NCBI GenBank assembly: GCA_026984935.1
Contig: JALSRD010000073.1
Span: 68,313-132,312, forward strand
DNA from: Desulfobacterales bacterium
Lineage (GTDB): Bacteria > Desulfobacterota > Desulfobacteria > Desulfobacterales > JALSRD01
Reading direction: 5' to 3'
Length of the DNA: 64,000 nt
Part shown: piece after piece, positions 1 through 64,000 of the stretch
Position numbering within the stretch: the stretch's first letter is position 1
How the letters are laid out: each line of letters opens with the position of its first letter
Made by a program: the position numbers and the translations under genes
The notes under the pieces: model-generated
Databases searched by the model: none
What the model was told of the DNA's origin: nothing
What the model saw: the letters and a program-made list of their open reading frames with translations, nothing else

Positions 1-220
1 TGCCCTGGTAAAACTTTTGAGGGTGGTTAGCGAAGGTCGCATTGCGCACGCCCTATGGCGGGGGAGGGCCGGTGCGTTTCACGCAGTGTCGGAGGGATTC
101 GAAAAAAGGTTGACGCGGTGGCCACGAAAAGCCAGAAAGGGGGGGCGACCTAAAAAAGCTGATCTGATTGCGCCCCAAAGAGGGCGACCGCATTCTGGCT
201 ACGTCTGGAAAGGAGGGGGC

Positions 221-1165
221 ATGGTTTTCCCGGTATCCGGTGTCGAGGTTTTTCCGCCCGTACCGTTTCTGGTGGCCTTCGTCATTTCCTTTTTCACCTC
301 CATGGGCGGGGTGTCCGGTGCTTTCCTGCTGCTGCCCTTTCAGATCAGCTTCCTGGGTTTCAGCAGCCCGGCCGTCAGCCCCACCAATCTGGTGTACAAC
401 ATCGTGGCCATTCCCAGCGGGGTATACCGCTACATCCGGGAGGGGCGTATGGCCTGGCCGCTGGCCTGGGTGATCATCGCCGGCACGCTGCCGGGCGTTT
501 TTATCGGCGCCATCCTGCGGATCCGCTATCTTCCGGATCCCAGAAACTTCAAGCTGTTTGTAGGCTGTGTACTGCTTTACATCGCCGTGCGCCTGCTCTA
601 CGACCTGACCCCGCGTGCCGGGGCGGCCAAAGCCCGCACGCGGGAGCTGGAGGAAAAATTCAATGCGCGCGCCAGCCAGCGGCGGGCGGCCCGGCAGCCA
701 CTTGGCGCAATTCGGACCGTCAAATTTTCGCTCACGTGCTACACGTATACTTTTTACGGCGAAACATTTTCCTTCAACACCCTCACGCTGGCACTGATTA
801 CGTTGGCGGTGGGTATCGTCAGCGGTACGTACGGTATCGGCGGCGGCTCGATTGTCGCACCGTTTCTGATCGCCATTCTGGGACTGCCGGTTTACACCAT
901 TGCCGGTGCCGCATTGCTGGGGACTTTTGTGACGTCCATCGCCGGCGTGGCCTTTTATACGGTTATTGCACCCATGTATGCCGACGCCGGACTGGCCATC
1001 GCGCCGGACTGGCTGCTGGGGGCGCTTTTCGGTTGCGGCGGCTTTCTGGGAATGTACTGCGGCGCCCGGGCCCAGAAGTACTTTCCGGCCGGAACCATCA
1101 AACTGATCCTCGGTCTGGTGATCCTCCTGCTGGCGCTGAAATACATCATCCGGTTTTTCATGTAG
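221..1165 (+). CDS. TauE/SafE family sulfite/sulfonate exporter-like membrane protein
   Basis: A 314-residue polytopic inner-membrane protein of the TauE/SafE (former DUF81) family. These proteins are thought to export small sulfur-containing or organic anions; the substrate here cannot be read from sequence. It has the usual two-half layout of hydrophobic segments split by a charged cytoplasmic loop (about residues 135-175), and glycine-rich motifs such as GTYGIGGGSIVAPF open the second half. The ORF track starts at 17, but its first 68 residues are basic and do not look like this family. ATG 221 follows AAAGGAGGGGG and begins a normal hydrophobic N-terminus. It faces htrA tail to tail. Confidence 0.85.
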   Translation: MVFPVSGVEVFPPVPFLVAFVISFFTSMGGVSGAFLLLPFQISFLGFSSPAVSPTNLVYNIVAIPSGVYRYIREGRMAWPLAWVIIAGTLPGVFIGAILRIRYLPDPRNFKLFVGCVLLYIAVRLLYDLTPRAGAAKARTRELEEKFNARASQRRAARQPLGAIRTVKFSLTCYTYTFYGETFSFNTLTLALITLAVGIVSGTYGIGGGSIVAPFLIAILGLPVYTIAGAALLGTFVTSIAGVAFYTVIAPMYADAGLAIAPDWLLGALFGCGGFLGMYCGARAQKYFPAGTIKLILGLVILLLALKYIIRFFM

Positions 1166-1191
1166 GCGCAGAATGCACCCCTGCGGGCGGT

Positions 1192-1223
1192 CCCCGGTTT
1201 CCGCCGGTAGACGAAAACCGGGG
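1192..1223. terminator. Hairpin between convergent genes, possible terminator
   Basis: A 9-bp inverted repeat, CCCCGGTTT and AAACCGGGG with a 14-nt loop, lies in the 72-bp gap between two convergent genes. There is no clear T run on either side, so intrinsic termination is only an inference from position and symmetry. Confidence 0.4.
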
Positions 1224-1237
1224 GGTTGTCGCAGAGG

Positions 1238-2713
1238 CTATCCGAGCTGCAGCGCCAGGTAACGGGAATACTGCCCCTCTTTGATCAGCATCAGGATCGT
1301 GCCGTGGGGCGGGGTTTTTTCCACCGCTTTCTTGAAATCCTCGGTGGTTTTCACCGGCCGGCGGTTGACTTCCTGGATCAGGATGCCGGGCTTTAGTCCG
1401 GCCAGGGCGGCGATGGATCCGGGATCGACCTGGGTGATGACGACGCCGCTGTCGCCCTCATAGCCGAACTGTTTTGCCAGATCGGGTGTCAGGGCCTGTA
1501 CGGTGAGACCCAGTTTTTTCAACTGCTCGGAAGACGAACTGGCCAGAAGGCCATTTTCCGGAAGCTTGCCGATGGTAACGGTCAGGGTTTTCTGCTTGCC
1601 GTCACGCAGCACTACGATCTTGACGCGGCTTCCCGGCGTCTTCAGCGAAACACGGTTGCGGAAGGGCCCCACCTTGGTGACCGGCTGGCCGTCGAAGGCG
1701 ATGATCACATCGCCGCGCTTCAGACCCGCCTTTTGTGCCGGGGAGCCTTTGGTCACCTGGGCGATGAGCACGCCCTTGTCGGGTGCCAGCCCAAAGGATT
1801 TGGCCAGATCCGAATTCAGGTCCTGAATGGCAATGCCCAGATAGCCGCGCGTCACCGATCCGTGTTTGATGAGTTGGTTGGCGATGGCCCGCGCCATGTT
1901 GATGGGAATGGCAAAACCGATGCCCATGTATCCGCCGCTGCGGCTGTAAATGGCGGTATTGATGCCCACCGCCCGGCCGTCCAGGTTGACCAGGGGGCCG
2001 CCGGAATTTCCCGGGTTGATGGCGGCATCGGTCTGAATGAAGTTCTCGTAGTCCGTAATGCCGATGGAGCTGCGGCCCTTGGCGCTGACGATGCCGGCGG
2101 TAATCGTGTGGGAGAGCCCGAAGGGGTTGCCCACGGCGATGACCCATTCACCGACCTCGAGTTTGTCCGAATCGCCCATGGCCAGCACCGGCAGGTTTTG
2201 GGCTTTGATTTTGACGACGGCCACGTCGGAGTGGGGGTCGGTTCCCACCACCTTGGCCGTGAACTTGCGCCCGTCCTCCAGTTTGACCGTCACCTTGTCG
2301 GCGCCGGCCACCACGTGGTTGTTGGTCATGATGTAGCCGTCGGCGGAGATGATAAATCCCGATCCCTGGGCCACGACATGCTGCTGACGAGGCTGGCGGA
2401 ATTGCGGATGCCTCCGCGGCATGGGTTCACCGAAAAAGCGGCGGAAGAAATCATCGCCGAAAGGCGGGAAAAATTCCTGCACCGGCTGGCTGTGGATGGA
2501 TTTTTCCACCTGGATGAACACCACGGCCGGTGAAACCTTTTTGGCCACCGAAGCAAAGGCCCTGCCGGTCTGCTTCAGGCTTTCGATGGCCTTGTCCTGT
2601 GCCATGGCCGGGGCCGCAAGTGCGGTCAGCAGCCCGATAGCGGCCACAATGACCACCAGGTTGCGCATCCAGCCTTCCCAACTGAAATGTCGTTGTTTTG
2701 TTGGTAGCATCAT
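1238..2713 (-). CDS. htrA: HtrA/DegP-type periplasmic serine protease (Do family)
   Basis: A 491-residue Deg-family protease and chaperone that degrades or refolds damaged envelope proteins. An N-terminal hydrophobic signal ends near MAQA. A trypsin-like domain carries the triad in its usual contexts: His in TNNHVV, Asp in HSDVAVV and Ser in NPGNSGGPL. Two PDZ domains follow (roughly residues 270-370 and 390-485), as in DegP/DegQ. The length fits the family. The start is a tandem ATGATG behind AAGGAGGTGCG, so it could be 2713 or 2710. A sigma54-like promoter sits about 40 bp upstream. Confidence 0.95.
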   Translation of the reverse strand: MMLPTKQRHFSWEGWMRNLVVIVAAIGLLTALAAPAMAQDKAIESLKQTGRAFASVAKKVSPAVVFIQVEKSIHSQPVQEFFPPFGDDFFRRFFGEPMPRRHPQFRQPRQQHVVAQGSGFIISADGYIMTNNHVVAGADKVTVKLEDGRKFTAKVVGTDPHSDVAVVKIKAQNLPVLAMGDSDKLEVGEWVIAVGNPFGLSHTITAGIVSAKGRSSIGITDYENFIQTDAAINPGNSGGPLVNLDGRAVGINTAIYSRSGGYMGIGFAIPINMARAIANQLIKHGSVTRGYLGIAIQDLNSDLAKSFGLAPDKGVLIAQVTKGSPAQKAGLKRGDVIIAFDGQPVTKVGPFRNRVSLKTPGSRVKIVVLRDGKQKTLTVTIGKLPENGLLASSSSEQLKKLGLTVQALTPDLAKQFGYEGDSGVVITQVDPGSIAALAGLKPGILIQEVNRRPVKTTEDFKKAVEKTPPHGTILMLIKEGQYSRYLALQLG

Positions 2714-2752
2714 CGCACCTCCTTGAACCGTTGATTTTCTGCAGATATCTTA

Positions 2753-2768
2753 AGCAGTATTTTTGCCA
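2753..2768 (-). promoter_or_regulatory. Candidate sigma54 promoter of htrA
   Basis: On the minus strand TGGCAAAAATACTGCT has the GG-N10-GC spacing of -24/-12 promoters and keeps TGGCA and TGCT. It lies about 40 nt before the htrA start. An overlapping sigma70-like reading (TTGCAT, 16 nt, TAAGAT) is also possible, so the factor is not settled. The rest of the 313-base gap 2714-3026 shows no gene I can support; the ORFs there have no family features. Confidence 0.4.
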
Positions 2769-3026
2769 ATGCAATACCTGGATTGCACCCTGAAATCGTG
2801 AACGGGCAACAACGGCTCAAAGCAAGGAGCATGCCAGGTAAAGAAGGAGGGAGGAAGCGCTTCCCAAGAGGGGCTTGACAGTAGGGAAACCGGCGGAGCA
2901 TCGTTGAAACCGGGCAGTCGGGGAAAGCTCTGCGGCGGCATGCCGCAGGTTTCGCCGGCCGGTGGGCGGGTAGGAATACCGCAGCGAGGCAAAACGCCCC
3001 AGCTGGCGGCTTGACATCAAGAGCGG

Positions 3027-3635
3027 TTACGGTGTTTTGGCTTTCTGGCGGTAGCGCCATGCATAAAGCGCGGCCAGCAGCGCGCACAGCACCAGCAGCA
3101 CGGCGGTGATTTGATGAAGATGCCGCATGATATAAGCCTGATTTCCACCGAACCAGTACCCCAGCAGCGCCAGCACGACCACCCAGATGCCGGCGCCGAT
3201 GGCGGTGAAGAGCGTAAAGAGAAACAGATTCATGCGCGCCAGGCCGGCCGGCAGCGAAATGTACTGCCGGATGCCGGGCAGCAGGCGGCCGATAAAGGTG
3301 CTGATATGGCCGTGGCGATCGAAGAAAACATCTGCCCGCGTGAGTGTCTTTTCGCTGACCAGAAAATAGCGGCCGTACCTTTCAAAAAAACGCCGTCCCC
3401 AGGACATCGCCAGCCAGTAGTTGAACAGCGCACCCAGCAGGCTGCCGGCGATGCCGGCGCCGATTACCAGCGGCAGGGACATCTGTCCGCCGGCGGCGAG
3501 ATATCCGGCCGGTGGAATGACCACCTCGCTGGGGAAAGGGAAAAATGACGATTCGAGGAACATCATCACCACAATACCGGAATAGCCCCAGTGCGCGACG
3601 GTATGAACGATCCAGGTAACCACTTGGCTCAGCAT
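3027..3635 (-). CDS. DedA family membrane protein (SNARE-associated/VTT domain)
   Basis: A 202-residue inner-membrane protein of the DedA family. Some members are undecaprenyl-phosphate or phospholipid flippases, and others affect membrane potential and drug resistance. Visible features are a hydrophobic start, the acidic and proline-rich [16 protein letters not shown] segment, the conserved [16 protein letters not shown] motif (FxGRFxPxxR-like) and a basic C-terminus. Length is typical (about 200). The start ATG is preceded by GGAGAAGAACGC. It reads toward htrA but is separated from it by 313 bp, so a shared transcript is possible but not shown. Confidence 0.9.
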
Positions 3636-3727
3636 GCGTTCTTCTCCGGGAATGAGGGCCGGAAACGTACAACGATGCCCGGTCCTATAGCAGAAAAAGG
3701 GCTGCGCCGAAAGCGGAATTGAACGCC

Positions 3728-3756
3728 TTGAGAAAAATGGTCACCCGTGCTAAAAG
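3728..3756 (+). promoter_or_regulatory. Possible sigma70 promoter of the small hypothetical gene
   Basis: TTGAGA and TAAAAG are spaced by 17 nt in the divergent gap between dedA and the next plus-strand gene. Each box matches 4 of 6 consensus bases, so support is modest. Confidence 0.3.
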
Positions 3757-3828
3757 CAAAACTTTGCAGAAGCTCTGCCCGGCAGAGGGTTATGGCCGGT
3801 GACGGCCCATTGGACGGAGAATGGCGGC

Positions 3829-4176
3829 ATGGCCGTGGAAAACGATATCGTGCTCATCTACCTTGAAAAGCAGCCGCTGGCTTTTGCACGCATCGAGGAG
3901 ATTCTGGCGGACCACAAACCGGGGTGGTTTCACGTCAAGCTTCTGCTGCTGCAGCTGCCTTTGCAGGTGGTCACCTGGATTTTACGGGATGCGTACATCG
4001 ACGGCGCGGAATTTACCATGGGGGGTAAAGTGATGCGGCTCGAAAAAGTCGTCAGCCCCGAAGCGGCGCAAGGCGATGGGCAACAGCTCCAGGAGACACC
4101 CCGGCCACTGTCGGGCGGCAGGGTGATTTCACTTTCCGACCGCAAGGGCAAAATATCCGACAACGATAAAAAATAA
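3829..4176 (+). CDS. Conserved hypothetical protein, 115 aa
   Basis: I do not recognise a named family. The protein starts MAVENDIVLIYLE, then has an alternating hydrophobic/charged core around WFHVKLLLLQLPLQVVTWIL and a glycine/methionine motif TMGGKVMRLE. A polar, probably disordered tail of about 40 residues follows. There is no signal peptide, and the hydrophobic stretch looks like beta strands rather than a membrane helix. ATG 3829 has GGAG nine bases upstream; the ORF-track GTG at 3799 has none. It precedes the hybrid kinase by 82 bp in the same direction, so the two may be cotranscribed. Confidence 0.6.
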   Translation: MAVENDIVLIYLEKQPLAFARIEEILADHKPGWFHVKLLLLQLPLQVVTWILRDAYIDGAEFTMGGKVMRLEKVVSPEAAQGDGQQLQETPRPLSGGRVISLSDRKGKISDNDKK

Positions 4177-4258
4177 GAATTGATCGCCGGCCTGCAGCCT
4201 TGTCTGCACCGGCGGCTGCCCTGCCCCGCAACCGGCCGGAAAGAGCAGGAGAAGTAAC

Positions 4259-5896
4259 ATGCACAATGAGCCCAGCCATGCGGAGTTGATTCGCAGAATC
4301 GACATGCTGGAAGCGGAAGTCGCCAAATGCCATGCCACGGAAGCATCGCTGAAGGAGAGTGAAGCGCACTACCGCAAACTCTATGAAAAATCAAGGCGCG
4401 AAGAACAGCTTTACCGTTCGTTGCTGCATTCCTCTGCCGATGCCATCGTTATTTACGATGTCGAGGGCCGCGCCCAGTATGTAAGTCCGACTTTTACACG
4501 CATCTTCGGCTGGACCCTGGAAGAGGTGGAAGGACGCAGGATTCCCTTTCTGCCGGAGGCCGAAGAGGCGCGCACCATGGCGGTCATCGACGAGATGATT
4601 CACAACGGCAAACCCTGCCACGGATTCGAAACCCGCCGGCTGACCAAAGACGGTCGTATGCTGCAGGTCAGCATCAGCGCTTCGCTGTACTTTGACGATG
4701 GAGAAAAGCCCGCCGGCTTGCTGGTGATTCTGCGCGATGTTTCCGAACGCGTCAAAATGGAACGTAAACTCATCCAGGCCCAGAAACTGGAGGCCATCGG
4801 GACGCTGGCCGGCGGTATTGCCCATGATTTCAACAATCTGCTCATGGGCATCCAGGGGAATGCATCGCTGTTGCTGTTCAAAATGGATCCCGATGATCCG
4901 GGTCGCGAAAAGCTGAAGAACATCGAAAAGTACGTACAAAGCGGTGCGGACCTGACCAAGCAGCTGCTGGCCTTTGCCCGGCGCGGAAAGTATGAAGTCA
5001 CCACGATGGATGTCGGACACCTGCTCAAGGACAGCGCCAAAATGTTCGGCCGCACGCGCAAGGATGTCAGCCTTTCCGTCAACTGGCCGCAGGAACTCTG
5101 GACCATCGAGGCCGATCGCGGCCAGATGGAGCAGGTGCTGCTGAATCTCTATGTAAACGCCGGCCAAGCCATGCCGGCCGGCGGCAAGCTTTTCATTTCG
5201 GCGGAAAACGTCGTCCTGGAGCGAAACGATGTGAAACCGCACAACCTCTTGCCGGGCCCCTTCGTAAAGATCTGCGTTTCCGATACCGGCGTTGGTATGA
5301 ATGAAAGCATCCAGGAGAAGATCTTCGACCCCTTTTTCACCACCAAGGGCATGAAACGGGGTACCGGCCTCGGGCTGGCTTCGGCCTACGGCATCGTCAA
5401 GAACCATAACGGCATCCTGACGGTGGAAAGCAAGATCGGCGAAGGGGCCACTTTCAGCATCTTCCTGCCGGCCTCACCCAAGGCGGCCGATACAACGGGC
5501 ATGGTGCGCGAGGAAGCTGTCAGGGGCACGGAAACGGTGCTGCTGGTCGATGACGAAGACATGATTCTGGATATCGGGCGCCAGTTGATGGAAACGCTGG
5601 GATACACCATTCTCCTCGCCCGCAGCGGCCGGGAAGCGGTCGAGCTCTACCGACGCCGGCATTCCGCCATCGATGCCGTTATTCTGGACATGATCATGCC
5701 GGACATGGGCGGCGCCGACACCTACGATCAGCTCAAGCACATCGACCCCGATATCAAAGTGCTCCTGTCCAGCGGCTACAGCCAGGACGGCCAGGCACAG
5801 CAGATCCTCAACCGCGGCTGCAGGGGATTTATCCAGAAGCCCTTTAAAATCGAGGAGCTTTCCTGCAAGATCCGTGAAGTACTCGATGGCCCCTGA
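4259..5896 (+). CDS. PAS hybrid sensor histidine kinase with receiver domain
   Basis: A 545-residue cytoplasmic hybrid kinase. A short coiled-coil N-terminus (1-50) leads into a PAS domain (about 50-165). HisKA follows with GGIAHDFNNLL, where His189 is the expected phosphorylation site. The HATPase domain shows the N box (LNLYVNAGQAM), G1 (DTGVGM), F box (FDPFFTTK) and G2 (GTGLGL). A C-terminal receiver domain (about 420-545) has its acceptor Asp near residue 477 in ILDMIMPDM and a Lys in IQKPFK. No membrane segments are seen. The type usually phosphorelays to a separate output protein; no partner is adjacent. Confidence 0.93.
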   Translation: MHNEPSHAELIRRIDMLEAEVAKCHATEASLKESEAHYRKLYEKSRREEQLYRSLLHSSADAIVIYDVEGRAQYVSPTFTRIFGWTLEEVEGRRIPFLPEAEEARTMAVIDEMIHNGKPCHGFETRRLTKDGRMLQVSISASLYFDDGEKPAGLLVILRDVSERVKMERKLIQAQKLEAIGTLAGGIAHDFNNLLMGIQGNASLLLFKMDPDDPGREKLKNIEKYVQSGADLTKQLLAFARRGKYEVTTMDVGHLLKDSAKMFGRTRKDVSLSVNWPQELWTIEADRGQMEQVLLNLYVNAGQAMPAGGKLFISAENVVLERNDVKPHNLLPGPFVKICVSDTGVGMNESIQEKIFDPFFTTKGMKRGTGLGLASAYGIVKNHNGILTVESKIGEGATFSIFLPASPKAADTTGMVREEAVRGTETVLLVDDEDMILDIGRQLMETLGYTILLARSGREAVELYRRRHSAIDAVILDMIMPDMGGADTYDQLKHIDPDIKVLLSSGYSQDGQAQQILNRGCRGFIQKPFKIEELSCKIREVLDGP

Positions 5897-5959
5897 ACCC
5901 CTTCGGAAGTGCGGCTGGGCGCTGCAATGAAGAGCGGTGCCTAAATCGCGCAACAACAA

Positions 5960-6058
5960 TCACCGCGCAAACACCGGTATTAATTCAGAGGCCACCATGT
6001 GGCAGCGGATTTTATTGATTTCTAATATCGCCTGCGTAAGATCCAGGTCATTGATCAT
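5960..6058 (-). CDS. Possible small ORF (32 aa) downstream of arsS
   Basis: Immediately after the arsS stop an ATG behind AGGTGGGAA opens a 32-codon frame beginning MINDLDLTQAILEINKI. It is amphipathic and more AT-rich than its neighbours. It is too short to judge by composition and I recognise no family. It could be a real small protein of the arsenosugar operon or chance. Otherwise the 5897-6072 gap holds only the arsS 3' hairpin. Confidence 0.25.
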   Translation of the reverse strand: MINDLDLTQAILEINKIRCHMVASELIPVFAR

Positions 6059-6062
6059 TTCC

Positions 6063-6079
6063 CACCTGCCCCTCAGGTG
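6063..6079 (-). promoter_or_regulatory. Candidate bacterial SECIS hairpin of arsS
   Basis: Read on the minus strand, CACCTG and CAGGTG pair as a 6-bp stem around the loop AGGGG. The loop begins 21 nt after the in-frame TGA, inside the spacing seen for bacterial SECIS elements, and has the G-rich apical loop expected for SelB binding. The real stop codon TGA (6073-6075) sits inside this hairpin. Confidence 0.6.
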
Positions 6080-7086
6080 TCGATGGCGCCGCCTCAGGTA
6101 AAACCGCTGCCGGCGGTACAAGTGTAGCAGTGGTCGGCCGTGGCGATGGGTGCCCCGGCCGCCGGCGGACCGTCCAGGTCCGAGACGTGCACCTTTCTGC
6201 CGCTCATAGGCAGGCCGCAGGCCAGGTTGAAATCGCAATCGAACAGGTACCCGTCCCAGGCAACCGATACCAGACTGCGGCACATGACACCGTCCAGCGC
6301 ACAGGAATTGAACGCCGATACGAGTTTCTGCATATAGCGCTGGAAGTTTTCGGTATGTTTCAGCCAGTTGCGGAACCTGCCCAGCGGTACATTGGCAAAG
6401 CTGTAATAGCGGTTGAAGACGATGCCCCACCTGCCCTTGAGGACCCGGCGAAACCTTGCTTCCGCTTCCGATTGCGCGGGCGGAAGGAAAGCGCCGACCG
6501 GGTTGGAGACGAGATTCAGCTCCAGGCCCGAGCCTTGCCGTCCGTAGCCCAGCGCATTGAGCCGTGTCAGCGCGTCGATGCTGGTCGAAAATATGCCGCT
6601 GCCGCGCTGGGCATCGGCCTGGCCCGGATTGAGCGAGGGGAAGGATGCCACGATCACCGCTCTGCGGGATACCAGCAGATCCAGCAGGCGCGATCGCTTC
6701 CGGCTGTTTAGCGCGGAAAGGTTCGAGCGGAACATGAGCCGGGGTGCCAGTTCGGAGAGTTCGGCCACCAGAAATTCAGCGTTCGGATTCAGCTCCGGTG
6801 CGCCGCCGGTAATGTCGATGGTTTGAAAACCGGCCCTGCGGGCATAGGCCACAACCGCTTCGGCGGTGCGGCGGTCCATGTTCTCTGCACGCTGCGGTCC
6901 GGCACTCAGATGGCAGTGCCGGCATGCCTGGTTGCACTTCAGACCCACGTTGATCTGCAGCGTATCGGTGGTGTTGCGCACCAGCGTAAGGCCGCGGTCG
7001 GCCAGCGTGGATTGAAAAGACGGCGGATTGGCCGGGTTTTTTTTGTTCGTTGACGCGGCGGGTCTGCCGCGAGTCGCTGCTGTCAT
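6073..7086 (-). CDS. arsS: Arsenosugar biosynthesis radical SAM selenoprotein ArsS (UGA = Sec)
   Basis: ArsS is a radical SAM enzyme linked to building the arsenosugar from methylated arsenic. The iron-sulfur motif is CNQACRHC (CxxxCxxC), and the C-terminal ArsS/DUF3641 domain ends CYTCTAGSGFT. The ORF track stops there at TGA (6094-6096). Reading TGA as selenocysteine gives T-U331-GGAIDT and then a second stop, matching the Cys-GGAI ending of non-seleno members. The family is known to include selenoproteins, and a SECIS-like hairpin follows. The product would be 337 residues. ATG 7086 lies behind GGGGAGG; the ORF-track start at 7260 overlaps the preceding gene and has no family features. It is the last main gene of the operon. 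Confidence 0.88.
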
Positions 7087-7097
7087 CAACGCCTCCC

Positions 7098-7430
7098 CTA
7101 CATCGAGAGCTTGTCGGCGATGTTGCGCATCTGGACCCCGTGGACCAGCGATGCCCCACCCCGGATGGCCGTTGCAACGTGCAGCGCCTCGGTCATCTCC
7201 GCCGGATTGGAGCCTTTCTCGAGGCAGGCCCGCGTATAGGCATCGATGCAGTAGGGACACTGGATGGTGTGGGCCACGGCCAGGGCGATCAGCGCCTTTT
7301 CGCGTTCGCTCAGTTCGCCGGCAGCGAAAACAGCGCCGTAGTAGTCGAAAAACTTTTTCGCCAACCCAGGCGCTTCCCTGCCGATGGTTTCAAATTTGTC
7401 CAGATCCTGGGGATCATAGTAAGTTTCCAT
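7098..7430 (-). CDS. Arsenosugar biosynthesis-associated AhpD-like peroxidase
   Basis: A 110-residue carboxymuconolactone-decarboxylase/AhpD-fold protein. The redox motif is CPYCID, preceded by LALAVAHTIQ and followed by an ALHVATAIRGG helix, as in small AhpD-type disulfide peroxidases that sit next to arsS. ATG 7430 with AAAGGAATTGTC upstream fits the family start (METYYDPQDL). The ORF-track start at 7466 overlaps the upstream flavoprotein by 14 nt and adds a weak leader, so it remains a second option. The arsS start is 11 nt downstream, implying tight cotranscription. The exact reaction is not established. Confidence 0.85.
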   Translation of the reverse strand: METYYDPQDLDKFETIGREAPGLAKKFFDYYGAVFAAGELSEREKALIALAVAHTIQCPYCIDAYTRACLEKGSNPAEMTEALHVATAIRGGASLVHGVQMRNIADKLSM

Positions 7431-7452
7431 GACAATTCCTTTCTGAATAAAT

Positions 7453-8952
7453 TCATCGATTTTCACCGGTTGCGTCCGCTCCCCGGGGGGCCGGACAATC
7501 TTCGGGGCCGCAGGCCCGGCCTTTGAGATTGAAGAAGAATTTCAACCCCTTTTTAATTCTGTCGGAAAAGATCTTTGGCGAGAAATAGCTGCCTACCACT
7601 TTCTTATTGATTTCCGCGATGGTGGGATAAGGATGCACCGCACCCGCCAGGGTGGAGAGCTTGACGCCGCCGTTCAGCGCCGCCACCCACTCGCCCAAAA
7701 GCTCCCCGGCATGTGGCCCCAGGATTTGAATGCCGATGGGTTTCTCCTTGTCATCCAGCAGCATCTTGATCCTGCCCACACGGGAGCCTTCGGCCAGGCT
7801 GCGGTCGTTGCTTTCAAAGTTTTCCGTCCAGACGGTGTAACGCAGGCCTTCGGCCTGTGCGCTTTTCTCGTTTTTGCCGATGCTGGCCAGCTCCGGGTCG
7901 GTGTACGTGCACCAGGGCAGATAAGTGTAATTTGCCTTGCGTGGCAGGCGGAAAATGGCATTGCTGACCACGATGCCGCCTTCGTAGCCGGCGGCGTGCG
8001 TAAACTGAAAGCCGCCGTTGACATCACCCGCGGCGTAAATGTGCTTGTGGGTGGTGCGCAGCCGGCTGTCCACCTGGATGCCGCGCCGGTGCATCCCGAC
8101 ACCGATGGCTTCCAGGCCCAGGCCTTCCACATTGGCCTTTCTGCCCAAAGCGACCAGCAGTTGTTCGGCCTTCAGCCGCACGGTGCTGCCGGCGGGGTTT
8201 TTCAGCGTGACCTCTTTCTGGTTGCCGGCCTGGCGCACTGATTCGATGGCGTGCTGCAGAAAGAAGGTAACGCCTTCGGACTGCATGACTTCCTGGAGAT
8301 CAGCCGCCATGTCGGCATCTTCCTTGCCCAGGATTTGGTCGGCCAGATCGACAACCGAAACCCGGGTTCCCAGCCGGCCGAAAGCCTGCGCCATTTCAAT
8401 GCCGATGGGGCCGCCACCGAGAATCAGCATGGATGCCGGCAGGCGGTCCAGGTAGAAAATTTCACGATTGGTCAGGTGGTCGGTCTGGTCGAGACCGGCA
8501 ATAGGCGGTACCACCGCCGAGGAACCGGTGGCGATCACCCAGGCCCTGGCCGACAGGCTTTGGCCGTTTATGTGCACACTGTGCTCTTCGGAAAAGACCG
8601 GCTCGCCGAATTCGACCCGGGCACCCAGGCGGCAGAACCGCTCCACGGAGTCATGCCGCTGGATGGTGGCGATTACCGACCGGATGCGGTCGGCAATCCG
8701 CCGGAAGTCGACCGGCGGGAGGTCGATGGGTGGCAATCCGAAAGCCGCGGCATTGCGCATGTTGTGATACACGTGCGCGCTCTTGATTAGGGTCTTGCTG
8801 GGTACACAGCCGTAGTGCAGGCAGTCTCCGCCCAGCATGCTGTCTTTTTCGATGAGCAGCGTTTTGGCGTCCAGCTGGGCGGCTCCGGCGGCGATGGTCA
8901 ACCCCGCGGCGCCGCCACCGATGATGCCGATATCGTAGTCATAAGTGGCCAT
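7453..8952 (-). CDS. FAD-dependent pyridine nucleotide-disulfide oxidoreductase (mercuric reductase/lipoamide dehydrogenase-like)
   Basis: A 499-residue flavoprotein disulfide reductase. It has an N-terminal FAD dinucleotide fold (GGGAAGL), the redox disulfide GGDCLHYGCVPSKTL (CxxxxC), an NAD(P) fold (GGGPIGIEMA), a second FAD contact (AAGDVNGG) and a dimerisation domain with HPYPTIAEI, where the His-Glu base pair is expected. There is no N-terminal HMA domain and no C-terminal Cys pair, so it is not a classical MerA. In this operon it probably supplies thiol or electron chemistry for arsenic metabolism (inference). The start is behind AAGGAGAGCCTGC. Confidence 0.9.
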   Translation of the reverse strand: MATYDYDIGIIGGGAAGLTIAAGAAQLDAKTLLIEKDSMLGGDCLHYGCVPSKTLIKSAHVYHNMRNAAAFGLPPIDLPPVDFRRIADRIRSVIATIQRHDSVERFCRLGARVEFGEPVFSEEHSVHINGQSLSARAWVIATGSSAVVPPIAGLDQTDHLTNREIFYLDRLPASMLILGGGPIGIEMAQAFGRLGTRVSVVDLADQILGKEDADMAADLQEVMQSEGVTFFLQHAIESVRQAGNQKEVTLKNPAGSTVRLKAEQLLVALGRKANVEGLGLEAIGVGMHRRGIQVDSRLRTTHKHIYAAGDVNGGFQFTHAAGYEGGIVVSNAIFRLPRKANYTYLPWCTYTDPELASIGKNEKSAQAEGLRYTVWTENFESNDRSLAEGSRVGRIKMLLDDKEKPIGIQILGPHAGELLGEWVAALNGGVKLSTLAGAVHPYPTIAEINKKVVGSYFSPKIFSDRIKKGLKFFFNLKGRACGPEDCPAPRGADATGENR

Positions 8953-9017
8953 GCAGGCTCTCCTTGTCGTGTGACCTGTACCTGCTGAGTCGTCCGGCGC
9001 GCGTGGACCTTACAGAT

Positions 9018-9047
9018 CGCGGCAGGCGGTGCCTTGCGCTTGCCGCG
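9018..9047 (-). repeat. Inverted repeat between anti-sigma and flavoprotein genes
   Basis: CGCGGCA and TGCCGCG form a 7-bp stem with a GC-rich 16-nt loop in the 128-bp gap inside the operon. It has no T run. It may modulate read-through or mRNA stability, but this is only a structural observation. Confidence 0.35.
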
Positions 9048-9080
9048 TTGCGGTGGTGCGGTGTGCACGGTCTTTGCAGT

Positions 9081-9359
9081 TCATGGTTTCGGGAAGTGGC
9101 AGTGCCGCATGAGTTCGGCCTGGATTCGGCTGCGGGCATCCTCCGGCAGCAGCGCCGATTCAGCGTGCCGGACACAGTGCTGTTCGTACCGTCGCAGGAC
9201 CTTTCTCAACAACAGTTGCTGCCGCCGGTTGCGTGCGCAGTAACGGCACATGAGCAGGTGTATGCGGATGCCGACGCGCTGGTGAAAAGGCAATTTGCGA
9301 TCCAGCGAATCGGAAACCATGCGCGAAATTTTCCGGCAGTTGATGATCCAGTGTCTCAT
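9081..9359 (-). CDS. Zinc-finger (zf-HC2-like) anti-sigma factor
   Basis: A 92-residue soluble protein. A Cys near the N-terminus (INCRKIS) and HLLMCRYCARN fit the H-x3-C-x2-C zinc motif of zf-HC2 anti-sigma factors. The rest is highly basic and helical with no membrane segment. Its start overlaps the sigma-factor stop by 4 nt (ATGA), the usual coupling of a sigma/anti-sigma pair. It presumably holds the upstream sigma factor inactive until a redox or metal signal alters the zinc site. That role is inferred from family and position. Confidence 0.75.
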   Translation of the reverse strand: MRHWIINCRKISRMVSDSLDRKLPFHQRVGIRIHLLMCRYCARNRRQQLLLRKVLRRYEQHCVRHAESALLPEDARSRIQAELMRHCHFPKP

Positions 9360-9961
9360 GGCTGAGGTCTCTTGCCGTTGGCTGAAAACCAGTTGACTTC
9401 CAGGCAGCGCCTTAAAAGCAGCCGCGCGCGGTGAAGTATAACCCAGCTGTTAGTCGCGCTGATATCTAAAAGCTTACAGATTTCCCGGGTATCCAGGCCG
9501 TCGATTTCACGCATGATAAACGCCTTGGCGCCACGCTCGGGAATGTCGGCCAGGCAGGCAAAGAGTGTCTCCATGAACTCCTTTTGTTCGAACAAATGCT
9601 GAGGGTCCGCCCGCCAGCGGCCCGGTTTCAGAAGCCAGGCGCCCTTTTTGTCGAACATTTCCTGTGCCTGGGCAAGGCCTGCATCCACGTCCTGCAAGGG
9701 CTCTTCGCGGTATTTTCTGCGCAGATGATCGATGATTTTGTGCTTGAGGATTCCGGTCAGCCAGGTTTTCAGCGCCGAGCGGCCCCTGAAATTTGCGAAG
9801 GCCTTCAGTGCCGCCAGCAGGGTTTCCTGAACCAGGTCCTCGGCTGCGGACGGATTCCGGACCCTGGCCAGAGCGTAGCCGTAAAGATAGTCTCCGTAGC
9901 GCGCAACCCAGGTTTCGGGCGGGTCGGCGGCAACTTGTGGATTGGATGGCGTTGAGTGCAT
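9356..9961 (-). CDS. ECF-type sigma-70 family RNA polymerase sigma factor
   Basis: A 201-residue sigma factor with region 2 (about 18-90, including AEDLVQETLLAALKAF and FRGRSALKTWLTGILKHKIID) and region 4 (about 130-190, with the helix-turn-helix LDTREICKLLDIS). There is no region 1.1 or region 3, as in group 4 sigmas. The linker is longer than usual and contains several Trp residues. It starts behind AAAGGGGAA and heads the arsenosugar operon, so it likely controls these genes and itself; I could not define its promoter. DUF1848 is divergent. Confidence 0.9.
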   Translation of the reverse strand: MHSTPSNPQVAADPPETWVARYGDYLYGYALARVRNPSAAEDLVQETLLAALKAFANFRGRSALKTWLTGILKHKIIDHLRRKYREEPLQDVDAGLAQAQEMFDKKGAWLLKPGRWRADPQHLFEQKEFMETLFACLADIPERGAKAFIMREIDGLDTREICKLLDISATNSWVILHRARLLLRRCLEVNWFSANGKRPQP

Positions 9962-10008
9962 TTCCCCTTTCCGGACACCGTCAGTACATGCGGTCGCCGG
10001 TGCCGGGC

Positions 10009-10036
10009 TTTACTTCTGGAAAATGAATGGTATACT
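10009..10036 (+). promoter_or_regulatory. Possible sigma70 promoter of the DUF1848 gene
   Basis: TTTACT, 16 nt, TATACT lies about 70 bp before the DUF1848 ATG in the divergent gap with the ECF sigma gene. The -10 box matches 5 of 6 consensus bases and the -35 box 4 of 6. Confidence 0.4.
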
Positions 10037-10106
10037 TTAATAAATGCCGTCACCCTAACCAAACTGTTCCTGAAGTGTCAAGTTGGAAAAAACACAGCGG
10101 CTGAGT

Positions 10107-11054
10107 ATGGATAGGCATACGTCCCGACAGAAAATCGTGCTTTCAGCCTCACGCCGGACCGATATCCCGGCTTTTTACATGCCGTGGTTCATGTCGCAGA
10201 TCGCAGCCGGGCGTTTTGCGCGCATCAACCCATACAATCGTCGGGTATCGTACGTTGCGGCCGACGCGGCCCGGGTGCACTGTATCGTTTTCTGGTCCAA
10301 GAACTACGCACCGCTGATCAACGGCGCCTATGATCGCAAACTCGAAGATGCCGGCTACCGGCTTTTCTTCAATTTCACTGTCAATTCGCACAACCACTAC
10401 CTCGAACCGCGGGTACCGGCGCTGTCAAAACGACTGCACCAGCTCGGGCAGCTCTGCCGCCGGCATGATCCCCGAGCCGTGGTCTGGCGTTTCGATCCGC
10501 TGTGTTTCTATCGCCTGCCCGACGGGCGGCGCGGCGACAATTTGGCCGATTTTTTCCGGATTGCGGAAAGAGCGGCGGCGTGCGGTGTGCGGCGCTGCAT
10601 CACGAGCTTCGTAGATGACTACGCCAAAATTAAAAAACGGCTGGCACTCCGTGGCGATGGGGACTTCATCGAACCGTCGACAGCGGAAAAGGTGGATATC
10701 CTGCTGCAAATGGCGCATGTCCTGGAAACCCACCGTATGGCGCTTTATACCTGCTGCGAACAGCAGGTACTGGCGGCCCTGCCGCCGGATGCGCCCATCC
10801 GGGCGGCAGCCTGCATTCCCGGCGAGCTGTTGGTGGAGCTTTTCGGCGGCGGGATGGCTGTAAAACGGGATGCCGGCCAGCGCATCGCCCTGGGCTGTGG
10901 CTGCCAGGCGTCGGTGGACGTCGGTTCCTATGCGCTGCACCCCTGTTTCCACGACTGCCTGTTCTGCTACGCCAACCCCGTGTCCGACGTCCGGCGGGCG
11001 GCCGCCGGCAGGGGAGGGGGCCGGAAACATCGGACCCGTAGCGCAACCGGGTGA
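10107..11054 (+). CDS. DUF1848 domain protein
   Basis: A 315-residue member of DUF1848, a widespread family without an assigned reaction. The hallmark start VLSASRRTDIPAFY is present, followed by VFWSKNY and the conserved VVWRFDP block. The C-terminus has a Cys-rich segment, GCGCQ then CFHDCLFCYANP. Its CxxxCxxC spacing resembles a radical SAM cluster site, and DUF1848 has been linked to DNA-repair-like radical SAM proteins, so an iron-sulfur cluster is plausible. ATG 10107 is preferred over the TTG at 10083, although neither has a strong ribosome site. Its end overlaps the region just before dus. Confidence 0.85.
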   Translation: MDRHTSRQKIVLSASRRTDIPAFYMPWFMSQIAAGRFARINPYNRRVSYVAADAARVHCIVFWSKNYAPLINGAYDRKLEDAGYRLFFNFTVNSHNHYLEPRVPALSKRLHQLGQLCRRHDPRAVVWRFDPLCFYRLPDGRRGDNLADFFRIAERAAACGVRRCITSFVDDYAKIKKRLALRGDGDFIEPSTAEKVDILLQMAHVLETHRMALYTCCEQQVLAALPPDAPIRAAACIPGELLVELFGGGMAVKRDAGQRIALGCGCQASVDVGSYALHPCFHDCLFCYANPVSDVRRAAAGRGGGRKHRTRSATG

Positions 11055-11065
11055 CAGGGGGGGAT

Positions 11066-12046
11066 ATGAGAATCGGCCGGCTGACCCTTGAGAATCCGAC
11101 CATCATGGCGCCGCTGGCGGGCATCACCGATCTGCCCTGGCGACTGATGGCCAGAGCCGGCGGCTGCGCACTGGTCTGCTCCGAGATGATCAGCGCCAAC
11201 GGGCTTTGTCATGCATCGCGCAAGACGCTGAAGATGCTCGACAGCCGGGCGGCCGAAAAGCCGCTTTCGGTGCAGCTTTTCGGCAGTGATGCGGCGATAG
11301 TGGCCGATGCGGCGCGCATGGTGGAAGATGCCGGCGCCGACCTGGTGGATATCAACTTCGGCTGTGCCGTAAAAAAGATTCTAAAGACCGGGTCGGGGGC
11401 AGCGCTCATGCGGGAGCCCGGCCGTGCCGCTGCACTGCTGACCGCCGTGCGCCGGGCGGTGCGCTTGCCGCTGACCATCAAGATGCGTTCGGGCTGGGAT
11501 GCCGGCGGTGCTCAGGCGCTCGAGATCGCGCGCATCGCCGAAGACTGCGGTGTCGATGCCGTTTGCGTGCACCCGCGCAGTGCCTCCCAGGGGTTCAGGG
11601 GGCGGGCCGACTGGTCCGTTATCCGTCGCGTGAAAGACGCGCTTGCGGTGCCGGTGATCGGCAACGGGGATATCGTGCGGCCGGCGGACGCTCTCCGGAT
11701 GCTGCGCGACACCGGCTGTGACGCCGTGATGATCGGCCGCGCTGCCGTCGGCAATCCCTGGATTTTTTCCCAGGTGCTGGCCTGCCTGAAGGGTGCGCCG
11801 GTCGAAGCCGTGGACCTGAAGAGGCGCATCGCCGGCATGCGGGCCTACGTCGAAGCCTGCATCGCCTATTACGGCGAGCGGCATGCCTGCCGGATGCTGC
11901 GCAGCCGCCTGGGGTGGTTCGTCAAAGGCCTGCCGCATGCCGCCCGGTTCCGGGAGTCGATCAAACATCTGGATTCGGGCCAGGAAGCCCTGCAGCGGAT
12001 TTTCGGCTACGGCAAACAGCTGCGCCGGATCGAAGCACAGAACTGA
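11066..12046 (+). CDS. dusB: tRNA-dihydrouridine synthase (DusB-like)
   Basis: A 326-residue FMN enzyme that reduces uridine in tRNA D-loops. The TIM barrel begins with MAPLAGITDLPWR and has VDINFGCAVKKI, holding the catalytic Cys, then TIKMRSGWD, the HPRSASQGFRG flavin/tRNA site and GNGDIVRPADA and MIGRAAVGNPWIF near the phosphate site. A C-terminal helical domain follows. Family consensus at the catalytic loop is GCP; here it is GCA. ATG 11066 behind a G-run is chosen over GTG 11051. The gene lies 11 nt after DUF1848, so the two probably share a transcript. Confidence 0.92.
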   Translation: MRIGRLTLENPTIMAPLAGITDLPWRLMARAGGCALVCSEMISANGLCHASRKTLKMLDSRAAEKPLSVQLFGSDAAIVADAARMVEDAGADLVDINFGCAVKKILKTGSGAALMREPGRAAALLTAVRRAVRLPLTIKMRSGWDAGGAQALEIARIAEDCGVDAVCVHPRSASQGFRGRADWSVIRRVKDALAVPVIGNGDIVRPADALRMLRDTGCDAVMIGRAAVGNPWIFSQVLACLKGAPVEAVDLKRRIAGMRAYVEACIAYYGERHACRMLRSRLGWFVKGLPHAARFRESIKHLDSGQEALQRIFGYGKQLRRIEAQN

Positions 12047-12053
12047 AAGCGGT

Positions 12054-13016
12054 TTACGACGGCAGGACGACCGTGTCACCGACGCTGACCGACTTGCCGG
12101 AAATCAGAACGGCTGCGGCCGTGTCTTGGGATACAGATGTGACTTTGATGTCCGCCACCTTTTCGCCGCGTTCGAGAAACCTGAGGCCGTTGACGCCTTT
12201 GATGAGTTTTCCCGGTGCGTAGACCTCAAATACCCTACCTGGCTTCAGGCCGCTGCGGCTTCCGGCGGACAGGGTGATATCCGTGCCGTTCACTGTGCTG
12301 ACATAGCATTTCCACTGGCTGGCGGACAGCGTCTCGCATAGCCGGTCGCCGAAGTCTTCAGCGGTTTTGCGGATCAATCCGGCCAGCACGGCCAGTCCGG
12401 CTTTATTCTTCTGGCGGATGGCGTCGAAATCTTCGTCATCCACATCGAAGCTCCGTACCTCGCTGCGATCCATGAGTTTGGTACCGGTTTCGGTGTCGTA
12501 GACCGCCATGGCCAGCGAGATGTTGACCTGGGGGATGGTGTTCTTGAACCACAGGAATCCCTTTTGCCGGTGGTCGCCGCTGATGTTGAACAGCCTTCCG
12601 GTGACAATGGCGTACACCCCCTGCTGGCGGCCGGATTTTGCCAGGGCGAAGTCGTCGATGCGGCCGGATGCCAGTTTGGGCGGATTGAAAAGGAAATTGG
12701 GGAAAACAGGATTTTCGGGCGTCATCATCCATGTGTTGCGGCACTTTTGGGAATAGCGGTCGGCAACCTGTTTCTGAAAAATGGCCGCCATCCCCTTGTC
12801 CCTGACGAAACTGGTATCTTCAAAACGCGCGAAGGCAATGTAGGGCTTCAGCCCGCTGTGGGGCGCATGGATCTTGTGGATCACCTCCTTGGAAAGCTCG
12901 CCGACCTTCGAAATGGAGGCGCAGCCTGCAATCAGAAGGATCAGTGCAAGGCTGACGGCCAGACGTCCCGCTCCGGTAAGCCGCAGTTTTCCCTGCGGTA
13001 TGGCAGAAGGTTTCAT
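12054..13016 (-). CDS. Lipoprotein with CsgG/FlgT-like features, function unknown
   Basis: A 320-residue predicted lipoprotein. The signal helix ends in the lipobox LIAGC, giving a lipidated Cys near residue 32. The middle resembles the nucleoside-like fold of CsgG/FlgT-type outer-membrane-associated proteins (FARFEDTS, then VYAIVTGRLFNI). The C-terminal ~80 residues (ITLSAGSRSGLKPGRVFEVY to VSVGDTVVLP) look like the FlgT C-terminal domain. No flagellar genes are nearby, so a flagellar role is not implied. Its ATG overlaps the queF stop (ATGA), indicating translational coupling. It converges on dusB with a 7-nt gap. Confidence 0.7.
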   Translation of the reverse strand: MKPSAIPQGKLRLTGAGRLAVSLALILLIAGCASISKVGELSKEVIHKIHAPHSGLKPYIAFARFEDTSFVRDKGMAAIFQKQVADRYSQKCRNTWMMTPENPVFPNFLFNPPKLASGRIDDFALAKSGRQQGVYAIVTGRLFNISGDHRQKGFLWFKNTIPQVNISLAMAVYDTETGTKLMDRSEVRSFDVDDEDFDAIRQKNKAGLAVLAGLIRKTAEDFGDRLCETLSASQWKCYVSTVNGTDITLSAGSRSGLKPGRVFEVYAPGKLIKGVNGLRFLERGEKVADIKVTSVSQDTAAAVLISGKSVSVGDTVVLPS

Positions 13017-13411
13017 TTTGAAGTATATTCCGCTGTGATTTCAGAGGTGAGCCCGCCGCGGGCGGTGAATTCAGCTTTGACCTGCATGAATTTGGGCTGC
13101 AGCACGGCGGCCAGGTCATCCATAATGCGGTTTGCGAGGTGCTCGTAAAAGATGCCTACACTGCGGTACTGCAGCAGGTAGTACTTCAGCGATTTCAGCT
13201 CGATGATCCGTTGACCCGGCCGGTAGGTGACGGTGATGCAGCCGAAATCCGGCAGTCCCGTAATGGGACAGACCGAAGTGTATTCCGGATGCCGGATAAC
13301 GATTTCGATGTCCCTTCTGCCGGCGTACTCATAGGGCAGCGCCGAAAGCACATCCCGGCGGATGATTTCCGGGCTTTCGATGGCAATGCCGCCGTCTTCG
13401 GTTACGGTCAT
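13013..13411 (-). CDS. queF: NADPH-dependent 7-cyano-7-deazaguanine reductase QueF (type I)
   Basis: A 132-residue short-form QueF that reduces preQ0 to preQ1 in queuosine biosynthesis. The nitrile-binding Cys is in TSVCPITGLPDFG, and the QueF substrate/NADPH motif appears as IELKSLKYYLLQYR. It ends with RGGLTSEI. Length is normal for the unimodular class. GGAG lies nine bases before the ATG. No other queuosine gene is in the window. It is followed by the overlapping lipoprotein gene and preceded by a good sigma70-like promoter. I saw no preQ1 riboswitch consensus in the leader. Confidence 0.95.
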   Translation of the reverse strand: MTVTEDGGIAIESPEIIRRDVLSALPYEYAGRRDIEIVIRHPEYTSVCPITGLPDFGCITVTYRPGQRIIELKSLKYYLLQYRSVGIFYEHLANRIMDDLAAVLQPKFMQVKAEFTARGGLTSEITAEYTSK

Positions 13412-13492
13412 GGGTTTCAGCTCCTGCCTGCAGATTCATTTTAAGTTTGATTGAGCGTTATTGCACTCAGCCATTCGATATTGTAAGTGCCA

Positions 13493-13521
13493 TTCATAGA
13501 AAATAATCAAACAGCTGTCAA
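13493..13521 (-). promoter_or_regulatory. Probable sigma70 promoter of queF
   Basis: On the minus strand a perfect TTGACA is followed after 17 nt by TATGAA, about 80 bp before the queF start. The leader contains a short TGAGTG/CGCTCA hairpin of unknown relevance. Confidence 0.55.
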
Positions 13522-13617
13522 ATGAACTGTTGTTTCGCCTGCCGGCCGATGCATACCGGGAGCGCCCCTCACGGCGGGTGTGCCGATGACCGGCAGGTTG
13601 TAAAAAGGAGGTTACCG

Positions 13618-13782
13618 ATGGCGTCCATGCAGGAGCAGGTTTTGCGGGTCAGCAAGGAAATCGTGGTTAAATTCATCGAAATGGGCCGGGTGTCGCCAGC
13701 CGGCTTTGCCGAGGTGTTCAGCAATGTTTACACGTCGGTGGACCAGACCGTCAGGAAGAACATGCCGCCGGCCGACAGCTGA
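13618..13782 (+). CDS. Small conserved-looking protein, 54 aa
   Basis: A 54-residue ORF behind a strong AAAAAGGAGGTTACCG ribosome site. It is predicted to be mostly two amphipathic helices (VLRVSKEIVVKFIEMG, then AGFAEVFSNVYTSV). The pattern recalls the N-terminal helical part of MucR/Ros-type regulators but lacks a zinc finger, so a regulatory or adaptor role is only a suggestion. The ORF-track start at 13522 adds a Cys-rich leader without a ribosome site. The following 13783-13995 stretch has a CCGGAA/TTCCGG palindrome but no gene I can support. Confidence 0.65.
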   Translation: MASMQEQVLRVSKEIVVKFIEMGRVSPAGFAEVFSNVYTSVDQTVRKNMPPADS

Positions 13783-13995
13783 AAGCGTGCGCTGCCGCGG
13801 GAAAGCCCGGACATCCGTCCGCATGTTCCCGGAAAATTCCGGCGTGCAGACGTACGATGCCTTTGGGCTGCACCCCGGACCGGAGCGTGGCGCTTCGCCG
13901 CAAGCACATGGTCATGCATGTCGAGCCCTGTCGGAGATTTTCAAGGAGCCGCAGGCCCTTTCCGTGGAGCCGGCCGGTGATCTTTTCAGGCCCTT

Positions 13996-15045
13996 TCAGG
14001 CATCGTCGCGTCTCTTTTTCCGGGTGGTTTGAGGCTGTACCAGCTCGTCTATGGACCATGCGTTCTGGCTTTCGAAGGCGTTGTCGCGCAGCTCACAGGC
14101 CGACCTCGCACAGGCCGGGCATTCGGGATCGATGCAAGGGTCCATGTGAATCAGGACGCTGGCGCGTCCGCCGTAGTGCCGGGCAATGACCGTCTCGATG
14201 ATGCGGGCCTGTCGGTGGGCGGTTTCCAGCGAAAGATCGCGCGGCAGAACCAGGTGAAAGTCGATGTGAATGCGGTCGCCGGTGCGAAAGGCCCGCAGTT
14301 GATGAATATCGATCCACAGTGGCCGGCGGTGTCTTTTTAAAAGTGAAGTGACTTCGCTTAAAAGTTCAGGGTCCGAGGTGTCCATGAGCCCGAGGAAAGA
14401 CCGTTTGACCAGGCAGATACCGGTTGTCATAATATACAGCCCGACGACGAAAGCAATCCCGCTGTCGATCCACATCCAGCCGGTCAGGCGGATGAGTAGC
14501 AGCCCGGCAACCACACCCGTTGACGTCAAGACATCCGTCAATACATGACGGCCGTCGGCGACCAGTGTGAGGGAGTGGCTCTTTTTGCCGGTGCGCACGA
14601 GCATCAGACCCAGGGCCAGGTTGACGACCGCCGTGGCGGCCAGCAGGAGGACGCCCAGATCCAGATGCGGCAGACCACGGCTCTGAGAGAGGTTCGTCCA
14701 GGCGGTTTTGAAAATTCCCAGTGCGGCCAGCACGATGAGTGCGCCCTCGAACCCCGCCGAAAAAAATTCAATCTTGCCGTGCCCATAAGGATGGCTGACA
14801 TCCGGCGGTTTGGCGGCCAGCAGAATGCTGCCCATGGCGAAAAGCCCGGCCACAACGTTGATGATCGATTCCAGGGCATCCGATAAAATGGCCGCTGAAC
14901 GCGTCAGGTGAAAGGCGTAGAACTTAAGGGCCATCAAAAGCGCACCGATGAGCACCGATGCGCTGATGGCGACCAGGCGGCGCCGGAGTACGCGGGCTGG
15001 GGCAACGGGTTCGAGGCTTGATTTTTCGGCACCGGAAGGCCTCAT
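13996..15045 (-). CDS. Cation diffusion facilitator (CDF) family metal transporter
   Basis: A 349-residue CDF efflux protein, exporting Zn, Fe, Mn or a related divalent metal in exchange for protons. About six transmembrane segments occupy residues 25-230. Transport-site motifs are SDALESIINV in TM2 and DVLTSTGVVAGL in TM5, with HPYGHGKIEFF at the TM2-TM3 loop. A cytoplasmic metallochaperone-like domain follows. The extreme C-terminus adds Cys residues (CIDPECPACARSAC) that could bind metal and are not standard in all members. It starts behind AGGAGGAATGG and follows the TPR lipoprotein gene by 27 bp. Confidence 0.9.
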   Translation of the reverse strand: MRPSGAEKSSLEPVAPARVLRRRLVAISASVLIGALLMALKFYAFHLTRSAAILSDALESIINVVAGLFAMGSILLAAKPPDVSHPYGHGKIEFFSAGFEGALIVLAALGIFKTAWTNLSQSRGLPHLDLGVLLLAATAVVNLALGLMLVRTGKKSHSLTLVADGRHVLTDVLTSTGVVAGLLLIRLTGWMWIDSGIAFVVGLYIMTTGICLVKRSFLGLMDTSDPELLSEVTSLLKRHRRPLWIDIHQLRAFRTGDRIHIDFHLVLPRDLSLETAHRQARIIETVIARHYGGRASVLIHMDPCIDPECPACARSACELRDNAFESQNAWSIDELVQPQTTRKKRRDDA

Positions 15046-15072
15046 ACGACCATTCCTCCTGTTCCGCGTTGG

Positions 15073-15609
15073 TTAAGGCCGGGCTTTTTGTATCCGGCGG
15101 CGCTGGCGCTCCAGCCGCCGGGTCCATGACGGCTGGCCCCGGAGATAGATTGCCGCCAGGCGGTTGAATTCACCGGCTTTGCGCCGGTCACCTTTCAGCA
15201 GCCAGGCATCGGCAAGATAATAGTAGTTGGCACCGTTTTGCGGCGATAGCGCCAGGGCCTGCTCCAGGATGCGGATGGCCGTCTCCGGCCGTTTGGCATT
15301 GAGTGCGGTGCGGGCCTGCTGCTGGAGTTCCAGGGCCGCCCGTGCCTGGGGGCTCGGCCGGGTTTCAGGCATCATGCCGGACGGCGAAGGGGGCGTGCCG
15401 ACCCTTTCCGTCAGGGGCGCGGATTCCTCGTTCGGCGTATGGCGGTGTACGGCGGCCGGGGCATCGAGCAGGCTGCGGCCGCAGCCTGTGCTCCACAGGA
15501 GCGCCAGTGCGGCTATCAGTTTCACCCAAAGGCGTCTGTTGCCCGCCGTCGCAGGACGGCTGGCGTTCAAGATGCGTCGATTCCCGAAAAATGCCCTTTC
15601 CGGCAGCAC
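15073..15609 (-). CDS. TPR-containing lipoprotein
   Basis: A 178-residue protein whose GTG start lies one base after the PBP1B stop, with GAGGAG ten bases upstream inside the mrcB end. An Arg-rich N-terminus leads to a hydrophobic segment and lipobox LWSTGC. A Pro/Ser-rich linker is followed by a tetratricopeptide pair (AIRILEQALALSPQNGANYYYLADAWLL). The ORF-track start at 15936 is buried in mrcB and is not credible. The tight coupling suggests an outer-membrane helper of the peptidoglycan synthase, analogous in position rather than sequence to LpoB; that role is inference. Confidence 0.7.
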   Translation of the reverse strand: MLPERAFFGNRRILNASRPATAGNRRLWVKLIAALALLWSTGCGRSLLDAPAAVHRHTPNEESAPLTERVGTPPSPSGMMPETRPSPQARAALELQQQARTALNAKRPETAIRILEQALALSPQNGANYYYLADAWLLKGDRRKAGEFNRLAAIYLRGQPSWTRRLERQRRRIQKARP

Positions 15610-15610
15610 G

Positions 15611-17905
15611 TTACTTTTTCTCCTCGCCAAAGAACCGCTTCCAATCGAGCAGCGGTGTCCGGGGCTGCGGCGCACCGTGTTCAAGAAAAACTTCCTGAAC
15701 CGGATGGGCACAGCCGATGATGTCCGGCAAAGGGCCGGATGGACAGACGGTGCGTTGGACAACGCCCGGCGGCTTGTGAAACCAGCGGTGCGACAGGTGC
15801 TGCGGGATGGCCTTGAAAAGTTCGACCCAGATGGGCATTGCGGCCGCAGCTCCGGTGGCCTGGATCGGATCGCCATTGTCGAATCCCACCCACACCAGCG
15901 CCAGCAGGTCCGGGGTGTAGCCGACGAACCAGGCATCGCGGAAGTCGTTGGTGGTGCCGGTCTTGGCTGCCACCGGGAAATCGATTCCCAGCCGGCTGAG
16001 TCCGCGGGCCGTGCCCTCGGTTGCCACGCTGCGCAGCAGCGAGTTCATCAGGTATGCTTTGGCCGGCGCGATTACGGGCGCCACCGTCATGTACCTGCGT
16101 TTTAGCACGTTTCCCTTCTCGTCCACAACCGCTTTGAGAGACAGCGGGAAGGGCTCGACGCCATTGGCGGCAAAGGTGCAGTACGCCCGGGCCAATTCCA
16201 GCGGCACGACCTCGAAGGCACCCAGCGCCAGGGAGGGATAGGGTTTCAGCGGTGTCGAGAACTTGAATTTTTCAGCCGTTGCCACGATCTGCGGTAGTCC
16301 GATCTGAAAGGCCAGATTGACAGTGGCGACATTCGCAGAGAGCGCCAGTGCCCTGCGCAATGTGAGCTGCTGCTGGTCCATGGGCCTGAAGTTTTTGGGC
16401 CTCCAGGGCTTGCCGCGAACCGTATACGTTCTGGGAATATTGGAGATCAGGCTGGCCGGCGTAAACCGGTCCAGTGCCGCCAGGTAGACGAAAGGTTTGA
16501 AAGTGCTGCCGGGTTGGCGCCGGGCCTGCGTAATGCGGTTGAACTGGCTGACGGCATAGCTGCGCCCGCCGACCATGGCGAGTATGGCACCGGTGCCGGG
16601 TTGCATGACCACCAGAGCGGCCTGCAGGCGGTGGTTTTTGCGGCGGTGCTTCAGCCGCGGATGCTGTTTTTCCAAAATGGCCAGACCGCGGGCCACCGCG
16701 TGCTCAGCCGCTGTCTGGACCTGGGTATCCAGGGTGGTGTAAATGGAAAGGCCCAGGCTGGCAAGCGCCTGGGGGGAGTAGAGGCGGGTCAGCTGGGAAG
16801 CCAGGTAGTCGATGAAATAAGGCGCTTTTTTCCCGTACGCCAGATAGCCCGAAGGTCTGACGGGCTGTGCGGCGGCGGTTTGGTATGCGGCATGGCTCAG
16901 CCAACCTTTTTTCAGCATGGCCTGGAGTACCCGATTGCGCCGCTCGCGGGCGCGGTGGGGATGAAGGTAGGGCGAATATGCGTTGGGCGCCCGAATCAAG
17001 CCGGCCAAAGTGGCGGCTTCGGCCAAAGAGAGCCGGGCGGCCGGTTTGCCGAAGTAGAATCTGGCGGCTTCCCCGATGCCGTTGATGGACACCGACCCCT
17101 TCTGACCGAAATAAATCTCGTTTAGATAAATCTCCAGGATTTCCCTTTTGCCGTACAGCTGCTCGATGATCAGCGCGATCAGAATTTCCTTCAGTTTGCG
17201 GGCCACGGTGCGTTCGGGGGTCAGAAAGTAGTTTTTAGCCAGCTGCTGGGTGATGGTCGAGCCGCCCTGGCGGATGGCGGCGTGGCGCAGGTCCGTGTAA
17301 AAGGCCCGCAGCATGCCCCTGAGGTCCACCCCGTGATGTTTGAAAAAACGGTTGTCCTCGGCCGCCAGCACGGCTCTGATGAGGTAGCCGGGCATGTGCT
17401 CGATGGCGATCAGTTCACGCTGTTCCCGGCGGGGGCCGAAAAAGCGCATGATCTCCTCGGGTTCGAGTTCCAGCAGTGCCAGCCTGCTGCCCTTGGCGGC
17501 GTTGCGGATGGTGTCGATGCGGTTGCCCCGCAGCCGGATCACCGCTATCAGTGCCGGCCGGTGGCTTGTCGGGGTTTTCAGGCTGTGCAGAAAAATCCGC
17601 AGCACGCTGCCATGCATCTGCAGCTGGCCCGGTTGTTGCGGATAGGTGTGTACACGATGGTAACCGAGCTGTTCGAGTTTTCGAAAAAACAGGCTGCGGT
17701 TGATGGTTTGGCCTGGATACAACAGCGTGGTGTCTGAAAAAACCCGTGAAGGGATGCGCCAGCGGCGGCCCGCGAAACGTTTTTCGATCTGCAGGGCCAA
17801 TCGGCCGCAGTAAATACCTCCGGCCACCAGAAATACGGCCATCAGCAGCAGAAGAGCCTTCAGGCGCCATTTTCGTCTGTGGGAGCGTTTCTTGTTGCGT
17901 TTCAT
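15611..17905 (-). CDS. mrcB: Bifunctional class A penicillin-binding protein PBP1B
   Basis: A 764-residue peptidoglycan glycosyltransferase/transpeptidase anchored by one N-terminal membrane helix after a basic cytoplasmic tail. A UB2H-like domain (about 65-150) identifies the PBP1B type. The GT51 domain shows EDNRFFKHHGVD, with the catalytic Glu, and GGSTITQQLAKN. The transpeptidase domain has SxxK as GSTFKPF, SxN as SANVATV and KTGTTNDF. Residues run to the usual end. There is no strong Shine-Dalgarno before the ATG. It is the first gene of an apparent mrcB-TPR lipoprotein-CDF operon. Confidence 0.95.
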   Translation of the reverse strand: MKRNKKRSHRRKWRLKALLLLMAVFLVAGGIYCGRLALQIEKRFAGRRWRIPSRVFSDTTLLYPGQTINRSLFFRKLEQLGYHRVHTYPQQPGQLQMHGSVLRIFLHSLKTPTSHRPALIAVIRLRGNRIDTIRNAAKGSRLALLELEPEEIMRFFGPRREQRELIAIEHMPGYLIRAVLAAEDNRFFKHHGVDLRGMLRAFYTDLRHAAIRQGGSTITQQLAKNYFLTPERTVARKLKEILIALIIEQLYGKREILEIYLNEIYFGQKGSVSINGIGEAARFYFGKPAARLSLAEAATLAGLIRAPNAYSPYLHPHRARERRNRVLQAMLKKGWLSHAAYQTAAAQPVRPSGYLAYGKKAPYFIDYLASQLTRLYSPQALASLGLSIYTTLDTQVQTAAEHAVARGLAILEKQHPRLKHRRKNHRLQAALVVMQPGTGAILAMVGGRSYAVSQFNRITQARRQPGSTFKPFVYLAALDRFTPASLISNIPRTYTVRGKPWRPKNFRPMDQQQLTLRRALALSANVATVNLAFQIGLPQIVATAEKFKFSTPLKPYPSLALGAFEVVPLELARAYCTFAANGVEPFPLSLKAVVDEKGNVLKRRYMTVAPVIAPAKAYLMNSLLRSVATEGTARGLSRLGIDFPVAAKTGTTNDFRDAWFVGYTPDLLALVWVGFDNGDPIQATGAAAAMPIWVELFKAIPQHLSHRWFHKPPGVVQRTVCPSGPLPDIIGCAHPVQEVFLEHGAPQPRTPLLDWKRFFGEEKK

Positions 17906-18118
17906 GAAATAACTTTGCCGTGCATCAGAGGTTGACTTCTGCTGGTGTTGGATCTACAAATTCATTCAGACGGTACGTGTACGTAGGCTGATTCATGCCG
18001 CCATCGTACGGTAAAGTTCCATCAATAGCCGCCTGTGGGCAATGTAACCCAAAGCCGTCGCAGAGGCAATGATACCGTGATCTTTTCAGAGGCATTGCCG
18101 GCTGCCGGCGCGTGAGGC
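17906..18118. other. Divergent intergenic region between mrcB and map
   Basis: This 213-base stretch holds the divergent starts of mrcB and map and should contain their promoters, none of which I can place firmly. The minus-strand frame ending at 17925 (tail YTYRLNEFVDPTPAEVNL) is AT-richer and reads like ordinary protein, so a gene remnant is possible. It has no clear start or family. Confidence 0.3.
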
Positions 18119-19021
18119 GTGGAAGCCGTGAAACGCAAGTCCGACACATACAAAGTGGGACGTAATGATCCCTGCCCTTGCGGCAGCGGGCTTAAATACA
18201 AGAAATGCTGCTACGGCAGCAAAGCGCCGGAAAAGGGCACCTTGGCTGAAATCTATATGAAAAAGTACAACATCCGCCTGAAACAGAAGAGGGATATCGC
18301 TGGCATCCGGCGCGCCGGACGGCTGGCCATTGAAACCCTTGATCTTGTCGAAGCACGCCTCGAACCGGGCATCACCACCGAAATGATCAACACCTGGGTG
18401 CATGAGTTTACCATCAAAAGCGGCGCAGTGCCGGCGCCATTGAACTACCGCGGTTTTCCCAAAAGTGTCTGTGTGTCGGTAAATGAGGTGATCTGCCACG
18501 GGATTCCCGGCGAGCGCGTGCTGGCGGCCGGTGACATTGTCAATGTGGATGTCACGCCCATTCTGGACGGTTATTACGCCGATGCCAACAAAACTTTTTT
18601 TGTCGGCGATCCCGGGCCGGATGCCCGCAAAATCGTAAATGTAGCACGCAACAGCCTCAAGGCCGGCATGGCCGCAGTACGGCCGGGCAGCACGGTGGGG
18701 GATATCGGCTGGGCCATCCAGTCGTATGCAGAGGGAAAGGGCTGTTCCGTGGTGCGGGAATTCGTGGGCCATGGCGTCGGCTTTGCGTTTCACGAGGCCC
18801 CGCAGATTTTTCACTACGGCCGCAAGGGAGAGGGCATCGCCCTGGTTCCGGGGATGGTTTTTACCATCGAACCCATGATTAACCTGGGCCGGCGGTACCT
18901 GACCGTGCTGGATGACAACTGGACGGCTGTCACGCGGGACGGTTCGCTGTCGGCGCAGTTCGAGCAGACCGTCTGGGTGACTGCAAACGGGGTTGAAAGC
19001 CTGACGCCCTTTGACCTGTAG
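18119..19021 (+). CDS. map: Methionine aminopeptidase type I with N-terminal SEC-C zinc motif
   Basis: A 300-residue enzyme that removes the initiator Met from nascent proteins. The pita-bread fold carries the five metal ligands: Asp in VNVDVTP, Asp in YADANKTF, His in [10 protein letters not shown], Glu in FTIEPM and Glu in AQFEQTV. About 45 extra N-terminal residues include [16 protein letters not shown], the SEC-C zinc motif also found at the SecA tail, which probably helps ribosome or chaperone contact. Either GTG 18119 or GTG 18128 could be the start; both keep the zinc motif. Confidence 0.93.
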
Positions 19022-19111
19022 CCCGGGGCACCATCTCCGCAGACGCCCGCGGTGCAGTGCTTTTCCGGCCATTTCCGCTGACATGCCGCAGATTCACTTT
19101 CAGGAGGAGCC

Positions 19112-19582
19112 ATGATCGACGTTGAGATTCCAGGGTATACCCGCCTTAAGCTTGAGCATCTGGTCCTTGACTACAACGGTACGCTGGCGGTCGACGGCCA
19201 ATGCCTGGCCGGCGTCAAAGAACGCCTGCGCAGCCTGGCCGAAAAGCTGGCCGTGCATGTGATTACAGCAGATACCTTCGGGCGTGTACAGGCTGAAATG
19301 CAAGACGTTCCCTGCCAGGTGACCATCATGCCCAAGGAAAACCAGGATGCCGGCAAGCTGAATTATGTCCAACGGCTGGGCAGCCGGCGTACCGTCAGCA
19401 TGGGGAACGGCCGCAATGATCGGCTGATGCTGGAAGCCTGTGCGCTGGGAATTGCGGTGATTCTGAAAGAGGGAGTTGCGGGCCAAACCCTGCTGGCCGC
19501 GGACGCGGTCTTTACAGACGTGATTTCCGCTCTGGAGTTTCTGGAAAAACCGTTGCGCATGACGGCGACCTTGCGATCCTGA
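19112..19582 (+). CDS. HAD-superfamily, soluble P-type ATPase-like hydrolase
   Basis: A 156-residue HAD-fold protein that resembles the phosphorylation domain of P-type ATPases without membrane parts. Motif I is LDYNGTLA, with Asn where many HAD phosphatases have the second Asp. Motif III/IV is SMGNGRNDRLML. A short substitution replaces the cap domain. Small members of this group are common in anaerobes and their substrate is unknown. It starts behind TCAGGAGGAGCC, 90 bp after map. It ends 17 bp from the convergent signalling operon. Confidence 0.8.
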   Translation: MIDVEIPGYTRLKLEHLVLDYNGTLAVDGQCLAGVKERLRSLAEKLAVHVITADTFGRVQAEMQDVPCQVTIMPKENQDAGKLNYVQRLGSRRTVSMGNGRNDRLMLEACALGIAVILKEGVAGQTLLAADAVFTDVISALEFLEKPLRMTATLRS

Positions 19583-19599
19583 AATGCGGTGCGGGGTTT

Positions 19600-19962
19600 T
19601 CAGGAAGCGGCCCGTTTCTTAAAAAACCAGCCGGCCTTTTTGGGCTTTTTCCGGCCGTCCGGGTTCGAAAACAGTGTGTCGCAGTTCAGCCGCACCATGG
19701 CGGCGGGTGCTTCAGGATGCATGGCCACGAGGAAAAAGCCGCCGCCGGCGGGCCGCACGTACAACCGCAGGTGTTCAAAAAACAGGTCGGCTTCCTGCAG
19801 ATTCTCGCAAGGCGCCAGGTTAAGGGCGTCAATACCCTGCCAGGCCGCTGTATCGGCGGCGGCCTGAAAAACCACCCGGCCGCTGCGGGAAAGCATGGCA
19901 ACTCCCACAACCCCTTTGATTGACAGTATTTCACTAAATTTTTGGTGCATTTGCACGCTCAT
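19600..19962 (-). CDS. Roadblock/LC7-like small protein
   Basis: A 120-residue protein with a roadblock-like order of strands and helices: a start helix (QKFSEILSIKG), then VVGVAMLSRSGRVVFQ and a C-terminal strand LYVRPAGGGFFLVAM. A basic FF/KK tail may interact with membrane or protein. The family call rests on pattern only. It overlaps the preceding REC-DUF4388 gene by 29 nt and has GGAG eight bases before the ATG. As the last gene in the GTPase operon it could act as a second GTPase-regulating roadblock subunit (inference). Confidence 0.55.
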   Translation of the reverse strand: MSVQMHQKFSEILSIKGVVGVAMLSRSGRVVFQAAADTAAWQGIDALNLAPCENLQEADLFFEHLRLYVRPAGGGFFLVAMHPEAPAAMVRLNCDTLFSNPDGRKKPKKAGWFFKKRAAS

Positions 19963-21028
19963 CTGCGTTTTCTCCGAAAGCGCCGTGCAGGCGGCGCATC
20001 AATTCCTGAAAGAGTTTTTCCCGGGGACACGCCGTGCTGAGCGCAATGGCCGTTTGCGCACCGTCGGGCACAAGCACGCGCCCGCCGCCATCTCCGCAAC
20101 GCACGAAAGCGAACGCCAGCTTTCCGGCGGAAAGCGATCTGCCGGTATCGTTAAAGCACTGCAGCAAATCACGCGCCGCGGTGTCGCTGTATATCCGGTC
20201 GACACCGTGCCAGCCGGAAAGCGCCCGGCGCAATGTCTCCGTCAATACCACTGGCACCTGCGTTACAGACGGCGTGTCCGGTGCGGGGGATGCCTGGCGT
20301 GATCGGCCGGCGTCCTCCGGAGCGCGGGACTCATCCTTTTGGCGCATGGCTTCGAACAGGATATACTGCAGATCGTTTTCAATGCGGCCCCGTGTCACGG
20401 GACAGCTGAGCTGGATGGAGAGCGACACTTCGTCCCACGAGAAGATCTTCCGGGCGGCCGCCTCTTCCCGGAGTTCATCGACCCGCGCATCCAGCAGCTG
20501 TCCCCGGTGGAAAAACAGCGCGCCCCGCTGCCCGGTCGCTTCGCTTTGCAGGCGTAGGGTGCAGGTCCGCTGTTCCATTTCGATGAGCTGCAGAAACATG
20601 CTGGCCGTGACCTTGTGCAGGGTTCCACCATCCGCCTGCTGGTTCAGAATAGCCACGATACGATCATGCAGGTAGCTTATTTTAAAGGGCTTCTCGATGA
20701 ATTCGGCGGCCCCGCTTTCCCGGGCCAAACGCTCCATTTCGGGTGTGCTGAAACCGGACATGATAATGACCGGGATGTCGGCGTAGCGTGCCTGGACATG
20801 TTTCAGGAGCGCCAAGCCGTCCATGCGGGGCATCTTCATGTCCGTGACGATCAGGTCGATGGAACTGGCGCTGAGCTTCTGCACGGCCACCTTGCCATCG
20901 CCGGCGATCAGGATTTCAAAATGCCGGCCGTACTTCGCCATACCCTCCTGGAGTGAAAACAGGGCTTCCTGGTTATCGTCGACGATCAGGACCCTGCGGG
21001 TCGTCGTTGCATGTCGCGGCAGTGGCAC
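19934..21028 (-). CDS. Response regulator with DUF4388 (PatA-like) domain
   Basis: A 364-residue protein. An N-terminal receiver domain (about 10-130) has acidic pocket VDDN, acceptor Asp in IVTDMKMPRMDG and Lys in IEKPFK. A DUF4388-like domain follows (about 135-230, with TLRLQSEATGQRGALFFHRGQLLDA). A low-complexity linker leads to a C-terminal domain of unknown type containing Cys residues. There is no DNA-binding domain, so output is probably by protein contact. GTG 21028 has GGGGA upstream. Its receiver could be the target of the operon kinase (inference). Confidence 0.85.
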   Translation of the reverse strand: MPLPRHATTTRRVLIVDDNQEALFSLQEGMAKYGRHFEILIAGDGKVAVQKLSASSIDLIVTDMKMPRMDGLALLKHVQARYADIPVIIMSGFSTPEMERLARESGAAEFIEKPFKISYLHDRIVAILNQQADGGTLHKVTASMFLQLIEMEQRTCTLRLQSEATGQRGALFFHRGQLLDARVDELREEAAARKIFSWDEVSLSIQLSCPVTRGRIENDLQYILFEAMRQKDESRAPEDAGRSRQASPAPDTPSVTQVPVVLTETLRRALSGWHGVDRIYSDTAARDLLQCFNDTGRSLSAGKLAFAFVRCGDGGGRVLVPDGAQTAIALSTACPREKLFQELMRRLHGAFGENADERANAPKI

Positions 21029-21044
21029 AGGACTTTCCCCGATA

Positions 21045-22019
21045 TCAAAGTTTCAACTGCCGGATCCGGCTGCGGTACTTGTTCGACCATGCCGCCAGGG
21101 GTGCCTTGAATTTGTCTGTCAGGCCCAGTTCGGCGGCAAGTTCGTTCACGGCCTCCGTAACCCCCGCGATAAGCTCCGGGTCGTTCACTTCGGCGCTGCA
21201 TCGTATCTTCTGCTGGCGATAAGCAAATTCCGAAGCAAATGGATCCAGGAAGGGGAAATCGTCGGCTTTTTCCACAAACTTTTTTTTGAGTAGTACGGTA
21301 AAATCGGTTTTGGCGTTTCGGCGGCTACCCGCCAGCTTTTCAAACTGCACCAACAGGTCCTCCAGCATGGCAACGGTCTGCGGCGACGGCTTGCCGTTGG
21401 ACGGAACATCGGCTCCCGGCAGCGTTTTTTCCAGGGGGATGCGGTAGACGTCAAAAATCCCACCCATCTGCGTGGTTTGCGCTACTAGGGCCTCCCGGCG
21501 TGCGGCGGTGGTGTCGAAACGCCAGTTTTCAGCGGCCCGGGAAACACCCAGAGACTTGCCACCACACAAAAACAGCATGCTTTTGTCTTTTTGGGGGCCA
21601 TGCGCCACGTCGATATAGCCGGTGAGCTTTTCGGCCTGCATCTTGGCGATCAGTTTTTCCAGATTGGTGAACTCGGTGCTGAGATTGGCATATATCTTCC
21701 TGGCGTTGCAGAGATTGGCCCAGTAATCGGCCATGCCGGCATCGATGCGGTAGATGAAAAGGGAAAAATTGACTTTTTCGGTGGCCGCGATGACCTTTTC
21801 GGTGCTGACCGGGCGAAGCTTATCGCTGGACCGCAATTTCAATATGCTGTTGATGATTTCGTCTTTGTTAAAAAAGACAGCGCCCTCGGATGTATTGGAT
21901 TTCAGGTAGACACTGCCGCTGCCGATTTCCCCCTGGTAGTGTTCGACCAGTTTGGCAAAATCGATGAAGTAGCTGTTCAAATTAACGACCACCGGTTTGT
22001 CTTTGGGAAAAACGATCAT
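21045..22019 (-). CDS. Uncharacterised protein with DUF4388-like repeats, 324 aa
   Basis: I do not recognise a named family. Two segments, SGSVYLKSNTSEGAVFFNKD (about 30-50) and TGYIDVAHGPQKDKSMLFL (about 140-160), share the DUF4388-like pattern of a strand, a basic loop and a second strand ending in a turn. The C-terminal 90 residues are helical and charged. No membrane segment is present. ATG 22019 behind AAAGGACTTTCG is preferred over the ORF-track start at 22049. It is in the middle of the GTPase operon, 16 bp before the REC-DUF4388 gene, and may be a partner of it. Confidence 0.6.
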   Translation of the reverse strand: MIVFPKDKPVVVNLNSYFIDFAKLVEHYQGEIGSGSVYLKSNTSEGAVFFNKDEIINSILKLRSSDKLRPVSTEKVIAATEKVNFSLFIYRIDAGMADYWANLCNARKIYANLSTEFTNLEKLIAKMQAEKLTGYIDVAHGPQKDKSMLFLCGGKSLGVSRAAENWRFDTTAARREALVAQTTQMGGIFDVYRIPLEKTLPGADVPSNGKPSPQTVAMLEDLLVQFEKLAGSRRNAKTDFTVLLKKKFVEKADDFPFLDPFASEFAYRQQKIRCSAEVNDPELIAGVTEAVNELAAELGLTDKFKAPLAAWSNKYRSRIRQLKL

Positions 22020-22127
22020 CGAAAGTCCTTTTGTCTTGGCCTGGGCCACCGTGCAGCGCCTGTTTCAGCCGGACCCCGCGGCTGTCGTCACATCCAACGT
22101 TGGTTCCGGTCCGTGCGGCGGTGCCTG

Positions 22128-22598
22128 CTAGTAGCCGTTTTCCTTGATTTTGCTGAGCATTTTCTGCCTGAAGTTGCTTCTTTTGCCTTCGCGTTGGATT
22201 TCCTGTGACAGCAGGTCGACCAGTTCAGCCGCGTGATGGGCCGGAAAATCTGAAAAACTGTATCCCAGGTCTTCCAGTGCATCTTCGATCAGAACGGGTG
22301 CCAGCGGTCCGACGGCCAGTGCCAGCTGTACGTTCAGGTAGCTGAAAAAGTCATGGTCGACGGCCGATACCGCTTTTGCCGTCGGTTCGATCAAGTTGAG
22401 CTTGAGCAGCTTGCGGGCGACATCCTCTAGAACTCGGAGCTCAAGCCCTGTACGGCCGGCGATTTCGCTCAGATTCTTCTGGCCGTCGAATTCCGCAAAA
22501 ATTCCCAGCATGCGGCCGGTCAGCGAGAATTCATGCAGGTCGTTGCGCGCCGTTCTCTGAAATACCATAAAAGCAAAATCATCCAGTGGCATATCCAT
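22128..22598 (-). CDS. Uncharacterised helical protein, 156 aa
   Basis: The N-terminal half reads like a winged-helix/PqqD-type fold (TGRMLGIFAEFDGQKNLSEI, then LELRVLEDVARKLLKLNLIE). The C-terminal half is helical (VGPLAPVLIEDALEDLGYSF) and resembles effector-binding tails found beside roadblock proteins. This is pattern-level only, and DNA binding is not shown. GGAGG sits nine bases before the ATG. The start overlaps the preceding gene by 20 nt and there is a 108-nt gap to the next. Confidence 0.55.
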   Translation of the reverse strand: MDMPLDDFAFMVFQRTARNDLHEFSLTGRMLGIFAEFDGQKNLSEIAGRTGLELRVLEDVARKLLKLNLIEPTAKAVSAVDHDFFSYLNVQLALAVGPLAPVLIEDALEDLGYSFSDFPAHHAAELVDLLSQEIQREGKRSNFRQKMLSKIKENGY

Positions 22599-23238
22599 CG
22601 TGCGGGTTCCTCCATGATCTGATCTCTTCTTTCAGTCGCCTGAATTCATCACGGATAACGACCTTGAGCTCTTCAGCCAGGTTTTGCAGCAGAAGTTGCA
22701 ATTCCGGCGAGACGGGTTCCGCCGTGCGCTGCACGACAGCCGGTGCTTTAGCCCGACGCCGGGCTGCCGCAGGCATCACCTGGGTCTGGAAGTCGTGAAA
22801 ACGGCTCACCTGCACACGCAAAATTTTCATCTTGGCGTCCTGGGGCAGGTCCGGCTGGGCGAGAATTTTTTCCAGGCCGGCAAATACAGACTTCATGATA
22901 TTCATGGACTGGACATGCGCTTTGCTCTTGCGGACCTTGATGTAGCGGCCCAGTGAAATCAGCATCTGGATCAGGATGAGTGCGATCTTGTCGCTGGCGC
23001 AAACCTGTTTCAGCGCTGTGAGCCGTTCAATCAGGGCGGTGATGGCCGCATCTGTAATTTCCCAGTCAACGGAAAGGATATCGGCCTTGACGGCCTCAAG
23101 CAGCCGTTTGCCGGTTGCGGCTGTTCGATCCGGCGGCTGTCCCGCTGCGCCCGCTCCAGAAGTGTCTTCATCTTCAAAAAGCATATCGAGGCGTTTACCT
23201 ACTTCAGCGGACAGTGTTTGATCGTCTTTTGCGTCCAC
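22579..23238 (-). CDS. Uncharacterised alpha-helical protein, 219 aa
   Basis: No family recognised. A disordered Gly/Ala/Pro stretch (about 20-45) is followed by a helical domain (about 45-150) with SVDWEITDAAITALIERL and LILIQMLISLGRYIKV. A basic linker and a final coiled-coil-like segment (LQNLAEELKVVIRDEFRRLKEEI) close it. It looks like a scaffold or effector rather than an enzyme. GTG 23238 is preceded by TAGGAGGTGATC, a near-perfect match to the 16S rRNA tail, suggesting strong translation. It starts 11 bp after the GTPase gene. Confidence 0.6.
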   Translation of the reverse strand: MDAKDDQTLSAEVGKRLDMLFEDEDTSGAGAAGQPPDRTAATGKRLLEAVKADILSVDWEITDAAITALIERLTALKQVCASDKIALILIQMLISLGRYIKVRKSKAHVQSMNIMKSVFAGLEKILAQPDLPQDAKMKILRVQVSRFHDFQTQVMPAAARRRAKAPAVVQRTAEPVSPELQLLLQNLAEELKVVIRDEFRRLKEEIRSWRNPHDGYATG

Positions 23239-23249
23239 GCGATCACCTC

Positions 23250-23855
23250 CTATTTTAATTGCCCCTGAACCGTCGGCATGGTCAGCATGATGATTTTTTT
23301 CATCGTTTTGATGACATTGAGCCCCGTAAGGGCGCTGGCCACCATGGAAGGTGCCTTCAGCTGGGCGTTGAGATCCTTTTCCAGAATCTGGGGAGACAGC
23401 ATCGGAATGCCCTTTTCCGCGAGATCGATCTTGTTGTACTGCATGACCAGGGGGATTTTAAAAATACTCTTGTTGTAGTCTGACAGGTTCTCGTACAAAT
23501 TTTTCAGCGACAGGATATTCTTGCGCCGCACGACCGCCATGCAGTCCGCCACGAAAACGACACCGTCGACCCCCCGCAGCACCAGTTTGCGTGTCGAATC
23601 GTATTTTACCTGGCCCGGCACCGTATATAGCTGGACGCGTACATCGTACCCCAGGATCTTGCCCACGTCGAAGGGCAGGAAATCAAAGAACAGCGTACGG
23701 TCACCATGGGTTTTCAGGGACACCAGGTCCGTTTTGATGCGATGGTTGAATTTATTGTAAATGTATTCCAGGTTGGTCGTCTTCCCGCCACGACCAGGGC
23801 CGTAATAGACGATTTTGATCTGAACTTCTCTGGTTTTCGGATTGACAAATGCCAT
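23250..23855 (-). CDS. MglA-like small Ras-family GTPase
   Basis: A 201-residue prokaryotic small GTPase of the MglA type, the switch that sets polarity in Myxococcus and has many uncharacterised relatives. G1 is GPGRGGKTT, G3 is TVPGQ (the MglA form instead of DxxG), and G4 is QYNKIDL. The segment TLFFDFLPFDVG is the family switch I region. Length is typical. The ribosome site is AAGGTGTGA. The roadblock gene is 117 bp upstream and should encode its GAP or adaptor. It probably transmits kinase or localisation signals; the output is unknown. Confidence 0.92.
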   Translation of the reverse strand: MAFVNPKTREVQIKIVYYGPGRGGKTTNLEYIYNKFNHRIKTDLVSLKTHGDRTLFFDFLPFDVGKILGYDVRVQLYTVPGQVKYDSTRKLVLRGVDGVVFVADCMAVVRRKNILSLKNLYENLSDYNKSIFKIPLVMQYNKIDLAEKGIPMLSPQILEKDLNAQLKAPSMVASALTGLNVIKTMKKIIMLTMPTVQGQLK

Positions 23856-23972
23856 TCACACCTTCTGGAAACCATATGCCGGCCGCATTCGTGAATCAAC
23901 GGCCGTGTCCCTCGTGCGAAAAACACCGCCGGTAAATTCCCGTATCCGCGCAGATGCCGAATTTGCCGGCGC

Positions 23973-24377
23973 TCAGGGGCTTCCGTTGGCAGAAAAAATT
24001 TCCGTGATTCTGCTGACGGCTTCAGCGACTTTCAGGCGCAGAAATCCCAGCGAAACCTCGTTGCTGAATATGGTTACCAGCAAGAATTCCGTCATGATCT
24101 TGCTGAAGTGAATGTTCTCTGATTTCCCCTTGTGGAAAAGCAGCGAAAATTCATCTTCACCGATGATTTTGGCCATGGCGCTGACGGCACCGAAGTTTCC
24201 GGCTGCCAGCGCCGCCAGAGAGTAGATATCGTGCTTTTTGCTGCCGTTGTCGCGTGAAGCCAGGATGTTGCCGGCCATGTCGATGAGCACGACGCAGCTG
24301 ACGCCCAGATCGATGATGTCGTTTTGCAGCACACTTTCGATGTCGTTGAGCTGCTGTTCATTTACGACCAGTGCCAA
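23973..24377 (-). CDS. Roadblock/LC7 domain protein (MglB-like)
   Basis: A 134-residue roadblock protein. Strand-helix order is visible: LNDIESVLQNDIIDLGVSCVVLIDMAGNILA, then the glycine-rich helix SLAALAAGNFGAVSAM and FLLVTIFSNEVSLGFLRLK. MglB-type roadblock dimers act as GAPs for MglA. A TTG start is well supported by AAAAAGGAG eight bases before it. It lies 18 bp after the histidine kinase and before the GTPase, repeating the kinase-roadblock-GTPase order of actinobacterial conservons. Confidence 0.85.
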   Translation of the reverse strand: MALVVNEQQLNDIESVLQNDIIDLGVSCVVLIDMAGNILASRDNGSKKHDIYSLAALAAGNFGAVSAMAKIIGEDEFSLLFHKGKSENIHFSKIMTEFLLVTIFSNEVSLGFLRLKVAEAVSRITEIFSANGSP

Positions 24378-24395
24378 GACGGTTCTCCTTTTTGC

Positions 24396-25115
24396 TCAAG
24401 TAGCGGGTTTGACGGATGCCTCCGGCGCGGAAGCTTTCAGCCAGATACTGACTTCCGCACCTGCCGGCGGGCGGTTTCGTATGCCGATGCCACCGCCCAT
24501 TTCCGCCATGAGCTTTCTGGCGATGGCCAGCCCCATACCGCTTTTTCCGGGTTTGGTGGTAAAAAGCGGCGTAAAGAGCGTATCCATTTCCGCGACCGTG
24601 CTGCCGGGGCCGTTGTCCCGGACAACGATATCCACCTGGGACGTGCCGCCGCCGGTGTAAATTTCGATTTCCGGCGCACCGTGGCCCGAAAGGGCCTCCA
24701 AGGCATTTTCAACCACCCCCAGAAAGACTTTGTTCAATGCCGCCTGGTTGATCAGGACGGTGCAGGGCATCGTTTCGTAGCGCGTGACCAGTTTGATCTG
24801 CCTGTCTTCCAGGCGCTGGGAAATCAGGGCCAGCAACTGCGTCCAGAAAGCCGAGAAAGCCATGGGCCTCCGCTCCCGGGCTGCAAACATGGAATACGAC
24901 TTCAGGGCCTGAACGGTCTCCTGCTGGCGGTTGACCAGCTGGGCCAAGCGCTGCAGATATTCTTTTTTTTTGGTTTCTTCGAAAGCATCGAAGCTTTCCC
25001 GCAAAACATCCAGTGTGATTTTCAGGGCGTTGACCGAATTGCCGAGCTGGTGCCGCAAAACCGACAGGACCAGTTCGAGATCCACTTCCGGAGCCTGATT
25101 TTTTCTGGTGCGCAT
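24396..25115 (-). CDS. Sensorless cytoplasmic histidine kinase
   Basis: A 239-residue kinase with no membrane segment or input domain. It begins almost directly with the dimerisation helix SVLRHQLGNSVNALK, whose His is the likely phosphosite although the context HQLGN differs from the usual H-E/D-x-x-P. The ATPase domain has the N box (VVENALEAL), G1 (DNGPGS), a phenylalanine box (LFTPLFTTKPGKSGMGLA) and GGGI. ATG 25115 follows GAGAGGATACATGG; the ORF-track start at 25466 runs through the promoter. Signals may come through the roadblock/GTPase partners (inference). Confidence 0.8.
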   Translation of the reverse strand: MRTRKNQAPEVDLELVLSVLRHQLGNSVNALKITLDVLRESFDAFEETKKKEYLQRLAQLVNRQQETVQALKSYSMFAARERRPMAFSAFWTQLLALISQRLEDRQIKLVTRYETMPCTVLINQAALNKVFLGVVENALEALSGHGAPEIEIYTGGGTSQVDIVVRDNGPGSTVAEMDTLFTPLFTTKPGKSGMGLAIARKLMAEMGGGIGIRNRPPAGAEVSIWLKASAPEASVKPAT

Positions 25116-25200
25116 CCATGTATCCTCTCTACGCGGCATGATGTGTGTACGCATGCCGGCGACCGGGCGGCATTGAAAACAATGCCCGGCCTCATCTTCA

Positions 25201-25216
25201 AGCAAAAAAAATGCCA
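25201..25216 (-). promoter_or_regulatory. Sigma54 promoter of the kinase-roadblock-GTPase operon
   Basis: On the minus strand, TGGCA, eight T, GCT gives exact GG-N10-GC spacing, with TTGCT at -12. The predicted start is about 75 nt before the kinase ATG. An NtrC-type activator is encoded just upstream in the same direction, making autoregulated sigma54 control of this operon likely. Confidence 0.75.
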
Positions 25217-25460
25217 TTTGATTAAATCCGGGGGCGCGGAAGCGAAATGATCCGGTGCGCTGCAGCGATAACCAGTGCTTGGCAGGCACCCATGCCGGCT
25301 GCCGGGCTGGGCGCAACCGTTGGGTTGAGGCAAAAAATGGCAATTTCGGACACAGAATGCGTATAGAAAAAGGTTTGTCGCAGCGGGCGCACCCGGTAGG
25401 GAAAAATTTCAGGCGCGAGGCGGCGGGTGGCGCAATCCGTGGGAGGCAGCATTTTAGGTG

Positions 25461-25473
25461 GTTCAATTTGAAC
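25461..25473. promoter_or_regulatory. 13-bp palindrome, possible enhancer site for the NtrC-type regulator
   Basis: GTTCAATTTGAAC is a perfect dyad about 250 bp upstream of the sigma54 promoter. It lies between the stop of the activator gene and the operon. Upstream activating sites of NtrC-family proteins are often dyads at this distance, so it is a candidate; binding is unproven. The rest of the 414-base gap shows no gene I can support. Confidence 0.4.
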
Positions 25474-25529
25474 TGCCCAGCTCATTTTGTGCCGGGTTGC
25501 CGGGATTCCGTTCGGAACTCGGGATTTGT

Positions 25530-26903
25530 TCAGTTCTCCGGAGAGGCTGCAGGCGGCATGGAGTCGCTTTTCAGTTTGCGCTTGAGGGTGGAAAGGGAAA
25601 TTCCCAGGGCCCTGGCACTGCGGCTTTTATTGCCGCTGTATGTTTCCAGCACCGCATGGATATGGCGCATTTCCACCTCATGCAGGGTGGGAATGGCATC
25701 GCCTCCGGGCCGGCAGATTTCAAACTTCTGCGGTGCGAGGTTCAGGTTGTTGTCGAGCAGCAGGTCCCCTGGTATGATTTCACTGCCGCGACACAAAAAT
25801 GATGCCCGCTCAATGACATTGCGCAGCTCTCTCACGTTTCCCGGCCAGGCATAGCGCATCATCCGCTTCATCTGTGCTTCCGGGATTTTGAGATCTTTTC
25901 TGCCGAATTGCGCCAGGAAATGTGCGGCAAGCGCGGGGATGTCCTCCGGATGTTCGCGCAAAGGCGGGATGTGCAGATTGAAAACGGCCAGCCGGTAATA
26001 CAGGTCCTGGCGGAACCTTCCGCTGCGGATTGCCTCCTCGAGGTTGCGGTTGGTGGTGGCGATGATGCGTACATCAACCGGAATGGTGCGTCCGCTGCCG
26101 ATCCGGCGAATGGACTTGTCTTCCAGAACCGCCAGTAGTTTGCTCTGCAGGTGGGTCGGGATCTCGCCAATTTCATCCAGCACCAGCGTCCCGCCGTCGG
26201 CCAGTTCAAAAATGCCCTCGCGGCGGAAATCAGCCCCCGTGAAAACCCCTCTTTCATGGCCGAAATACTCTGCCTCGATCAGATTTTCGGGAATTGCGGA
26301 GCAGTTGATGGTCAGAAAGTTTTCGCGGTTGGCCTGCCGTTCGTGAATCGCCCGGGAAACCAGGTTTTTGCCCACGCCGGTCTGCCCGGTGATCAGAATG
26401 GTGGCTTCTGACTGGGCGGCCACCTTGATCTGTTCGCGGATCCTGAACATGGCCTCTGATGATCCCACGAGCTTCTTTTTCTGGCGCTCCTGTTCCCTCT
26501 GGTAGTTGCTGACCTTCAGCTGACCCTCCAGCTTGAGGTTCTTGAGGGCCAGGTCGATGACGATCAGCAGCTCGTCCAGCTCGAACGGTTTGGACAAATA
26601 GTTGAAAGCACCGGCCTGCATGGCATCCACGGCGTACTGGATGGTTGCGTAGGCGGTAATGAAAATGATCTTGGTTTGCGGATTGATTTCCAGGACTTTC
26701 TGGCAGACTTCCAGGCCCGGTATGTCCGGCAGTTTCTGGTCCAGTAAAACCAGGCTGGGCTGGTGCTCCTTAAATATTTTCAGTCCCTGCCGGCCACTGG
26801 CGGCCGTGTGAACGCCATAACCCCTGGCAGTCAGGAAATCGAAAAGAGAGGTCGAAAACAGTTTATCATCGTCCACGACCAGTATGTTGACGGATTTGCG
26901 CAT
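25530..26903 (-). CDS. NtrC-family sigma54-dependent response regulator
   Basis: A 457-residue activator. The receiver domain (about 1-120) has LVVDDD and the acceptor Asp in LVLLDQKLPD. The AAA+ domain has Walker A GQTGVGKN, the sigma54 contact loop as GVFTGA (usually GAFTGA), Walker B TLVLDEIGEIP and the arginine-finger segment FRQDLYYRL. The C-terminal Fis-type HTH is SGNKSRSARALGISLSTLKRKL. I start at ATG 26903 because family proteins begin just before the receiver. The ORF-track start at 26978 adds 25 residues and overlaps a putative -10 box after TTGACA (26998-27003). Its presumed kinase is the next gene. Confidence 0.92.
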   Translation of the reverse strand: MRKSVNILVVDDDKLFSTSLFDFLTARGYGVHTAASGRQGLKIFKEHQPSLVLLDQKLPDIPGLEVCQKVLEINPQTKIIFITAYATIQYAVDAMQAGAFNYLSKPFELDELLIVIDLALKNLKLEGQLKVSNYQREQERQKKKLVGSSEAMFRIREQIKVAAQSEATILITGQTGVGKNLVSRAIHERQANRENFLTINCSAIPENLIEAEYFGHERGVFTGADFRREGIFELADGGTLVLDEIGEIPTHLQSKLLAVLEDKSIRRIGSGRTIPVDVRIIATTNRNLEEAIRSGRFRQDLYYRLAVFNLHIPPLREHPEDIPALAAHFLAQFGRKDLKIPEAQMKRMMRYAWPGNVRELRNVIERASFLCRGSEIIPGDLLLDNNLNLAPQKFEICRPGGDAIPTLHEVEMRHIHAVLETYSGNKSRSARALGISLSTLKRKLKSDSMPPAASPEN

Positions 26904-27168
26904 CGGTTGGCTTTGCATTTGCGAAAAGGGCGGCGAAGGTTTTCCCGGCAGCGGGTCGGCCTTGTACAGCCTCATCATTAAAAGACTTGCGGAAGCTTGT
27001 CAAGCAGATGATCCGGCCGGAGGCACCGTGCGGGTGTTGAGTACCGGGCAGTCCCCGTTCTGTTAGCCTTTCGCTTTCCCCGGCTGCCGGATTGGACGCG
27101 GTTTCGTCCGTTTTTCAACCACCGATGGAATTTTTCCCCCCGGATGAAGGTGCGCGGCAACGTTTCCC

Positions 27169-27196
27169 TTGAAAAAAAGGCAGGAAGGTATATTTT
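27169..27196 (+). promoter_or_regulatory. Possible sigma70 promoter of the DUF2914-cdaA operon
   Basis: TTGAAA, 16 nt, TATTTT lies about 65 bp before the DUF2914 ATG in an AT-rich stretch. It is the best candidate in the 358-base divergent gap (26904-27261), which otherwise holds no gene I can support. Confidence 0.4.
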
Positions 27197-27261
27197 AATA
27201 AAATGTTTTTTTGCACCTGCCCGCTGCACGATTCGGCAATCGTCGCTTTGAGGAGAAGTGT

Positions 27262-27717
27262 ATGCAAATGAAAAAACTTTCCAGCGGCTTGCTGGCCGGA
27301 TGCGTGCTGTTCGCAGCGGCGGCTGTCTCTTTGCCCGGAGCGCTGCTTTTCGCCCAGGAGAAGCCGGTGGCCGCGACGCCCGGACAGCCCGGGAAATTGT
27401 CCCTTGAATATGCCGTCATGTGCGAGGGCGTCAAAGACTTTAAACCGCTGAACCCGGGTGTCGTGTTTTCCATCACTGTCGGTAAGATCAGCTGTTTTAC
27501 GGCCTTCGATGCCGTTCCCAGCAAAGTGTTCATCGGCCACAAATGGTACTTCAGGGACCGGCTGGTTGCCCAGATGTCGCGTGTCCTCAAGCCACCCCGC
27601 TGGGCGACGGTCAGTTCCATCCAGCTGAGGGCTTCGGACAGGGGCCCCTGGCGGGTTGAAATCGTCGATTCCACCGGCAAGATCCTGCGTGTCCTGCGGT
27701 TTTCCATCACGGACTGA
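27262..27717 (+). CDS. Exported DUF2914 domain protein
   Basis: A 151-residue secreted or periplasmic protein with a cleavable-looking signal (hydrophobic core then LLFAQE). It carries a DUF2914 domain with the typical FSITVGKISCFTAFD, HKWYFRDRLVA and WRVEIVDSTGKIL segments. DUF2914 domains are all-beta and their function is not established. ATG 27262 follows GAGGAGAAGTGT; the upstream Met in the ORF track has no ribosome site. It is six bases before cdaA and likely the first gene of that operon. Confidence 0.8.
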   Translation: MQMKKLSSGLLAGCVLFAAAAVSLPGALLFAQEKPVAATPGQPGKLSLEYAVMCEGVKDFKPLNPGVVFSITVGKISCFTAFDAVPSKVFIGHKWYFRDRLVAQMSRVLKPPRWATVSSIQLRASDRGPWRVEIVDSTGKILRVLRFSITD

Positions 27718-27723
27718 TCTTTT

Positions 27724-29166
27724 ATGAACGTATTTTCCACCATGGTTACCGGTATCCAGTGGCGGGACGTCGTGGATATCACTTTGAACAGCTACATCCT
27801 GTTCCGCCTCTACGTATTGTTCAGACGAACGAACGTATTCCGGGTGCTGATCGGGATTGCGCTGCTGTGGTTTTTCCAGCGTATTGCCGTGACCTTGGGC
27901 CTGGTTCTGACCAGTTGGGCCATCCAGGGTATCACCGCGGCCACGGCACTGATCATTATTATCGTTTTTCGCAACGAAATCCGCACAGTGCTGCAGACCA
28001 AGAACCTGAAAACCATTTTGTGGGACATTACGCCCCCCTCCCGTTCGGAGCCTGTGGATGTTATCGTTGAAAGCGTATACGAACTGAGCCATAAAAAACA
28101 TGGGGCGCTGATCGTCATTCCCGGCATGGATGACCTGGAGGAAGTCGTGCTGGGCGGTATCAACTGGCAGGGCGTGCCTTCCAAGGAAATGCTGAGCAGC
28201 ATCTTCTGGCCGGACAACCCGGTGCACGACGGAGCGGTGATCATCCGGGACGGCCACGTTGCGCGGGTGGGCGCCGTGCTGCCGCTTTCGCGGCGCAAAG
28301 ATTTCCCGGTCCACCTGGGAACGCGACACCGGGCGGCACTCGGCCTGGCCGAGGCTACCGATGCGCTGGTGCTTGTGGTTTCCGAGGAAAGCGGGAAGGT
28401 GATGGCAGCCAGGAAGTCACGCCTGATTCCAGTCCAGGACAATCTCCAGCTGTCCAGGCTTTTGCACGAGCAACTGGGTGATTCGGATCAGTCCTCCGGC
28501 TCCGGGCGCAAAGAAAAAGTGCGCCTGGCCGCAGCCGCATTTTTTGCCGTCCTGTTTGTCGTCAGCATCTGGTTCAGCTTCACACGCGGGCGCTATACCC
28601 TGATCACCATCGATCGACCGATCGAGTTTGTCAATCCGGCAAAAAAAGTGGAGGTTTACGATGTCTCGGCCAACACCGTCCGGCTGAGTTTGAGCGGCTC
28701 GGCCACGATTATCAAGTCGCTTGACCCGGACACCGTGCGGGTCAGAATAGACTTGGGCAAAGCCAAGCTGGGCCGCAATACCTTTCATATCTTGAAAGAC
28801 AATATTACGCTGCCCCCGGGTATTTCCCTCAAACGGGTGTCGCCGACTTCGGTAGAGGCCACGCTGGACGTACCGGTTCAGAAGGTGCTGCCGGTTCAGG
28901 TGGACTGGATCGGAAAACTGCCGCCAGGCCTGAGACTGATGGCGGTGCGGGTGGAGCCGGCCCGGGTGACCGTTGTCGGTCGGCGGACGAACATCGCCCA
29001 TCTGGCCACCATCTACACCCAGAAAGTTTCGCTCAATCGGCTGCGCACCAGCGGCAGCCTGACCCTTAAACTGGCACCGCTGCCCAGGGGCTCGGAGATC
29101 TACCTGAAAACCAAGGACCAGATCACGGTACACTTCGTGATCAAGCAAAAGGAACCGCAAGCATAG
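27724..29166 (+). CDS. cdaA: Diadenylate cyclase CdaA fused to a YbbR (CdaR-like) domain
   Basis: A 480-residue membrane enzyme that makes the second messenger c-di-AMP from two ATP. Three N-terminal membrane segments (about 20-95) lead to the DAC domain (about 105-260) with VHDGAVII (DGA) and GTRHRAALG (RHR), the catalytic motifs. A further membrane helix (about 265-290, AAAAFFAVLFVVSIWF) and an extracytoplasmic YbbR region with repeated beta modules (to 480) follow. In Bacillus and many Firmicutes CdaA and its regulator CdaR are separate proteins; here they are one chain. No glmM is adjacent in the window. Confidence 0.92.
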   Translation: MNVFSTMVTGIQWRDVVDITLNSYILFRLYVLFRRTNVFRVLIGIALLWFFQRIAVTLGLVLTSWAIQGITAATALIIIIVFRNEIRTVLQTKNLKTILWDITPPSRSEPVDVIVESVYELSHKKHGALIVIPGMDDLEEVVLGGINWQGVPSKEMLSSIFWPDNPVHDGAVIIRDGHVARVGAVLPLSRRKDFPVHLGTRHRAALGLAEATDALVLVVSEESGKVMAARKSRLIPVQDNLQLSRLLHEQLGDSDQSSGSGRKEKVRLAAAAFFAVLFVVSIWFSFTRGRYTLITIDRPIEFVNPAKKVEVYDVSANTVRLSLSGSATIIKSLDPDTVRVRIDLGKAKLGRNTFHILKDNITLPPGISLKRVSPTSVEATLDVPVQKVLPVQVDWIGKLPPGLRLMAVRVEPARVTVVGRRTNIAHLATIYTQKVSLNRLRTSGSLTLKLAPLPRGSEIYLKTKDQITVHFVIKQKEPQA

Positions 29167-29209
29167 CTGTTTTTCGGTACTTTTCCGGAAGAAAGCGGGG
29201 GCTCACGGT

Positions 29210-29818
29210 ATGGAATGGAAACAGGCGCGTCAGATGCCGCCGGAGGCTTCCGGATCGGAAGCCCTGATCCGGCCTGATGCAGAGCCTCCAAACAGCGGCT
29301 TACGTGGCGATGCGCGTGTTTTCAATCGACCGGTGTTTGCCTGGGTGCTGGCCGGTTTGATGCTGGCAGTCGTCATCGGGTTGCTGATGGTGCGCTTTCC
29401 CGATACCCGGGCAGAGACAAAGCGCCTGGACGCACTTGAAAAAAAACTTGAGCAGCTCGAAGCGCAGACCGGGCGCATACCGGCGCTGGCCGAAGACATG
29501 GCGCGGTTGTCTGAAAAAACGGACGCACTGGCCCACGCGCTGAACCTGGCAACGGGCCGGATGAACCGCCTTGATGCCGGCTTGACCGGACTCAAGAAGA
29601 CGACTGCGGCGCTGGCGTATGCGGCCGCCGCGCCACGGGCGGCCCCGGCAGTACGCCGCGGCGCTTTGCATACCGTTTACCATCGCATACGGCCCGGTGA
29701 AACCCTTTACAGCATCAGCCGGCGTTACGGCACCACGGTTGAGAGGTTGCGGCATGACAACCGCCTCGGCCGCCGGCGGCTGATTCATCCCGGACAGCTG
29801 CTCAAAATCCGGCGATAG
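29210..29818 (+). CDS. Membrane-anchored LysM protein
   Basis: A 202-residue protein with a disordered cytoplasmic N-terminus, one membrane helix (about 44-62), a coiled coil (TKRLDALEKKLEQLEAQTG) and a C-terminal LysM domain (HRIRPGETLYSISRRYGTT to HPGQLLKI) that binds glycan chains of peptidoglycan. The layout suggests an envelope adaptor reaching the cell wall. It sits 43 bp after cdaA and 33 bp before yvcK in one direction. Both neighbours are tied to cell-wall homeostasis in other bacteria, which fits a wall role (inference). Confidence 0.8.
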   Translation: MEWKQARQMPPEASGSEALIRPDAEPPNSGLRGDARVFNRPVFAWVLAGLMLAVVIGLLMVRFPDTRAETKRLDALEKKLEQLEAQTGRIPALAEDMARLSEKTDALAHALNLATGRMNRLDAGLTGLKKTTAALAYAAAAPRAAPAVRRGALHTVYHRIRPGETLYSISRRYGTTVERLRHDNRLGRRRLIHPGQLLKIRR

Positions 29819-29851
29819 ACGCCTGCTGCCCCTGAGACGGCAAACCGCCCC

Positions 29852-30898
29852 ATGAACAAAAACCTGTACAAAATCGTCACCATCGGCGGCGGCAGCGGCC
29901 AGTTCGCGCTGCTGCGGGGCCTGAGGGATAACGAGCAGCTTGATATTACAGCCGTTGTTTCCATGGTCGACAGCGGCGGGAGCACCGGCCGGCTGCGTGA
30001 CAGACTGGGCGTACTGCCGCCCGGAGATCCGCTCAAGTGTATCCTGGCGCTGTCCCCCCACCAGGATATCGTACGCACCCTATTTTTAAAACGTTTCCAA
30101 CACGATCGCCGCCTGCGGGGGCATAACGCCGGCAACATGCTGCTGACCATGCTCTCCCGGTTTACGGGCAGTTTTACCGCCGGTGTGCAGGCGCTGGCCG
30201 AGATTCTCGATGTCAGGGGACGGATCCTGCCGGTTACGGTGGACAAGGCCACCCTGGTGGCCGAGCTGACCGACGGCAGCCGGATTTACGGCGAGAGGGC
30301 CATCGATACACCCCGCGGCCACCAGCGTGAAAAGATCAAGGATGTCTGGCTGGTCCCCCACCACCACGACCGCATCTCGGTGTATCCGCCGGTGATTCAA
30401 GCCATCGAACAGGCGGACTTCATCATTATCGGCCCCGGTGATCTTTTCACCAGTATCCTGCCGAACCTGATCGTTCCGGGTGTCAGCGAAACCCTGGCCC
30501 GCTGCCGGGCCAAGATGCTCTACGTATTGAACATCATGACCAAGTTCGGTGAAACCCATCAGTTCAGAGGCCGGGATTTCGTCACCCGTTTGCAGGAAAG
30601 CATGGGCCGGTCCGTGGATGCCGTGCTGTATAACAACTGCCGGCCGCCCGAGAAGATCCTCGAACATTACAGGCGCCAGAAAGCCGAGTTCGTCCAGATC
30701 AATGGAAAAGACCCGTGGTGGCGTAAGCACAGGGTGTATGCCTGCGACTTACTGGATACAGCCGGCGGCATCGTGCGCCACAATCCCCGCAAACTGGCTG
30801 CTCTGGTGGAGCGCGTTATCCGTGCGGAGGGCGATTCAGAAGATGGATCTGTGATTTCGCAAAGCCCCAAAGGCGCCGATGCGGACGACCCGCCGTAA
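29852..30898 (+). CDS. yvcK: YvcK-family protein (CofD-like, gluconeogenesis/cell-wall factor)
   Basis: A 348-residue protein of the YvcK/CofD-like family, UDP-sugar-binding regulators needed for cell-wall growth on gluconeogenic carbon. Features are IGGGSGQFALLRGL at the N-terminus, MVDSGGSTGRLRD, GHNAGNMLL and GPGDLFTSILPNL, all family hallmarks. The first ~15 residues lack the long N-terminal extension of some members. No lactyl-nucleotide partner is nearby, so the CofD transfer reaction is unlikely. It is cotranscribed in appearance with the LysM and CdaA genes. Confidence 0.92.
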   Translation: MNKNLYKIVTIGGGSGQFALLRGLRDNEQLDITAVVSMVDSGGSTGRLRDRLGVLPPGDPLKCILALSPHQDIVRTLFLKRFQHDRRLRGHNAGNMLLTMLSRFTGSFTAGVQALAEILDVRGRILPVTVDKATLVAELTDGSRIYGERAIDTPRGHQREKIKDVWLVPHHHDRISVYPPVIQAIEQADFIIIGPGDLFTSILPNLIVPGVSETLARCRAKMLYVLNIMTKFGETHQFRGRDFVTRLQESMGRSVDAVLYNNCRPPEKILEHYRRQKAEFVQINGKDPWWRKHRVYACDLLDTAGGIVRHNPRKLAALVERVIRAEGDSEDGSVISQSPKGADADDPP

Positions 30899-30976
30899 AT
30901 AAAAAGGTGGAAAGGTTCGGCACAAGCTGGCGGGTGTGCACCGGCCACCCGTACCGGGCGGTTTGGAGAAAAAATC

Positions 30977-31951
30977 GTGAAAAAAGCTTGCACCCATTGC
31001 CTGCTGATCCTGCTGGTGCTGCTGACCGTCGTCGGCTGCGCCCATCATCTGCCCGTGGCACCCGAAACCCGCCCGGAGATCTATGCCCCGGCCGACTGGC
31101 AGCAGAATCCGCTGGCCCCCCTTTTCCTGGCCTACGGCAGCCGCAAGGGCCGCAATCGCATCGGCCGCCCCACGGCGCGCGTGCGGGCCGAAGGGCGAAC
31201 AGATGTTTTTGTCGATGCCGGCCATCCGGCGGTCTACACGCGGCGCCTGCCCTTTGACACCGCCCGCGGCCGCTACGTCAACCACATCTACCGCGTGCAT
31301 TTCGCCGACATTCCTTTCAGCCTGGTACCCTTCAACCTTGCGGCGGGGAAAAACGTGGGTCTGATCGTGATCATCACCGCCGACGAAAGCGGCAGACCGT
31401 TGCTGGTGACCAGCGTGCAGACCTGCGGCTGCTACCATGCCATCGTCCCCACGGACTACCTGCCCCGGGATGCCTATCCGGCAGGTTACAGTCGCAAAGC
31501 ACTATGGGTGTTCGGCGAGAAACTCCCCTGGCGGCTGGCCTATCGCGGCGTGCAGCGGCCACGCCTGCTGGTGAGTCTGCGCCCGGACGTGCACCGCGTG
31601 ATGCACCTGGAAGTGGTCGATGCCCGGCGCGTGCCGGCGGCCTACCGCGTAATCCCGATGCCTGTGGAAGACCTGTCGGCCCTGGAACACCTGCAGGCAG
31701 GCGGAGGCAGCACCAGTTTCTACTACTCCAGCGGCCTGCTGAAAGATTTCGTCAAAGGATCGGTCAAGCCTTGGGAGTCGCTGCTGCTGAGCCTGCCCAG
31801 CCTGGACCTTTTCGTCGGTACCGATAAGGTCTACGATCCTGCACGGCCCACGCCGAATCGTTTCTACACCAGCCTGGTTCCCTGGCGGCAGCAGGCTTCG
31901 GACATGCGCCACTTCGCCGCCTTCCTGAAATTCTGGGGCTGGGGGCTGTAG
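30977..31951 (+). CDS. Conserved lipoprotein of unknown function
   Basis: A 324-residue predicted lipoprotein. A GTG start follows GGAGAAAAAATC. The signal is LLILLVLLTVV with a GC at the lipobox (VVGC). I do not recognise a family. Visible features are an acidic/basic patch HPAVYTRRLPFD, the phrase YLPRDAYP, a Cys-Gly-Cys pair (QTCGCYHA) and a C-terminal FYTSLVPWRQQASDMRHFAAFLKFWGW. It appears to be a soluble globular protein on the membrane. It ends 21 bp from a convergent gene, so it closes this plus-strand block. Confidence 0.65.
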   Translation: MKKACTHCLLILLVLLTVVGCAHHLPVAPETRPEIYAPADWQQNPLAPLFLAYGSRKGRNRIGRPTARVRAEGRTDVFVDAGHPAVYTRRLPFDTARGRYVNHIYRVHFADIPFSLVPFNLAAGKNVGLIVIITADESGRPLLVTSVQTCGCYHAIVPTDYLPRDAYPAGYSRKALWVFGEKLPWRLAYRGVQRPRLLVSLRPDVHRVMHLEVVDARRVPAAYRVIPMPVEDLSALEHLQAGGGSTSFYYSSGLLKDFVKGSVKPWESLLLSLPSLDLFVGTDKVYDPARPTPNRFYTSLVPWRQQASDMRHFAAFLKFWGWGL

Positions 31952-31972
31952 CACGCGGGCTGACGCCCGGCA

Positions 31973-33133
31973 TCAGACGTAGCGGTCCACCATCTCGGCG
32001 ATGAATTTCTCCATGCCGGCCGCCCCTTCTCTGGCCATCACCTCGTCCACCAGACGCCGGATTTTGGCGTAGGTCTGCGGATCGTGCTGCAGGTCGTCGG
32101 TGGAGCGGTAGGTGCCGCCGCGGCGTCCCACCCGGTAAACCAGGCGGTCGGTGTCGGACAACTGCTGGTACTTTTTGATCACCGCCAGCATGCGTGCTTT
32201 ATCACCGGGCAGTTTGCCGGAGACTTCCTCCAGCAGGTTCATGATGTGATCGCTGGCAACGGTGCTGGAAATTCCATCCAGGTGCTGGATCAATACACGG
32301 ATCTCTTCGGCCAGCATGTCGTCGCTCAGCATCTCGAAGCTGCCGGCGGTGAGCTTTTCGTACAGCGGCACTTTGGTCGGTACGCGCAGGCTGCGCAGGC
32401 GGATGAAGTGGGGATTGATGCGGTTGAGCACCTCGGCCGTCTGCACGGCATGCTGGCGCCACATGGCCCGGCCGCCCAGGCCGGGCATGATATACTCGGA
32501 AAGTTCCATACCGGCGGCGATGACCCGCCGGCCGGCCTCCACGTGCTGGGCGGCGGATACACCCTTTTTCATCAGCTTCAACAGCGGATCGTAGCCGCTT
32601 TCCAGACCGATGTGAATGCGGTCCAGACCGGCGGCGCGGATTTTTGTCAGTGCGGCGACGGATTTGCGGATAATGGTGCGTGAGCGTGCGTAGGTGGTGA
32701 TGCGCTGAATTTCCGGAAAGGTTTCCCGCAAAAAGGCGAGTACTTCGACCAGTGCGGCGGTGGGCATCACCAGATTGTCGGCGTCCTGCAGGAAACAGGC
32801 GCCGGTGCCGTAGTAGGCCCAGGCCGCCACGCTGCGGTAGGCCGGGCTGTAGCCGTGTTCGCTGTAAATCGCGGATACCACGGCGTCGTTGATCTCGCCG
32901 CTGAAGCCCAGTTTCCAGGAAAGGGCCCGCATGTCGTCGTAAATGTCCCGCGCGCGGCGGATGTCGTCCTTGATCTCGGCGACGCTGCGCAGGGAAAATT
33001 TACGCTGCTTGTAAACCGGGCAAAAGAGGCACTGGTTCCAGGGGCAGTTGCGCGTAAGGCGCAACAAAAGGCTGCGGGCCTCGTTGGGCGGCCGGATAGG
33101 GCCCTGTTCAAAGGTGGTGTCGGCGGTTGTCAT
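31973..33133 (-). CDS. Radical SAM protein (Elp3/MiaB-like core), function unknown
   Basis: A 386-residue radical SAM protein. The cluster motif is CPWNQCLFC (C-x5-C-x2-C), longer than the standard CxxxCxxC but known in some radical SAM families. SAM-binding elements include IHIGLESGYDPLLKLMKKG and EYIMPGLGG. The C-terminal 90 residues are helical, including a RRGGTYRSTDDL segment. There is no B12 domain or second cluster motif. The substrate cannot be inferred. Its neighbour is a divergent lipoprotein on one side and an M24 peptidase upstream on the same strand. Confidence 0.8.
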   Translation of the reverse strand: MTTADTTFEQGPIRPPNEARSLLLRLTRNCPWNQCLFCPVYKQRKFSLRSVAEIKDDIRRARDIYDDMRALSWKLGFSGEINDAVVSAIYSEHGYSPAYRSVAAWAYYGTGACFLQDADNLVMPTAALVEVLAFLRETFPEIQRITTYARSRTIIRKSVAALTKIRAAGLDRIHIGLESGYDPLLKLMKKGVSAAQHVEAGRRVIAAGMELSEYIMPGLGGRAMWRQHAVQTAEVLNRINPHFIRLRSLRVPTKVPLYEKLTAGSFEMLSDDMLAEEIRVLIQHLDGISSTVASDHIMNLLEEVSGKLPGDKARMLAVIKKYQQLSDTDRLVYRVGRRGGTYRSTDDLQHDPQTYAKIRRLVDEVMAREGAAGMEKFIAEMVDRYV

Positions 33134-33232
33134 GGCTCTCTCCCCTCGGCGGAGGTGTCCGGGTGCCGGAGATTTCGATCTGCTCCAGAACTTTCGTCGG
33201 TTAACCGGGCCGGCTTCTTTTACGAATATGAA

Positions 33233-34426
33233 TCAGCAAATGAAAATGTCAACCGGTACCCGGCTCAGCAGCTGCCCGCCGTGATCGGTGACCAAAAAAA
33301 CGCTTTCCACGCCGACGGCGAAGCGGTCTGTGAACAGCATCTTGGGCTCTAACGCAAAGACCATGCCGCTCTCTATGTGCTCTTTGCGTCCTGCGGCCAG
33401 AAAGGGCGGTTCGATGAGTTCGACGCCGATGCCATGGCCCACGAAGGATACTTTGTGGCCGTCCGGACCCAGGTAGATGTCGGCGTATCCCAGTTTGTGC
33501 GCGGTTTTTACGCCCAGGTCGAAGAGTTCACTGCAAAACATCCCCGGCTTCGCCGCCGCAATCAGCGTATCGTGAATTTCGATACAGGCCCGACAGGCAT
33601 CCAGGGCCGCCGGCGGCATGCTTTCAATGGCGAACATGCGCGTTTCGTCCATGTGGTAGCCGTTGACCACGGTGCCGACATCGATGAGAATCGGCTCGCC
33701 GGCCGCCAGCTTTTTGCGGCTGGCGCCGCTGGGAAAAGCCGCCGAAGTGCCCCGGCCGCTGACCGGCGAGTCCAGCAAGCCCAGGCAGGCGCCGTGGGTC
33801 CCGCTGGCAACATGCCAGTTGTAGCCTTCGGTACGGTAGTCGCGTATCCGCAGCTGGCCGCTGTGGCCCAGTCTGCGCGCGTAGGTTTCGTACATGCCAG
33901 CAAATTCAATTTCCATGACCCCCGGCGCGAGGGTTTCGCGGATATACTCAAAGACCTTGCGCGACACCTCGGCCGTGTGTTCGATCTGCGCGATCTCCCA
34001 GGCCGACTTGCGGCTGCGCACGGAAAGGATGAGATCCGAAGCGTCCATGGTGTGCCGGGCGCTCAGCAGCTGGCGGTAAAAGCGGAATTCGCGTACCGGC
34101 AATACGTCGAGCTCAAAACCGATGACCCCTGGTGGAGAACCGTGGCAAGATGCGATGCGCTCTGGAATTTCGCGCACCGAGGAAACCGGCGCGACCTGCG
34201 CCAGGGAGCTTTCGGCTACCGCGCGTGCCAGGCTGCGCCGGATAAAAAGCTGCGGCCGGCCCCGGGCCGGAACATACAAAAAGCCGTTCTGGCAGGTACC
34301 GCTGAAGTAAAACAGATCCATGCGCTGCGCGATGAAGAGTCCGTCCATGTGACGGCTGCGCATGCCCTGCTTAAGGCGCGCGATGCGGCTGTCGATCTCA
34401 TGTGCCGGCACGTGGAAATTTTCCAT
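33233..34426 (-). CDS. M24 family metallopeptidase (Xaa-Pro aminopeptidase-like)
   Basis: A 397-residue peptidase with an N-terminal creatinase-like domain (1-145, with the VVG-like substrate subdomain) and a C-terminal pita-bread catalytic domain. The two-metal ligands are seen in order: Asp in ILIDVGTVV, Asp in YHMDETRMF, His in FVGHGIGVEL, Glu in FALEPKML and Glu in GVESVFLVTD. It most resembles prolidases and Xaa-Pro dipeptidases, so cleavage of Xaa-Pro bonds is likely. The start is an ATG after weak purines; no stronger site is near. It lies 99 bp upstream of the radical SAM gene and divergent from the Nudix gene. Confidence 0.9.
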   Translation of the reverse strand: MENFHVPAHEIDSRIARLKQGMRSRHMDGLFIAQRMDLFYFSGTCQNGFLYVPARGRPQLFIRRSLARAVAESSLAQVAPVSSVREIPERIASCHGSPPGVIGFELDVLPVREFRFYRQLLSARHTMDASDLILSVRSRKSAWEIAQIEHTAEVSRKVFEYIRETLAPGVMEIEFAGMYETYARRLGHSGQLRIRDYRTEGYNWHVASGTHGACLGLLDSPVSGRGTSAAFPSGASRKKLAAGEPILIDVGTVVNGYHMDETRMFAIESMPPAALDACRACIEIHDTLIAAAKPGMFCSELFDLGVKTAHKLGYADIYLGPDGHKVSFVGHGIGVELIEPPFLAAGRKEHIESGMVFALEPKMLFTDRFAVGVESVFLVTDHGGQLLSRVPVDIFIC

Positions 34427-34547
34427 CGTCCATTTCCGTTTTTAGTGGTATAAAGAGGCACCGACTCCGGAAGCCTGTATGCGGCCATGTTACACAGCCC
34501 GGCCGACCGGCGCAATTGGTATTTTGTTGACACGCAACCAGACGCCC

Positions 34548-35099
34548 ATGACAGATATTCCTGCAAGTGCCGAGTACCGATTCTGCCCTTACTGCGGACA
34601 GCTCCTGGAAAAGCGCCGCAGGGGCAACCAGGTGCGCCTGTACTGCCGGCGCTGCAACCGGATCCTTTACCGCAACCCCACGGTGGGCGTGGCGGTTGTG
34701 CTGGTTGAAAAAAACCGCCTGCTGCTGGTCAAACGCCTGGGGTCCTATCGCGATATGTGGTGCATCCCCTGTGGCCATGTGGAACTCGATGAAGACGTGC
34801 GCGCTGCCGCGCGCCGGGAGTTCGAGGAGGAGACCGGTCTGGTCGTTGCCGTCGGACCCTGTTTTGCCGTGCACTCCAATTTTCACGATCCCGCCCATCA
34901 GACCGTGGGTATCTGGTTTGCGGGAAAACGCACCGGTGGAGAGCTCAGGGCCGGTTCGGATGCGGCCGAGGCCGTCTTTTTTCCGCTGGAGCAACTGCCG
35001 CGCGCCATGGCCTTTCCCACGGATCTCAAGGTGTGTGCGAAACTGCGTGCGCTTGCCGCCCAGGGGCGTCTCGACGGATGGGATGACTTTTCGCAGTAA
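34548..35099 (+). CDS. Nudix hydrolase with N-terminal zinc ribbon (NADH pyrophosphatase-like)
   Basis: A 183-residue Nudix hydrolase. The Nudix box is [20 protein letters not shown] with the final TGL. An N-terminal zinc ribbon (CPYCG and CRRCN) precedes it, as in NudC-like and other small Nudix proteins, but the protein is shorter than true NudC and lacks its SQPWPFP motif. It most likely hydrolyses a nucleoside diphosphate derivative; the substrate is unknown. ATG 34548 lacks a strong ribosome site but begins just before the ribbon. The stop overlaps the next gene by 17 nt. Confidence 0.85.
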
Positions 35100-35406
35100 A
35101 GAAGCCGATCATGGAGAGTGTGGTGCGCGCACCGTCCGCCAGCAGATCATCGCACGGCTCGGCGAACGTGCCATGGGTGCGCGGGAACTTTCCCAGGCAC
35201 TGGGCATCAGTGAAAAAGAGGTCTACCGGCATCTGGTGCACGTATCGCGCAGCCTGAAAACGGCCGGCCGCAAGCTGGTGATCCGCCCTTTCGGGTGCCG
35301 GTCCTGCGGGTATCGCTTCCGGGAGCGCAAACGCTTTTCGCCGGCCGGTCGCTGTCCCCGCTGCCGCAGCAGCCATCTGGAGCGGCCGGTTTACGCCATC
35401 TGCTGA
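35083..35406 (+). CDS. HTH/Zn-ribbon predicted transcriptional regulator
   Basis: A 107-residue protein that overlaps the Nudix gene end. It has an ArsR-like helix-turn-helix ([20 protein letters not shown], about 35-55) followed by a treble-clef or zinc-ribbon segment with [10 protein letters not shown] and [10 protein letters not shown]. It is the COG3357 type of regulator, known mainly from archaea and deltaproteobacteria. The ORF-track start at 34567 runs through nudix in another frame, so ATG 35083 is chosen. It may control genes in response to a metal or redox signal; target unknown. Confidence 0.75.
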
Positions 35407-35454
35407 AACCTTCCGGCCAGCAAACCCCCGGGCCGGAATTTCTACAGGCTTCGG

Positions 35455-36549
35455 TCAGGGCGGCATGCGTGCTTTCACGCGGTCCATGAACTTGCGGTTG
35501 GCACCGGGGAAAGGGTAGGCATCCAGCTGCTCAGCGGTCACCCAGCGGTGCGCCTCGGCGGAATTCAGGCGCACACGGCCGGAGGCGTAGCGGCAGAAAA
35601 ATACGTCGGCCACGATTTTAAAATGCGTATAGGCATGGCGGATTCTGGCGAGGTGCTGTTCGATGCGCACCGCCAGGCCGGTTTCCTCCATGATCTCACG
35701 CCGGCAGGCCTTTTCGGCGGACTCACCGCTTTTTAGTTTGCCGCCCGGAAATTCCCACAGACCCCCCAGCAGCCCGTTTTGGGCACGCCGCGTGATCAAC
35801 AGGCGGCCGTTTTTTTCCACCACGCCGATGGCCACCCGGTATTGCGGCACCGGCACACGCTTGGTGCGCACGGGATAGCGGTCCACGTCATCGGGGAAAC
35901 TGCGGCAGTCAGCGTTCAGCGGACAGGCGGAGCATTCCGGCTGCCGCGGTCGGCAGACCAGGGCCCCCAGCTCCATGACCGCCTGGTTGAAAACCCCCGG
36001 CCGGCGCGGGTCCAGCATGTTTTGAGCCGCCTTGCGGAAAACAGGCGCCGAACGGGTCTGGTTGACCGGGGCGTTAATGGCCAAAAAGCGCGCCAGCATC
36101 CGCTTGACGTTCCCGTCCACCACGGCGTACGGCCGGCCGTAGGCGATGCTGAGCACGGCCGCGGCGATGTAGTCCCCGACCCCCGGCAGGGATACCATGC
36201 CCTGCCAGTCGTCGGGAAGCCGTCCTCCGAACTGTCGGCAGACCCTGCCGGCGGCCCGGTGCAGGTTGCGCGCACGGGCGTAGTAGCCCAGCCCCTCCCA
36301 GCATTTGAGCACGGTCTGCAGATCGGCCGCTGCCAGATTGTGGATCTCGGGGAAGCGGCTCATAAACCGGCGGTAAAAGGGGATCACGGTGCGGACCTGC
36401 GTCTGCTGCAGCATGACTTCCGATACCCAGATGGCATAGGGGTCCGACGTGCTGCGCCAGGGCAGGCGGCGGCGGTGCCGGATGTACCAGGCGCACAGCC
36501 GTCGGCGCAATTGTCGCATGTCGTGGAATGCAGCGCCGTCAGCGGTCAC
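35455..36549 (-). CDS. mutY: A/G-specific adenine DNA glycosylase MutY with intact Nudix box
   Basis: A 364-residue DNA repair enzyme that removes adenine opposite 8-oxoguanine. The helix-hairpin-helix/GPD region shows [10 protein letters not shown], with the catalytic Glu in the first segment, and [13 protein letters not shown] with the Asp in VVDGNVKR. The [4Fe-4S] loop is [17 protein letters not shown]. The C-terminal MutT-like domain keeps a complete Nudix box ([20 protein letters not shown]), where most MutY proteins have lost it. The last bases of yyaL-type gene and its ATG overlap by 4 nt (ATGA). The start codon is at 36549. Confidence 0.94.
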
Positions 36550-38627
36550 GGGGTTTGCAGCAGGGCTTGAATCCGGGCAGGGTCGTCGGCAGTCTGGCGG
36601 TCGTCTCCTTTACGGTACACGAAAGCCCGGGCCTGCCCACCGGGACCGGCCGCCAGTTCGCGTGTAAAAGGCGCGATTTCACCCAGCGCGCCGGCATTGG
36701 CGTCGGTTTTCCGCAGCACGGCGACACATGGATCGAAACGCCGGTCTATGGATGCCAGCATGCGCTGGGCGGCCTCGTCGGCGGGTTCGCCGACGACAAC
36801 CACCCGGCGTACCGGCTGCAGCATGCAGTCGGTGCCCATCAGGCAACGGCAGAAGGCCGCGGGGTGGCGCTGGATGCTTCCGGCGGACGCGCGCAGCAGC
36901 TGTCCGGCCCGATCCCGCCATGCCTGGCCGGCGGTCAGCGCGAACAGGTCGAGCAGGTTCTGCAGCGCCACCGAATTGGCCGCCGGGATGGCGCCGTCGG
37001 TGATCTCCCTGGGCCGCACGGGAAGGTCATCCTGGTGCGCGGGGGTCATGCAAAAGCCGCCGTGCGCCTCATCCCAGAAATCGGCGTCCATCCGCGCCTG
37101 CAGCTTTGCGGCGCCATGCAGCCAGGCGGGATCGAAGGTCGCGCGGTAAAGGGCCAGCTGCGCGGCGGTGAAAAAGGCGTAATCGGCAGCAAACGCCCCG
37201 CCGGCGGTTTCGCCGTCCCGGTAGCGGTGCTGCAGGCGGCCGTCGGCGCCGGTCATGTGCCCGGCAAGCCACTTTGCGGCCCGCACGGCCGCCCGGATAT
37301 ACTGCCGCTTTCCCAGGATGCGGCCGCCGTCGGCCATGGCGGCGATCATCAGGCCGTTCCAGTCGGTCAGGACCTTGTCGTCCTTTAAGGGATGCATGCG
37401 CTTTTCGCGCCACGCGAACAGGCGCCGGCGGACTTTTTGCCACTGGGTCTCGAGTGCCTGCAGCGGAATTTCCAGCTCCCGCGCCCACTGATCCAACGGC
37501 TTGGTCAGGTGCAGGATGTTCGCGCCGTTGCGCCGGCCGCTGGCCTCCTCGGCAAAATTGCCCTCGGCGCTGACCGTAAAGATCCGTTTCCAACGGCGGG
37601 CATCCGATGCGCCCAGCGCCGCAACCAGCTCCGCATCCGTCCACAGGTAGAATTTTCCCTCGCGGCCCTCGCTGTCAGCGTCCTCGGCGGTAAAAAAGGG
37701 GCCTTCCAAAGACGTCATGTCCCGCAGCACATAACTGAATATCTCTTCTGCGGTGCGGGCATAGAAAGGCAGGCCCGTAACCTGGAACGCTTCCAGGTAA
37801 GCCTTGGCCATAAGCGCCTGATCGTAGAGCATTTTTTCAAAATGCGGCACCTGCCAGCCGGCATCCGTGGCATAGCGGTGAAAGCCGAACCCCACATGGT
37901 CCCAGATGCCGCCCAGGCGCATGGCCAAAAGCGTCCGCTGTACCATTTCCAGAATTTCAGGCCGTGCGTTGCGGTGGTATTGGCGCAGCAGCAGCTGGAG
38001 CCGGTGGGGCATGGGAAACTTGGGCGCCGGCTGGAAGCCGCCGTGCTTGGAGTCGTATTCGGAACGCATCTGATCAACGGCTTTTTCCAGTACGGTTGCT
38101 TCAGGTTCGGCGCCCGGCACGGAAACGAAGGCACCGGACAGATGCGTAAAAACCTTGTCGGCCGATTCGATCAGCCGGGGCCGTTCGTTTTGCCACAGCT
38201 GCTGCACCTGGCGGCACAGCTGCAGCAGCCCGGTTTGCCCCAAGCGGTTTTCGCGCGGAAGGTAGGTGGCCGCAAAAAAAGGCTTTTTGTGTGGGGTCAG
38301 GAAAATGGACAGCGGCCAGCCGCCGCTGCCGCTGATCATCTGGCAGGCCGCCATGTAAACGGCATCGATGTCGGGACGCTCTTCGCGGTCGACTTTGATA
38401 CAAACGAAAGTGTCGTTGAGCAGGCGGGCGGCAACTGGGTCCTCAAATGATTCGTGCGCCATCACATGGCACCAGTGGCAGGTGGCGTAGCCGATGGAGA
38501 GAAATACCGGCTTGTCCGTATCCAATGCATGCGCAAAGGCCTCTGGCGACCAGGGGCGCCAGTCCACCGGATTATCGGCGTGCTGGAGCAGGTACGGACT
38601 CTTTTCGTGAATCAGGTGATTGGGCAT
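36546..38627 (-). CDS. YyaL/Spermatogenesis-associated-20-like thioredoxin-domain protein
   Basis: A 693-residue protein of the DUF255/YyaL family. An N-terminal thioredoxin-like domain contains [17 protein letters not shown], with CxxC replaced by a CHWC motif, and [10 protein letters not shown]. An alpha/alpha-barrel domain (about 180-690), similar to cellobiose-epimerase-like folds, includes [18 protein letters not shown]. The molecular role is not established in any well-studied member. Length is typical (about 680-700). It overlaps mutY by four bases, so the two genes are translationally coupled. Confidence 0.92.
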
Positions 38628-38656
38628 AAAGGCCTTTCAGTGGCGCCCGGCAGGTG

Positions 38657-39199
38657 TTAAAAGCGGTCTTCGTGGATGAATTCGGCAATTTCACGGCGTT
38701 TGGGCGCCTTGGATACCTTGGCCGGATATCCCAACGGGATCAGGACCACGGTTTCGTAACCGGCCGGCACTTCCAGAATCGTGTTCGCGCGGTCGTGGTC
38801 GAAAAGCCCCACGATGACGGTTCCCAGTCCCAGGCTATGGGCCATGAGGCACAGGTTCTGGGTGGCGAGACCCAGGTCGAACATGAACCAGTCGCCGAAC
38901 TTGGTGGTGACCTTGCCTTCATAATATCCGGAGCTGTTGCGCTTGGCGCACAGAGCCAGCAACACCGGGGCGGCGACCATGGCCTTGGTGGACGGATTCT
39001 TGGGTGAAATCACCTCCTGCAGTTTTTGCTTGACGGTCGCATCACGGACCACCACCACTTCCCAGCACTGGGTGTTGGCCCAGGAAGGCGCCCAGCGTAC
39101 CGCTTCGAGGATCTTGTCCAGGGCATCGCCGGAGACTTCGTCGTCTCTGTAAGTGCGGATGCTGCGCCTTTCCTTCACCAGTGTCATCAGATCGGTCAT
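38657..39199 (-). CDS. Nitroreductase family protein
   Basis: A 180-residue FMN-dependent nitroreductase-fold protein. It begins [20 protein letters not shown], the conserved RRSIR FMN-phosphate segment, and has [17 protein letters not shown] and [13 protein letters not shown] typical of small NADH oxidase/nitroreductases. The natural substrate is unknown. ATG 39199 behind AAAGGAGCCCCTG is preferred over the ORF-track start at 39274. The 226-base gap up to the next gene (39200-39425) shows no gene I can support. Confidence 0.9.
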
Positions 39200-39425
39200 C
39201 AGGGGCTCCTTTCTTTTGAGCCGGGACGGCGGCCGGCTGCCGTCCCGGGATTGAATGTGATGCCGGACGGGCATCGCCGGGGCCTGGTCAGGATCATCAT
39301 AAAATACCGCCTTGCCGGCCGTTTGTCCGGCTGAGGCATCTACTGATGGTCAGGCCCTTGCAACCGGCCTGCAAAACCAGGACGCTTTGCAGATAAACCA
39401 AGATCCGTGCACAATGCCTGTGGAA

Positions 39426-40334
39426 TCACTTTTCTCCAAGATCCTCGACGATATCCCGCAGGGCGCTTTCAACCTGCGGAAAGGCAAAGTCAAAGCCGGC
39501 TTCCATCAGCCGGCGGGGTACGGCCCGCTGGCTGGCCATCATCACGTCGGCGACTTCTCCCATTATGGCGCGCAGCATGAAAGAAGGTGCCGGCATTTTA
39601 GACGGCCGATTGAGCACCCGCCCCAGAGCTGCGGCCAGGTCCCGGCTTCTCGCGGGGCCGGGGCTGCAGAGGTTGTACACGCCGGCTGCATCATCATGGT
39701 TCAGGAGAAAGAGGATGGCGCCCACCAGATCGGATATGTGAATCCAGGGGACCCACTGGCGCCCCTTGCCCACCGGCCCTCCCACGAAAAGGCGGAAAGC
39801 CGGCAGCATCTTCTGCATGGCGCCGCCGCCGGCACCCATCACGATGCCGAAGCGCATGACCGCCACGCGCACCCTCCTATCGGCCGCAGCCAGGGCCGCC
39901 GCCTCCCACTGCCGGCTGACACCGGCCAAAAAGTCTTTGCCGGGAGGTTCATCCTCGGCGAGTATATCGTCGCCGCGGTCGCCGTAATACCCCACTGCCG
40001 AGGTGCTCAGCAGCACCTGCCCGGGTTCCATGGCTTCGACGATGTTGTGGGTGGTTTTGACCCGGCTGTCGGCGATTTGCTGCTTGTAGGAGGGGCTCCA
40101 GCGTTTAAAAATGGTTTTGCCGGCCAGGTTGACGACGGCCGTGGCGCGCTGGACCTCCGCCTGCCAGGGACCCGCGCGGGACGTATCGGCGGAAAGATAG
40201 CGAAAATCCGGGTGGTCGATGAGTTCGGGGAAAGCCCGCAGGCCAACGGCCGTCACCTTGTGGCCGGATTCCAGCAGCGTCCGCGACAAGTGCCGTCCCA
40301 CAAATCCCAACCCACCGGTGACCAGTATACGCAT
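39426..40334 (-). CDS. TIGR01777-family NAD-dependent epimerase/SDR
   Basis: A 302-residue SDR-like protein of the TIGR01777 (YfcH-type) family. It has the N-terminal nucleotide fold LVTGGLGFVGRHLS, the NLAG-like VVNLAGKTIF and a VLLSTSAVGYYG segment, the SDR-equivalent of the Tyr site. The C-terminal DUF1731 region (SFMLRAIMGEVADVM to PQVESALRDIV) is present. Family members are annotated as sugar epimerases but their substrate is unknown. ATG 40334 has GGGGAG upstream. It is 176 bp after the HesB-like gene, with a terminator in between. Confidence 0.9.
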   Translation of the reverse strand: MRILVTGGLGFVGRHLSRTLLESGHKVTAVGLRAFPELIDHPDFRYLSADTSRAGPWQAEVQRATAVVNLAGKTIFKRWSPSYKQQIADSRVKTTHNIVEAMEPGQVLLSTSAVGYYGDRGDDILAEDEPPGKDFLAGVSRQWEAAALAAADRRVRVAVMRFGIVMGAGGGAMQKMLPAFRLFVGGPVGKGRQWVPWIHISDLVGAILFLLNHDDAAGVYNLCSPGPARSRDLAAALGRVLNRPSKMPAPSFMLRAIMGEVADVMMASQRAVPRRLMEAGFDFAFPQVESALRDIVEDLGEK

Positions 40335-40434
40335 TGCAATTCTCCCCGATATCCATAGAAGTGCAGGCTTATAAAATAATAACGCCAATCACCGGGGTCA
40401 ATGCTGCGGCTCCCTTTTTGTCGTGGTGCCCGGG

Positions 40435-40473
40435 AAAAACAAAACGGCAGTCTCTTTCGGGCGCTGCCGTTTT
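40435..40473 (-). terminator. Rho-independent terminator after the HesB-like gene
   Basis: On the minus strand AAAACGGCAG pairs with CTGCCGTTTT around a 13-nt loop, and the mRNA continues TTTTGTTTTT. It lies 38 bp after the HesB-like stop. The A/T-rich arms on both sides could make it work in both directions. Confidence 0.8.
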
Positions 40474-40510
40474 ACATGTGAAATTCTGGGGAAAGTTGTC
40501 TCTGTTGTGG

Positions 40511-40822
40511 TCAGCCGCAGGAGCCCCCACACGAAGATCCGCAACCAGCGGCACCGAAGTCAATGCCGCAATCGATTTTAAAGCCCATCCCCATGAAATC
40601 GACCTTGATGGGTTTGGCGCGTTCCAGCAAATCCTGGTTCACCACATACTTGAATCCGTCGATGTCGTAAACTTCGTCTTTGTCGTTGGGCTCGTCCAGA
40701 GCCATGGCCAGCGAAGGCCCGCCTCAGCCACCCTCGTTTAAGAAGATGCGAATGGGAGCGACATCCCGGCCCTTGAAATACTCAGCGATCTGTGTAGTCG
40801 CCGACGGCGTAACTTCCAGCAT
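40511..40822 (-). CDS. HesB/IscA-like selenoprotein (UGA = Sec)
   Basis: The ORF track shows only a 64-residue tail. Upstream in the same frame ATG 40822, behind AAGGAGGATTTC, opens a 103-residue HesB-like protein interrupted by TGA at 40724-40726. Reading it as selenocysteine gives RIFLNEGG-U33-GGPSLAM, the hallmark GGUGG of the known HesB-like selenoprotein family. The C-terminus has FKIDCG and a Gly/Ser/Cys-rich tail CGSSCGGSCG that may bind a metal or iron-sulfur cluster. A SECIS-like hairpin starts just after the TGA. IscA/HesB proteins carry iron-sulfur clusters; the role of the Sec form is unknown. Confidence 0.85.
40690..40712 (-). promoter_or_regulatory. Candidate bacterial SECIS of the HesB-like gene
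   Basis: After the TGA, an imperfect stem-loop can form from G12 to C34, with an inner CCA/TGG stem and apical loop TGGCTC. It has a GG near the loop start, as in known bacterial SECIS elements, within 16-37 nt of the TGA. The helix contains a bulge and a mismatch, so this is a model for folding software to test. Confidence 0.45.
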
Positions 40823-40997
40823 GAAATCCTCCTTGGCATATCATAAACTTGGGTCTGCCGGGAGCCGGCAAACCCGATCATAAAAAATCATTAACACCCG
40901 TCAGCCGGTAGTCTAAGCATAAAAAGAGAAAATGTCAACGCAAGAAGTGTGATAGCCTGTGCATGATTCAGGCAATAAAAGCCGCCCGCAAAGGCTG

Positions 40998-41687
40998 TCA
41001 GGTGCCGGTGCCGACTTTGATTTTGTTGGTTGGAAGATTCCGGACGCCGGGCTTGTGCTTTGCGTTGCGCCCCAGGGTGGGATAGAGTTTTCGGGCGCAC
41101 TCCGGACAGACGCTGTGGGTGAATTGCGCTTCGGAATGTTGCTGAATATAGGTTTCCACCTGATTCCAGTATCCCCGGTCATCCCGGATCTTTTTGCAGG
41201 AGGCGCAGATGGGGAGCAGGCCGCTGAGCCTTTTTACTTCGGACAGGGCTTTGCGCAGTTCTGCAATCAGATGCTGCCGCTCGACATCCAGGTTATGCTT
41301 GTACAAGGCCAGTTCGATGGCGATGCGCAACTCCCGTCCCTCATAGGGTTTCACGATGTAGCCTAGAGGCGCCGTTATTTTAACCCGTTCCAGCAGGTGT
41401 TCATCGGAAAAGGCGGTCAGGTAAATAATCGGAATATCGTGCTTCAAGCGGATTTGATCTGCGGTTTCAATGCCGTCCAGGTCTCCATTTAATTTGATGT
41501 CCATCATGATGATATCAGGATGGCTGCTTTCGGCGAGGTGAATGGCGTCGTTGCCTGATGCAGCCACGCCGCAGACGGTGTAGCCGAAACTCTCCAGGCG
41601 GGCTTTCAAAACTTCCGCAACGTTGGTTTCGTCTTCAACCACCAGCACTTTGGCCGCCGCCTGCTTGTGGCTATGCAGCTGATTCAT
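40998..41687 (-). CDS. Single-domain response regulator with C-terminal zinc-finger-like tail
   Basis: A 229-residue protein. The receiver domain (about 10-130) has VVEDET, the acceptor Asp in IIMMDIKLNGD and Lys in IVKPYEGREL. A coiled-coil linker (LDVERQHLIAELRKALSEVKRL) leads to a Cys-rich segment CASCKKIRDDRGYW...CPEC (CxxC and CxxC, about 160-195), a tail often seen on orphan regulators from sulfate reducers, and a basic end. There is no classical DNA-binding domain. ATG 41687 follows CAGGGGGACAAG. A sigma54 promoter is about 130 bp upstream. No kinase is adjacent. Confidence 0.85.
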   Translation of the reverse strand: MNQLHSHKQAAAKVLVVEDETNVAEVLKARLESFGYTVCGVAASGNDAIHLAESSHPDIIMMDIKLNGDLDGIETADQIRLKHDIPIIYLTAFSDEHLLERVKITAPLGYIVKPYEGRELRIAIELALYKHNLDVERQHLIAELRKALSEVKRLSGLLPICASCKKIRDDRGYWNQVETYIQQHSEAQFTHSVCPECARKLYPTLGRNAKHKPGVRNLPTNKIKVGTGT

Positions 41688-41818
41688 CTTGTCCCCCTGG
41701 AAAAGACATAGCGGTTCCCATACGTCCGGTTTGAAACGCTCGACTGGATGCCCGCATAGATTGACAACGGAGGTTGCCCGGACGGGGCAGACCTGAAGAC
41801 CCGCCCTGTCAAACATTA

Positions 41819-41834
41819 AGCAAGTTTCTTGCCA
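41819..41834 (-). promoter_or_regulatory. Sigma54 promoter of the response regulator gene
   Basis: On the minus strand TGGCAAGAAACTTGCT has exact GG-N10-GC spacing and matches 11 of 12 non-variable consensus positions (TGGCAcG-N4-TTGCT). The predicted start is about 120 nt before the regulator ATG. Confidence 0.7.
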
Positions 41835-41868
41835 AGCGCAAGGTCATTTGTGGGGAATCCTGTTTTAT

Positions 41869-41915
41869 CTGCCATAACTGTATATAATTCCGTATGATAC
41901 GCATACTCATGGCAG
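41869..41915. promoter_or_regulatory. Nested dyad upstream of sigma54 promoter, possible enhancer site
   Basis: An outer repeat CTGCCAT/ATGGCAG encloses an inner one GTATG-N5-CATAC. The centre is about 85 bp from the predicted sigma54 start, a normal enhancer distance. The remainder of the 510-base gap 41688-42197 between the regulator and ilvN shows no gene I can support. Confidence 0.4.
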
Positions 41916-42197
41916 CGGAAAGGTGCTGCATCGCCGCGGCTGCGGATTCAGATCGTGTCAAAAACGTCGTTGATCGTGCAGGAAAAGTAACTGCGAAACG
42001 GTCCTGGACGAAAAACCTCCAGCCCCATGATCCTGCGGTTGGAGCCGCATCCGGATAATCACACAGGCCAAAAAAATGCGCATAAATTGCAATTTTGCCC
42101 GAATCCGTGATAAGGGCAGAGAGCAGCGGCGGAGGAACCGCAAAGGGAAAGTGGCGATGCACACGCGTACAGTGGTGACAATGAAACGGGGGCGGTG

Positions 42198-42683
42198 ATG
42201 CAAGGGGACAGGCATATCTTGACGATGCTGGTTGAAAATGAGCCTGGTGTAACGGCCAGGGTGTCGGGGCTGTTTGCCGGACGCGGCTATAATATTGAAT
42301 CCATATGCGGTGCGCCCACGGCGGACCCGAAGATATCGCGCATCACCATCACCACGTTGGCCAGTCCGCAACAGCTCGAACAGATCATGAAACAGGTGCG
42401 CCGGCTGATCGATGTGATCAAGGTCCGCGATATGAGCACGGAAGCGGCCGTAAAGCGTGAAATTGCACTCATCTGTGTGCAGGCCAGGCCGAAAAAGCGC
42501 ACCGAGATTTTACAGATTGCCGAAATTTTCAACGGCAAAATCATCGATACCAGCGCAAACCACATGATCGTCGAGGTGACCGGCGGTGAGCAGAAGATCA
42601 ATGCCCTGATCAACCTGCTGGAGCCCTACGGCATCAAGAAACTAGCCAGGTCCGGCGCCCTGGCCCTTTACCGCGAACCCTGA
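42198..42683 (+). CDS. ilvN: Acetolactate synthase small (regulatory) subunit
   Basis: A 161-residue regulatory subunit of acetohydroxyacid synthase, which binds valine for feedback control of branched-chain amino acid synthesis. The ACT domain begins ILTMLVENEPGVTARVSGLFAGRGYNIESI, and the C-terminal domain has EIFNGKIIDTSANHMIVEVTG. Length is normal for the IlvH type. The large subunit ilvB is not next to it, and a strong terminator follows at once, so the gene looks monocistronic. ATG 42198 follows GTG 42195 and a GGGGGCGG site. ilvH would be an equally valid name. Confidence 0.93.
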   Translation: MQGDRHILTMLVENEPGVTARVSGLFAGRGYNIESICGAPTADPKISRITITTLASPQQLEQIMKQVRRLIDVIKVRDMSTEAAVKREIALICVQARPKKRTEILQIAEIFNGKIIDTSANHMIVEVTGGEQKINALINLLEPYGIKKLARSGALALYREP

Positions 42684-42692
42684 CAACGGCAA

Positions 42693-42736
42693 GGCGGTCC
42701 CGTAAATCCGCGGCGTAACGGGGCCGCCGTTTTTTT
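42693..42736 (+). terminator. Rho-independent terminator after ilvN
   Basis: GGCGGTCCCGT and ACGGGGCCGCC form an 11-bp GC-rich stem with one G-U pair and a 14-nt loop, followed by GTTTTTTT. It begins nine bases after the ilvN stop and is one of the clearest terminators in the window. Confidence 0.9.
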
Positions 42737-42753
42737 GTTGAAGGGAGTTTTTT

Positions 42754-43473
42754 ATGAACCATAAAAATACGGGCAGTGCTTTCATTTTAGGATTTTTCAT
42801 ATGCGCCGGCCTGGCGCTTATGGGCTATTTACTCTCCAGCAGCATCATGCGTGCCAAGGCTCTGGATCGCACAGTTACGGTAAAGGGACTGGCGGAGCGC
42901 GATGTGCCGGCGGATGTGGCGATCTGGCCCATCAGATTCAGCGAAGCCGGCAACGATCTGGCCCGGCTGGTGGGTGTGGTGCAGCAGAAATCAGCCAGGG
43001 TGACGGACTTTCTGGTGAAAAACGGGTTTTCCCAAAACGAGATTTCCGTGTCACCCCCGGCGATCCTGGACCGCCAGGCCCAGGGCTATGGCAATTCCGC
43101 GCGTGTTAAATTCCGCTACACGGCGACTGCCACGATTACCGTTTACACCCGTCGCGTGAAGCGGGTGCGGCAGTCGATGAAGAAGCTGGTTGACCTGGCC
43201 CGGCAGGGCATCGCCATATCCGGACAGGATTACGAAGCCAAAACCCAGTTCCTGTTCACCGGCTTGAACCGGATAAAACCCGAAATGGTGCAGACCGCCA
43301 CGCGCAAGGCCCGACAGGTTGCCGAAAAATTCGCGCAGGACTCCCAGAGCCGGCTGGGGAAAATCAAACAGGCGCGCCAGGGCCAGTTTTCGATCAGCAA
43401 CCGCGACAGCAACACGCCGTATATCAAGAAAGTGCGCGTGGTTTCCACGCTGGTGTACTACCTTTCCGATTAG
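42754..43473 (+). CDS. SIMPL (DUF541) domain protein
   Basis: A 239-residue exported SIMPL-domain protein. An N-terminal membrane anchor (about 10-32) is followed by RTVTVKGLAERDVPADVAIWPI, the usual SIMPL entry motif, and VGVVQQKSARVTDFLVKNGF. It ends with strands around VRVVSTLVYYL. SIMPL proteins occur in periplasm or on the surface and are linked to stress tolerance, but have no set activity. It begins 18 bp after the ilvN terminator, with AAGGGAG upstream. It precedes the LKR gene by 21 bp. Confidence 0.9.
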   Translation: MNHKNTGSAFILGFFICAGLALMGYLLSSSIMRAKALDRTVTVKGLAERDVPADVAIWPIRFSEAGNDLARLVGVVQQKSARVTDFLVKNGFSQNEISVSPPAILDRQAQGYGNSARVKFRYTATATITVYTRRVKRVRQSMKKLVDLARQGIAISGQDYEAKTQFLFTGLNRIKPEMVQTATRKARQVAEKFAQDSQSRLGKIKQARQGQFSISNRDSNTPYIKKVRVVSTLVYYLSD

Positions 43474-43494
43474 GAATTGTTGGGGCCTAAAGCG

Positions 43495-44802
43495 ATGAAA
43501 ATCGGCATCCGCAGGGAGGACAAGAGCATCTGGGAACGGCGCGTTCCCCTGACACCTGAAGATGCGCGATCGCTGAAGGCGGCCGGCATCGACCTGGTGG
43601 TGCAGTCCAGCCGGCAGCGCATCTTCAGCGATGCCGAGTATGCGGCCGCCGGCATCGGCGTGCAGGCTGATTTAGGGACCTGCGACCTGATCATGGGCGT
43701 CAAGGAGATTCCACTCGGGCTGGTCGAATATGACAAGACCTATGTCTGTTTTGCGCATGTCATCAAGGGCCAGGCCCACAACATGCCCCTGCTGAAGCGC
43801 ATGATAGACCGCAGGGCGACGCTGTTCGACTATGAGCGTATCGTCGACGAACAGAATCGGCGCCTGATTTTTTTCGGGCGCCATGCCGGCCTGGCCGGCA
43901 TGCTCAATTCCCTCTGGGCACTGGGCCAGCGCCTGAAAACAGAGGGTATCCGGAACCCTTTCGAACGCCTGCGCCAGATGCGAACCTACGCAAGCCTGTC
44001 TGAAGCCCGCCAGGCGCTGACGCGCATTGCCGGCGAAATCAGGGAGAAAGGCATTCCAGACGCCGTCCATCCGTTGACCATCGGCATCACGGGCTATGGC
44101 AACGTGGCCGGCGGCGCCCGTGAAATACTGGACCTGCTGCCGGTGAAAATGCTGCGGGTACGGGACCTCGGCCACGGGCTGTTGCAGGCCTGTGGTTCAC
44201 GGCGGCACCTATACGGCGTTGTTTTCAGGGAAGAGCACTGCGTCGTCCCGAAGTCGCCCGGCAGCACTTTCGATCTCCAGGATTACTATCGCCGGGGCCG
44301 TCAGAAATATACCGGCTGTTTCGCAAGATACCTGCCGCACCTCACCGTCCTGGTCAACTGCATTTACTGGGACAGCCGTTATCCGCGGCTCGTTTCCCTT
44401 AAAACCTGCCGCAACCTGTGGCCGCAGCCGGGTGCCCGGCCGAAGCTGCGTGTCATCGGCGACATCACATGCGACGTCAAAGGCTCCATCGAGTGCAATG
44501 TGAAAGCCACCGACCCGGGCAACCCCGTTTATGTCTACGCACCTTTGAGTGGAGCTATCACAGACGGCTTCATCGGCAGCGGCCCGGTCGTTATGGCCGT
44601 GGACATCCTGCCGGCCGAGATCCCGCGCGAGGCCTCGCTGCATTTCAGCCGCGTGCTGAAACCCCTGATTCCCGCCCTGGCGCGTGCTGATTTCCAGGCG
44701 CCTTTAGACGCACCGGGCCTCCCGGCGCAGCTCAAGCGCGCTATGATCCTGCAGCGCGGGAAACTGGCGCCGGATTATACCTATCTGAAAAAATTTCTGT
44801 AA
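43495..44802 (+). CDS. Lysine-ketoglutarate reductase/saccharopine dehydrogenase N-half-like protein
   Basis: A 435-residue protein of the alanine dehydrogenase/PNT-like (LKR, saccharopine dehydrogenase) family. The N-terminal domain begins IGIRREDKSIWERRVPLTP and has the segment CFAHVIKGQAHNMPLL. The nucleotide fold is ITGYGNVAGGA. It corresponds to the N-terminal half of eukaryotic alpha-aminoadipate semialdehyde synthase (LKR), which joins lysine and 2-oxoglutarate to saccharopine. The complementary SDH half is the next gene, so the pair could degrade lysine. ATG 43495 is preferred over TTG 43477. The reaction is inferred from family. Confidence 0.8.
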   Translation: MKIGIRREDKSIWERRVPLTPEDARSLKAAGIDLVVQSSRQRIFSDAEYAAAGIGVQADLGTCDLIMGVKEIPLGLVEYDKTYVCFAHVIKGQAHNMPLLKRMIDRRATLFDYERIVDEQNRRLIFFGRHAGLAGMLNSLWALGQRLKTEGIRNPFERLRQMRTYASLSEARQALTRIAGEIREKGIPDAVHPLTIGITGYGNVAGGAREILDLLPVKMLRVRDLGHGLLQACGSRRHLYGVVFREEHCVVPKSPGSTFDLQDYYRRGRQKYTGCFARYLPHLTVLVNCIYWDSRYPRLVSLKTCRNLWPQPGARPKLRVIGDITCDVKGSIECNVKATDPGNPVYVYAPLSGAITDGFIGSGPVVMAVDILPAEIPREASLHFSRVLKPLIPALARADFQAPLDAPGLPAQLKRAMILQRGKLAPDYTYLKKFL

Positions 44803-44845
44803 TTTCACAAATTGGCCAGCGGCGGAATGCGGGGGCTAAATCTGC

Positions 44846-44876
44846 TTGACATCTGACAGGCTGAATGCAATTTTAT
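44846..44876 (+). promoter_or_regulatory. Possible internal sigma70 promoter before the SDH gene
   Basis: A perfect TTGACA is followed by TTTTAT after 19 nt, about 85 bp before the TTG start. Spacing is long, so support is weak. The 158-base gap otherwise contains a small GTGTT/AACAC hairpin. Confidence 0.3.
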
Positions 44877-44960
44877 TTATTGGTTTGGATTCGTTTTTAT
44901 GGTTTGTGTTCAGTGAAACACGGCTAAGGGCGGGATTTCCCCCGGATTTGAGGAGACGAA

Positions 44961-46133
44961 TTGATAGTACTGGTACTAGGCGGCTGCGGTGCGCAGGGCC
45001 GCGCGGCGGTTTACGATCTGGTTCGCTGCCCCGATGTGCGGGAGGTGATTTGTGCCGATGCCCGTCTGGATGCGCTGCGGCATATCCGGGACTTTGTCGA
45101 CATGTCGAAGATCACCCCGGTGCAGATCGATGCGGCCGATTCCGGCAGCCTGAGACAGTGGTTTCAGCGGGCCCATGTGGCCATCGACCTGCTGCCGCGC
45201 CAATTCATGCGGCCGGCCTGCCAGATGGCCATTCAAACCGGCACGGGTATGGTGAACACCAACTACCCTTATGCCGTCGCCGATCTGGATGCAGCGGCCA
45301 GAGAGGCGGGGGTTGCCCTCATGTGTGCATGCGGACTGGATCCGGGCATCGATCTCGTTTTGTACGCCGGGGCGCGGCAGCATTTTGACGAACTGAACGT
45401 GATCGACTCCTGCTGTGGTGGATTTCCCGAAAAAGCGGCCTGCGACAATCCGCTGAACTACAAGGTTTCCTGGGTATTCGAAGGCGTGCTGGCCGCCACC
45501 AAGCGCGACAGCCGCATGCTTCGCGATGGCAAAGTGATTCATATTCCCGCTGCCCGCCAGCACGACCCGGACTGCGTCCATGAGGTGGCATTCCCGGGTC
45601 TGGGAACACTGGAGGCCATCCCCAACGGTGATGCGGTGTTTTTCGCCGACCAGTTGGGGGTGCGCCCGACCCTGCGCCAAACCGGGCGCTATGCACTGCG
45701 CTGGCCGGGGTGGAGTGCCTTCTGGCGGCCGCTGAAACAACTGGGTTTTCTGAGCGAAGACCCCGTGGCCGGCCTTCCCTGCCCGGTATCGCCTTACCAG
45801 ATGGTGGAGAAACTGCTGGGCCCCCGGCTCCAATACCGGCGCGATGAAAAAGACCTGGTGGCCATGTTGAATTTCTTTGAAGGCCGAAGGGGCGGCCGGC
45901 GGATACGCCGGACCAACCGGATGCTCATCGAACGGGACCTGAAAACGGGAATCATGGCCATGGCCCAGGGGGTGGGGTATCCGGCCAGCATTGCCGCGCA
46001 GATGCTCGCCGGAAAGGAAATCACGGAAACCGGTGTTCTTTCGCCGTTAAGGCACATGCCCTGTGCGCCCTTCATCGGGGCGCTGCGCAGGCGGGGGGTG
46101 GTTGTCGAAGAAGAGGAAACCGTATTGCCATAG
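44961..46133 (+). CDS. Saccharopine dehydrogenase-like protein (SDH half)
   Basis: A 390-residue saccharopine-dehydrogenase-family protein. The Rossmann fold is LVLGGCGAQGRAAVYDL; the middle contains NTNYPY and a CGLDPGIDLVLYAG segment typical of the family, and DSCCGGFPEKAACDNPLNYK marks the substrate domain. It matches the C-terminal half of AASS, which splits saccharopine into glutamate and aminoadipate semialdehyde. TTG 44961 is well supported by GAGGAGACGAA. It lies 158 bp after the LKR-like gene in the same direction. Confidence 0.85.
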   Translation: MIVLVLGGCGAQGRAAVYDLVRCPDVREVICADARLDALRHIRDFVDMSKITPVQIDAADSGSLRQWFQRAHVAIDLLPRQFMRPACQMAIQTGTGMVNTNYPYAVADLDAAAREAGVALMCACGLDPGIDLVLYAGARQHFDELNVIDSCCGGFPEKAACDNPLNYKVSWVFEGVLAATKRDSRMLRDGKVIHIPAARQHDPDCVHEVAFPGLGTLEAIPNGDAVFFADQLGVRPTLRQTGRYALRWPGWSAFWRPLKQLGFLSEDPVAGLPCPVSPYQMVEKLLGPRLQYRRDEKDLVAMLNFFEGRRGGRRIRRTNRMLIERDLKTGIMAMAQGVGYPASIAAQMLAGKEITETGVLSPLRHMPCAPFIGALRRRGVVVEEEETVLP

Positions 46134-46297
46134 GCGGTGAGGTGTTATGTTTTCAGCCTCTGGCGGCAGGCGTGCACGACATGCTTTTCGGCTGAGCCGG
46201 TGGCGCCATTGGGAAAGCATCCATCCGCCGCGGTTTTATAGCAGATGGGGATGGGTTTAACACGTAACTCTTAAAACACTGTACAAAGGAGGGAACA

Positions 46298-47092
46298 ATG
46301 AAAAAAAGGATTTTGGTGGTATTTCTGGCATTGACGTTGATTGCGGCGGGCACGGCCATGGCCAGCACCCTGCAGGACATCGTCAAACGAGGTGAGCTGC
46401 GCGTGGCCGTACAGTCGGGTGCCGCGCCCATGGCTTTCGTGGATAAAAACGGCGAACATACCGGCGCCATGGTCGATTTCGTCAAAGATATGGCCAAGCG
46501 CATGGGCGTCAAGCTCAAAATTCTCGATTTTGACTGGGACGGCCTGATCCCGGCACTGCTTTCGGGCAAGGCGGACATGCTGGCCGCGGACATGACCCCG
46601 ACGCTCAAGCGGGCCTTGAAAGTCACCTTTGTGGACCCCTGGTATTACGATCAGCTCTGTATTTTCACCAAAACCAAGGCGCCCTACAAAACCCTGGCGG
46701 ATATTGACAAGAAAGGCGTTACCGTGGGGGTTCTGCTGGGCTCCACCGGTGAAACCATGGCCAAGAAAATATTGAAAAACGCCAAAATCAAATCTTACAA
46801 GGGCGGCGGCCGCATGATCATCAACGCGCTGCAGGCCGGACACGTGGATGCCGGGGTCAACGATGACATGGCCGTTTTGACGGCCCTGCCGGATTATCCG
46901 CCGCACTCCGTGCGCCTGCTGGACAAGCGCCTGGGAAGCAAGGCGCCGCTTTCCTTTGCCGTGCGGCCGGACTCGGTCAACCTGTGGCAGTGGGCCAATC
47001 TGTATTTTAAAACCGTGCGCCTGGACGGCACCTACAACCGCATCGTTCACTACTGGGTGGAATCCACCCAGTGGGCCAAGGACCACAAATAG
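46298..47092 (+). CDS. Polar amino acid ABC transporter substrate-binding protein
   Basis: A 264-residue periplasmic binding protein of the amino acid (family 3) type. The signal peptide ends near TAMAS. The fold begins with LQDIVKRGELRVAVQSG and has DFDWDGLIPALLSGKADMLA, the usual ligand-pocket region. It ends with a YNRIVHYWVESTQWA helix. The ligand is not certain, but basic amino acids would fit the neighbouring lysine-type genes (inference). The following 92-bp gap to the permease holds no gene. Confidence 0.9.
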   Translation: MKKRILVVFLALTLIAAGTAMASTLQDIVKRGELRVAVQSGAAPMAFVDKNGEHTGAMVDFVKDMAKRMGVKLKILDFDWDGLIPALLSGKADMLAADMTPTLKRALKVTFVDPWYYDQLCIFTKTKAPYKTLADIDKKGVTVGVLLGSTGETMAKKILKNAKIKSYKGGGRMIINALQAGHVDAGVNDDMAVLTALPDYPPHSVRLLDKRLGSKAPLSFAVRPDSVNLWQWANLYFKTVRLDGTYNRIVHYWVESTQWAKDHK

Positions 47093-47184
47093 GAGCGGAC
47101 GACTGAACAAAACGTTGGATAGCGTGCGGGCGCAGGGCCGACAACCCTGCGCCTGCGCATGTCTTTTGCAGAAAAACCTGTGCA

Positions 47185-47853
47185 ATGCTGATAAACTTTA
47201 ACTTCAGGGTCATCTGGGAGTACATGCCCCTCTTTCTGGAGGGCCTCAGGAACACTTTCCTCATATCCATCGTATCCCTGATCCTGGCACTGATGGTGGG
47301 TATTCTCGCCTGCGCCGCGCGCCTTTCCAGGTGGAAGCTGCTGCGGGCGGTGTCCATCGTTTATATCGAATCCATCCGTTCCACCCCTTTGCTGGTGCAG
47401 ATTTACTTTTTCTATTTCGGCCTGCCCACGCTGGGGCTGCGGGTTCCCGAACTGGAAACGGGCATTATCGCTTTGATGCTCAACAGCGGGGCCTACATCG
47501 CCGAAATCGTGCGCGCCGGCATCACATCGGTCCCCAACGGACAGATCGAAGCCGGCATCTCCTCGGGGCTCAGCTACACCCAGCGCATGCGCTTTATTGT
47601 CCTGCCGCAGGCCCTGGGCGTAACGGTGCCGCCGTTGCTGGGCCAGGCCATCGTGCTGGTCAAGGACTCGGCCCTGCTGTCACTGATCTCGGTACTGGAG
47701 CTGACCCGCTGCGGGCAGGAACTCACCTCTGAACGTTTCATGCCGGCCGAGGGCTTTTTAACCGTTGCCGTGCTCTACCTGTGCATCTACTACTGTTTGA
47801 AGCCGCTGGCCGGGTGGTCCCAGAAGAAGCTGATTTTCCGGGAGGAATACTGA
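47185..47853 (+). CDS. Amino acid ABC transporter permease
   Basis: A 222-residue inner-membrane permease of the His/Glu/Gln/Arg/opine family with about five transmembrane helices. It shows RSTPLLVQIYFFYFGLP and the EAA loop EAGISSGLSYTQRMRFIVLPQAL, which docks the ATPase. It ends with a short cytoplasmic tail. No strong ribosome site is seen before ATG 47185. It is followed by its paralogue after a 4-bp gap. Confidence 0.92.
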   Translation: MLINFNFRVIWEYMPLFLEGLRNTFLISIVSLILALMVGILACAARLSRWKLLRAVSIVYIESIRSTPLLVQIYFFYFGLPTLGLRVPELETGIIALMLNSGAYIAEIVRAGITSVPNGQIEAGISSGLSYTQRMRFIVLPQALGVTVPPLLGQAIVLVKDSALLSLISVLELTRCGQELTSERFMPAEGFLTVAVLYLCIYYCLKPLAGWSQKKLIFREEY

Positions 47854-47857
47854 CGCC

Positions 47858-48526
47858 GTGATGGCCTTTTACGCCAGCCGGATCATTCAGATCCTGCCCT
47901 ATTTTTTAAAAGGGCTCCTGATGACCATCGAGGTCTCGGGGATCAGCCTCATTCTGTCTACCGTGTTGGGTTTTGTGCTCGGTATCCTGCGGACGGCGGA
48001 CAGCAAGCTGATCACCAGATCCATCGGGGTCTACGTGGACGTCATGCGCGGCACGCCCTTCGTTGTGCAGGTCTTCATTGTCTTTTTTATTCTGCCCAGC
48101 TGGGGCCTGCAGCTGGAGCCCCTGCCGGCGGCGATTCTCGCGCTCACCGCCATGACGGCGGCCTTTATCTGTGAAGTGGTTTCGGGCGGCATCAAGGCCG
48201 TACCCAAAGGCCAGTGGGAGGCCGCCGCGGCTTCCGGGCTGACCCGCATGCAGCAGTTGCGGCTGGTCATCCTGCCCCAGTCCATGCAGACCATTCTGCC
48301 GCCGCTGGTGGGGCAGTATGTCCTGATGATCAAGGATTCCTCGGTGGTCTCGGTTATCGGCGTCACCGAATTGACACGCGTCGGCTGGCAGACCGTGGTC
48401 AGAATCCCCGAGGGCCTGATGGTTTTTACCCTGGTGGGGATTTTGTATTTTGTCATCTGCTATCCCCTGATCCGGCTTTCCAACTATCTGGAACACCGGC
48501 TCTCCCTGCAGACGGTCAAATTGTAA
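47858..48526 (+). CDS. Amino acid ABC transporter permease, second subunit
   Basis: A 222-residue paralogue of the preceding permease, completing the heterodimer. It contains VDVMRGTPFVVQVFIVFF and the EAA loop EAAAASGLTRMQQLRLVILPQ. It has about five transmembrane helices. The start may be GTG 47858 or ATG 47861; GGGAGG lies upstream in the end of the first permease. The two permeases probably arose by duplication. Confidence 0.92.
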   Translation: MMAFYASRIIQILPYFLKGLLMTIEVSGISLILSTVLGFVLGILRTADSKLITRSIGVYVDVMRGTPFVVQVFIVFFILPSWGLQLEPLPAAILALTAMTAAFICEVVSGGIKAVPKGQWEAAAASGLTRMQQLRLVILPQSMQTILPPLVGQYVLMIKDSSVVSVIGVTELTRVGWQTVVRIPEGLMVFTLVGILYFVICYPLIRLSNYLEHRLSLQTVKL

Positions 48527-48579
48527 GGATATTGCAGACCCGATGCGCCGCAGCCAAACAATAAAAGAACAGGCCAGCG

Positions 48580-49308
<729 letters not shown>

Positions 49309-49356
49309 GCAGTGTAACATTTATCGTCGCTGACCGCGCAAAACAGCACCTCAAGC

Positions 49357-49393
49357 GCCGGCTCGGCGGCGATGAAAACCGCCGCTGAGCGGC
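49357..49393. repeat. Long imperfect hairpin after the ABC transporter
   Basis: GCCGGCTCGGCGGC and GCCGCTGAGCGGC form a 13-bp stem with one bulge and one G-U pair. It begins 48 bp after the ATPase stop but lacks a T run, so it may stabilise the mRNA end instead of terminating it. The rest of 49309-49833 is AT-richer with several short, unconvincing minus-strand ORFs and no gene I can support. Confidence 0.4.
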
Positions 49394-49833
49394 CGCTCCC
49401 CGCGGTAACACGTGATTCGGCGCTGCCCTTTTTTGTATGCGCTGAATTTCGGCCTCCAAAAGCCGGCTAGCTTTTTCCTGCAGGCGACAACACCGGCGGC
49501 CCCATCTTTCCGGAGAATCCGTACATCGCGGATGCGCTGTTCGCCATCGGGCGCCTCCCGACGAAAAACCCGCCTTTTTTTTAATTTCCGTTGAACCATT
49601 TCGGGCGAAAAGGGTACTCCTATGCAACAAGTACAGTTCATGGCGCTTTATGCCGATAATGGGCTTCGGAACGCGCGTTGGCGGCAAGAGGCCAGGAGGC
49701 CGAAATTTTTCAGCGCTCCGCAAATTTACTGAATTCAGGAGGGCATGCAAAAACCCCGCGGGATCTGCCGCCCCTTGGGGCGAAATCCTTGGAAGCGGAA
49801 TCGAGCGCCTCAATAAAGTAAAAGGAGAACGAG

Positions 49834-52347
49834 ATGGGCCTACCGGATCGCAGGCATCGCACGACGCGGAATCAAAAAACCTTGCGGGATTTCCGAAAAA
49901 AAATCATCGGGTTTCTCGGCAGTGCTTTTATCGCTGTTTGCGTGATGCTTGGCCGCGCACCTAACTGTGCAGCTTACATCCATACGGATCCGGCAGTGCC
50001 CAAGGTTTCCTTTTCAAGTCATAAAAGAGTGTATACCTTCCACGGAAGCGGTAACGATGGATATTCACAAATAGCGTATGATATCCGGGGCGTGTTCGAC
50101 ATCGATACCATGACAGCCACAGAGAAAATAGAAGTTGTCAATACCAGTATCATTGGCATAAAACCCCGCATCCTGATTTCCAGGGTCAAGTGCAGCGCCG
50201 ATCCATATCTGTTTATCGGCGCTTCCCGCAATGTCCTCCACGTGTCCGACAAAAGCGGCGTGTATGAGGAATTCTGGAACAATTTTCTTGTCAGGAAGAA
50301 TCTTCCCATCGGGCGCAGGCTCATCTCCGGGGCGGATAAGAAAAAGCTGCTCGACAAGGCGCTGCTGGAGGCCCGGTACCTGGAGATTGCTTCACCCAAA
50401 GCGTACGGCACGGTTCCGTACAACCATGGAGATATTTTCGTAAAAGTCATTCAAGCCCTTCCGCGGGACCTCGTCAAGCAGGGGATTGTGCAATACAGCC
50501 AAAAGGCCATGGTTACCGTTGAAGCAGGCAATGAACAAGTGGCGCTCGGCATAATAAAGATGAACGGCGCAGCGGGGGTTAAGATCATGCACCTGCCATA
50601 CGGCGTTGGGAGGCATGAACTCCAAATAAGGGCTTTACCCCTATCGCCCACAGGGAAGATCAGCCCGTGGCAGCCCTTCTGGTACGGCACTCCGGCGCCC
50701 GTCAACATAAACGCGCAAGAGGCCGAGGAAAGCTCTGCAAACGGTGTCAGGATCATCTCGCCGCATCCGAATCAGCATATAACGGACAGGCTCTATATTC
50801 TACTCGATGCGCCTTCGCGCAGGCCGGATGATCCCCCCGTAACGGGCAGAATCACCATTTCCAAAATGGATCCCAAGGGATACAACTTCGTTCCGGACGA
50901 GATCAAGGTCCTGACAAGGTCCTTTTCCCTGGATGCAACACAAAATTACCATGAAGAGGATTATCCCGCCCATACGATCATCGAGCAGTATCATGGTTCC
51001 TATGGCGGCAACCGGTACCGCCTGGAGATTATCTTTGACGGAAACAGAAACAGCCTCAACAAGTTTATGTATGATTTCTATATTGACGATATTTCCAAGA
51101 CCGCCAAAAGGGCCTCCCGATTCAAGGCAAATGGAATTGCCCCCGGGAAAAACATGGGGACCGCCAAACCGGGCGCGCCGGGCATGAATTTCCTTCTGGG
51201 AGTAACAAGCCCGTGGGATGGCGAGACATTTGTCGAAAAGGACGTACCCGTACATGTCGAGCTTGCGTCCGGCGTCAAGTGGCTCAAGGAAAACGGGGGT
51301 AAAAGGCGGGTGCAGCTCTATTGGAAATGGATGCCGCCAAAGCCGTCGAGCCACCATGTCACGATTGCGCGCGACCTCGTGTTTAAAGGTTATACAGCGG
51401 ATGTTATATTTAAATTCGGCGAGTTTCATCCCAGAGGAAAATGGCGCCTGCTGGTCAAAGCGGAGAGGGAGGGCCATAAAGCCGTCAGGGCACAGCGGCA
51501 CATCCGGGTTCTGGAGAAAAACCAGATGGATGCCTATCCCGGCTTCCAACCCCCGGGGCAGGCGATGTCCAGGTCCCATGCCGCCGGTTTCTCTCCCACC
51601 TTAACATTGGCGACACCAAGAAAGATGTACCGGGTCCCCGCCCACGTTGCCTTAGCCCTGGTGCATGCGGATGCACGTCGGGCGCAATTTCAGGTTGAAT
51701 ACCGGCCGGATGGCCATAAACATTTTGCGGCTGCACCGATGAATTCCTATAGGATCATCCACAATGGAAATCGCCGTGCCGTGTTTGAAAGCCGCAACCC
51801 CGGTTGTTGGCGCCTGCGTTTCCGGGAAGAGACAGCGGGAGCGATGTGGAGCGCCTGGCGGAACTTTCAGGTCGCCGGGATCGGCCCGGCCAGAGCGGGT
51901 AAAACCAAGACCGTACGCCCCGTCCGTTCCGCGATCCACCCCGCGGCGCCCGCCATCGCGTCTCCCCGGGAGCGCCAGACGTTCATGCTGACGGGAAAGG
52001 CAGTGTGGATCCATGCGAAGGTCAGGCATGCCTCGGGCGCCAGAGTTGCCCTTGCGGTTCAATATGCGGAGCATGGCCATTTCGTCGGTATCCAACCCCG
52101 GATAAACGAGGAGCACGGAAAAACCGTGACCGCCGTGGATATCCTGCTTTCAAAGGCGGGCCAATACCAATTGCGGGCGAAATTGACAATCCCGGGCGCC
52201 GCCTGGGGCAGTTGGCGAAAATTCAGGGTAGATCGCATCGCCAGGACTTCCATCCATAAAATTCACAAACGCACGAAGGAAATAAAGGCAACCGGCTTCC
52301 ATTCGAAGGGGCTGGGGATGCAGCCGGCGGCGGCCAAAATCAGGTAG
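49834..52347 (+). CDS. Large exported repeat protein of unknown function, 837 aa
   Basis: A secreted or envelope protein with a long basic N-terminus, a hydrophobic signal (about 25-45) and cleavage near AAYIH. I recognise no family. After an N-terminal domain (about 45-300) there appear to be four Ig-like beta modules, starting near residues 305, 455, 589 and 706, each opening with a short (V/I/A)-(S/T)-P phrase and most closing with W-x-x-W or R-F-V strands (AMWSAWRNFQV, AAWGSWRKFRV). The C-terminus is basic and lysine-rich. The early part is AT-richer than its neighbours, suggesting recent acquisition. ATG 49834 follows AAAGGAGAACGAG. It may be a surface adhesin or binding protein (guess). 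Confidence 0.65.
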   Translation: MGLPDRRHRTTRNQKTLRDFRKKIIGFLGSAFIAVCVMLGRAPNCAAYIHTDPAVPKVSFSSHKRVYTFHGSGNDGYSQIAYDIRGVFDIDTMTATEKIEVVNTSIIGIKPRILISRVKCSADPYLFIGASRNVLHVSDKSGVYEEFWNNFLVRKNLPIGRRLISGADKKKLLDKALLEARYLEIASPKAYGTVPYNHGDIFVKVIQALPRDLVKQGIVQYSQKAMVTVEAGNEQVALGIIKMNGAAGVKIMHLPYGVGRHELQIRALPLSPTGKISPWQPFWYGTPAPVNINAQEAEESSANGVRIISPHPNQHITDRLYILLDAPSRRPDDPPVTGRITISKMDPKGYNFVPDEIKVLTRSFSLDATQNYHEEDYPAHTIIEQYHGSYGGNRYRLEIIFDGNRNSLNKFMYDFYIDDISKTAKRASRFKANGIAPGKNMGTAKPGAPGMNFLLGVTSPWDGETFVEKDVPVHVELASGVKWLKENGGKRRVQLYWKWMPPKPSSHHVTIARDLVFKGYTADVIFKFGEFHPRGKWRLLVKAEREGHKAVRAQRHIRVLEKNQMDAYPGFQPPGQAMSRSHAAGFSPTLTLATPRKMYRVPAHVALALVHADARRAQFQVEYRPDGHKHFAAAPMNSYRIIHNGNRRAVFESRNPGCWRLRFREETAGAMWSAWRNFQVAGIGPARAGKTKTVRPVRSAIHPAAPAIASPRERQTFMLTGKAVWIHAKVRHASGARVALAVQYAEHGHFVGIQPRINEEHGKTVTAVDILLSKAGQYQLRAKLTIPGAAWGSWRKFRVDRIARTSIHKIHKRTKEIKATGFHSKGLGMQPAAAKIR

Positions 52348-52356
52348 GTGGCGACA

Positions 52357-52518
52357 ATGAATAAACTTTGCATTTTCGTCTGCACGACGGCTTTCGGCTG
52401 GCTGGGGTGGTGGCTCGGAGCCAAGGCGGGATTCATGACCGGCTTTGTGATCAGCAGCATCGGCAGTCTGGCGGGAGTCTATGTGGGCTGGCGCATCCAC
52501 CGGGATTACCTGAGCTGA
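52357..52518 (+). CDS. Small membrane protein, 53 aa
   Basis: Too short for the ORF track. An ATG behind AGGTGG opens a 53-residue protein with two hydrophobic segments, FVCTTAFGWLGWWLG and FVISSIGSLAGVYVGW, the second being glycine-rich like packed membrane helices. It starts nine bases after the repeat-protein stop in the same direction, so it is probably cotranslated or cotranscribed. I recognise no family; it could be an anchor or accessory partner of the large protein. Confidence 0.65.
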   Translation: MNKLCIFVCTTAFGWLGWWLGAKAGFMTGFVISSIGSLAGVYVGWRIHRDYLS

Positions 52519-52623
52519 CGCCGGCATCGCAAAGCGGTGCAGACGCCAGGTCTCAATTGCGCGGCGGCCCCGCCGGCCGGGCAGGATTCCGGCCAATACG
52601 TCTTGCCGTGGCATGCGGTATGC

Positions 52624-54423
52624 TCAGGGCGCCGGTTTTTCCAGTACCGGAATCACGGCAAAGCGCTCCGCGTCCACCAGGCCCTGATCCGAAATCCGCA
52701 GCTGCGGAATCACCACCAGGGCCATCAGGGAAAGCTGCATGTTGGGGTTGTTGAGCCGGCAGCCGCAGGCCCTGAAGCCTTCCAGCACGCCGGCGGCCTT
52801 GTGCGCCACGGTTTGCGCCGGTTCGCCGGACATGAGCCCGGCAATGGGCAGCTCGACCATACCGATGACCGCGCCCTCTTTAACCACGATCTGGCCGCCG
52901 CCGATCTCGGCCAGCCGGTTGGCGGCCAGGGCCATGTGGCTCTCGTCGGTGCCCACTACGACCAGGTGGTGGCAGTCGTGGGCCACGGTGGTGCCGATGG
53001 CGCAGGTCGCCGTTAGGCCGAAGCCCTGCACCAATCCGACCTGTATGCCGGAAGTCCCCTTGTGGCGCGCCACCACGGCGATTTTGGCCAGGTCCCGCCC
53101 CCGGTCGGTGGACACTTCACCGTTGCGGGCGGTGACCGCTATGCGCAGGTGCCGGCTGGGCGCCTGGTTCTCGATCACGCCGATCACGTTTGCGGTCCAT
53201 GGGCCGTCCGCCGGGGCTGTGAGCCGGAAGTCCGCCGCGGCCAGACGGCGTGGCAGGTGCACCGAACCGGTGACCCAGTCGGGATACGAGATCGCGGGCC
53301 GTTCGTAGCGCAGCTGCCCCCCTTCGGCGATAACGCGCCCCCCGGCGATAACCGTTTCGGCCGCCAGCTCCGTCAGTGAGGGCGTGATCAGCAGGTCGGC
53401 ATAGCGGCCCGGAGCGATCAGCCCCACGTCGCGGGCCACCCCGAAGTGCGTTGCGGTGTTGATGGTGGCCATCTGGACGGCGGTGACCGGCGGCACGCCC
53501 TGGGCGATGGCATGGCGCACGACCCGGTCCACGTGCCCGTCGTTCACCAGGGTTTCGGCGTGGCAGTCATCGGTGCACAGGAGGAAGTGCCGTGGGTCCA
53601 GGCCGCCTTCCGTGACGGCGCGTACCTGGCGCGCCACGTCATGCCAGCTGGAGCCCAGGCGCAGCATGGCCTTCATCCCCTGGCGAACGCGCGCAACGGC
53701 ATCTGCGCGGCGCGTACCCTCATGGTCGTCCTCGGGACCGCCGGCGGCATAGCCGTGAAAAGCCAGCCCCAGATCAGGTACCGCGTAATGCCCCCCGATC
53801 ACCTTGCCGGCCTGACGGGTGGCGGCCATTTCGGCGTGCATTTTTTCGTCTCCGTTGAACACTCCGGGAAAGTTCATCATTTCGCCCAGGCCGATCATCC
53901 CGTCCCAGGCCATGGCTGTGGCCACGTCTTCAGGGCCGATGGCCGCCCCCGGGGTTTCCAGGCCGGGCGCCGAAGGCACGCATGACGGCATCTGGACCCA
54001 CACATGAATGGGCTGACGGCGCGCTTCATCCAGCATCAGGCGAACCCCCTTCAGGCCGAAAATATTGGCAATCTCATGGGGATCGACAAACATGCCGGTG
54101 GTTCCCCAGCGTGCCGCCGCAAAGGCGAACGCGCTCACCGTCAGCATGCCGGACTCGACGTGCATGTGGGCATCCAGCAGGCCGGGCACCAGGTACTTTC
54201 CGGCCGCGTCGATCACCTGCGTCCGGTCTCCTATGGTGTGGGCGGCATCCGGGCCCACATAGGCGATGCGTTTCTGTCTGACCGCGACATCTGTGCCGGG
54301 CACAATCTCACCGGACTGTACGCAGACCCACCGGCCGTTGCGGATCACCAGGTCGGCCGGCTCGCGCCCCATGGCGACGGCCACCAGGCCGCGTGTCCTG
54401 CGAGCTAGGGCTTCTGTGTTCAT
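52624..54423 (-). CDS. ade: Adenine deaminase
   Basis: A 599-residue amidohydrolase that converts adenine to hypoxanthine for purine salvage. The metal-binding start is LLDAHMHVESGM, followed by GTTGMFVDPHEI, GLGEMMNFPGVF with the carboxylate ligand, a VIGGHYAVPDL His segment and LCTDDCHAETLV. An Ade C-terminal region with VAHDCHHLVVVGT and a final Cys/Asn-rich NPNMQLSLMALVVIPQLRISDQG close it. Length fits AdeC of Bacillus. The 314-base gap upstream (54424-54737) shows no purine riboswitch that I can identify and no supported gene. Confidence 0.94.
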   Translation of the reverse strand: MNTEALARRTRGLVAVAMGREPADLVIRNGRWVCVQSGEIVPGTDVAVRQKRIAYVGPDAAHTIGDRTQVIDAAGKYLVPGLLDAHMHVESGMLTVSAFAFAAARWGTTGMFVDPHEIANIFGLKGVRLMLDEARRQPIHVWVQMPSCVPSAPGLETPGAAIGPEDVATAMAWDGMIGLGEMMNFPGVFNGDEKMHAEMAATRQAGKVIGGHYAVPDLGLAFHGYAAGGPEDDHEGTRRADAVARVRQGMKAMLRLGSSWHDVARQVRAVTEGGLDPRHFLLCTDDCHAETLVNDGHVDRVVRHAIAQGVPPVTAVQMATINTATHFGVARDVGLIAPGRYADLLITPSLTELAAETVIAGGRVIAEGGQLRYERPAISYPDWVTGSVHLPRRLAAADFRLTAPADGPWTANVIGVIENQAPSRHLRIAVTARNGEVSTDRGRDLAKIAVVARHKGTSGIQVGLVQGFGLTATCAIGTTVAHDCHHLVVVGTDESHMALAANRLAEIGGGQIVVKEGAVIGMVELPIAGLMSGEPAQTVAHKAAGVLEGFRACGCRLNNPNMQLSLMALVVIPQLRISDQGLVDAERFAVIPVLEKPAP

Positions 54424-54737
54424 GACGGGTTTCCTTCTGTTGGCATGTGGATTTCAAATCCCGGATACGGCGGCAGGCTTCGCAGCGCAAAGCACCCGGG
54501 GTGTGTCATCACCGGGATTGGCCGGTGCATGAGGCCATTCCGGCCGTTCCGCCTGGCCGAACAGTATAGTGAAAAGCCGGGGCCGTGTCCACAAATGATG
54601 CCGGGCATACATTTCGCTTCCCTCTGTTCGCGGGCGGCACAGTATCTCCGGGGGAACCGTTTTGGCAAAAAGATATTGTAATCTGCCGCGCGGCGGCGTA
54701 AAATTCCAAATTAACCTAATCGGATGGGCGAACCGTT

Positions 54738-55727
54738 ATGAAACGATCTGCAACCCAGAAGCTGAGTCTGTTTTACGAGCAGTTCTGCGGCAACGACAAC
54801 GTGCTGGTGGTCATCAATGCCGACCCCGACGCCATTGCCAGCGCCATGGCGGTCAAGCGTCTCCTGTGGCGCAAGGTGGCGGCCGTCACACTGGCATGCA
54901 TCAACATCGTCAAGCGGCCGGACAACCTGGCCATGGTCCGGCTGCTGAACGTGCCGCTGATTCATCTGGCCGAACTTGAATGCGAGCATTTCACGCGTTT
55001 TGTCATCGTGGACTCCCAACCGGACCACAACGTCCTTTTCGCGCCCTACAAGTACTGCGTGATGATCGATCATCACCCCGATTCGGGCATCGAGGCCCCT
55101 TTCCGCGATATCCGGCCCCACTACGGCGCCACCGCCACGATGCTGACCGAATACCTGCGGGCGGCCAAGATCAAGCCTTCGGTCAAACTGGCCACCGGCC
55201 TGTTCCATGCCATTCAGACCGATACCGATAATTTCAAGCGCAAGGCGCTGATCGAGGATGTGCGTGCTTTCCAGTTCCTGTTCAGGTATGCCAACATGTA
55301 CCTGGCAAACAAAATCGGTCAGAGCGATCTGCAGTTCAACTTCCTGAAATACTACAAGGTCGCCATCGAGAACCGCCGATTGTACCGCGGCCGTGTTTTT
55401 GTGTACCTGGGGCCGGTCGTGCATCCGGATGTGTGCGTTCTGATCGCCGATTTTTTCATGCGCGTCAGCTCGATCAAATGGAGCATCGTCGCCGGCGTCT
55501 ACGATCGGCGCCTGATCATCATATTTCGCAATGACGGTATCCGCAAAAACGCCGGCCGGGTCGCCCAGCAGAGTTTCGGGCATTTCGGGTCCGCCGGCGG
55601 ACACAAGAGCATGGCCCGGGCGGAAATTCCGATCAGTGCCCTCAAACCCCTGATCGATCCCCAAAAGGAAAAACAGATGGCGGAGTGGATCCGGGAGCAG
55701 CTGAAACGCAAAGTCATCAAAAAGTAG
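54738..55727 (+). CDS. DHH/DHHA1 phosphoesterase
   Basis: A 329-residue DHH-family phosphoesterase. The metal site shows VINADPDAIASA, VDSQPDHN and MIDHHPDSG, the DHH signature, and the DHHA1 domain has GHFGSAGGHKSMARAEIP. Close relatives are NrnA/GdpP-like proteins that hydrolyse nanoRNA, pAp or c-di-AMP. Since a CdaA is in this window, c-di-AMP breakdown is one option, but GdpP-type membrane and PAS domains are missing. The substrate is therefore open. It starts the plus-strand run that leads to hemA. Confidence 0.88.
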   Translation: MKRSATQKLSLFYEQFCGNDNVLVVINADPDAIASAMAVKRLLWRKVAAVTLACINIVKRPDNLAMVRLLNVPLIHLAELECEHFTRFVIVDSQPDHNVLFAPYKYCVMIDHHPDSGIEAPFRDIRPHYGATATMLTEYLRAAKIKPSVKLATGLFHAIQTDTDNFKRKALIEDVRAFQFLFRYANMYLANKIGQSDLQFNFLKYYKVAIENRRLYRGRVFVYLGPVVHPDVCVLIADFFMRVSSIKWSIVAGVYDRRLIIIFRNDGIRKNAGRVAQQSFGHFGSAGGHKSMARAEIPISALKPLIDPQKEKQMAEWIREQLKRKVIKK

Positions 55728-55843
55728 CGCCCGGGCATCGAACAGCCGGCCCGTGTCCCGCCGGTTGGGAGCGGCGGGCAATACAGGTGACAGCGGTATT
55801 TCAGGATACGGAAAAATTGCTTATGACCCTCGAAGGCCCACAA

Positions 55844-56656
55844 ATGAGACTGACCATTCTGGGATCGGGCACCTGTGTTCCCTCGCTGGACCGCAGCTCC
55901 TGCGCTGTGCTGATCCGGACCGGCGGCCGTCGGCTGCTTATCGACTGCGGGCCGGGCACCATGCGGCGCCTGCTGAGAACCGGCACCACCATTTTCGATC
56001 TGGATTACATTTTGTTAAGCCATTTTCATCCGGATCACAGCGCCGAAATCGTACCGCTGCTTTTCGCCACCAAGTATCCCGACGGCGGCCGCCGTCGGCG
56101 GCCGCTGACCATTGTTGCCGGCCGGGGATTTCAGCGTTTTTACGATGGTCTGCGCGCTGTGTACGGCTCCTGGATCGAACTGGCACCCGGCCTGCTGAAA
56201 ATCGTGGAGCTGGGCACCGAGCGGCAGGAGCAGATGGCGGCTGGGGCGTTCACCCTGACCTCGGCACCTGTGGTGCATGGCCCGGAGAGCCTGGCCTACC
56301 GCATCGATAGTCCGGATGGGCATTCGATCGTCTACTCCGGCGATACCGATTACAGCGAAAACCTGATCGAACTCGCCCGGGCCGCGGACATACTGGTCTG
56401 CGAATGCGCCACACCCGACGGGATGAAGGTCGATGGCCATTTGACACCATCACTGGCCGGCGAAATCGCCCGCCGGGCAAAGGTGGCGCAACTGATTCTG
56501 ACGCATTTTTATCCCGCATGCGAAGCCGTGGATCTTTACGCCCAATGCCGCCGCTCATACAGCGGTTCCCTGCTGCTGGCCCGCGACCTGCTCGACGTGG
56601 ATCCCGCGGCTGCGGGCGGCCGGCAACCGGCTGCCGATAACCGGAACAGGCCATGA
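55844..56656 (+). CDS. MBL-fold metal-dependent hydrolase (RNase Z-like)
   Basis: A 270-residue metallo-beta-lactamase-fold hydrolase. It begins MRLTILGSGTCVPS and has LSHFHPDHSAE (HxHxDH), the distal His in SAPVVHGPES, the Asp in VYSGDTDYS and a final His in LILTHFYPACE, all zinc ligands in order. It resembles the RNase Z branch but lacks the exosite arm, so tRNA processing is not implied. ATG 55844 is preferred over 55823 since family members begin there. The stop overlaps the siroheme gene by 4 nt. Confidence 0.87.
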   Translation: MRLTILGSGTCVPSLDRSSCAVLIRTGGRRLLIDCGPGTMRRLLRTGTTIFDLDYILLSHFHPDHSAEIVPLLFATKYPDGGRRRRPLTIVAGRGFQRFYDGLRAVYGSWIELAPGLLKIVELGTERQEQMAAGAFTLTSAPVVHGPESLAYRIDSPDGHSIVYSGDTDYSENLIELARAADILVCECATPDGMKVDGHLTPSLAGEIARRAKVAQLILTHFYPACEAVDLYAQCRRSYSGSLLLARDLLDVDPAAAGGRQPAADNRNRP

Positions 56657-57339
56657 GATACTATCCGGTGATGCTCGATATCGCGAAAAAGCACTGCCTC
56701 GTTGTGGGCGGCGGTGCAGTGGGTGCACGCAAGGCCCGCAAGCTGCTCGAATGCGGCGCACGGGTCACCATTGTCAGCACCGAATTCTGCCCGGAGCTGA
56801 CCGCTCTGGCTAGGCAGGGCGACGTGACGCTGAAAAAACGCCCTTATCGGGCGCATGAACTGGAGGGCATGTTCCTGGTCATCGGCGCCACCGACGATGA
56901 AGCGCTGAACCGGCGCATCAGCGAGGATGCCGACCGGCGCCACATGCTGTGCAACATCGCCGACCGGCCGCAGGCCTGTAACTTCATCCTGCCGGCGATC
57001 GTCGAGCAGGGAGACCTGACGATTGCCGTCTCGACGTCAGGGAAGAGTCCGGCCTTTGCCAAATACCTGCGTCGGCGGTTCGAGGGGGAGTTCGGTCCGG
57101 AATATGCTCAATTCCTGGGGCTGATGGGGGCCATCCGCCGCCGGCTGCTGGTACAGCAGCACGCTCCCGAGGCCCACAAGCATCTTTTCGAAAACCTGAT
57201 CGCCGGCGGGCTGCTGGAGATGATCCGCAAGGGCGCCCGTCCACAGATCGACGCACTGTTGGCAGAGGTGCTGGGAGAGGGCTTCAGCCTCACGGAGCTG
57301 GAGGCATCACTCCCGGCACAAGTCGCCGGGAAGGCATAG
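56653..57339 (+). CDS. Siroheme synthase N-terminal domain: precorrin-2 dehydrogenase/ferrochelatase
   Basis: A 228-residue Met8/CysG-N-type enzyme that oxidises precorrin-2 to sirohydrochlorin with NAD and may insert iron. It begins MRYYPVMLDIAKKHCLVVGGGAVGARKA, with the nucleotide fold, and has the IGATDDEALN motif and the CNFILPAIVEQGDLTIAVSTSGKSPA signature. The methyltransferase half (CysG-C) is absent. In sulfate reducers siroheme serves dissimilatory sulfite reductase and, in some, heme synthesis, which fits the CcsA and HemA genes downstream (inference). It overlaps the MBL gene by 4 nt and precedes ccsA by 9 bp. Confidence 0.92.
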   Translation: MRYYPVMLDIAKKHCLVVGGGAVGARKARKLLECGARVTIVSTEFCPELTALARQGDVTLKKRPYRAHELEGMFLVIGATDDEALNRRISEDADRRHMLCNIADRPQACNFILPAIVEQGDLTIAVSTSGKSPAFAKYLRRRFEGEFGPEYAQFLGLMGAIRRRLLVQQHAPEAHKHLFENLIAGGLLEMIRKGARPQIDALLAEVLGEGFSLTELEASLPAQVAGKA

Positions 57340-57348
57340 GGACGCGAT

Positions 57349-58170
57349 ATGCAGCACATCGACCTGGCGGTGGCCATCCTCTATCTGATGAGCACGGCAA
57401 CCTACGTCGCTTTTTTCCTGTTTCAAAAAAAGCTGCTGGCGCGTATCGCCATCGCCCTGCTGGCCGCCGGGTTTTTAGGCCACACATCGGTGCTGCTGTG
57501 GCGTTATATTTCCAACGGCAGCCTGCCGGTGCGCGATTTTGCCCAGACGCTTTCTCTGGCCAGCTGGTCGGTGGCCGGTGCGTTTCTGTTGCTTGAGCTG
57601 CGCTTCAGGCTGAAGATCATGGGGATCTTCGCCGCGCCGCTGGCGGCGGCGACCCTGCTGGTCTCCTTTTTCCTGCCGGCGGCGCCGGCCACGGCCAAAC
57701 CCATATTCAGCAGCCTGTGGCTCAGCTTTCACGTCATCGCCGTTTTCCTGGGTGAAGCGGCCCTGGCCCTGGCCTGCGGAGTCGGCCTGTTGTATCTGAT
57801 CCAGGAGCATGCCATCAAAACCAAGCGGCCCGGGTTCTTCTTCAAGCGCCTGCCGTCACTGGAATTGCTCGATGCCACCGGTTACAGCTGCATTATCGCC
57901 GGATTTACCCTGATGACCATCGGGCTGGCGGTCGGATTTATCTATGCCAAGAGCGTTTGGGGAAAATTCTGGAGCTGGGACCCCAAAGAGGTGTGGTCCG
58001 GTATTACCTGGGTCGTGTATGCCGCACTGCTGCATGAACGCCTGACCGTAGGATGGCGCGGACGGCGGGCGGCCATCTTTGCGATCATCGGATTCGGTGT
58101 GGTGCTGTTTACGTTTTTGGGCGTCAACTTCCTGCTCAAGGGACACCACGGTTCTTTTACGCGCTGGTAG
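57349..58170 (+). CDS. ccsA: Cytochrome c biogenesis protein CcsA / HemX-like
   Basis: A 273-residue polytopic protein with about eight membrane helices of the CcsA/HemX family. The heme-handling tryptophan motif is WSWDPKEVWSGITW near the C-terminus, followed by a conserved His. Its position just before hemA is seen for both HemX and CcsA in many genomes, so it could assist cytochrome c maturation (system II) or affect HemA levels. No ccsB partner is in the window. Either name is defensible. Confidence 0.85.
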   Translation: MQHIDLAVAILYLMSTATYVAFFLFQKKLLARIAIALLAAGFLGHTSVLLWRYISNGSLPVRDFAQTLSLASWSVAGAFLLLELRFRLKIMGIFAAPLAAATLLVSFFLPAAPATAKPIFSSLWLSFHVIAVFLGEAALALACGVGLLYLIQEHAIKTKRPGFFFKRLPSLELLDATGYSCIIAGFTLMTIGLAVGFIYAKSVWGKFWSWDPKEVWSGITWVVYAALLHERLTVGWRGRRAAIFAIIGFGVVLFTFLGVNFLLKGHHGSFTRW

Positions 58171-58174
58171 ATCC

Positions 58175-59530
58175 ATGAAAACACTATCTCCCATGAATAC
58201 TGGAAGCGCTTCGCCGGACCGCGGCTGCCGCAGTACCGAGGGGGCCAGAAAAAACAAATTCACCATCGTCCTGCTGGGGCTGAACCACAAGACCGCACCG
58301 GTGGAACTGCGCGAATGCCTGGCCTTTTCGCGTGATGAGACTTCCACCGCCGCCCGGCTGCTGCTGCAGGAACCCGCGGTGCGTGAACTGGTGCTCTACT
58401 CGACCTGCAACCGCATCGAAATGCTGATGGCTACCGACAACCAGCTGAAGGCCGTGGCCGCCGCCAAGCGTTTCATCTCGGATTTTCATCATGTCGCCCT
58501 GGACCGTTTTGACGCCGCCCTGTATGTCAACGTCGGCGACCAGGCCGTGCGGCACCTCTTCCGGGTCGCCGCCAGCCTGGATTCCATGATGGTGGGCGAA
58601 CCCCAGATCCTGGGGCAGATCAAGGAGGCTTATTTTACGGCCACCAGGCACAAAACCTCCGGTGTGATCTTAAACCGCCTCTTGCACCGCGCTTTTTTCG
58701 TGGCCAAACGCGTGCGTACCGAGACCGGCATTGGCGACCATGCCGTTTCCATCAGCTATGCGGCCATCGAACTGGGCCGCAAGATTTTCGGATCCCTGGC
58801 CGATAAAAGCGCTCTTCTGATCGGTGCCGGGGAAATGGCCGAACTGGCCGTTGAGCACCTGCGGCGCCAGCGCGCCGGAAAAATCCTGGTGGCCAACCGC
58901 ACTTTCGAAAACGCCGTGAATCTGGCGCAGCATTTCGGCGGCCAGGCGGTGGCCTTCGACGAAATCGGCACCTGCCTGCAGGACGTGGACATCATCATCA
59001 GTTCGACCGGATCGCCGAAGCCGATTATCACCCGCGAGCAGGTCAAAAAGTGCATCCGCCGCCGCCGCAACCGGCCCCTTTTTTTCATCGACATCGCGGT
59101 CCCGCGCGACATCGACCCGGAGGTCAACCGGCTGACCAACACCTATGTCTACGACATCGACGATTTGAAGGGTGTGGTCGAGGAGAACCTGGAGGAACGC
59201 AACCGGGAGGCCGTCAAGGCCGAGAGGATCATCGACGAGGCGGTGCTGCGCTTCCACGCCTGGTTCGAAAGCCTGGAAGTGACACCGACCATTATCGCGC
59301 TGAGGGAAAAAATACAAGCCATTGCCGATGCCGAAGCCAGGAGGGCTTTCAGGGCGATGCCGGGACTGGGCGAAGATGGCCGCCAGGCAATTCTGCGCAT
59401 GCAGGCCGCCATGATCAAAAAAATTCTGCACCACCCGACCCTTTTCCTGAAAAAGAACAGCCACCGTGACGACAGGGCGCAACTGGTCGACACGGTTCGC
59501 AAGATTTTCGGGATGGATGACCGGCCATGA
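58175..59530 (+). CDS. hemA: Glutamyl-tRNA reductase
   Basis: A 451-residue enzyme that makes glutamate-1-semialdehyde from glutamyl-tRNA, the first step of tetrapyrrole synthesis by the C5 route. The catalytic Cys is in LVLYSTCNRIEM, GEPQILGQIK is the family signature, and the NADPH fold has LIGAGEMAELAVEHL. The dimerisation spine follows. The first ~28 residues are variable; ATG 58175 and ATG 58193 are both possible and neither has a strong ribosome site. The ORF-track start at 58079 lies inside ccsA and is wrong. It follows ccsA by 4 bp. Confidence 0.95.
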   Translation: MKTLSPMNTGSASPDRGCRSTEGARKNKFTIVLLGLNHKTAPVELRECLAFSRDETSTAARLLLQEPAVRELVLYSTCNRIEMLMATDNQLKAVAAAKRFISDFHHVALDRFDAALYVNVGDQAVRHLFRVAASLDSMMVGEPQILGQIKEAYFTATRHKTSGVILNRLLHRAFFVAKRVRTETGIGDHAVSISYAAIELGRKIFGSLADKSALLIGAGEMAELAVEHLRRQRAGKILVANRTFENAVNLAQHFGGQAVAFDEIGTCLQDVDIIISSTGSPKPIITREQVKKCIRRRRNRPLFFIDIAVPRDIDPEVNRLTNTYVYDIDDLKGVVEENLEERNREAVKAERIIDEAVLRFHAWFESLEVTPTIIALREKIQAIADAEARRAFRAMPGLGEDGRQAILRMQAAMIKKILHHPTLFLKKNSHRDDRAQLVDTVRKIFGMDDRP

Positions 59531-59560
59531 AGGACACATCGCCTGCCGGTGAGCGGAGGA

Positions 59561-59590
59561 TTGAAAAAATTCTTTACTTGCTGATATAAT
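59561..59590 (+). promoter_or_regulatory. Strong sigma70-like promoter of the dksA-type gene
   Basis: TTGAAA is followed after 18 nt by a perfect TATAAT in a very AT-rich stretch, about 60 bp before the ATG. The gap to hemA is 117 bp, so the downstream genes likely have their own transcript start. Confidence 0.7.
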
Positions 59591-59647
59591 TTTGTTACAA
59601 AAAAAATTTTCTTTGTGTCGATCAAACCATAAGTGGCAGGTCTTACC

Positions 59648-60010
59648 ATGAAACAGAAAGACATTGATGACTTCAAGGCGCTTTTGACGGAACGGCTGGA
59701 AAGCCTGCTGGCTCAGGCCGGCGATACGGTTTCGGGCATGAAGTCCCCCCGTGAAAACTTTCCGGACCCCACGGACCGGGCGGCCCTTGAGGCCGACCGG
59801 AATTTTATGCTCAGGATCCGGGACCGGGAACACAAGCTGATCAAAAAAATCAAGAAAGCGCTGGAGCGCATCGACAACGGTACCTTCGGTATCTGCGAAA
59901 ACTGTGGTGAAGAGATCTCCATGAAACGGCTGAAGGCGCGGCCTGTGACCACGCAGTGCATCAAATGCAAAACCGAGCAGGAGGCGCAGGAAAAGGCCCT
60001 TGGGTTGTAA
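59648..60010 (+). CDS. dksA: DksA/TraR family C4-zinc-finger protein
   Basis: A 120-residue DksA-type regulator that binds RNA polymerase through the secondary channel and helps ppGpp control. It has a coiled-coil N-terminus, the PDPTDRAALEADRN segment near the tip (DksA has a comparable DxxDxA motif), and the C4 zinc finger CENCGEEISMKRLKARPVTT then CIKC. Short forms such as this are common in deltaproteobacteria. ATG 59648 is preferred over the ORF-track start at 59633. It overlaps the following PHP gene by 11 nt. Confidence 0.88.
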   Translation: MKQKDIDDFKALLTERLESLLAQAGDTVSGMKSPRENFPDPTDRAALEADRNFMLRIRDREHKLIKKIKKALERIDNGTFGICENCGEEISMKRLKARPVTTQCIKCKTEQEAQEKALGL

Positions 60011-60893
60011 CGCGCCGCAAGGCATTGATCTCCATATCCACTCAACAGCGTCGGACGGCACCCTTTCAGCCGGCGAAATCCTGTCTTTGGCCTGCAAACT
60101 CGGCCTTGGCGCCATTTCCATTACGGACCATGATACGACTGCAGGGGCCCGCGAAGCGCTGGCTGCCGGGATACCTGCATCCCTGGAGTTTTTGACCGGC
60201 ATTGAAATCAGCGCCGGTCCGCCCGGCAGCGTTTCGGTTGACGGCAGTCTCCACATTTTGGGGTACGGCCTGCAGATCGACCATCCGCAGCTGCGCCGCG
60301 AGCTGTCCAGACTGCAGCAGGCCCGTCGACAGCGTCTGCCGCAAATGCTCGAGCGCCTCAGGCGCCTGGGATTCGATTTGACCTGGGAAGAGGTGCGCCG
60401 TGAAGTCGGCCGGGGTCAGCCGGGACGTCCGCATCTTGCCCGCGGCCTGCTGAAAAAGGGGATCGTGAGTTCGATGGATGAAGCTTTTGAGCGGTTCCTG
60501 GCATCCGGCCGGCCGGCGTATGTCGAAAAATACCGGCTGCCGGCAGACCAGGCCATTGCGTTGATCCGGCAGGCAGGCGGCATTGCCGTGCTGGCCCATC
60601 CCTACCTCTTGAGAATTCGCGACCGGCAGCGATTTGAAACGCTGGTGGCCGGCCTGAAGGACGCCGGACTTGAAGGCATCGAGGTCTTTTATCCCGAGCA
60701 TCCACCGGCGGAAACATCCTACTACAGCCGACTGGCAGAGCGCCTGGGCCTCGTGAAAACCGGCGGCACGGACTTCCACGGAAGCCTGAAGCCGAAACTG
60801 CAGATGGGAAGTGCCGACGGCGCTTTTTTTGTTCCCTGCAGCATTTACGATGAACTCAGCAGCCGTCTGGCCGGCCGCTCCGAGGGTTCGTGA
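60000..60893 (+). CDS. PHP-domain phosphoesterase (RNase AM/YciV-like)
   Basis: A 297-residue PHP-family protein. The metal-binding motifs are DLHIHSTASDG, ITDHDTTAG, VLAHPYL and GTDFHGSLKP, in PHP order. It resembles Rnm/YciV, a 5'-3' exonuclease that also dephosphorylates 3',5'-bisphosphonucleotides. A TTG start at 60000, inside the dksA end and behind AGGAAAAGG, begins only nine residues before the metal motif, so it is plausible. It may be translationally coupled to dksA. Confidence 0.85.
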   Translation: MGCNAPQGIDLHIHSTASDGTLSAGEILSLACKLGLGAISITDHDTTAGAREALAAGIPASLEFLTGIEISAGPPGSVSVDGSLHILGYGLQIDHPQLRRELSRLQQARRQRLPQMLERLRRLGFDLTWEEVRREVGRGQPGRPHLARGLLKKGIVSSMDEAFERFLASGRPAYVEKYRLPADQAIALIRQAGGIAVLAHPYLLRIRDRQRFETLVAGLKDAGLEGIEVFYPEHPPAETSYYSRLAERLGLVKTGGTDFHGSLKPKLQMGSADGAFFVPCSIYDELSSRLAGRSEGS

Positions 60894-60903
60894 AGAAAAT
60901 AAA

Positions 60904-61608
60904 ATGACCGCATCCGGGATCGAAAAGCACATCCGGCATATCGAATCCTGCCTGGGCCATGTTTTCAAAAACCGTGCCCTGCTCACCGAAGCCCTGTGCC
61001 ATCGCTCCTTTGTCAATGAACACGCCGACGAAGGTCTTTGCGACAACGAACGGCTCGAATTCCTGGGAGATGCCGTCGTGAACCTGGCCGTTGCGCACAT
61101 CCTGATGCAGGCATATCCGGATATCAAGGAGGGCGACCTTTCGCGATTGCGGGCCGCGCTGGTCAACGAGTCCCACCTGGCCACGGTGGCGCGCAACCTG
61201 AGCCTTGGGCGGGCCGTTCTGCTGGGAAGGGGCGAAGCCCGCACGGGCGGTGCGGATAAAAACTCGATTCTGGCCGATACTTTCGAAGCCCTCATGGCTG
61301 CCGTCTACCTGGACGGCGGCTTCAACCGCGCCTTTGCCGTGATTGAAACCCTTTTTACGGCGTTGCCGCATCCCGTGGGGCCTGCACTGCAGCAGGACTA
61401 TAAAAGCCAGCTTCAGGAGCACGTCCAGCGCAACGGCCGGCCGGTCCCCTGTTACACCGTAGTCGGGCAGAGCGGTCCCGACCATGACAAAACCTTTACG
61501 GTGCAATTGCGCGTGCAGACCCTGATCACCGAAGGCCGTGGCAAGAGCAAAAAACTCGCCGAACAGGATGCCGCCCGCCAGGCCCTCGCAAAGCTGGCTA
61601 TGCGTTGA
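60904..61608 (+). CDS. rnc: Ribonuclease III
   Basis: A 234-residue double-strand-specific RNase that matures rRNA and regulates mRNAs. The catalytic motif is ERLEFLGDAVVNL, and the second acidic residue is in ADTFEALMAAVYLDGG. The C-terminal dsRNA-binding domain begins QDYKSQLQEHVQRNG and ends EGRGKSKKLAEQDAARQAL. ATG 60904 is preferred over the ORF-track start, which lies inside the PHP gene. It has only weak purines upstream. The gene follows PHP by 10 bp. Confidence 0.96.
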   Translation: MTASGIEKHIRHIESCLGHVFKNRALLTEALCHRSFVNEHADEGLCDNERLEFLGDAVVNLAVAHILMQAYPDIKEGDLSRLRAALVNESHLATVARNLSLGRAVLLGRGEARTGGADKNSILADTFEALMAAVYLDGGFNRAFAVIETLFTALPHPVGPALQQDYKSQLQEHVQRNGRPVPCYTVVGQSGPDHDKTFTVQLRVQTLITEGRGKSKKLAEQDAARQALAKLAMR

Positions 61609-61613
61609 ACCCC

Positions 61614-62732
61614 ATGCCTGCGGCCGCCAAACGCCCCCTTATCGTACCGGTTTTTCTGCCCCAGGCCGGCTGTCCACACCGTTGCGCCTTCTGCAACCAA
61701 AACGCCATTACCGGTATTGCGGCTTTTCCGGACCCGGCGTCCATTCAGGCGGCCATCACGTCCGGTCTCAGGTTTCGCAGCCGCAAGCGTGCAGCGACAC
61801 AAATCGCTTTCTACGGCGGCAACTTTCTGGGCCTGGCGGTTGAGCGCATCCGGCGCCTGCTGGACCTGGCGACAATATTTGTCGATCAGGGTCTGGTTGA
61901 CGGCATCCGTTTTTCCACGCGTCCCGACACCATTGACGCGGCGCGGCTGGACCTGCTTGCGGGCTATCCCGTGGCCGCTATTGAAATCGGCGTACAGAGC
62001 ATGCACGCCGCCGTGCTGCGCGCCTGCCGACGGGGCCATACACCCGAAGACAGTCGCCGTGCGGCCCGGCGGATCAAGGCCCGGGGATATCTCCTCGGTG
62101 TCCAGATGATGGTCGGCCTGCCCGATGATACAGCGCAACGCAGCTTCGCATCGGGCTTGGAAATTGCCGCCATGGAGCCGGATTTCGTGCGCATTTACCC
62201 CACCTTGGTGTTTCGCGGCAGCCGGCTGGCAAAATGGTTCGAGACCGGCGCTTACACCCCCCTCGGCCTTGAAGCCGCCGTTAGGCAGGTCAAACACCTG
62301 TGCCTGCTGTTTGGCCGCCAAAACATCCCGGTTATCCGTATGGGGTTGCAGGCTTCCGCCCAGCTCGATGCGCGCACGGACCTTGTCGCCGGACCCTATC
62401 ATCCGGCTTTCGGACATTTGGTTTGGGAAGAAATTTTCCTGGATATGGTGCGCCACGTCCTGGCTAGTGGAAAGATCCCAGAAACGGACATCGAGTTGCG
62501 CGTCCATCCGCGCAGCGTATCACGGCTGCGGGGTTATAAAAATCGCAATACGCAGACCATCATGCGGGCAATCGCGCCCGGGAACCTGACCATGCTGCCG
62601 GATGAAAGCCTGGACACCGAGGCGGTCGTGGTGAACGGCCAGTACTGCCGGCCCGCCGATCTCGACATCTTGTCTGAACGGTCGTCAGGTCCTCAAATGC
62701 CCTTTTTGAAAAACTGCTCTGAATCGGTATAG
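61614..62732 (+). CDS. Radical SAM protein (Elp3-like), function unknown
   Basis: A 372-residue radical SAM protein. The cluster motif is GCPHRCAFCNQ (CxxxCxxC), followed by IAFYGGNFLGL and IEIGVQSMH. It resembles a family of Elp3-like radical SAM proteins found beside rnc in deltaproteobacteria but lacks the GNAT domain. ATG 61614 is preferred over the TTG at 61605. The stop lies 40 bp past the stop of the convergent PBP gene, so the two coding regions overlap. Confidence 0.8.
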   Translation: MPAAAKRPLIVPVFLPQAGCPHRCAFCNQNAITGIAAFPDPASIQAAITSGLRFRSRKRAATQIAFYGGNFLGLAVERIRRLLDLATIFVDQGLVDGIRFSTRPDTIDAARLDLLAGYPVAAIEIGVQSMHAAVLRACRRGHTPEDSRRAARRIKARGYLLGVQMMVGLPDDTAQRSFASGLEIAAMEPDFVRIYPTLVFRGSRLAKWFETGAYTPLGLEAAVRQVKHLCLLFGRQNIPVIRMGLQASAQLDARTDLVAGPYHPAFGHLVWEEIFLDMVRHVLASGKIPETDIELRVHPRSVSRLRGYKNRNTQTIMRAIAPGNLTMLPDESLDTEAVVVNGQYCRPADLDILSERSSGPQMPFLKNCSESV

Positions 62733-64000
62733 GTGCCCGGTTTGCGGGTGTATTCGGTGGGAGCCGTACCCTCTTTGAAGCATTCGAAAATCGTCTTTTG
62801 GGATGCATCATTGGGCAAAAGGCCGCTGTGCGCATCGATCTTGGCAAAGACAACCCCTTCGGGCACCTGAAACACACGTACCGGTTTGTTCTGCAATACG
62901 TGCTGCATGAAATCCAGCCAGATGGGGCTGGCGGCGCGCGAACCGGTTTCGCCCTTGCCCAGGGAAGCCGAGTTGTCGAACCCCACCCAGACGCCGGTAA
63001 CGTAGCGCGGCGTATAGCCGACGAACCAGGCATCGTGCAGGTTGTTGGTCGTTCCCGTCTTGCCGGCCACGGGACGCTTCAGGGCCCGCACGCGCCAACC
63101 GGTGCCGTGTTTGACAACGCCTTCCAGTAAACTGGTCATGATGTAGGCCGTGTCCCTGTCGATCACTTTGACACGTCCCGGGTTTCCCTCTTCGAGCACC
63201 TTGCCGTTGCGATCGGCAATGCGGGTGATAAACACAGGTTCCTGGCGGTAGCCCAGATTGTCGAATACCGCATACGCTTTGACGATTTCCAGCAGCGACA
63301 CACCGGAAGACCCCAGCGCCAGCGAAAGATCCCGGCTTAAATTGGAGCCGATCCCCAGCCTGTGGGCGTAATCGATGGTGTAATCCACGCCGATGTCCCG
63401 CAGAATCTTAATGGTTACGACATTCATGGATTTTTCCAGGGCGCGGCGGAACAGGGTGGGGCCATGGAACTTCTTTTCATAATTTTTGGGCTTCCAGGTG
63501 AAATCGCGGCCGGTTTCTTCATAGACAATGGGGGAATCGATCACCACCGTCGCCGGCGTGTATCCCTTGTCCAGGGCGGCGGCATAGATAATCGGTTTGA
63601 AGGCGGACCCCGGCTGACGGCGCGACTGGATGGCGCGGTTGAACTGGCTCTTCCTGAAATCCCGCCCTCCGATCATGGCCTTGATCTGTCCGCTGTCGGC
63701 GGCCATGCAGAGCAGTGCCGCCTGCGCTTTGGGTGCCTGTTCCAGCGCCAGGTTCCAGCGTTTTGACGAGTTGTCGATACTTTCCAGGCGCACGAGGATG
63801 ACATCGCCGGTACGCAGCGCCTGGCTGGGGTGGCCGATGCGGCTTTCAAAATAGGCCACATGGGGATCCGGCTTGCGTGCCCAGCGCATTTTCTGGATGG
63901 GGATTACACCGTGGCTGTTGCCCATGCGAACGGTGACCCGGTCGGCGAGGTCATCAACGGCCACCACGACCCCCTTGACGATCTGCCCGATGCCGAGCGG
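62693..64000 (-). CDS. mrcA: Class A penicillin-binding protein PBP1A, partial (C-terminal part)
   Basis: The frame runs off the right window edge, so only the C-terminal ~436 residues are visible; the ORF-track start at 63967 is an internal GTG. The transpeptidase domain shows SxxK as GSAFKPI, SxN as KSMNVVT (the SMN form) and KTGTTNNLHDAW. The visible N-part (PIQKMRWARKPDPH, GDVILVRL) is the OB-like domain of PBP1A, which separates it from the PBP1B at 15.6 kb. It overlaps the convergent radical SAM gene by 40 bp. The tail FFKKGI ends at TGA. Confidence 0.92.
   Translation of the reverse strand, partial: PLGIGQIVKGVVVAVDDLADRVTVRMGNSHGVIPIQKMRWARKPDPHVAYFESRIGHPSQALRTGDVILVRLESIDNSSKRWNLALEQAPKAQAALLCMAADSGQIKAMIGGRDFRKSQFNRAIQSRRQPGSAFKPIIYAAALDKGYTPATVVIDSPIVYEETGRDFTWKPKNYEKKFHGPTLFRRALEKSMNVVTIKILRDIGVDYTIDYAHRLGIGSNLSRDLSLALGSSGVSLLEIVKAYAVFDNLGYRQEPVFITRIADRNGKVLEEGNPGRVKVIDRDTAYIMTSLLEGVVKHGTGWRVRALKRPVAGKTGTTNNLHDAWFVGYTPRYVTGVWVGFDNSASLGKGETGSRAASPIWLDFMQHVLQNKPVRVFQVPEGVVFAKIDAHSGLLPNDASQKTIFECFKEGTAPTEYTRKPGTYTDSEQFFKKGI

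Follow-up and report, generated by a model that had tools for sequence, protein, structure and literature searches.

Predicted sigma-54 control of a kinase and MglA/MglB-type GTPase operon by an adjoining NtrC-type regulator in a Desulfobacterales bacterium

Introduction

In the few bacteria in which they have been studied, MglA-type GTPases determine cell polarity and pilus-driven motility, and to our knowledge little is known about the switching-on of such GTPase modules. MglA departs from the DxxG motif by a Thr for Asp (PMC3000849), as does the protein studied here with its TVPGQ motif. For sigma-54 control of Myxococcus xanthus mglBA we found no report in the literature.

The closest described control systems are NtrC-family activators with upstream activator sites, as in the sigma-54 regulome of Desulfovibrio vulgaris, where sites more than 300 bp away are also known (PMC4641369). 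The word GTPase is absent from that paper. Such activators can also adjoin non-coding RNAs. In M. xanthus pxrR/pxrK-Pxr, an NtrC-type regulator is directly followed by a sigma-54-driven non-coding RNA (PMC5684412, PMC10217877), and the NtrC-type regulators DVU0653 and DVU0679 of D. vulgaris have downstream non-coding RNAs (PMC4641369). Substitutions in the GAFTGA motif usually cripple activation (PMC2941729). Natural variants are common in Desulfovibrio, and the GVATGV variant of one activator was predicted to be functional (PMC4641369).

Here we describe a gap between an NtrC-type regulator gene and a GTPase operon within a 64,000-nucleotide stretch of DNA (the window). The window's genome (G000) was compared with a sister species (G001), a genome of another family (G215), six genomes of another genus (g97) and further members of the order.

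Results

The regulator gene and the GTPase operon

The gap is bounded by the regulator stop at 25530 and the kinase start at 25115, with both strands read. The genes on its two sides are:

25530..26978, minus strand: NtrC-type response regulator, 482 aa (Pfam Response_reg, Sigma54_activat, HTH_8; alignment of 10 orthologues)
24396..25115, minus strand: histidine kinase without sensor domain, 239 aa (Pfam HATPase_c, weak HisKA)
23973..24377, minus strand: Roadblock/LC7 protein, MglB-like (Pfam Robl_LC7; 85% identity in G001)
23250..23855, minus strand: small Ras-like GTPase, MglA-like (Pfam Ras; 87% identity in G001)
22579..23238, minus strand: operon gene 5, 219 aa, no known domain (synteny in relatives)
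22128..22598, minus strand: operon gene 6, 156 aa, weak winged-helix match (Pfam; synteny comparison)
21045..22049, minus strand: operon gene 7, 334 aa, no known domain (synteny in G001, G202, G215 and G079)
19934..21028, minus strand: receiver-DUF4388 protein (Pfam; synteny comparison)
19600..19962, minus strand: 120-aa protein, no known domain (synteny in G001 and G079)

The regulator combines a receiver, a sigma-54 AAA+ domain and a Fis-type HTH, the architecture of NtrC-family enhancer-binding proteins. The three Pfam domains of the product agree with the initial annotation, in which the adjoining gene codes for a sigma54 activator. Its AAA+ contact loop reads GVFTGA versus the standard GAFTGA, a variant for which we found no report in the literature. 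GVFTGA occurs in G000, G001, G202 and G215, exactly the four regulators that lie beside a GTPase module, while the other six in the 10-orthologue alignment carry GAFTGA, GSFTGA or GTFTGA. All ten have the same recognition-helix segment, SLSTLKR. Paralogues carry similar, nearly the same recognition helices, and therefore another activator could use the same sites.

The kinase starts at an ATG at 25115, preceded by AGAGAGGA. A longer frame of 356 aa, beginning with a TTG at 25466 and running through the promoter, was rejected as the gene because homology sets in only around residue 12 and the G001 gene cannot be extended to a longer open frame. Searching genome contigs with the kinase returned unrelated kinases only. 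The GTPase, of a type widespread in the order, is Ras-like, has TVPGQ in place of DxxG and thus Thr for the conserved Asp, and adjoins a roadblock gene; these are the features of an MglA/MglB pair. The 5' leader was searched for a hairpin, and its stability was not above that of shuffles (z -0.87).

A sigma-54 promoter and tandem dyads in the gap

Four elements were located in the gap:

25201..25216, minus strand: sigma-54 promoter -24/-12 TGGCATTTTTTTTGCT, exact consensus; counterpart in G001 TGGCATTTTTCTTGCT
25452..25462, minus strand: conserved ACCACCTAAAA adjoining site 2, one of three 11-mers common to the G001 gap
25460..25474, minus strand: predicted upstream activator site 2, AGTTCAAATTGAACC, which encloses a perfect 13-bp dyad; position conserved
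25479..25493, minus strand: predicted upstream activator site 1, imperfect dyad GGCACAAAATGAGCT; ACAAAATGAGC exact in G001, GGCTCAAAATGAGCC in G215

TGGCATTTTTTTTGCT matches TGGCAY-N5-TTGCW at 11 of 11 specified positions, and its GG-N10-GC lies in the TGGCA/TTGC context by which sigma-54 promoters are recognized. Exact matches to this consensus number 45 in the whole genome versus 5 for a reversed-pattern control, so that an exact match is about nine times as frequent as expected by chance. The score of the element was reached in none of 1,000 shuffles of the gap, and RpoN is encoded in the genome. The element lies 85 nt from the kinase ATG, or about 75 nt counted from the predicted start site; the minus-strand GG-N10-GC element that the initial annotation had placed about 75 nt before the kinase is thus present at about the right distance. 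The only other exact consensus match in the window is TGGCATGCTCCTTGCT (2821-2836, minus strand), upstream of which no dyad pair stood out in the matrix scan described below.

The same annotation had reported a perfect 13-bp dyad about 250 bp upstream. This dyad, GTTCAATTTGAAC, is found at 25461-25473, 245 bp from the promoter, and occurs once in the 3.9-Mb genome. A second, imperfect dyad at 25479-25493 had been overlooked. The two sites are 19 bp apart centre to centre, and site 1 has been conserved better than site 2; site 2 scores 20.2 bits with a matrix built from the dyads of other genomes. The common dyad approximates GGNTCAAWWTGANCC, of which the gap holds two copies. Short palindromes with two mismatches allowed are as numerous in the window as expected by chance. 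A lone short palindrome is therefore weak evidence, and the case rests on comparison. Conserved dyads, usually in pairs, upstream of a promoter characterize the enhancers of NtrC-type activators, and this is the arrangement found here.

Conservation in relatives

In G001 the same genes are split between two contigs with overlapping end sequences in the promoter region. The gap aligns with that of the window at about 47% identity, and the only exact 11-mers common to both are ACAAAATGAGC (site 1), ACCACCTAAAA (edge of site 2) and ATGGCATTTTT (-24 element). The other half-site of site 2 has diverged in G001, with loss of perfect symmetry. G215 carries GGCTCAAAATGAGCC, GGGTCAATATGACCC and CGGCATGCGAATTGCT in the same order as the window. 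A CACCTAAAA-like sequence was also seen in G215 (compare ACCACCTAAAA at window 25452-25462).

Orthologues of the regulator (E at most 1e-150) were found in 10 of the 381 genomes of the order. A class-level search, drawing on largely the same genomes, returned the same ten. They split from the paralogues with a support of 1.0 in a tree that held few paralogues. In nine of the ten genomes, dyads lie 10-60 nt past the stop codon and are followed by a sigma-54-like site, each of these sites with a shuffle p no higher than 0.006; the site of the six g97 genomes matches at 10 of 11 positions. The shuffle values for the dyads of G000 and G215 are not independent, because the dyad consensus was partly read off both; the g97 genomes and the matrix test are independent of its derivation. 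The tenth genome, G202, keeps regulator and operon, and neither dyad nor sigma-54 site was found there. We considered whether its regulator is a pseudogene and rejected this, as the gene is intact; the absent elements are therefore a real exception. With G202 set apart, conservation of -24/-12 and dyad in relatives, the point on which the initial annotation had staked its reading, is borne out, for example by G001 and G215.

Among 26 roadblock-GTPase modules without the regulator, we observed no convincing upstream excess of sigma-54 sites. One genome with the kinase, G079, has a site matching at 10 of 11 positions upstream (p 0.005). GTPase modules of this type are not, as a rule, sigma-54-controlled.

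A predicted regulon of four promoters

A weight matrix derived from the dyads of other genomes was used to scan the 420 bp ahead of each of the 45 sigma-54 sites in the window's genome. With the full matrix four outliers emerged (C72:46879, 32.5; the window, 31.7; C30:10934, 28.4; C58:30711, 19.3), followed by a next-best promoter at 13.0 and a median of 0.2 over the 45 sites. The best downstream control reached 10.1. A matrix from the g97 genomes only placed the same four on top (C72, 33.1; C30, 27.0; the window, 26.1; C58, 21.2). Among 60 column-permuted matrices, the highest score was 19.3 or more in two, and in none did the second score reach that level. The dyads are spaced 19 bp apart at C72, 19 in the window, 20 at C30 and 14 at C58.

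Of the other three promoters, one precedes a phosphoribosyltransferase gene with a zinc-ribbon protein gene behind it, one pilC-pilS, and one the gene of a periplasmic solute-binding protein, followed by that of a zinc-ribbon/HAMP protein. Before pilC-pilS (G000:C30:10814-10949), tandem dyads 20 bp apart accompany an exact sigma-54 site. The same dyad pair is seen at G000:C72:46736-46894 and at C58 around 30711-30835, and each of these operons holds a PF13717 zinc-ribbon protein. Judged from the shared motif, pilC-pilS and the two zinc-ribbon operons are most likely activated as well by the adjoining regulator, or by a paralogue that recognizes the same DNA. The locus links the GTPase module to sigma-54 and, by way of a candidate enhancer motif in common, to pilC-pilS, and offers four promoters to test.

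A putative different target in another genus

The six g97 genomes carry dyads and a sigma-54 site ahead of an apparently non-coding element of 271-285 nt, where the window has the GTPase operon. These loci (L087-L092, in G316, G151, G334, G262, G235 and G312) lie just past the regulator gene. The element has invariant ends, AGCCGCTACA and TGTAGCGGCTT, able to pair over about 11 bp. As these paired ends hardly vary, they provide no covariation support. No open frame of more than 45 aa lies inside it, and terminator-like hairpins were read by eye beyond it. The end pattern occurs in only these six of the 381 genomes and is absent from the window's genome. Rfam gave no credible match in window or relatives, the g97 element included. 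A retron or similar was also considered and set aside, since no reverse transcriptase was seen by eye in partial translations of open reading frames at two loci. We regard the element as a putative sigma-54-driven non-coding RNA.

We hold it possible, at a little below even, that regulator and enhancer have been kept beside the regulator's own gene while the output was exchanged, the GTPase operon in some genera giving way to a new family of sigma-54-driven non-coding RNA in another, and that in the GTPase lineages the regulator brings the GTPase, type IV pilus genes and zinc-ribbon proteins under joint control. Such a swap of the adjoining target for a putative non-coding RNA would be a natural case of rewiring with the enhancer held constant.

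Discussion

The gap is very probably a sigma-54 control region through which the adjoining regulator drives the kinase/MglB-like/MglA-like operon by way of the tandem dyads. Promoter, dyads, their conservation and the motif common to four promoters are seen in the sequence itself; that the regulator is phosphorylated and binds, that the DNA loops, that the genes are transcribed as an operon, and what they do in the cell, we infer. When active, probably through phosphorylation of its receiver domain, the regulator would bind the tandem 15-bp dyads just past its own stop codon. By a loop of about 250 bp it would contact the sigma-54 RNA polymerase positioned at 25201-25216, from where the kinase/MglB-like/MglA-like operon would be switched on. 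Around the GTPase module, pilC-pilS and the two zinc-ribbon operons most likely form a small regulon.

The locus had been described as a complete wiring diagram for autogenous sigma54 control of a GTPase module. Control of the module by the adjoining regulator is supported by the conserved elements and by the matrix, which finds them independently. The word autogenous is not: the promoter lies downstream of the regulator gene, and the region ahead of that gene contains neither a dyad pair (matrix score -3.3) nor a sigma-54 match, so that self-control of the regulator is not supported. Nor is a complete diagram supported; the predicted wiring extends to three more promoters, and G202 is without both elements. 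A positive feedback could be added to the preferred reading without excluding it, the kinase made from the promoter phosphorylating the regulator that drives this promoter. Kinase and regulator adjoin in G000, G001, G202 and G215. However, the kinase and GTPase module occur without the regulator nearby in G079, G139, G067 and G196, the regulator occurs without the kinase nearby in six genomes, and the promoter does not drive the regulator gene. As kinase and regulator assort independently, such a loop is only a guess, and we consider it rather doubtful.

Three other explanations bear on the control region itself. A different NtrC-type activator of the same DNA specificity might act at the dyads in place of the adjoining one; the nearly identical recognition helices of the paralogues would allow this, and the motif is also present at pilC-pilS, where a PilR-type activator is expected. 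We think it unlikely, because the dyads stay beside the regulator gene in nine of ten genomes, even with a different downstream target. It is quite improbable that a sigma-70 promoter, or read-through out of the regulator gene, accounts for most transcription of the operon and that the sigma-54 element is minor or decayed. Against it, the exact sigma-54 consensus has been kept in G001 while the surrounding gap diverged, and the layout of activator sites and promoter is common to four loci; for it, a weak sigma-70-like match (9/12, 25479-25451) overlaps the dyads, and G202 manages without the sigma-54 element.

The variant contact loop suggests yet another role, in which a GVFTGA regulator would be unable to activate sigma-54 polymerase and would act as a repressor at the dyads or at a sigma-70 promoter. 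The equivalent change in NtrC impairs activation, and GVFTGA is found in four of the four regulators beside the GTPase module, the other six having GAFTGA, GSFTGA or GTFTGA. Yet G001 and G215, whose regulators also read GVFTGA, have kept the sigma-54 element, and the Desulfovibrio activator variant GVATGV is predicted to work (PMC4641369). We regard this role as very improbable. By sequence comparison, then, the sigma-54 control region is real and conserved, its target uncommon and its predicted regulon small.

The locus resembles the NtrC-family systems of the D. vulgaris sigma-54 regulome (PMC4641369) in its receiver-AAA+-Fis HTH regulator, its dyads, the distant -24/-12 promoter and a target beside the regulator. 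It differs from them in that the target is an MglA/MglB-type GTPase module and the loop reads GVFTGA. The layout of Pxr, DVU0653 and DVU0679 is like that proposed for the six g97 relatives; unlike in these systems, the target in the window is protein-coding, and the g97 element is without an Rfam match. Streptomyces conservons (HK, MglB-like, CvnC, MglA-like; PMC4316618) also combine a kinase with a roadblock protein and an MglA-type GTPase within a single operon. The window's operon is not a conservon, as Pfam reports no CvnC-type domain among its proteins; its kinase lacks a membrane sensor domain, it holds extra genes, and a sigma-54 activator adjoins it. M. xanthus mglBA (PMC3000849, PMC3546991) shares the roadblock and MglA-type GTPase operon and the Thr for the conserved Asp, but has two genes and no kinase. 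Thus, the parts are of known kind, whereas the target and its swap look new.
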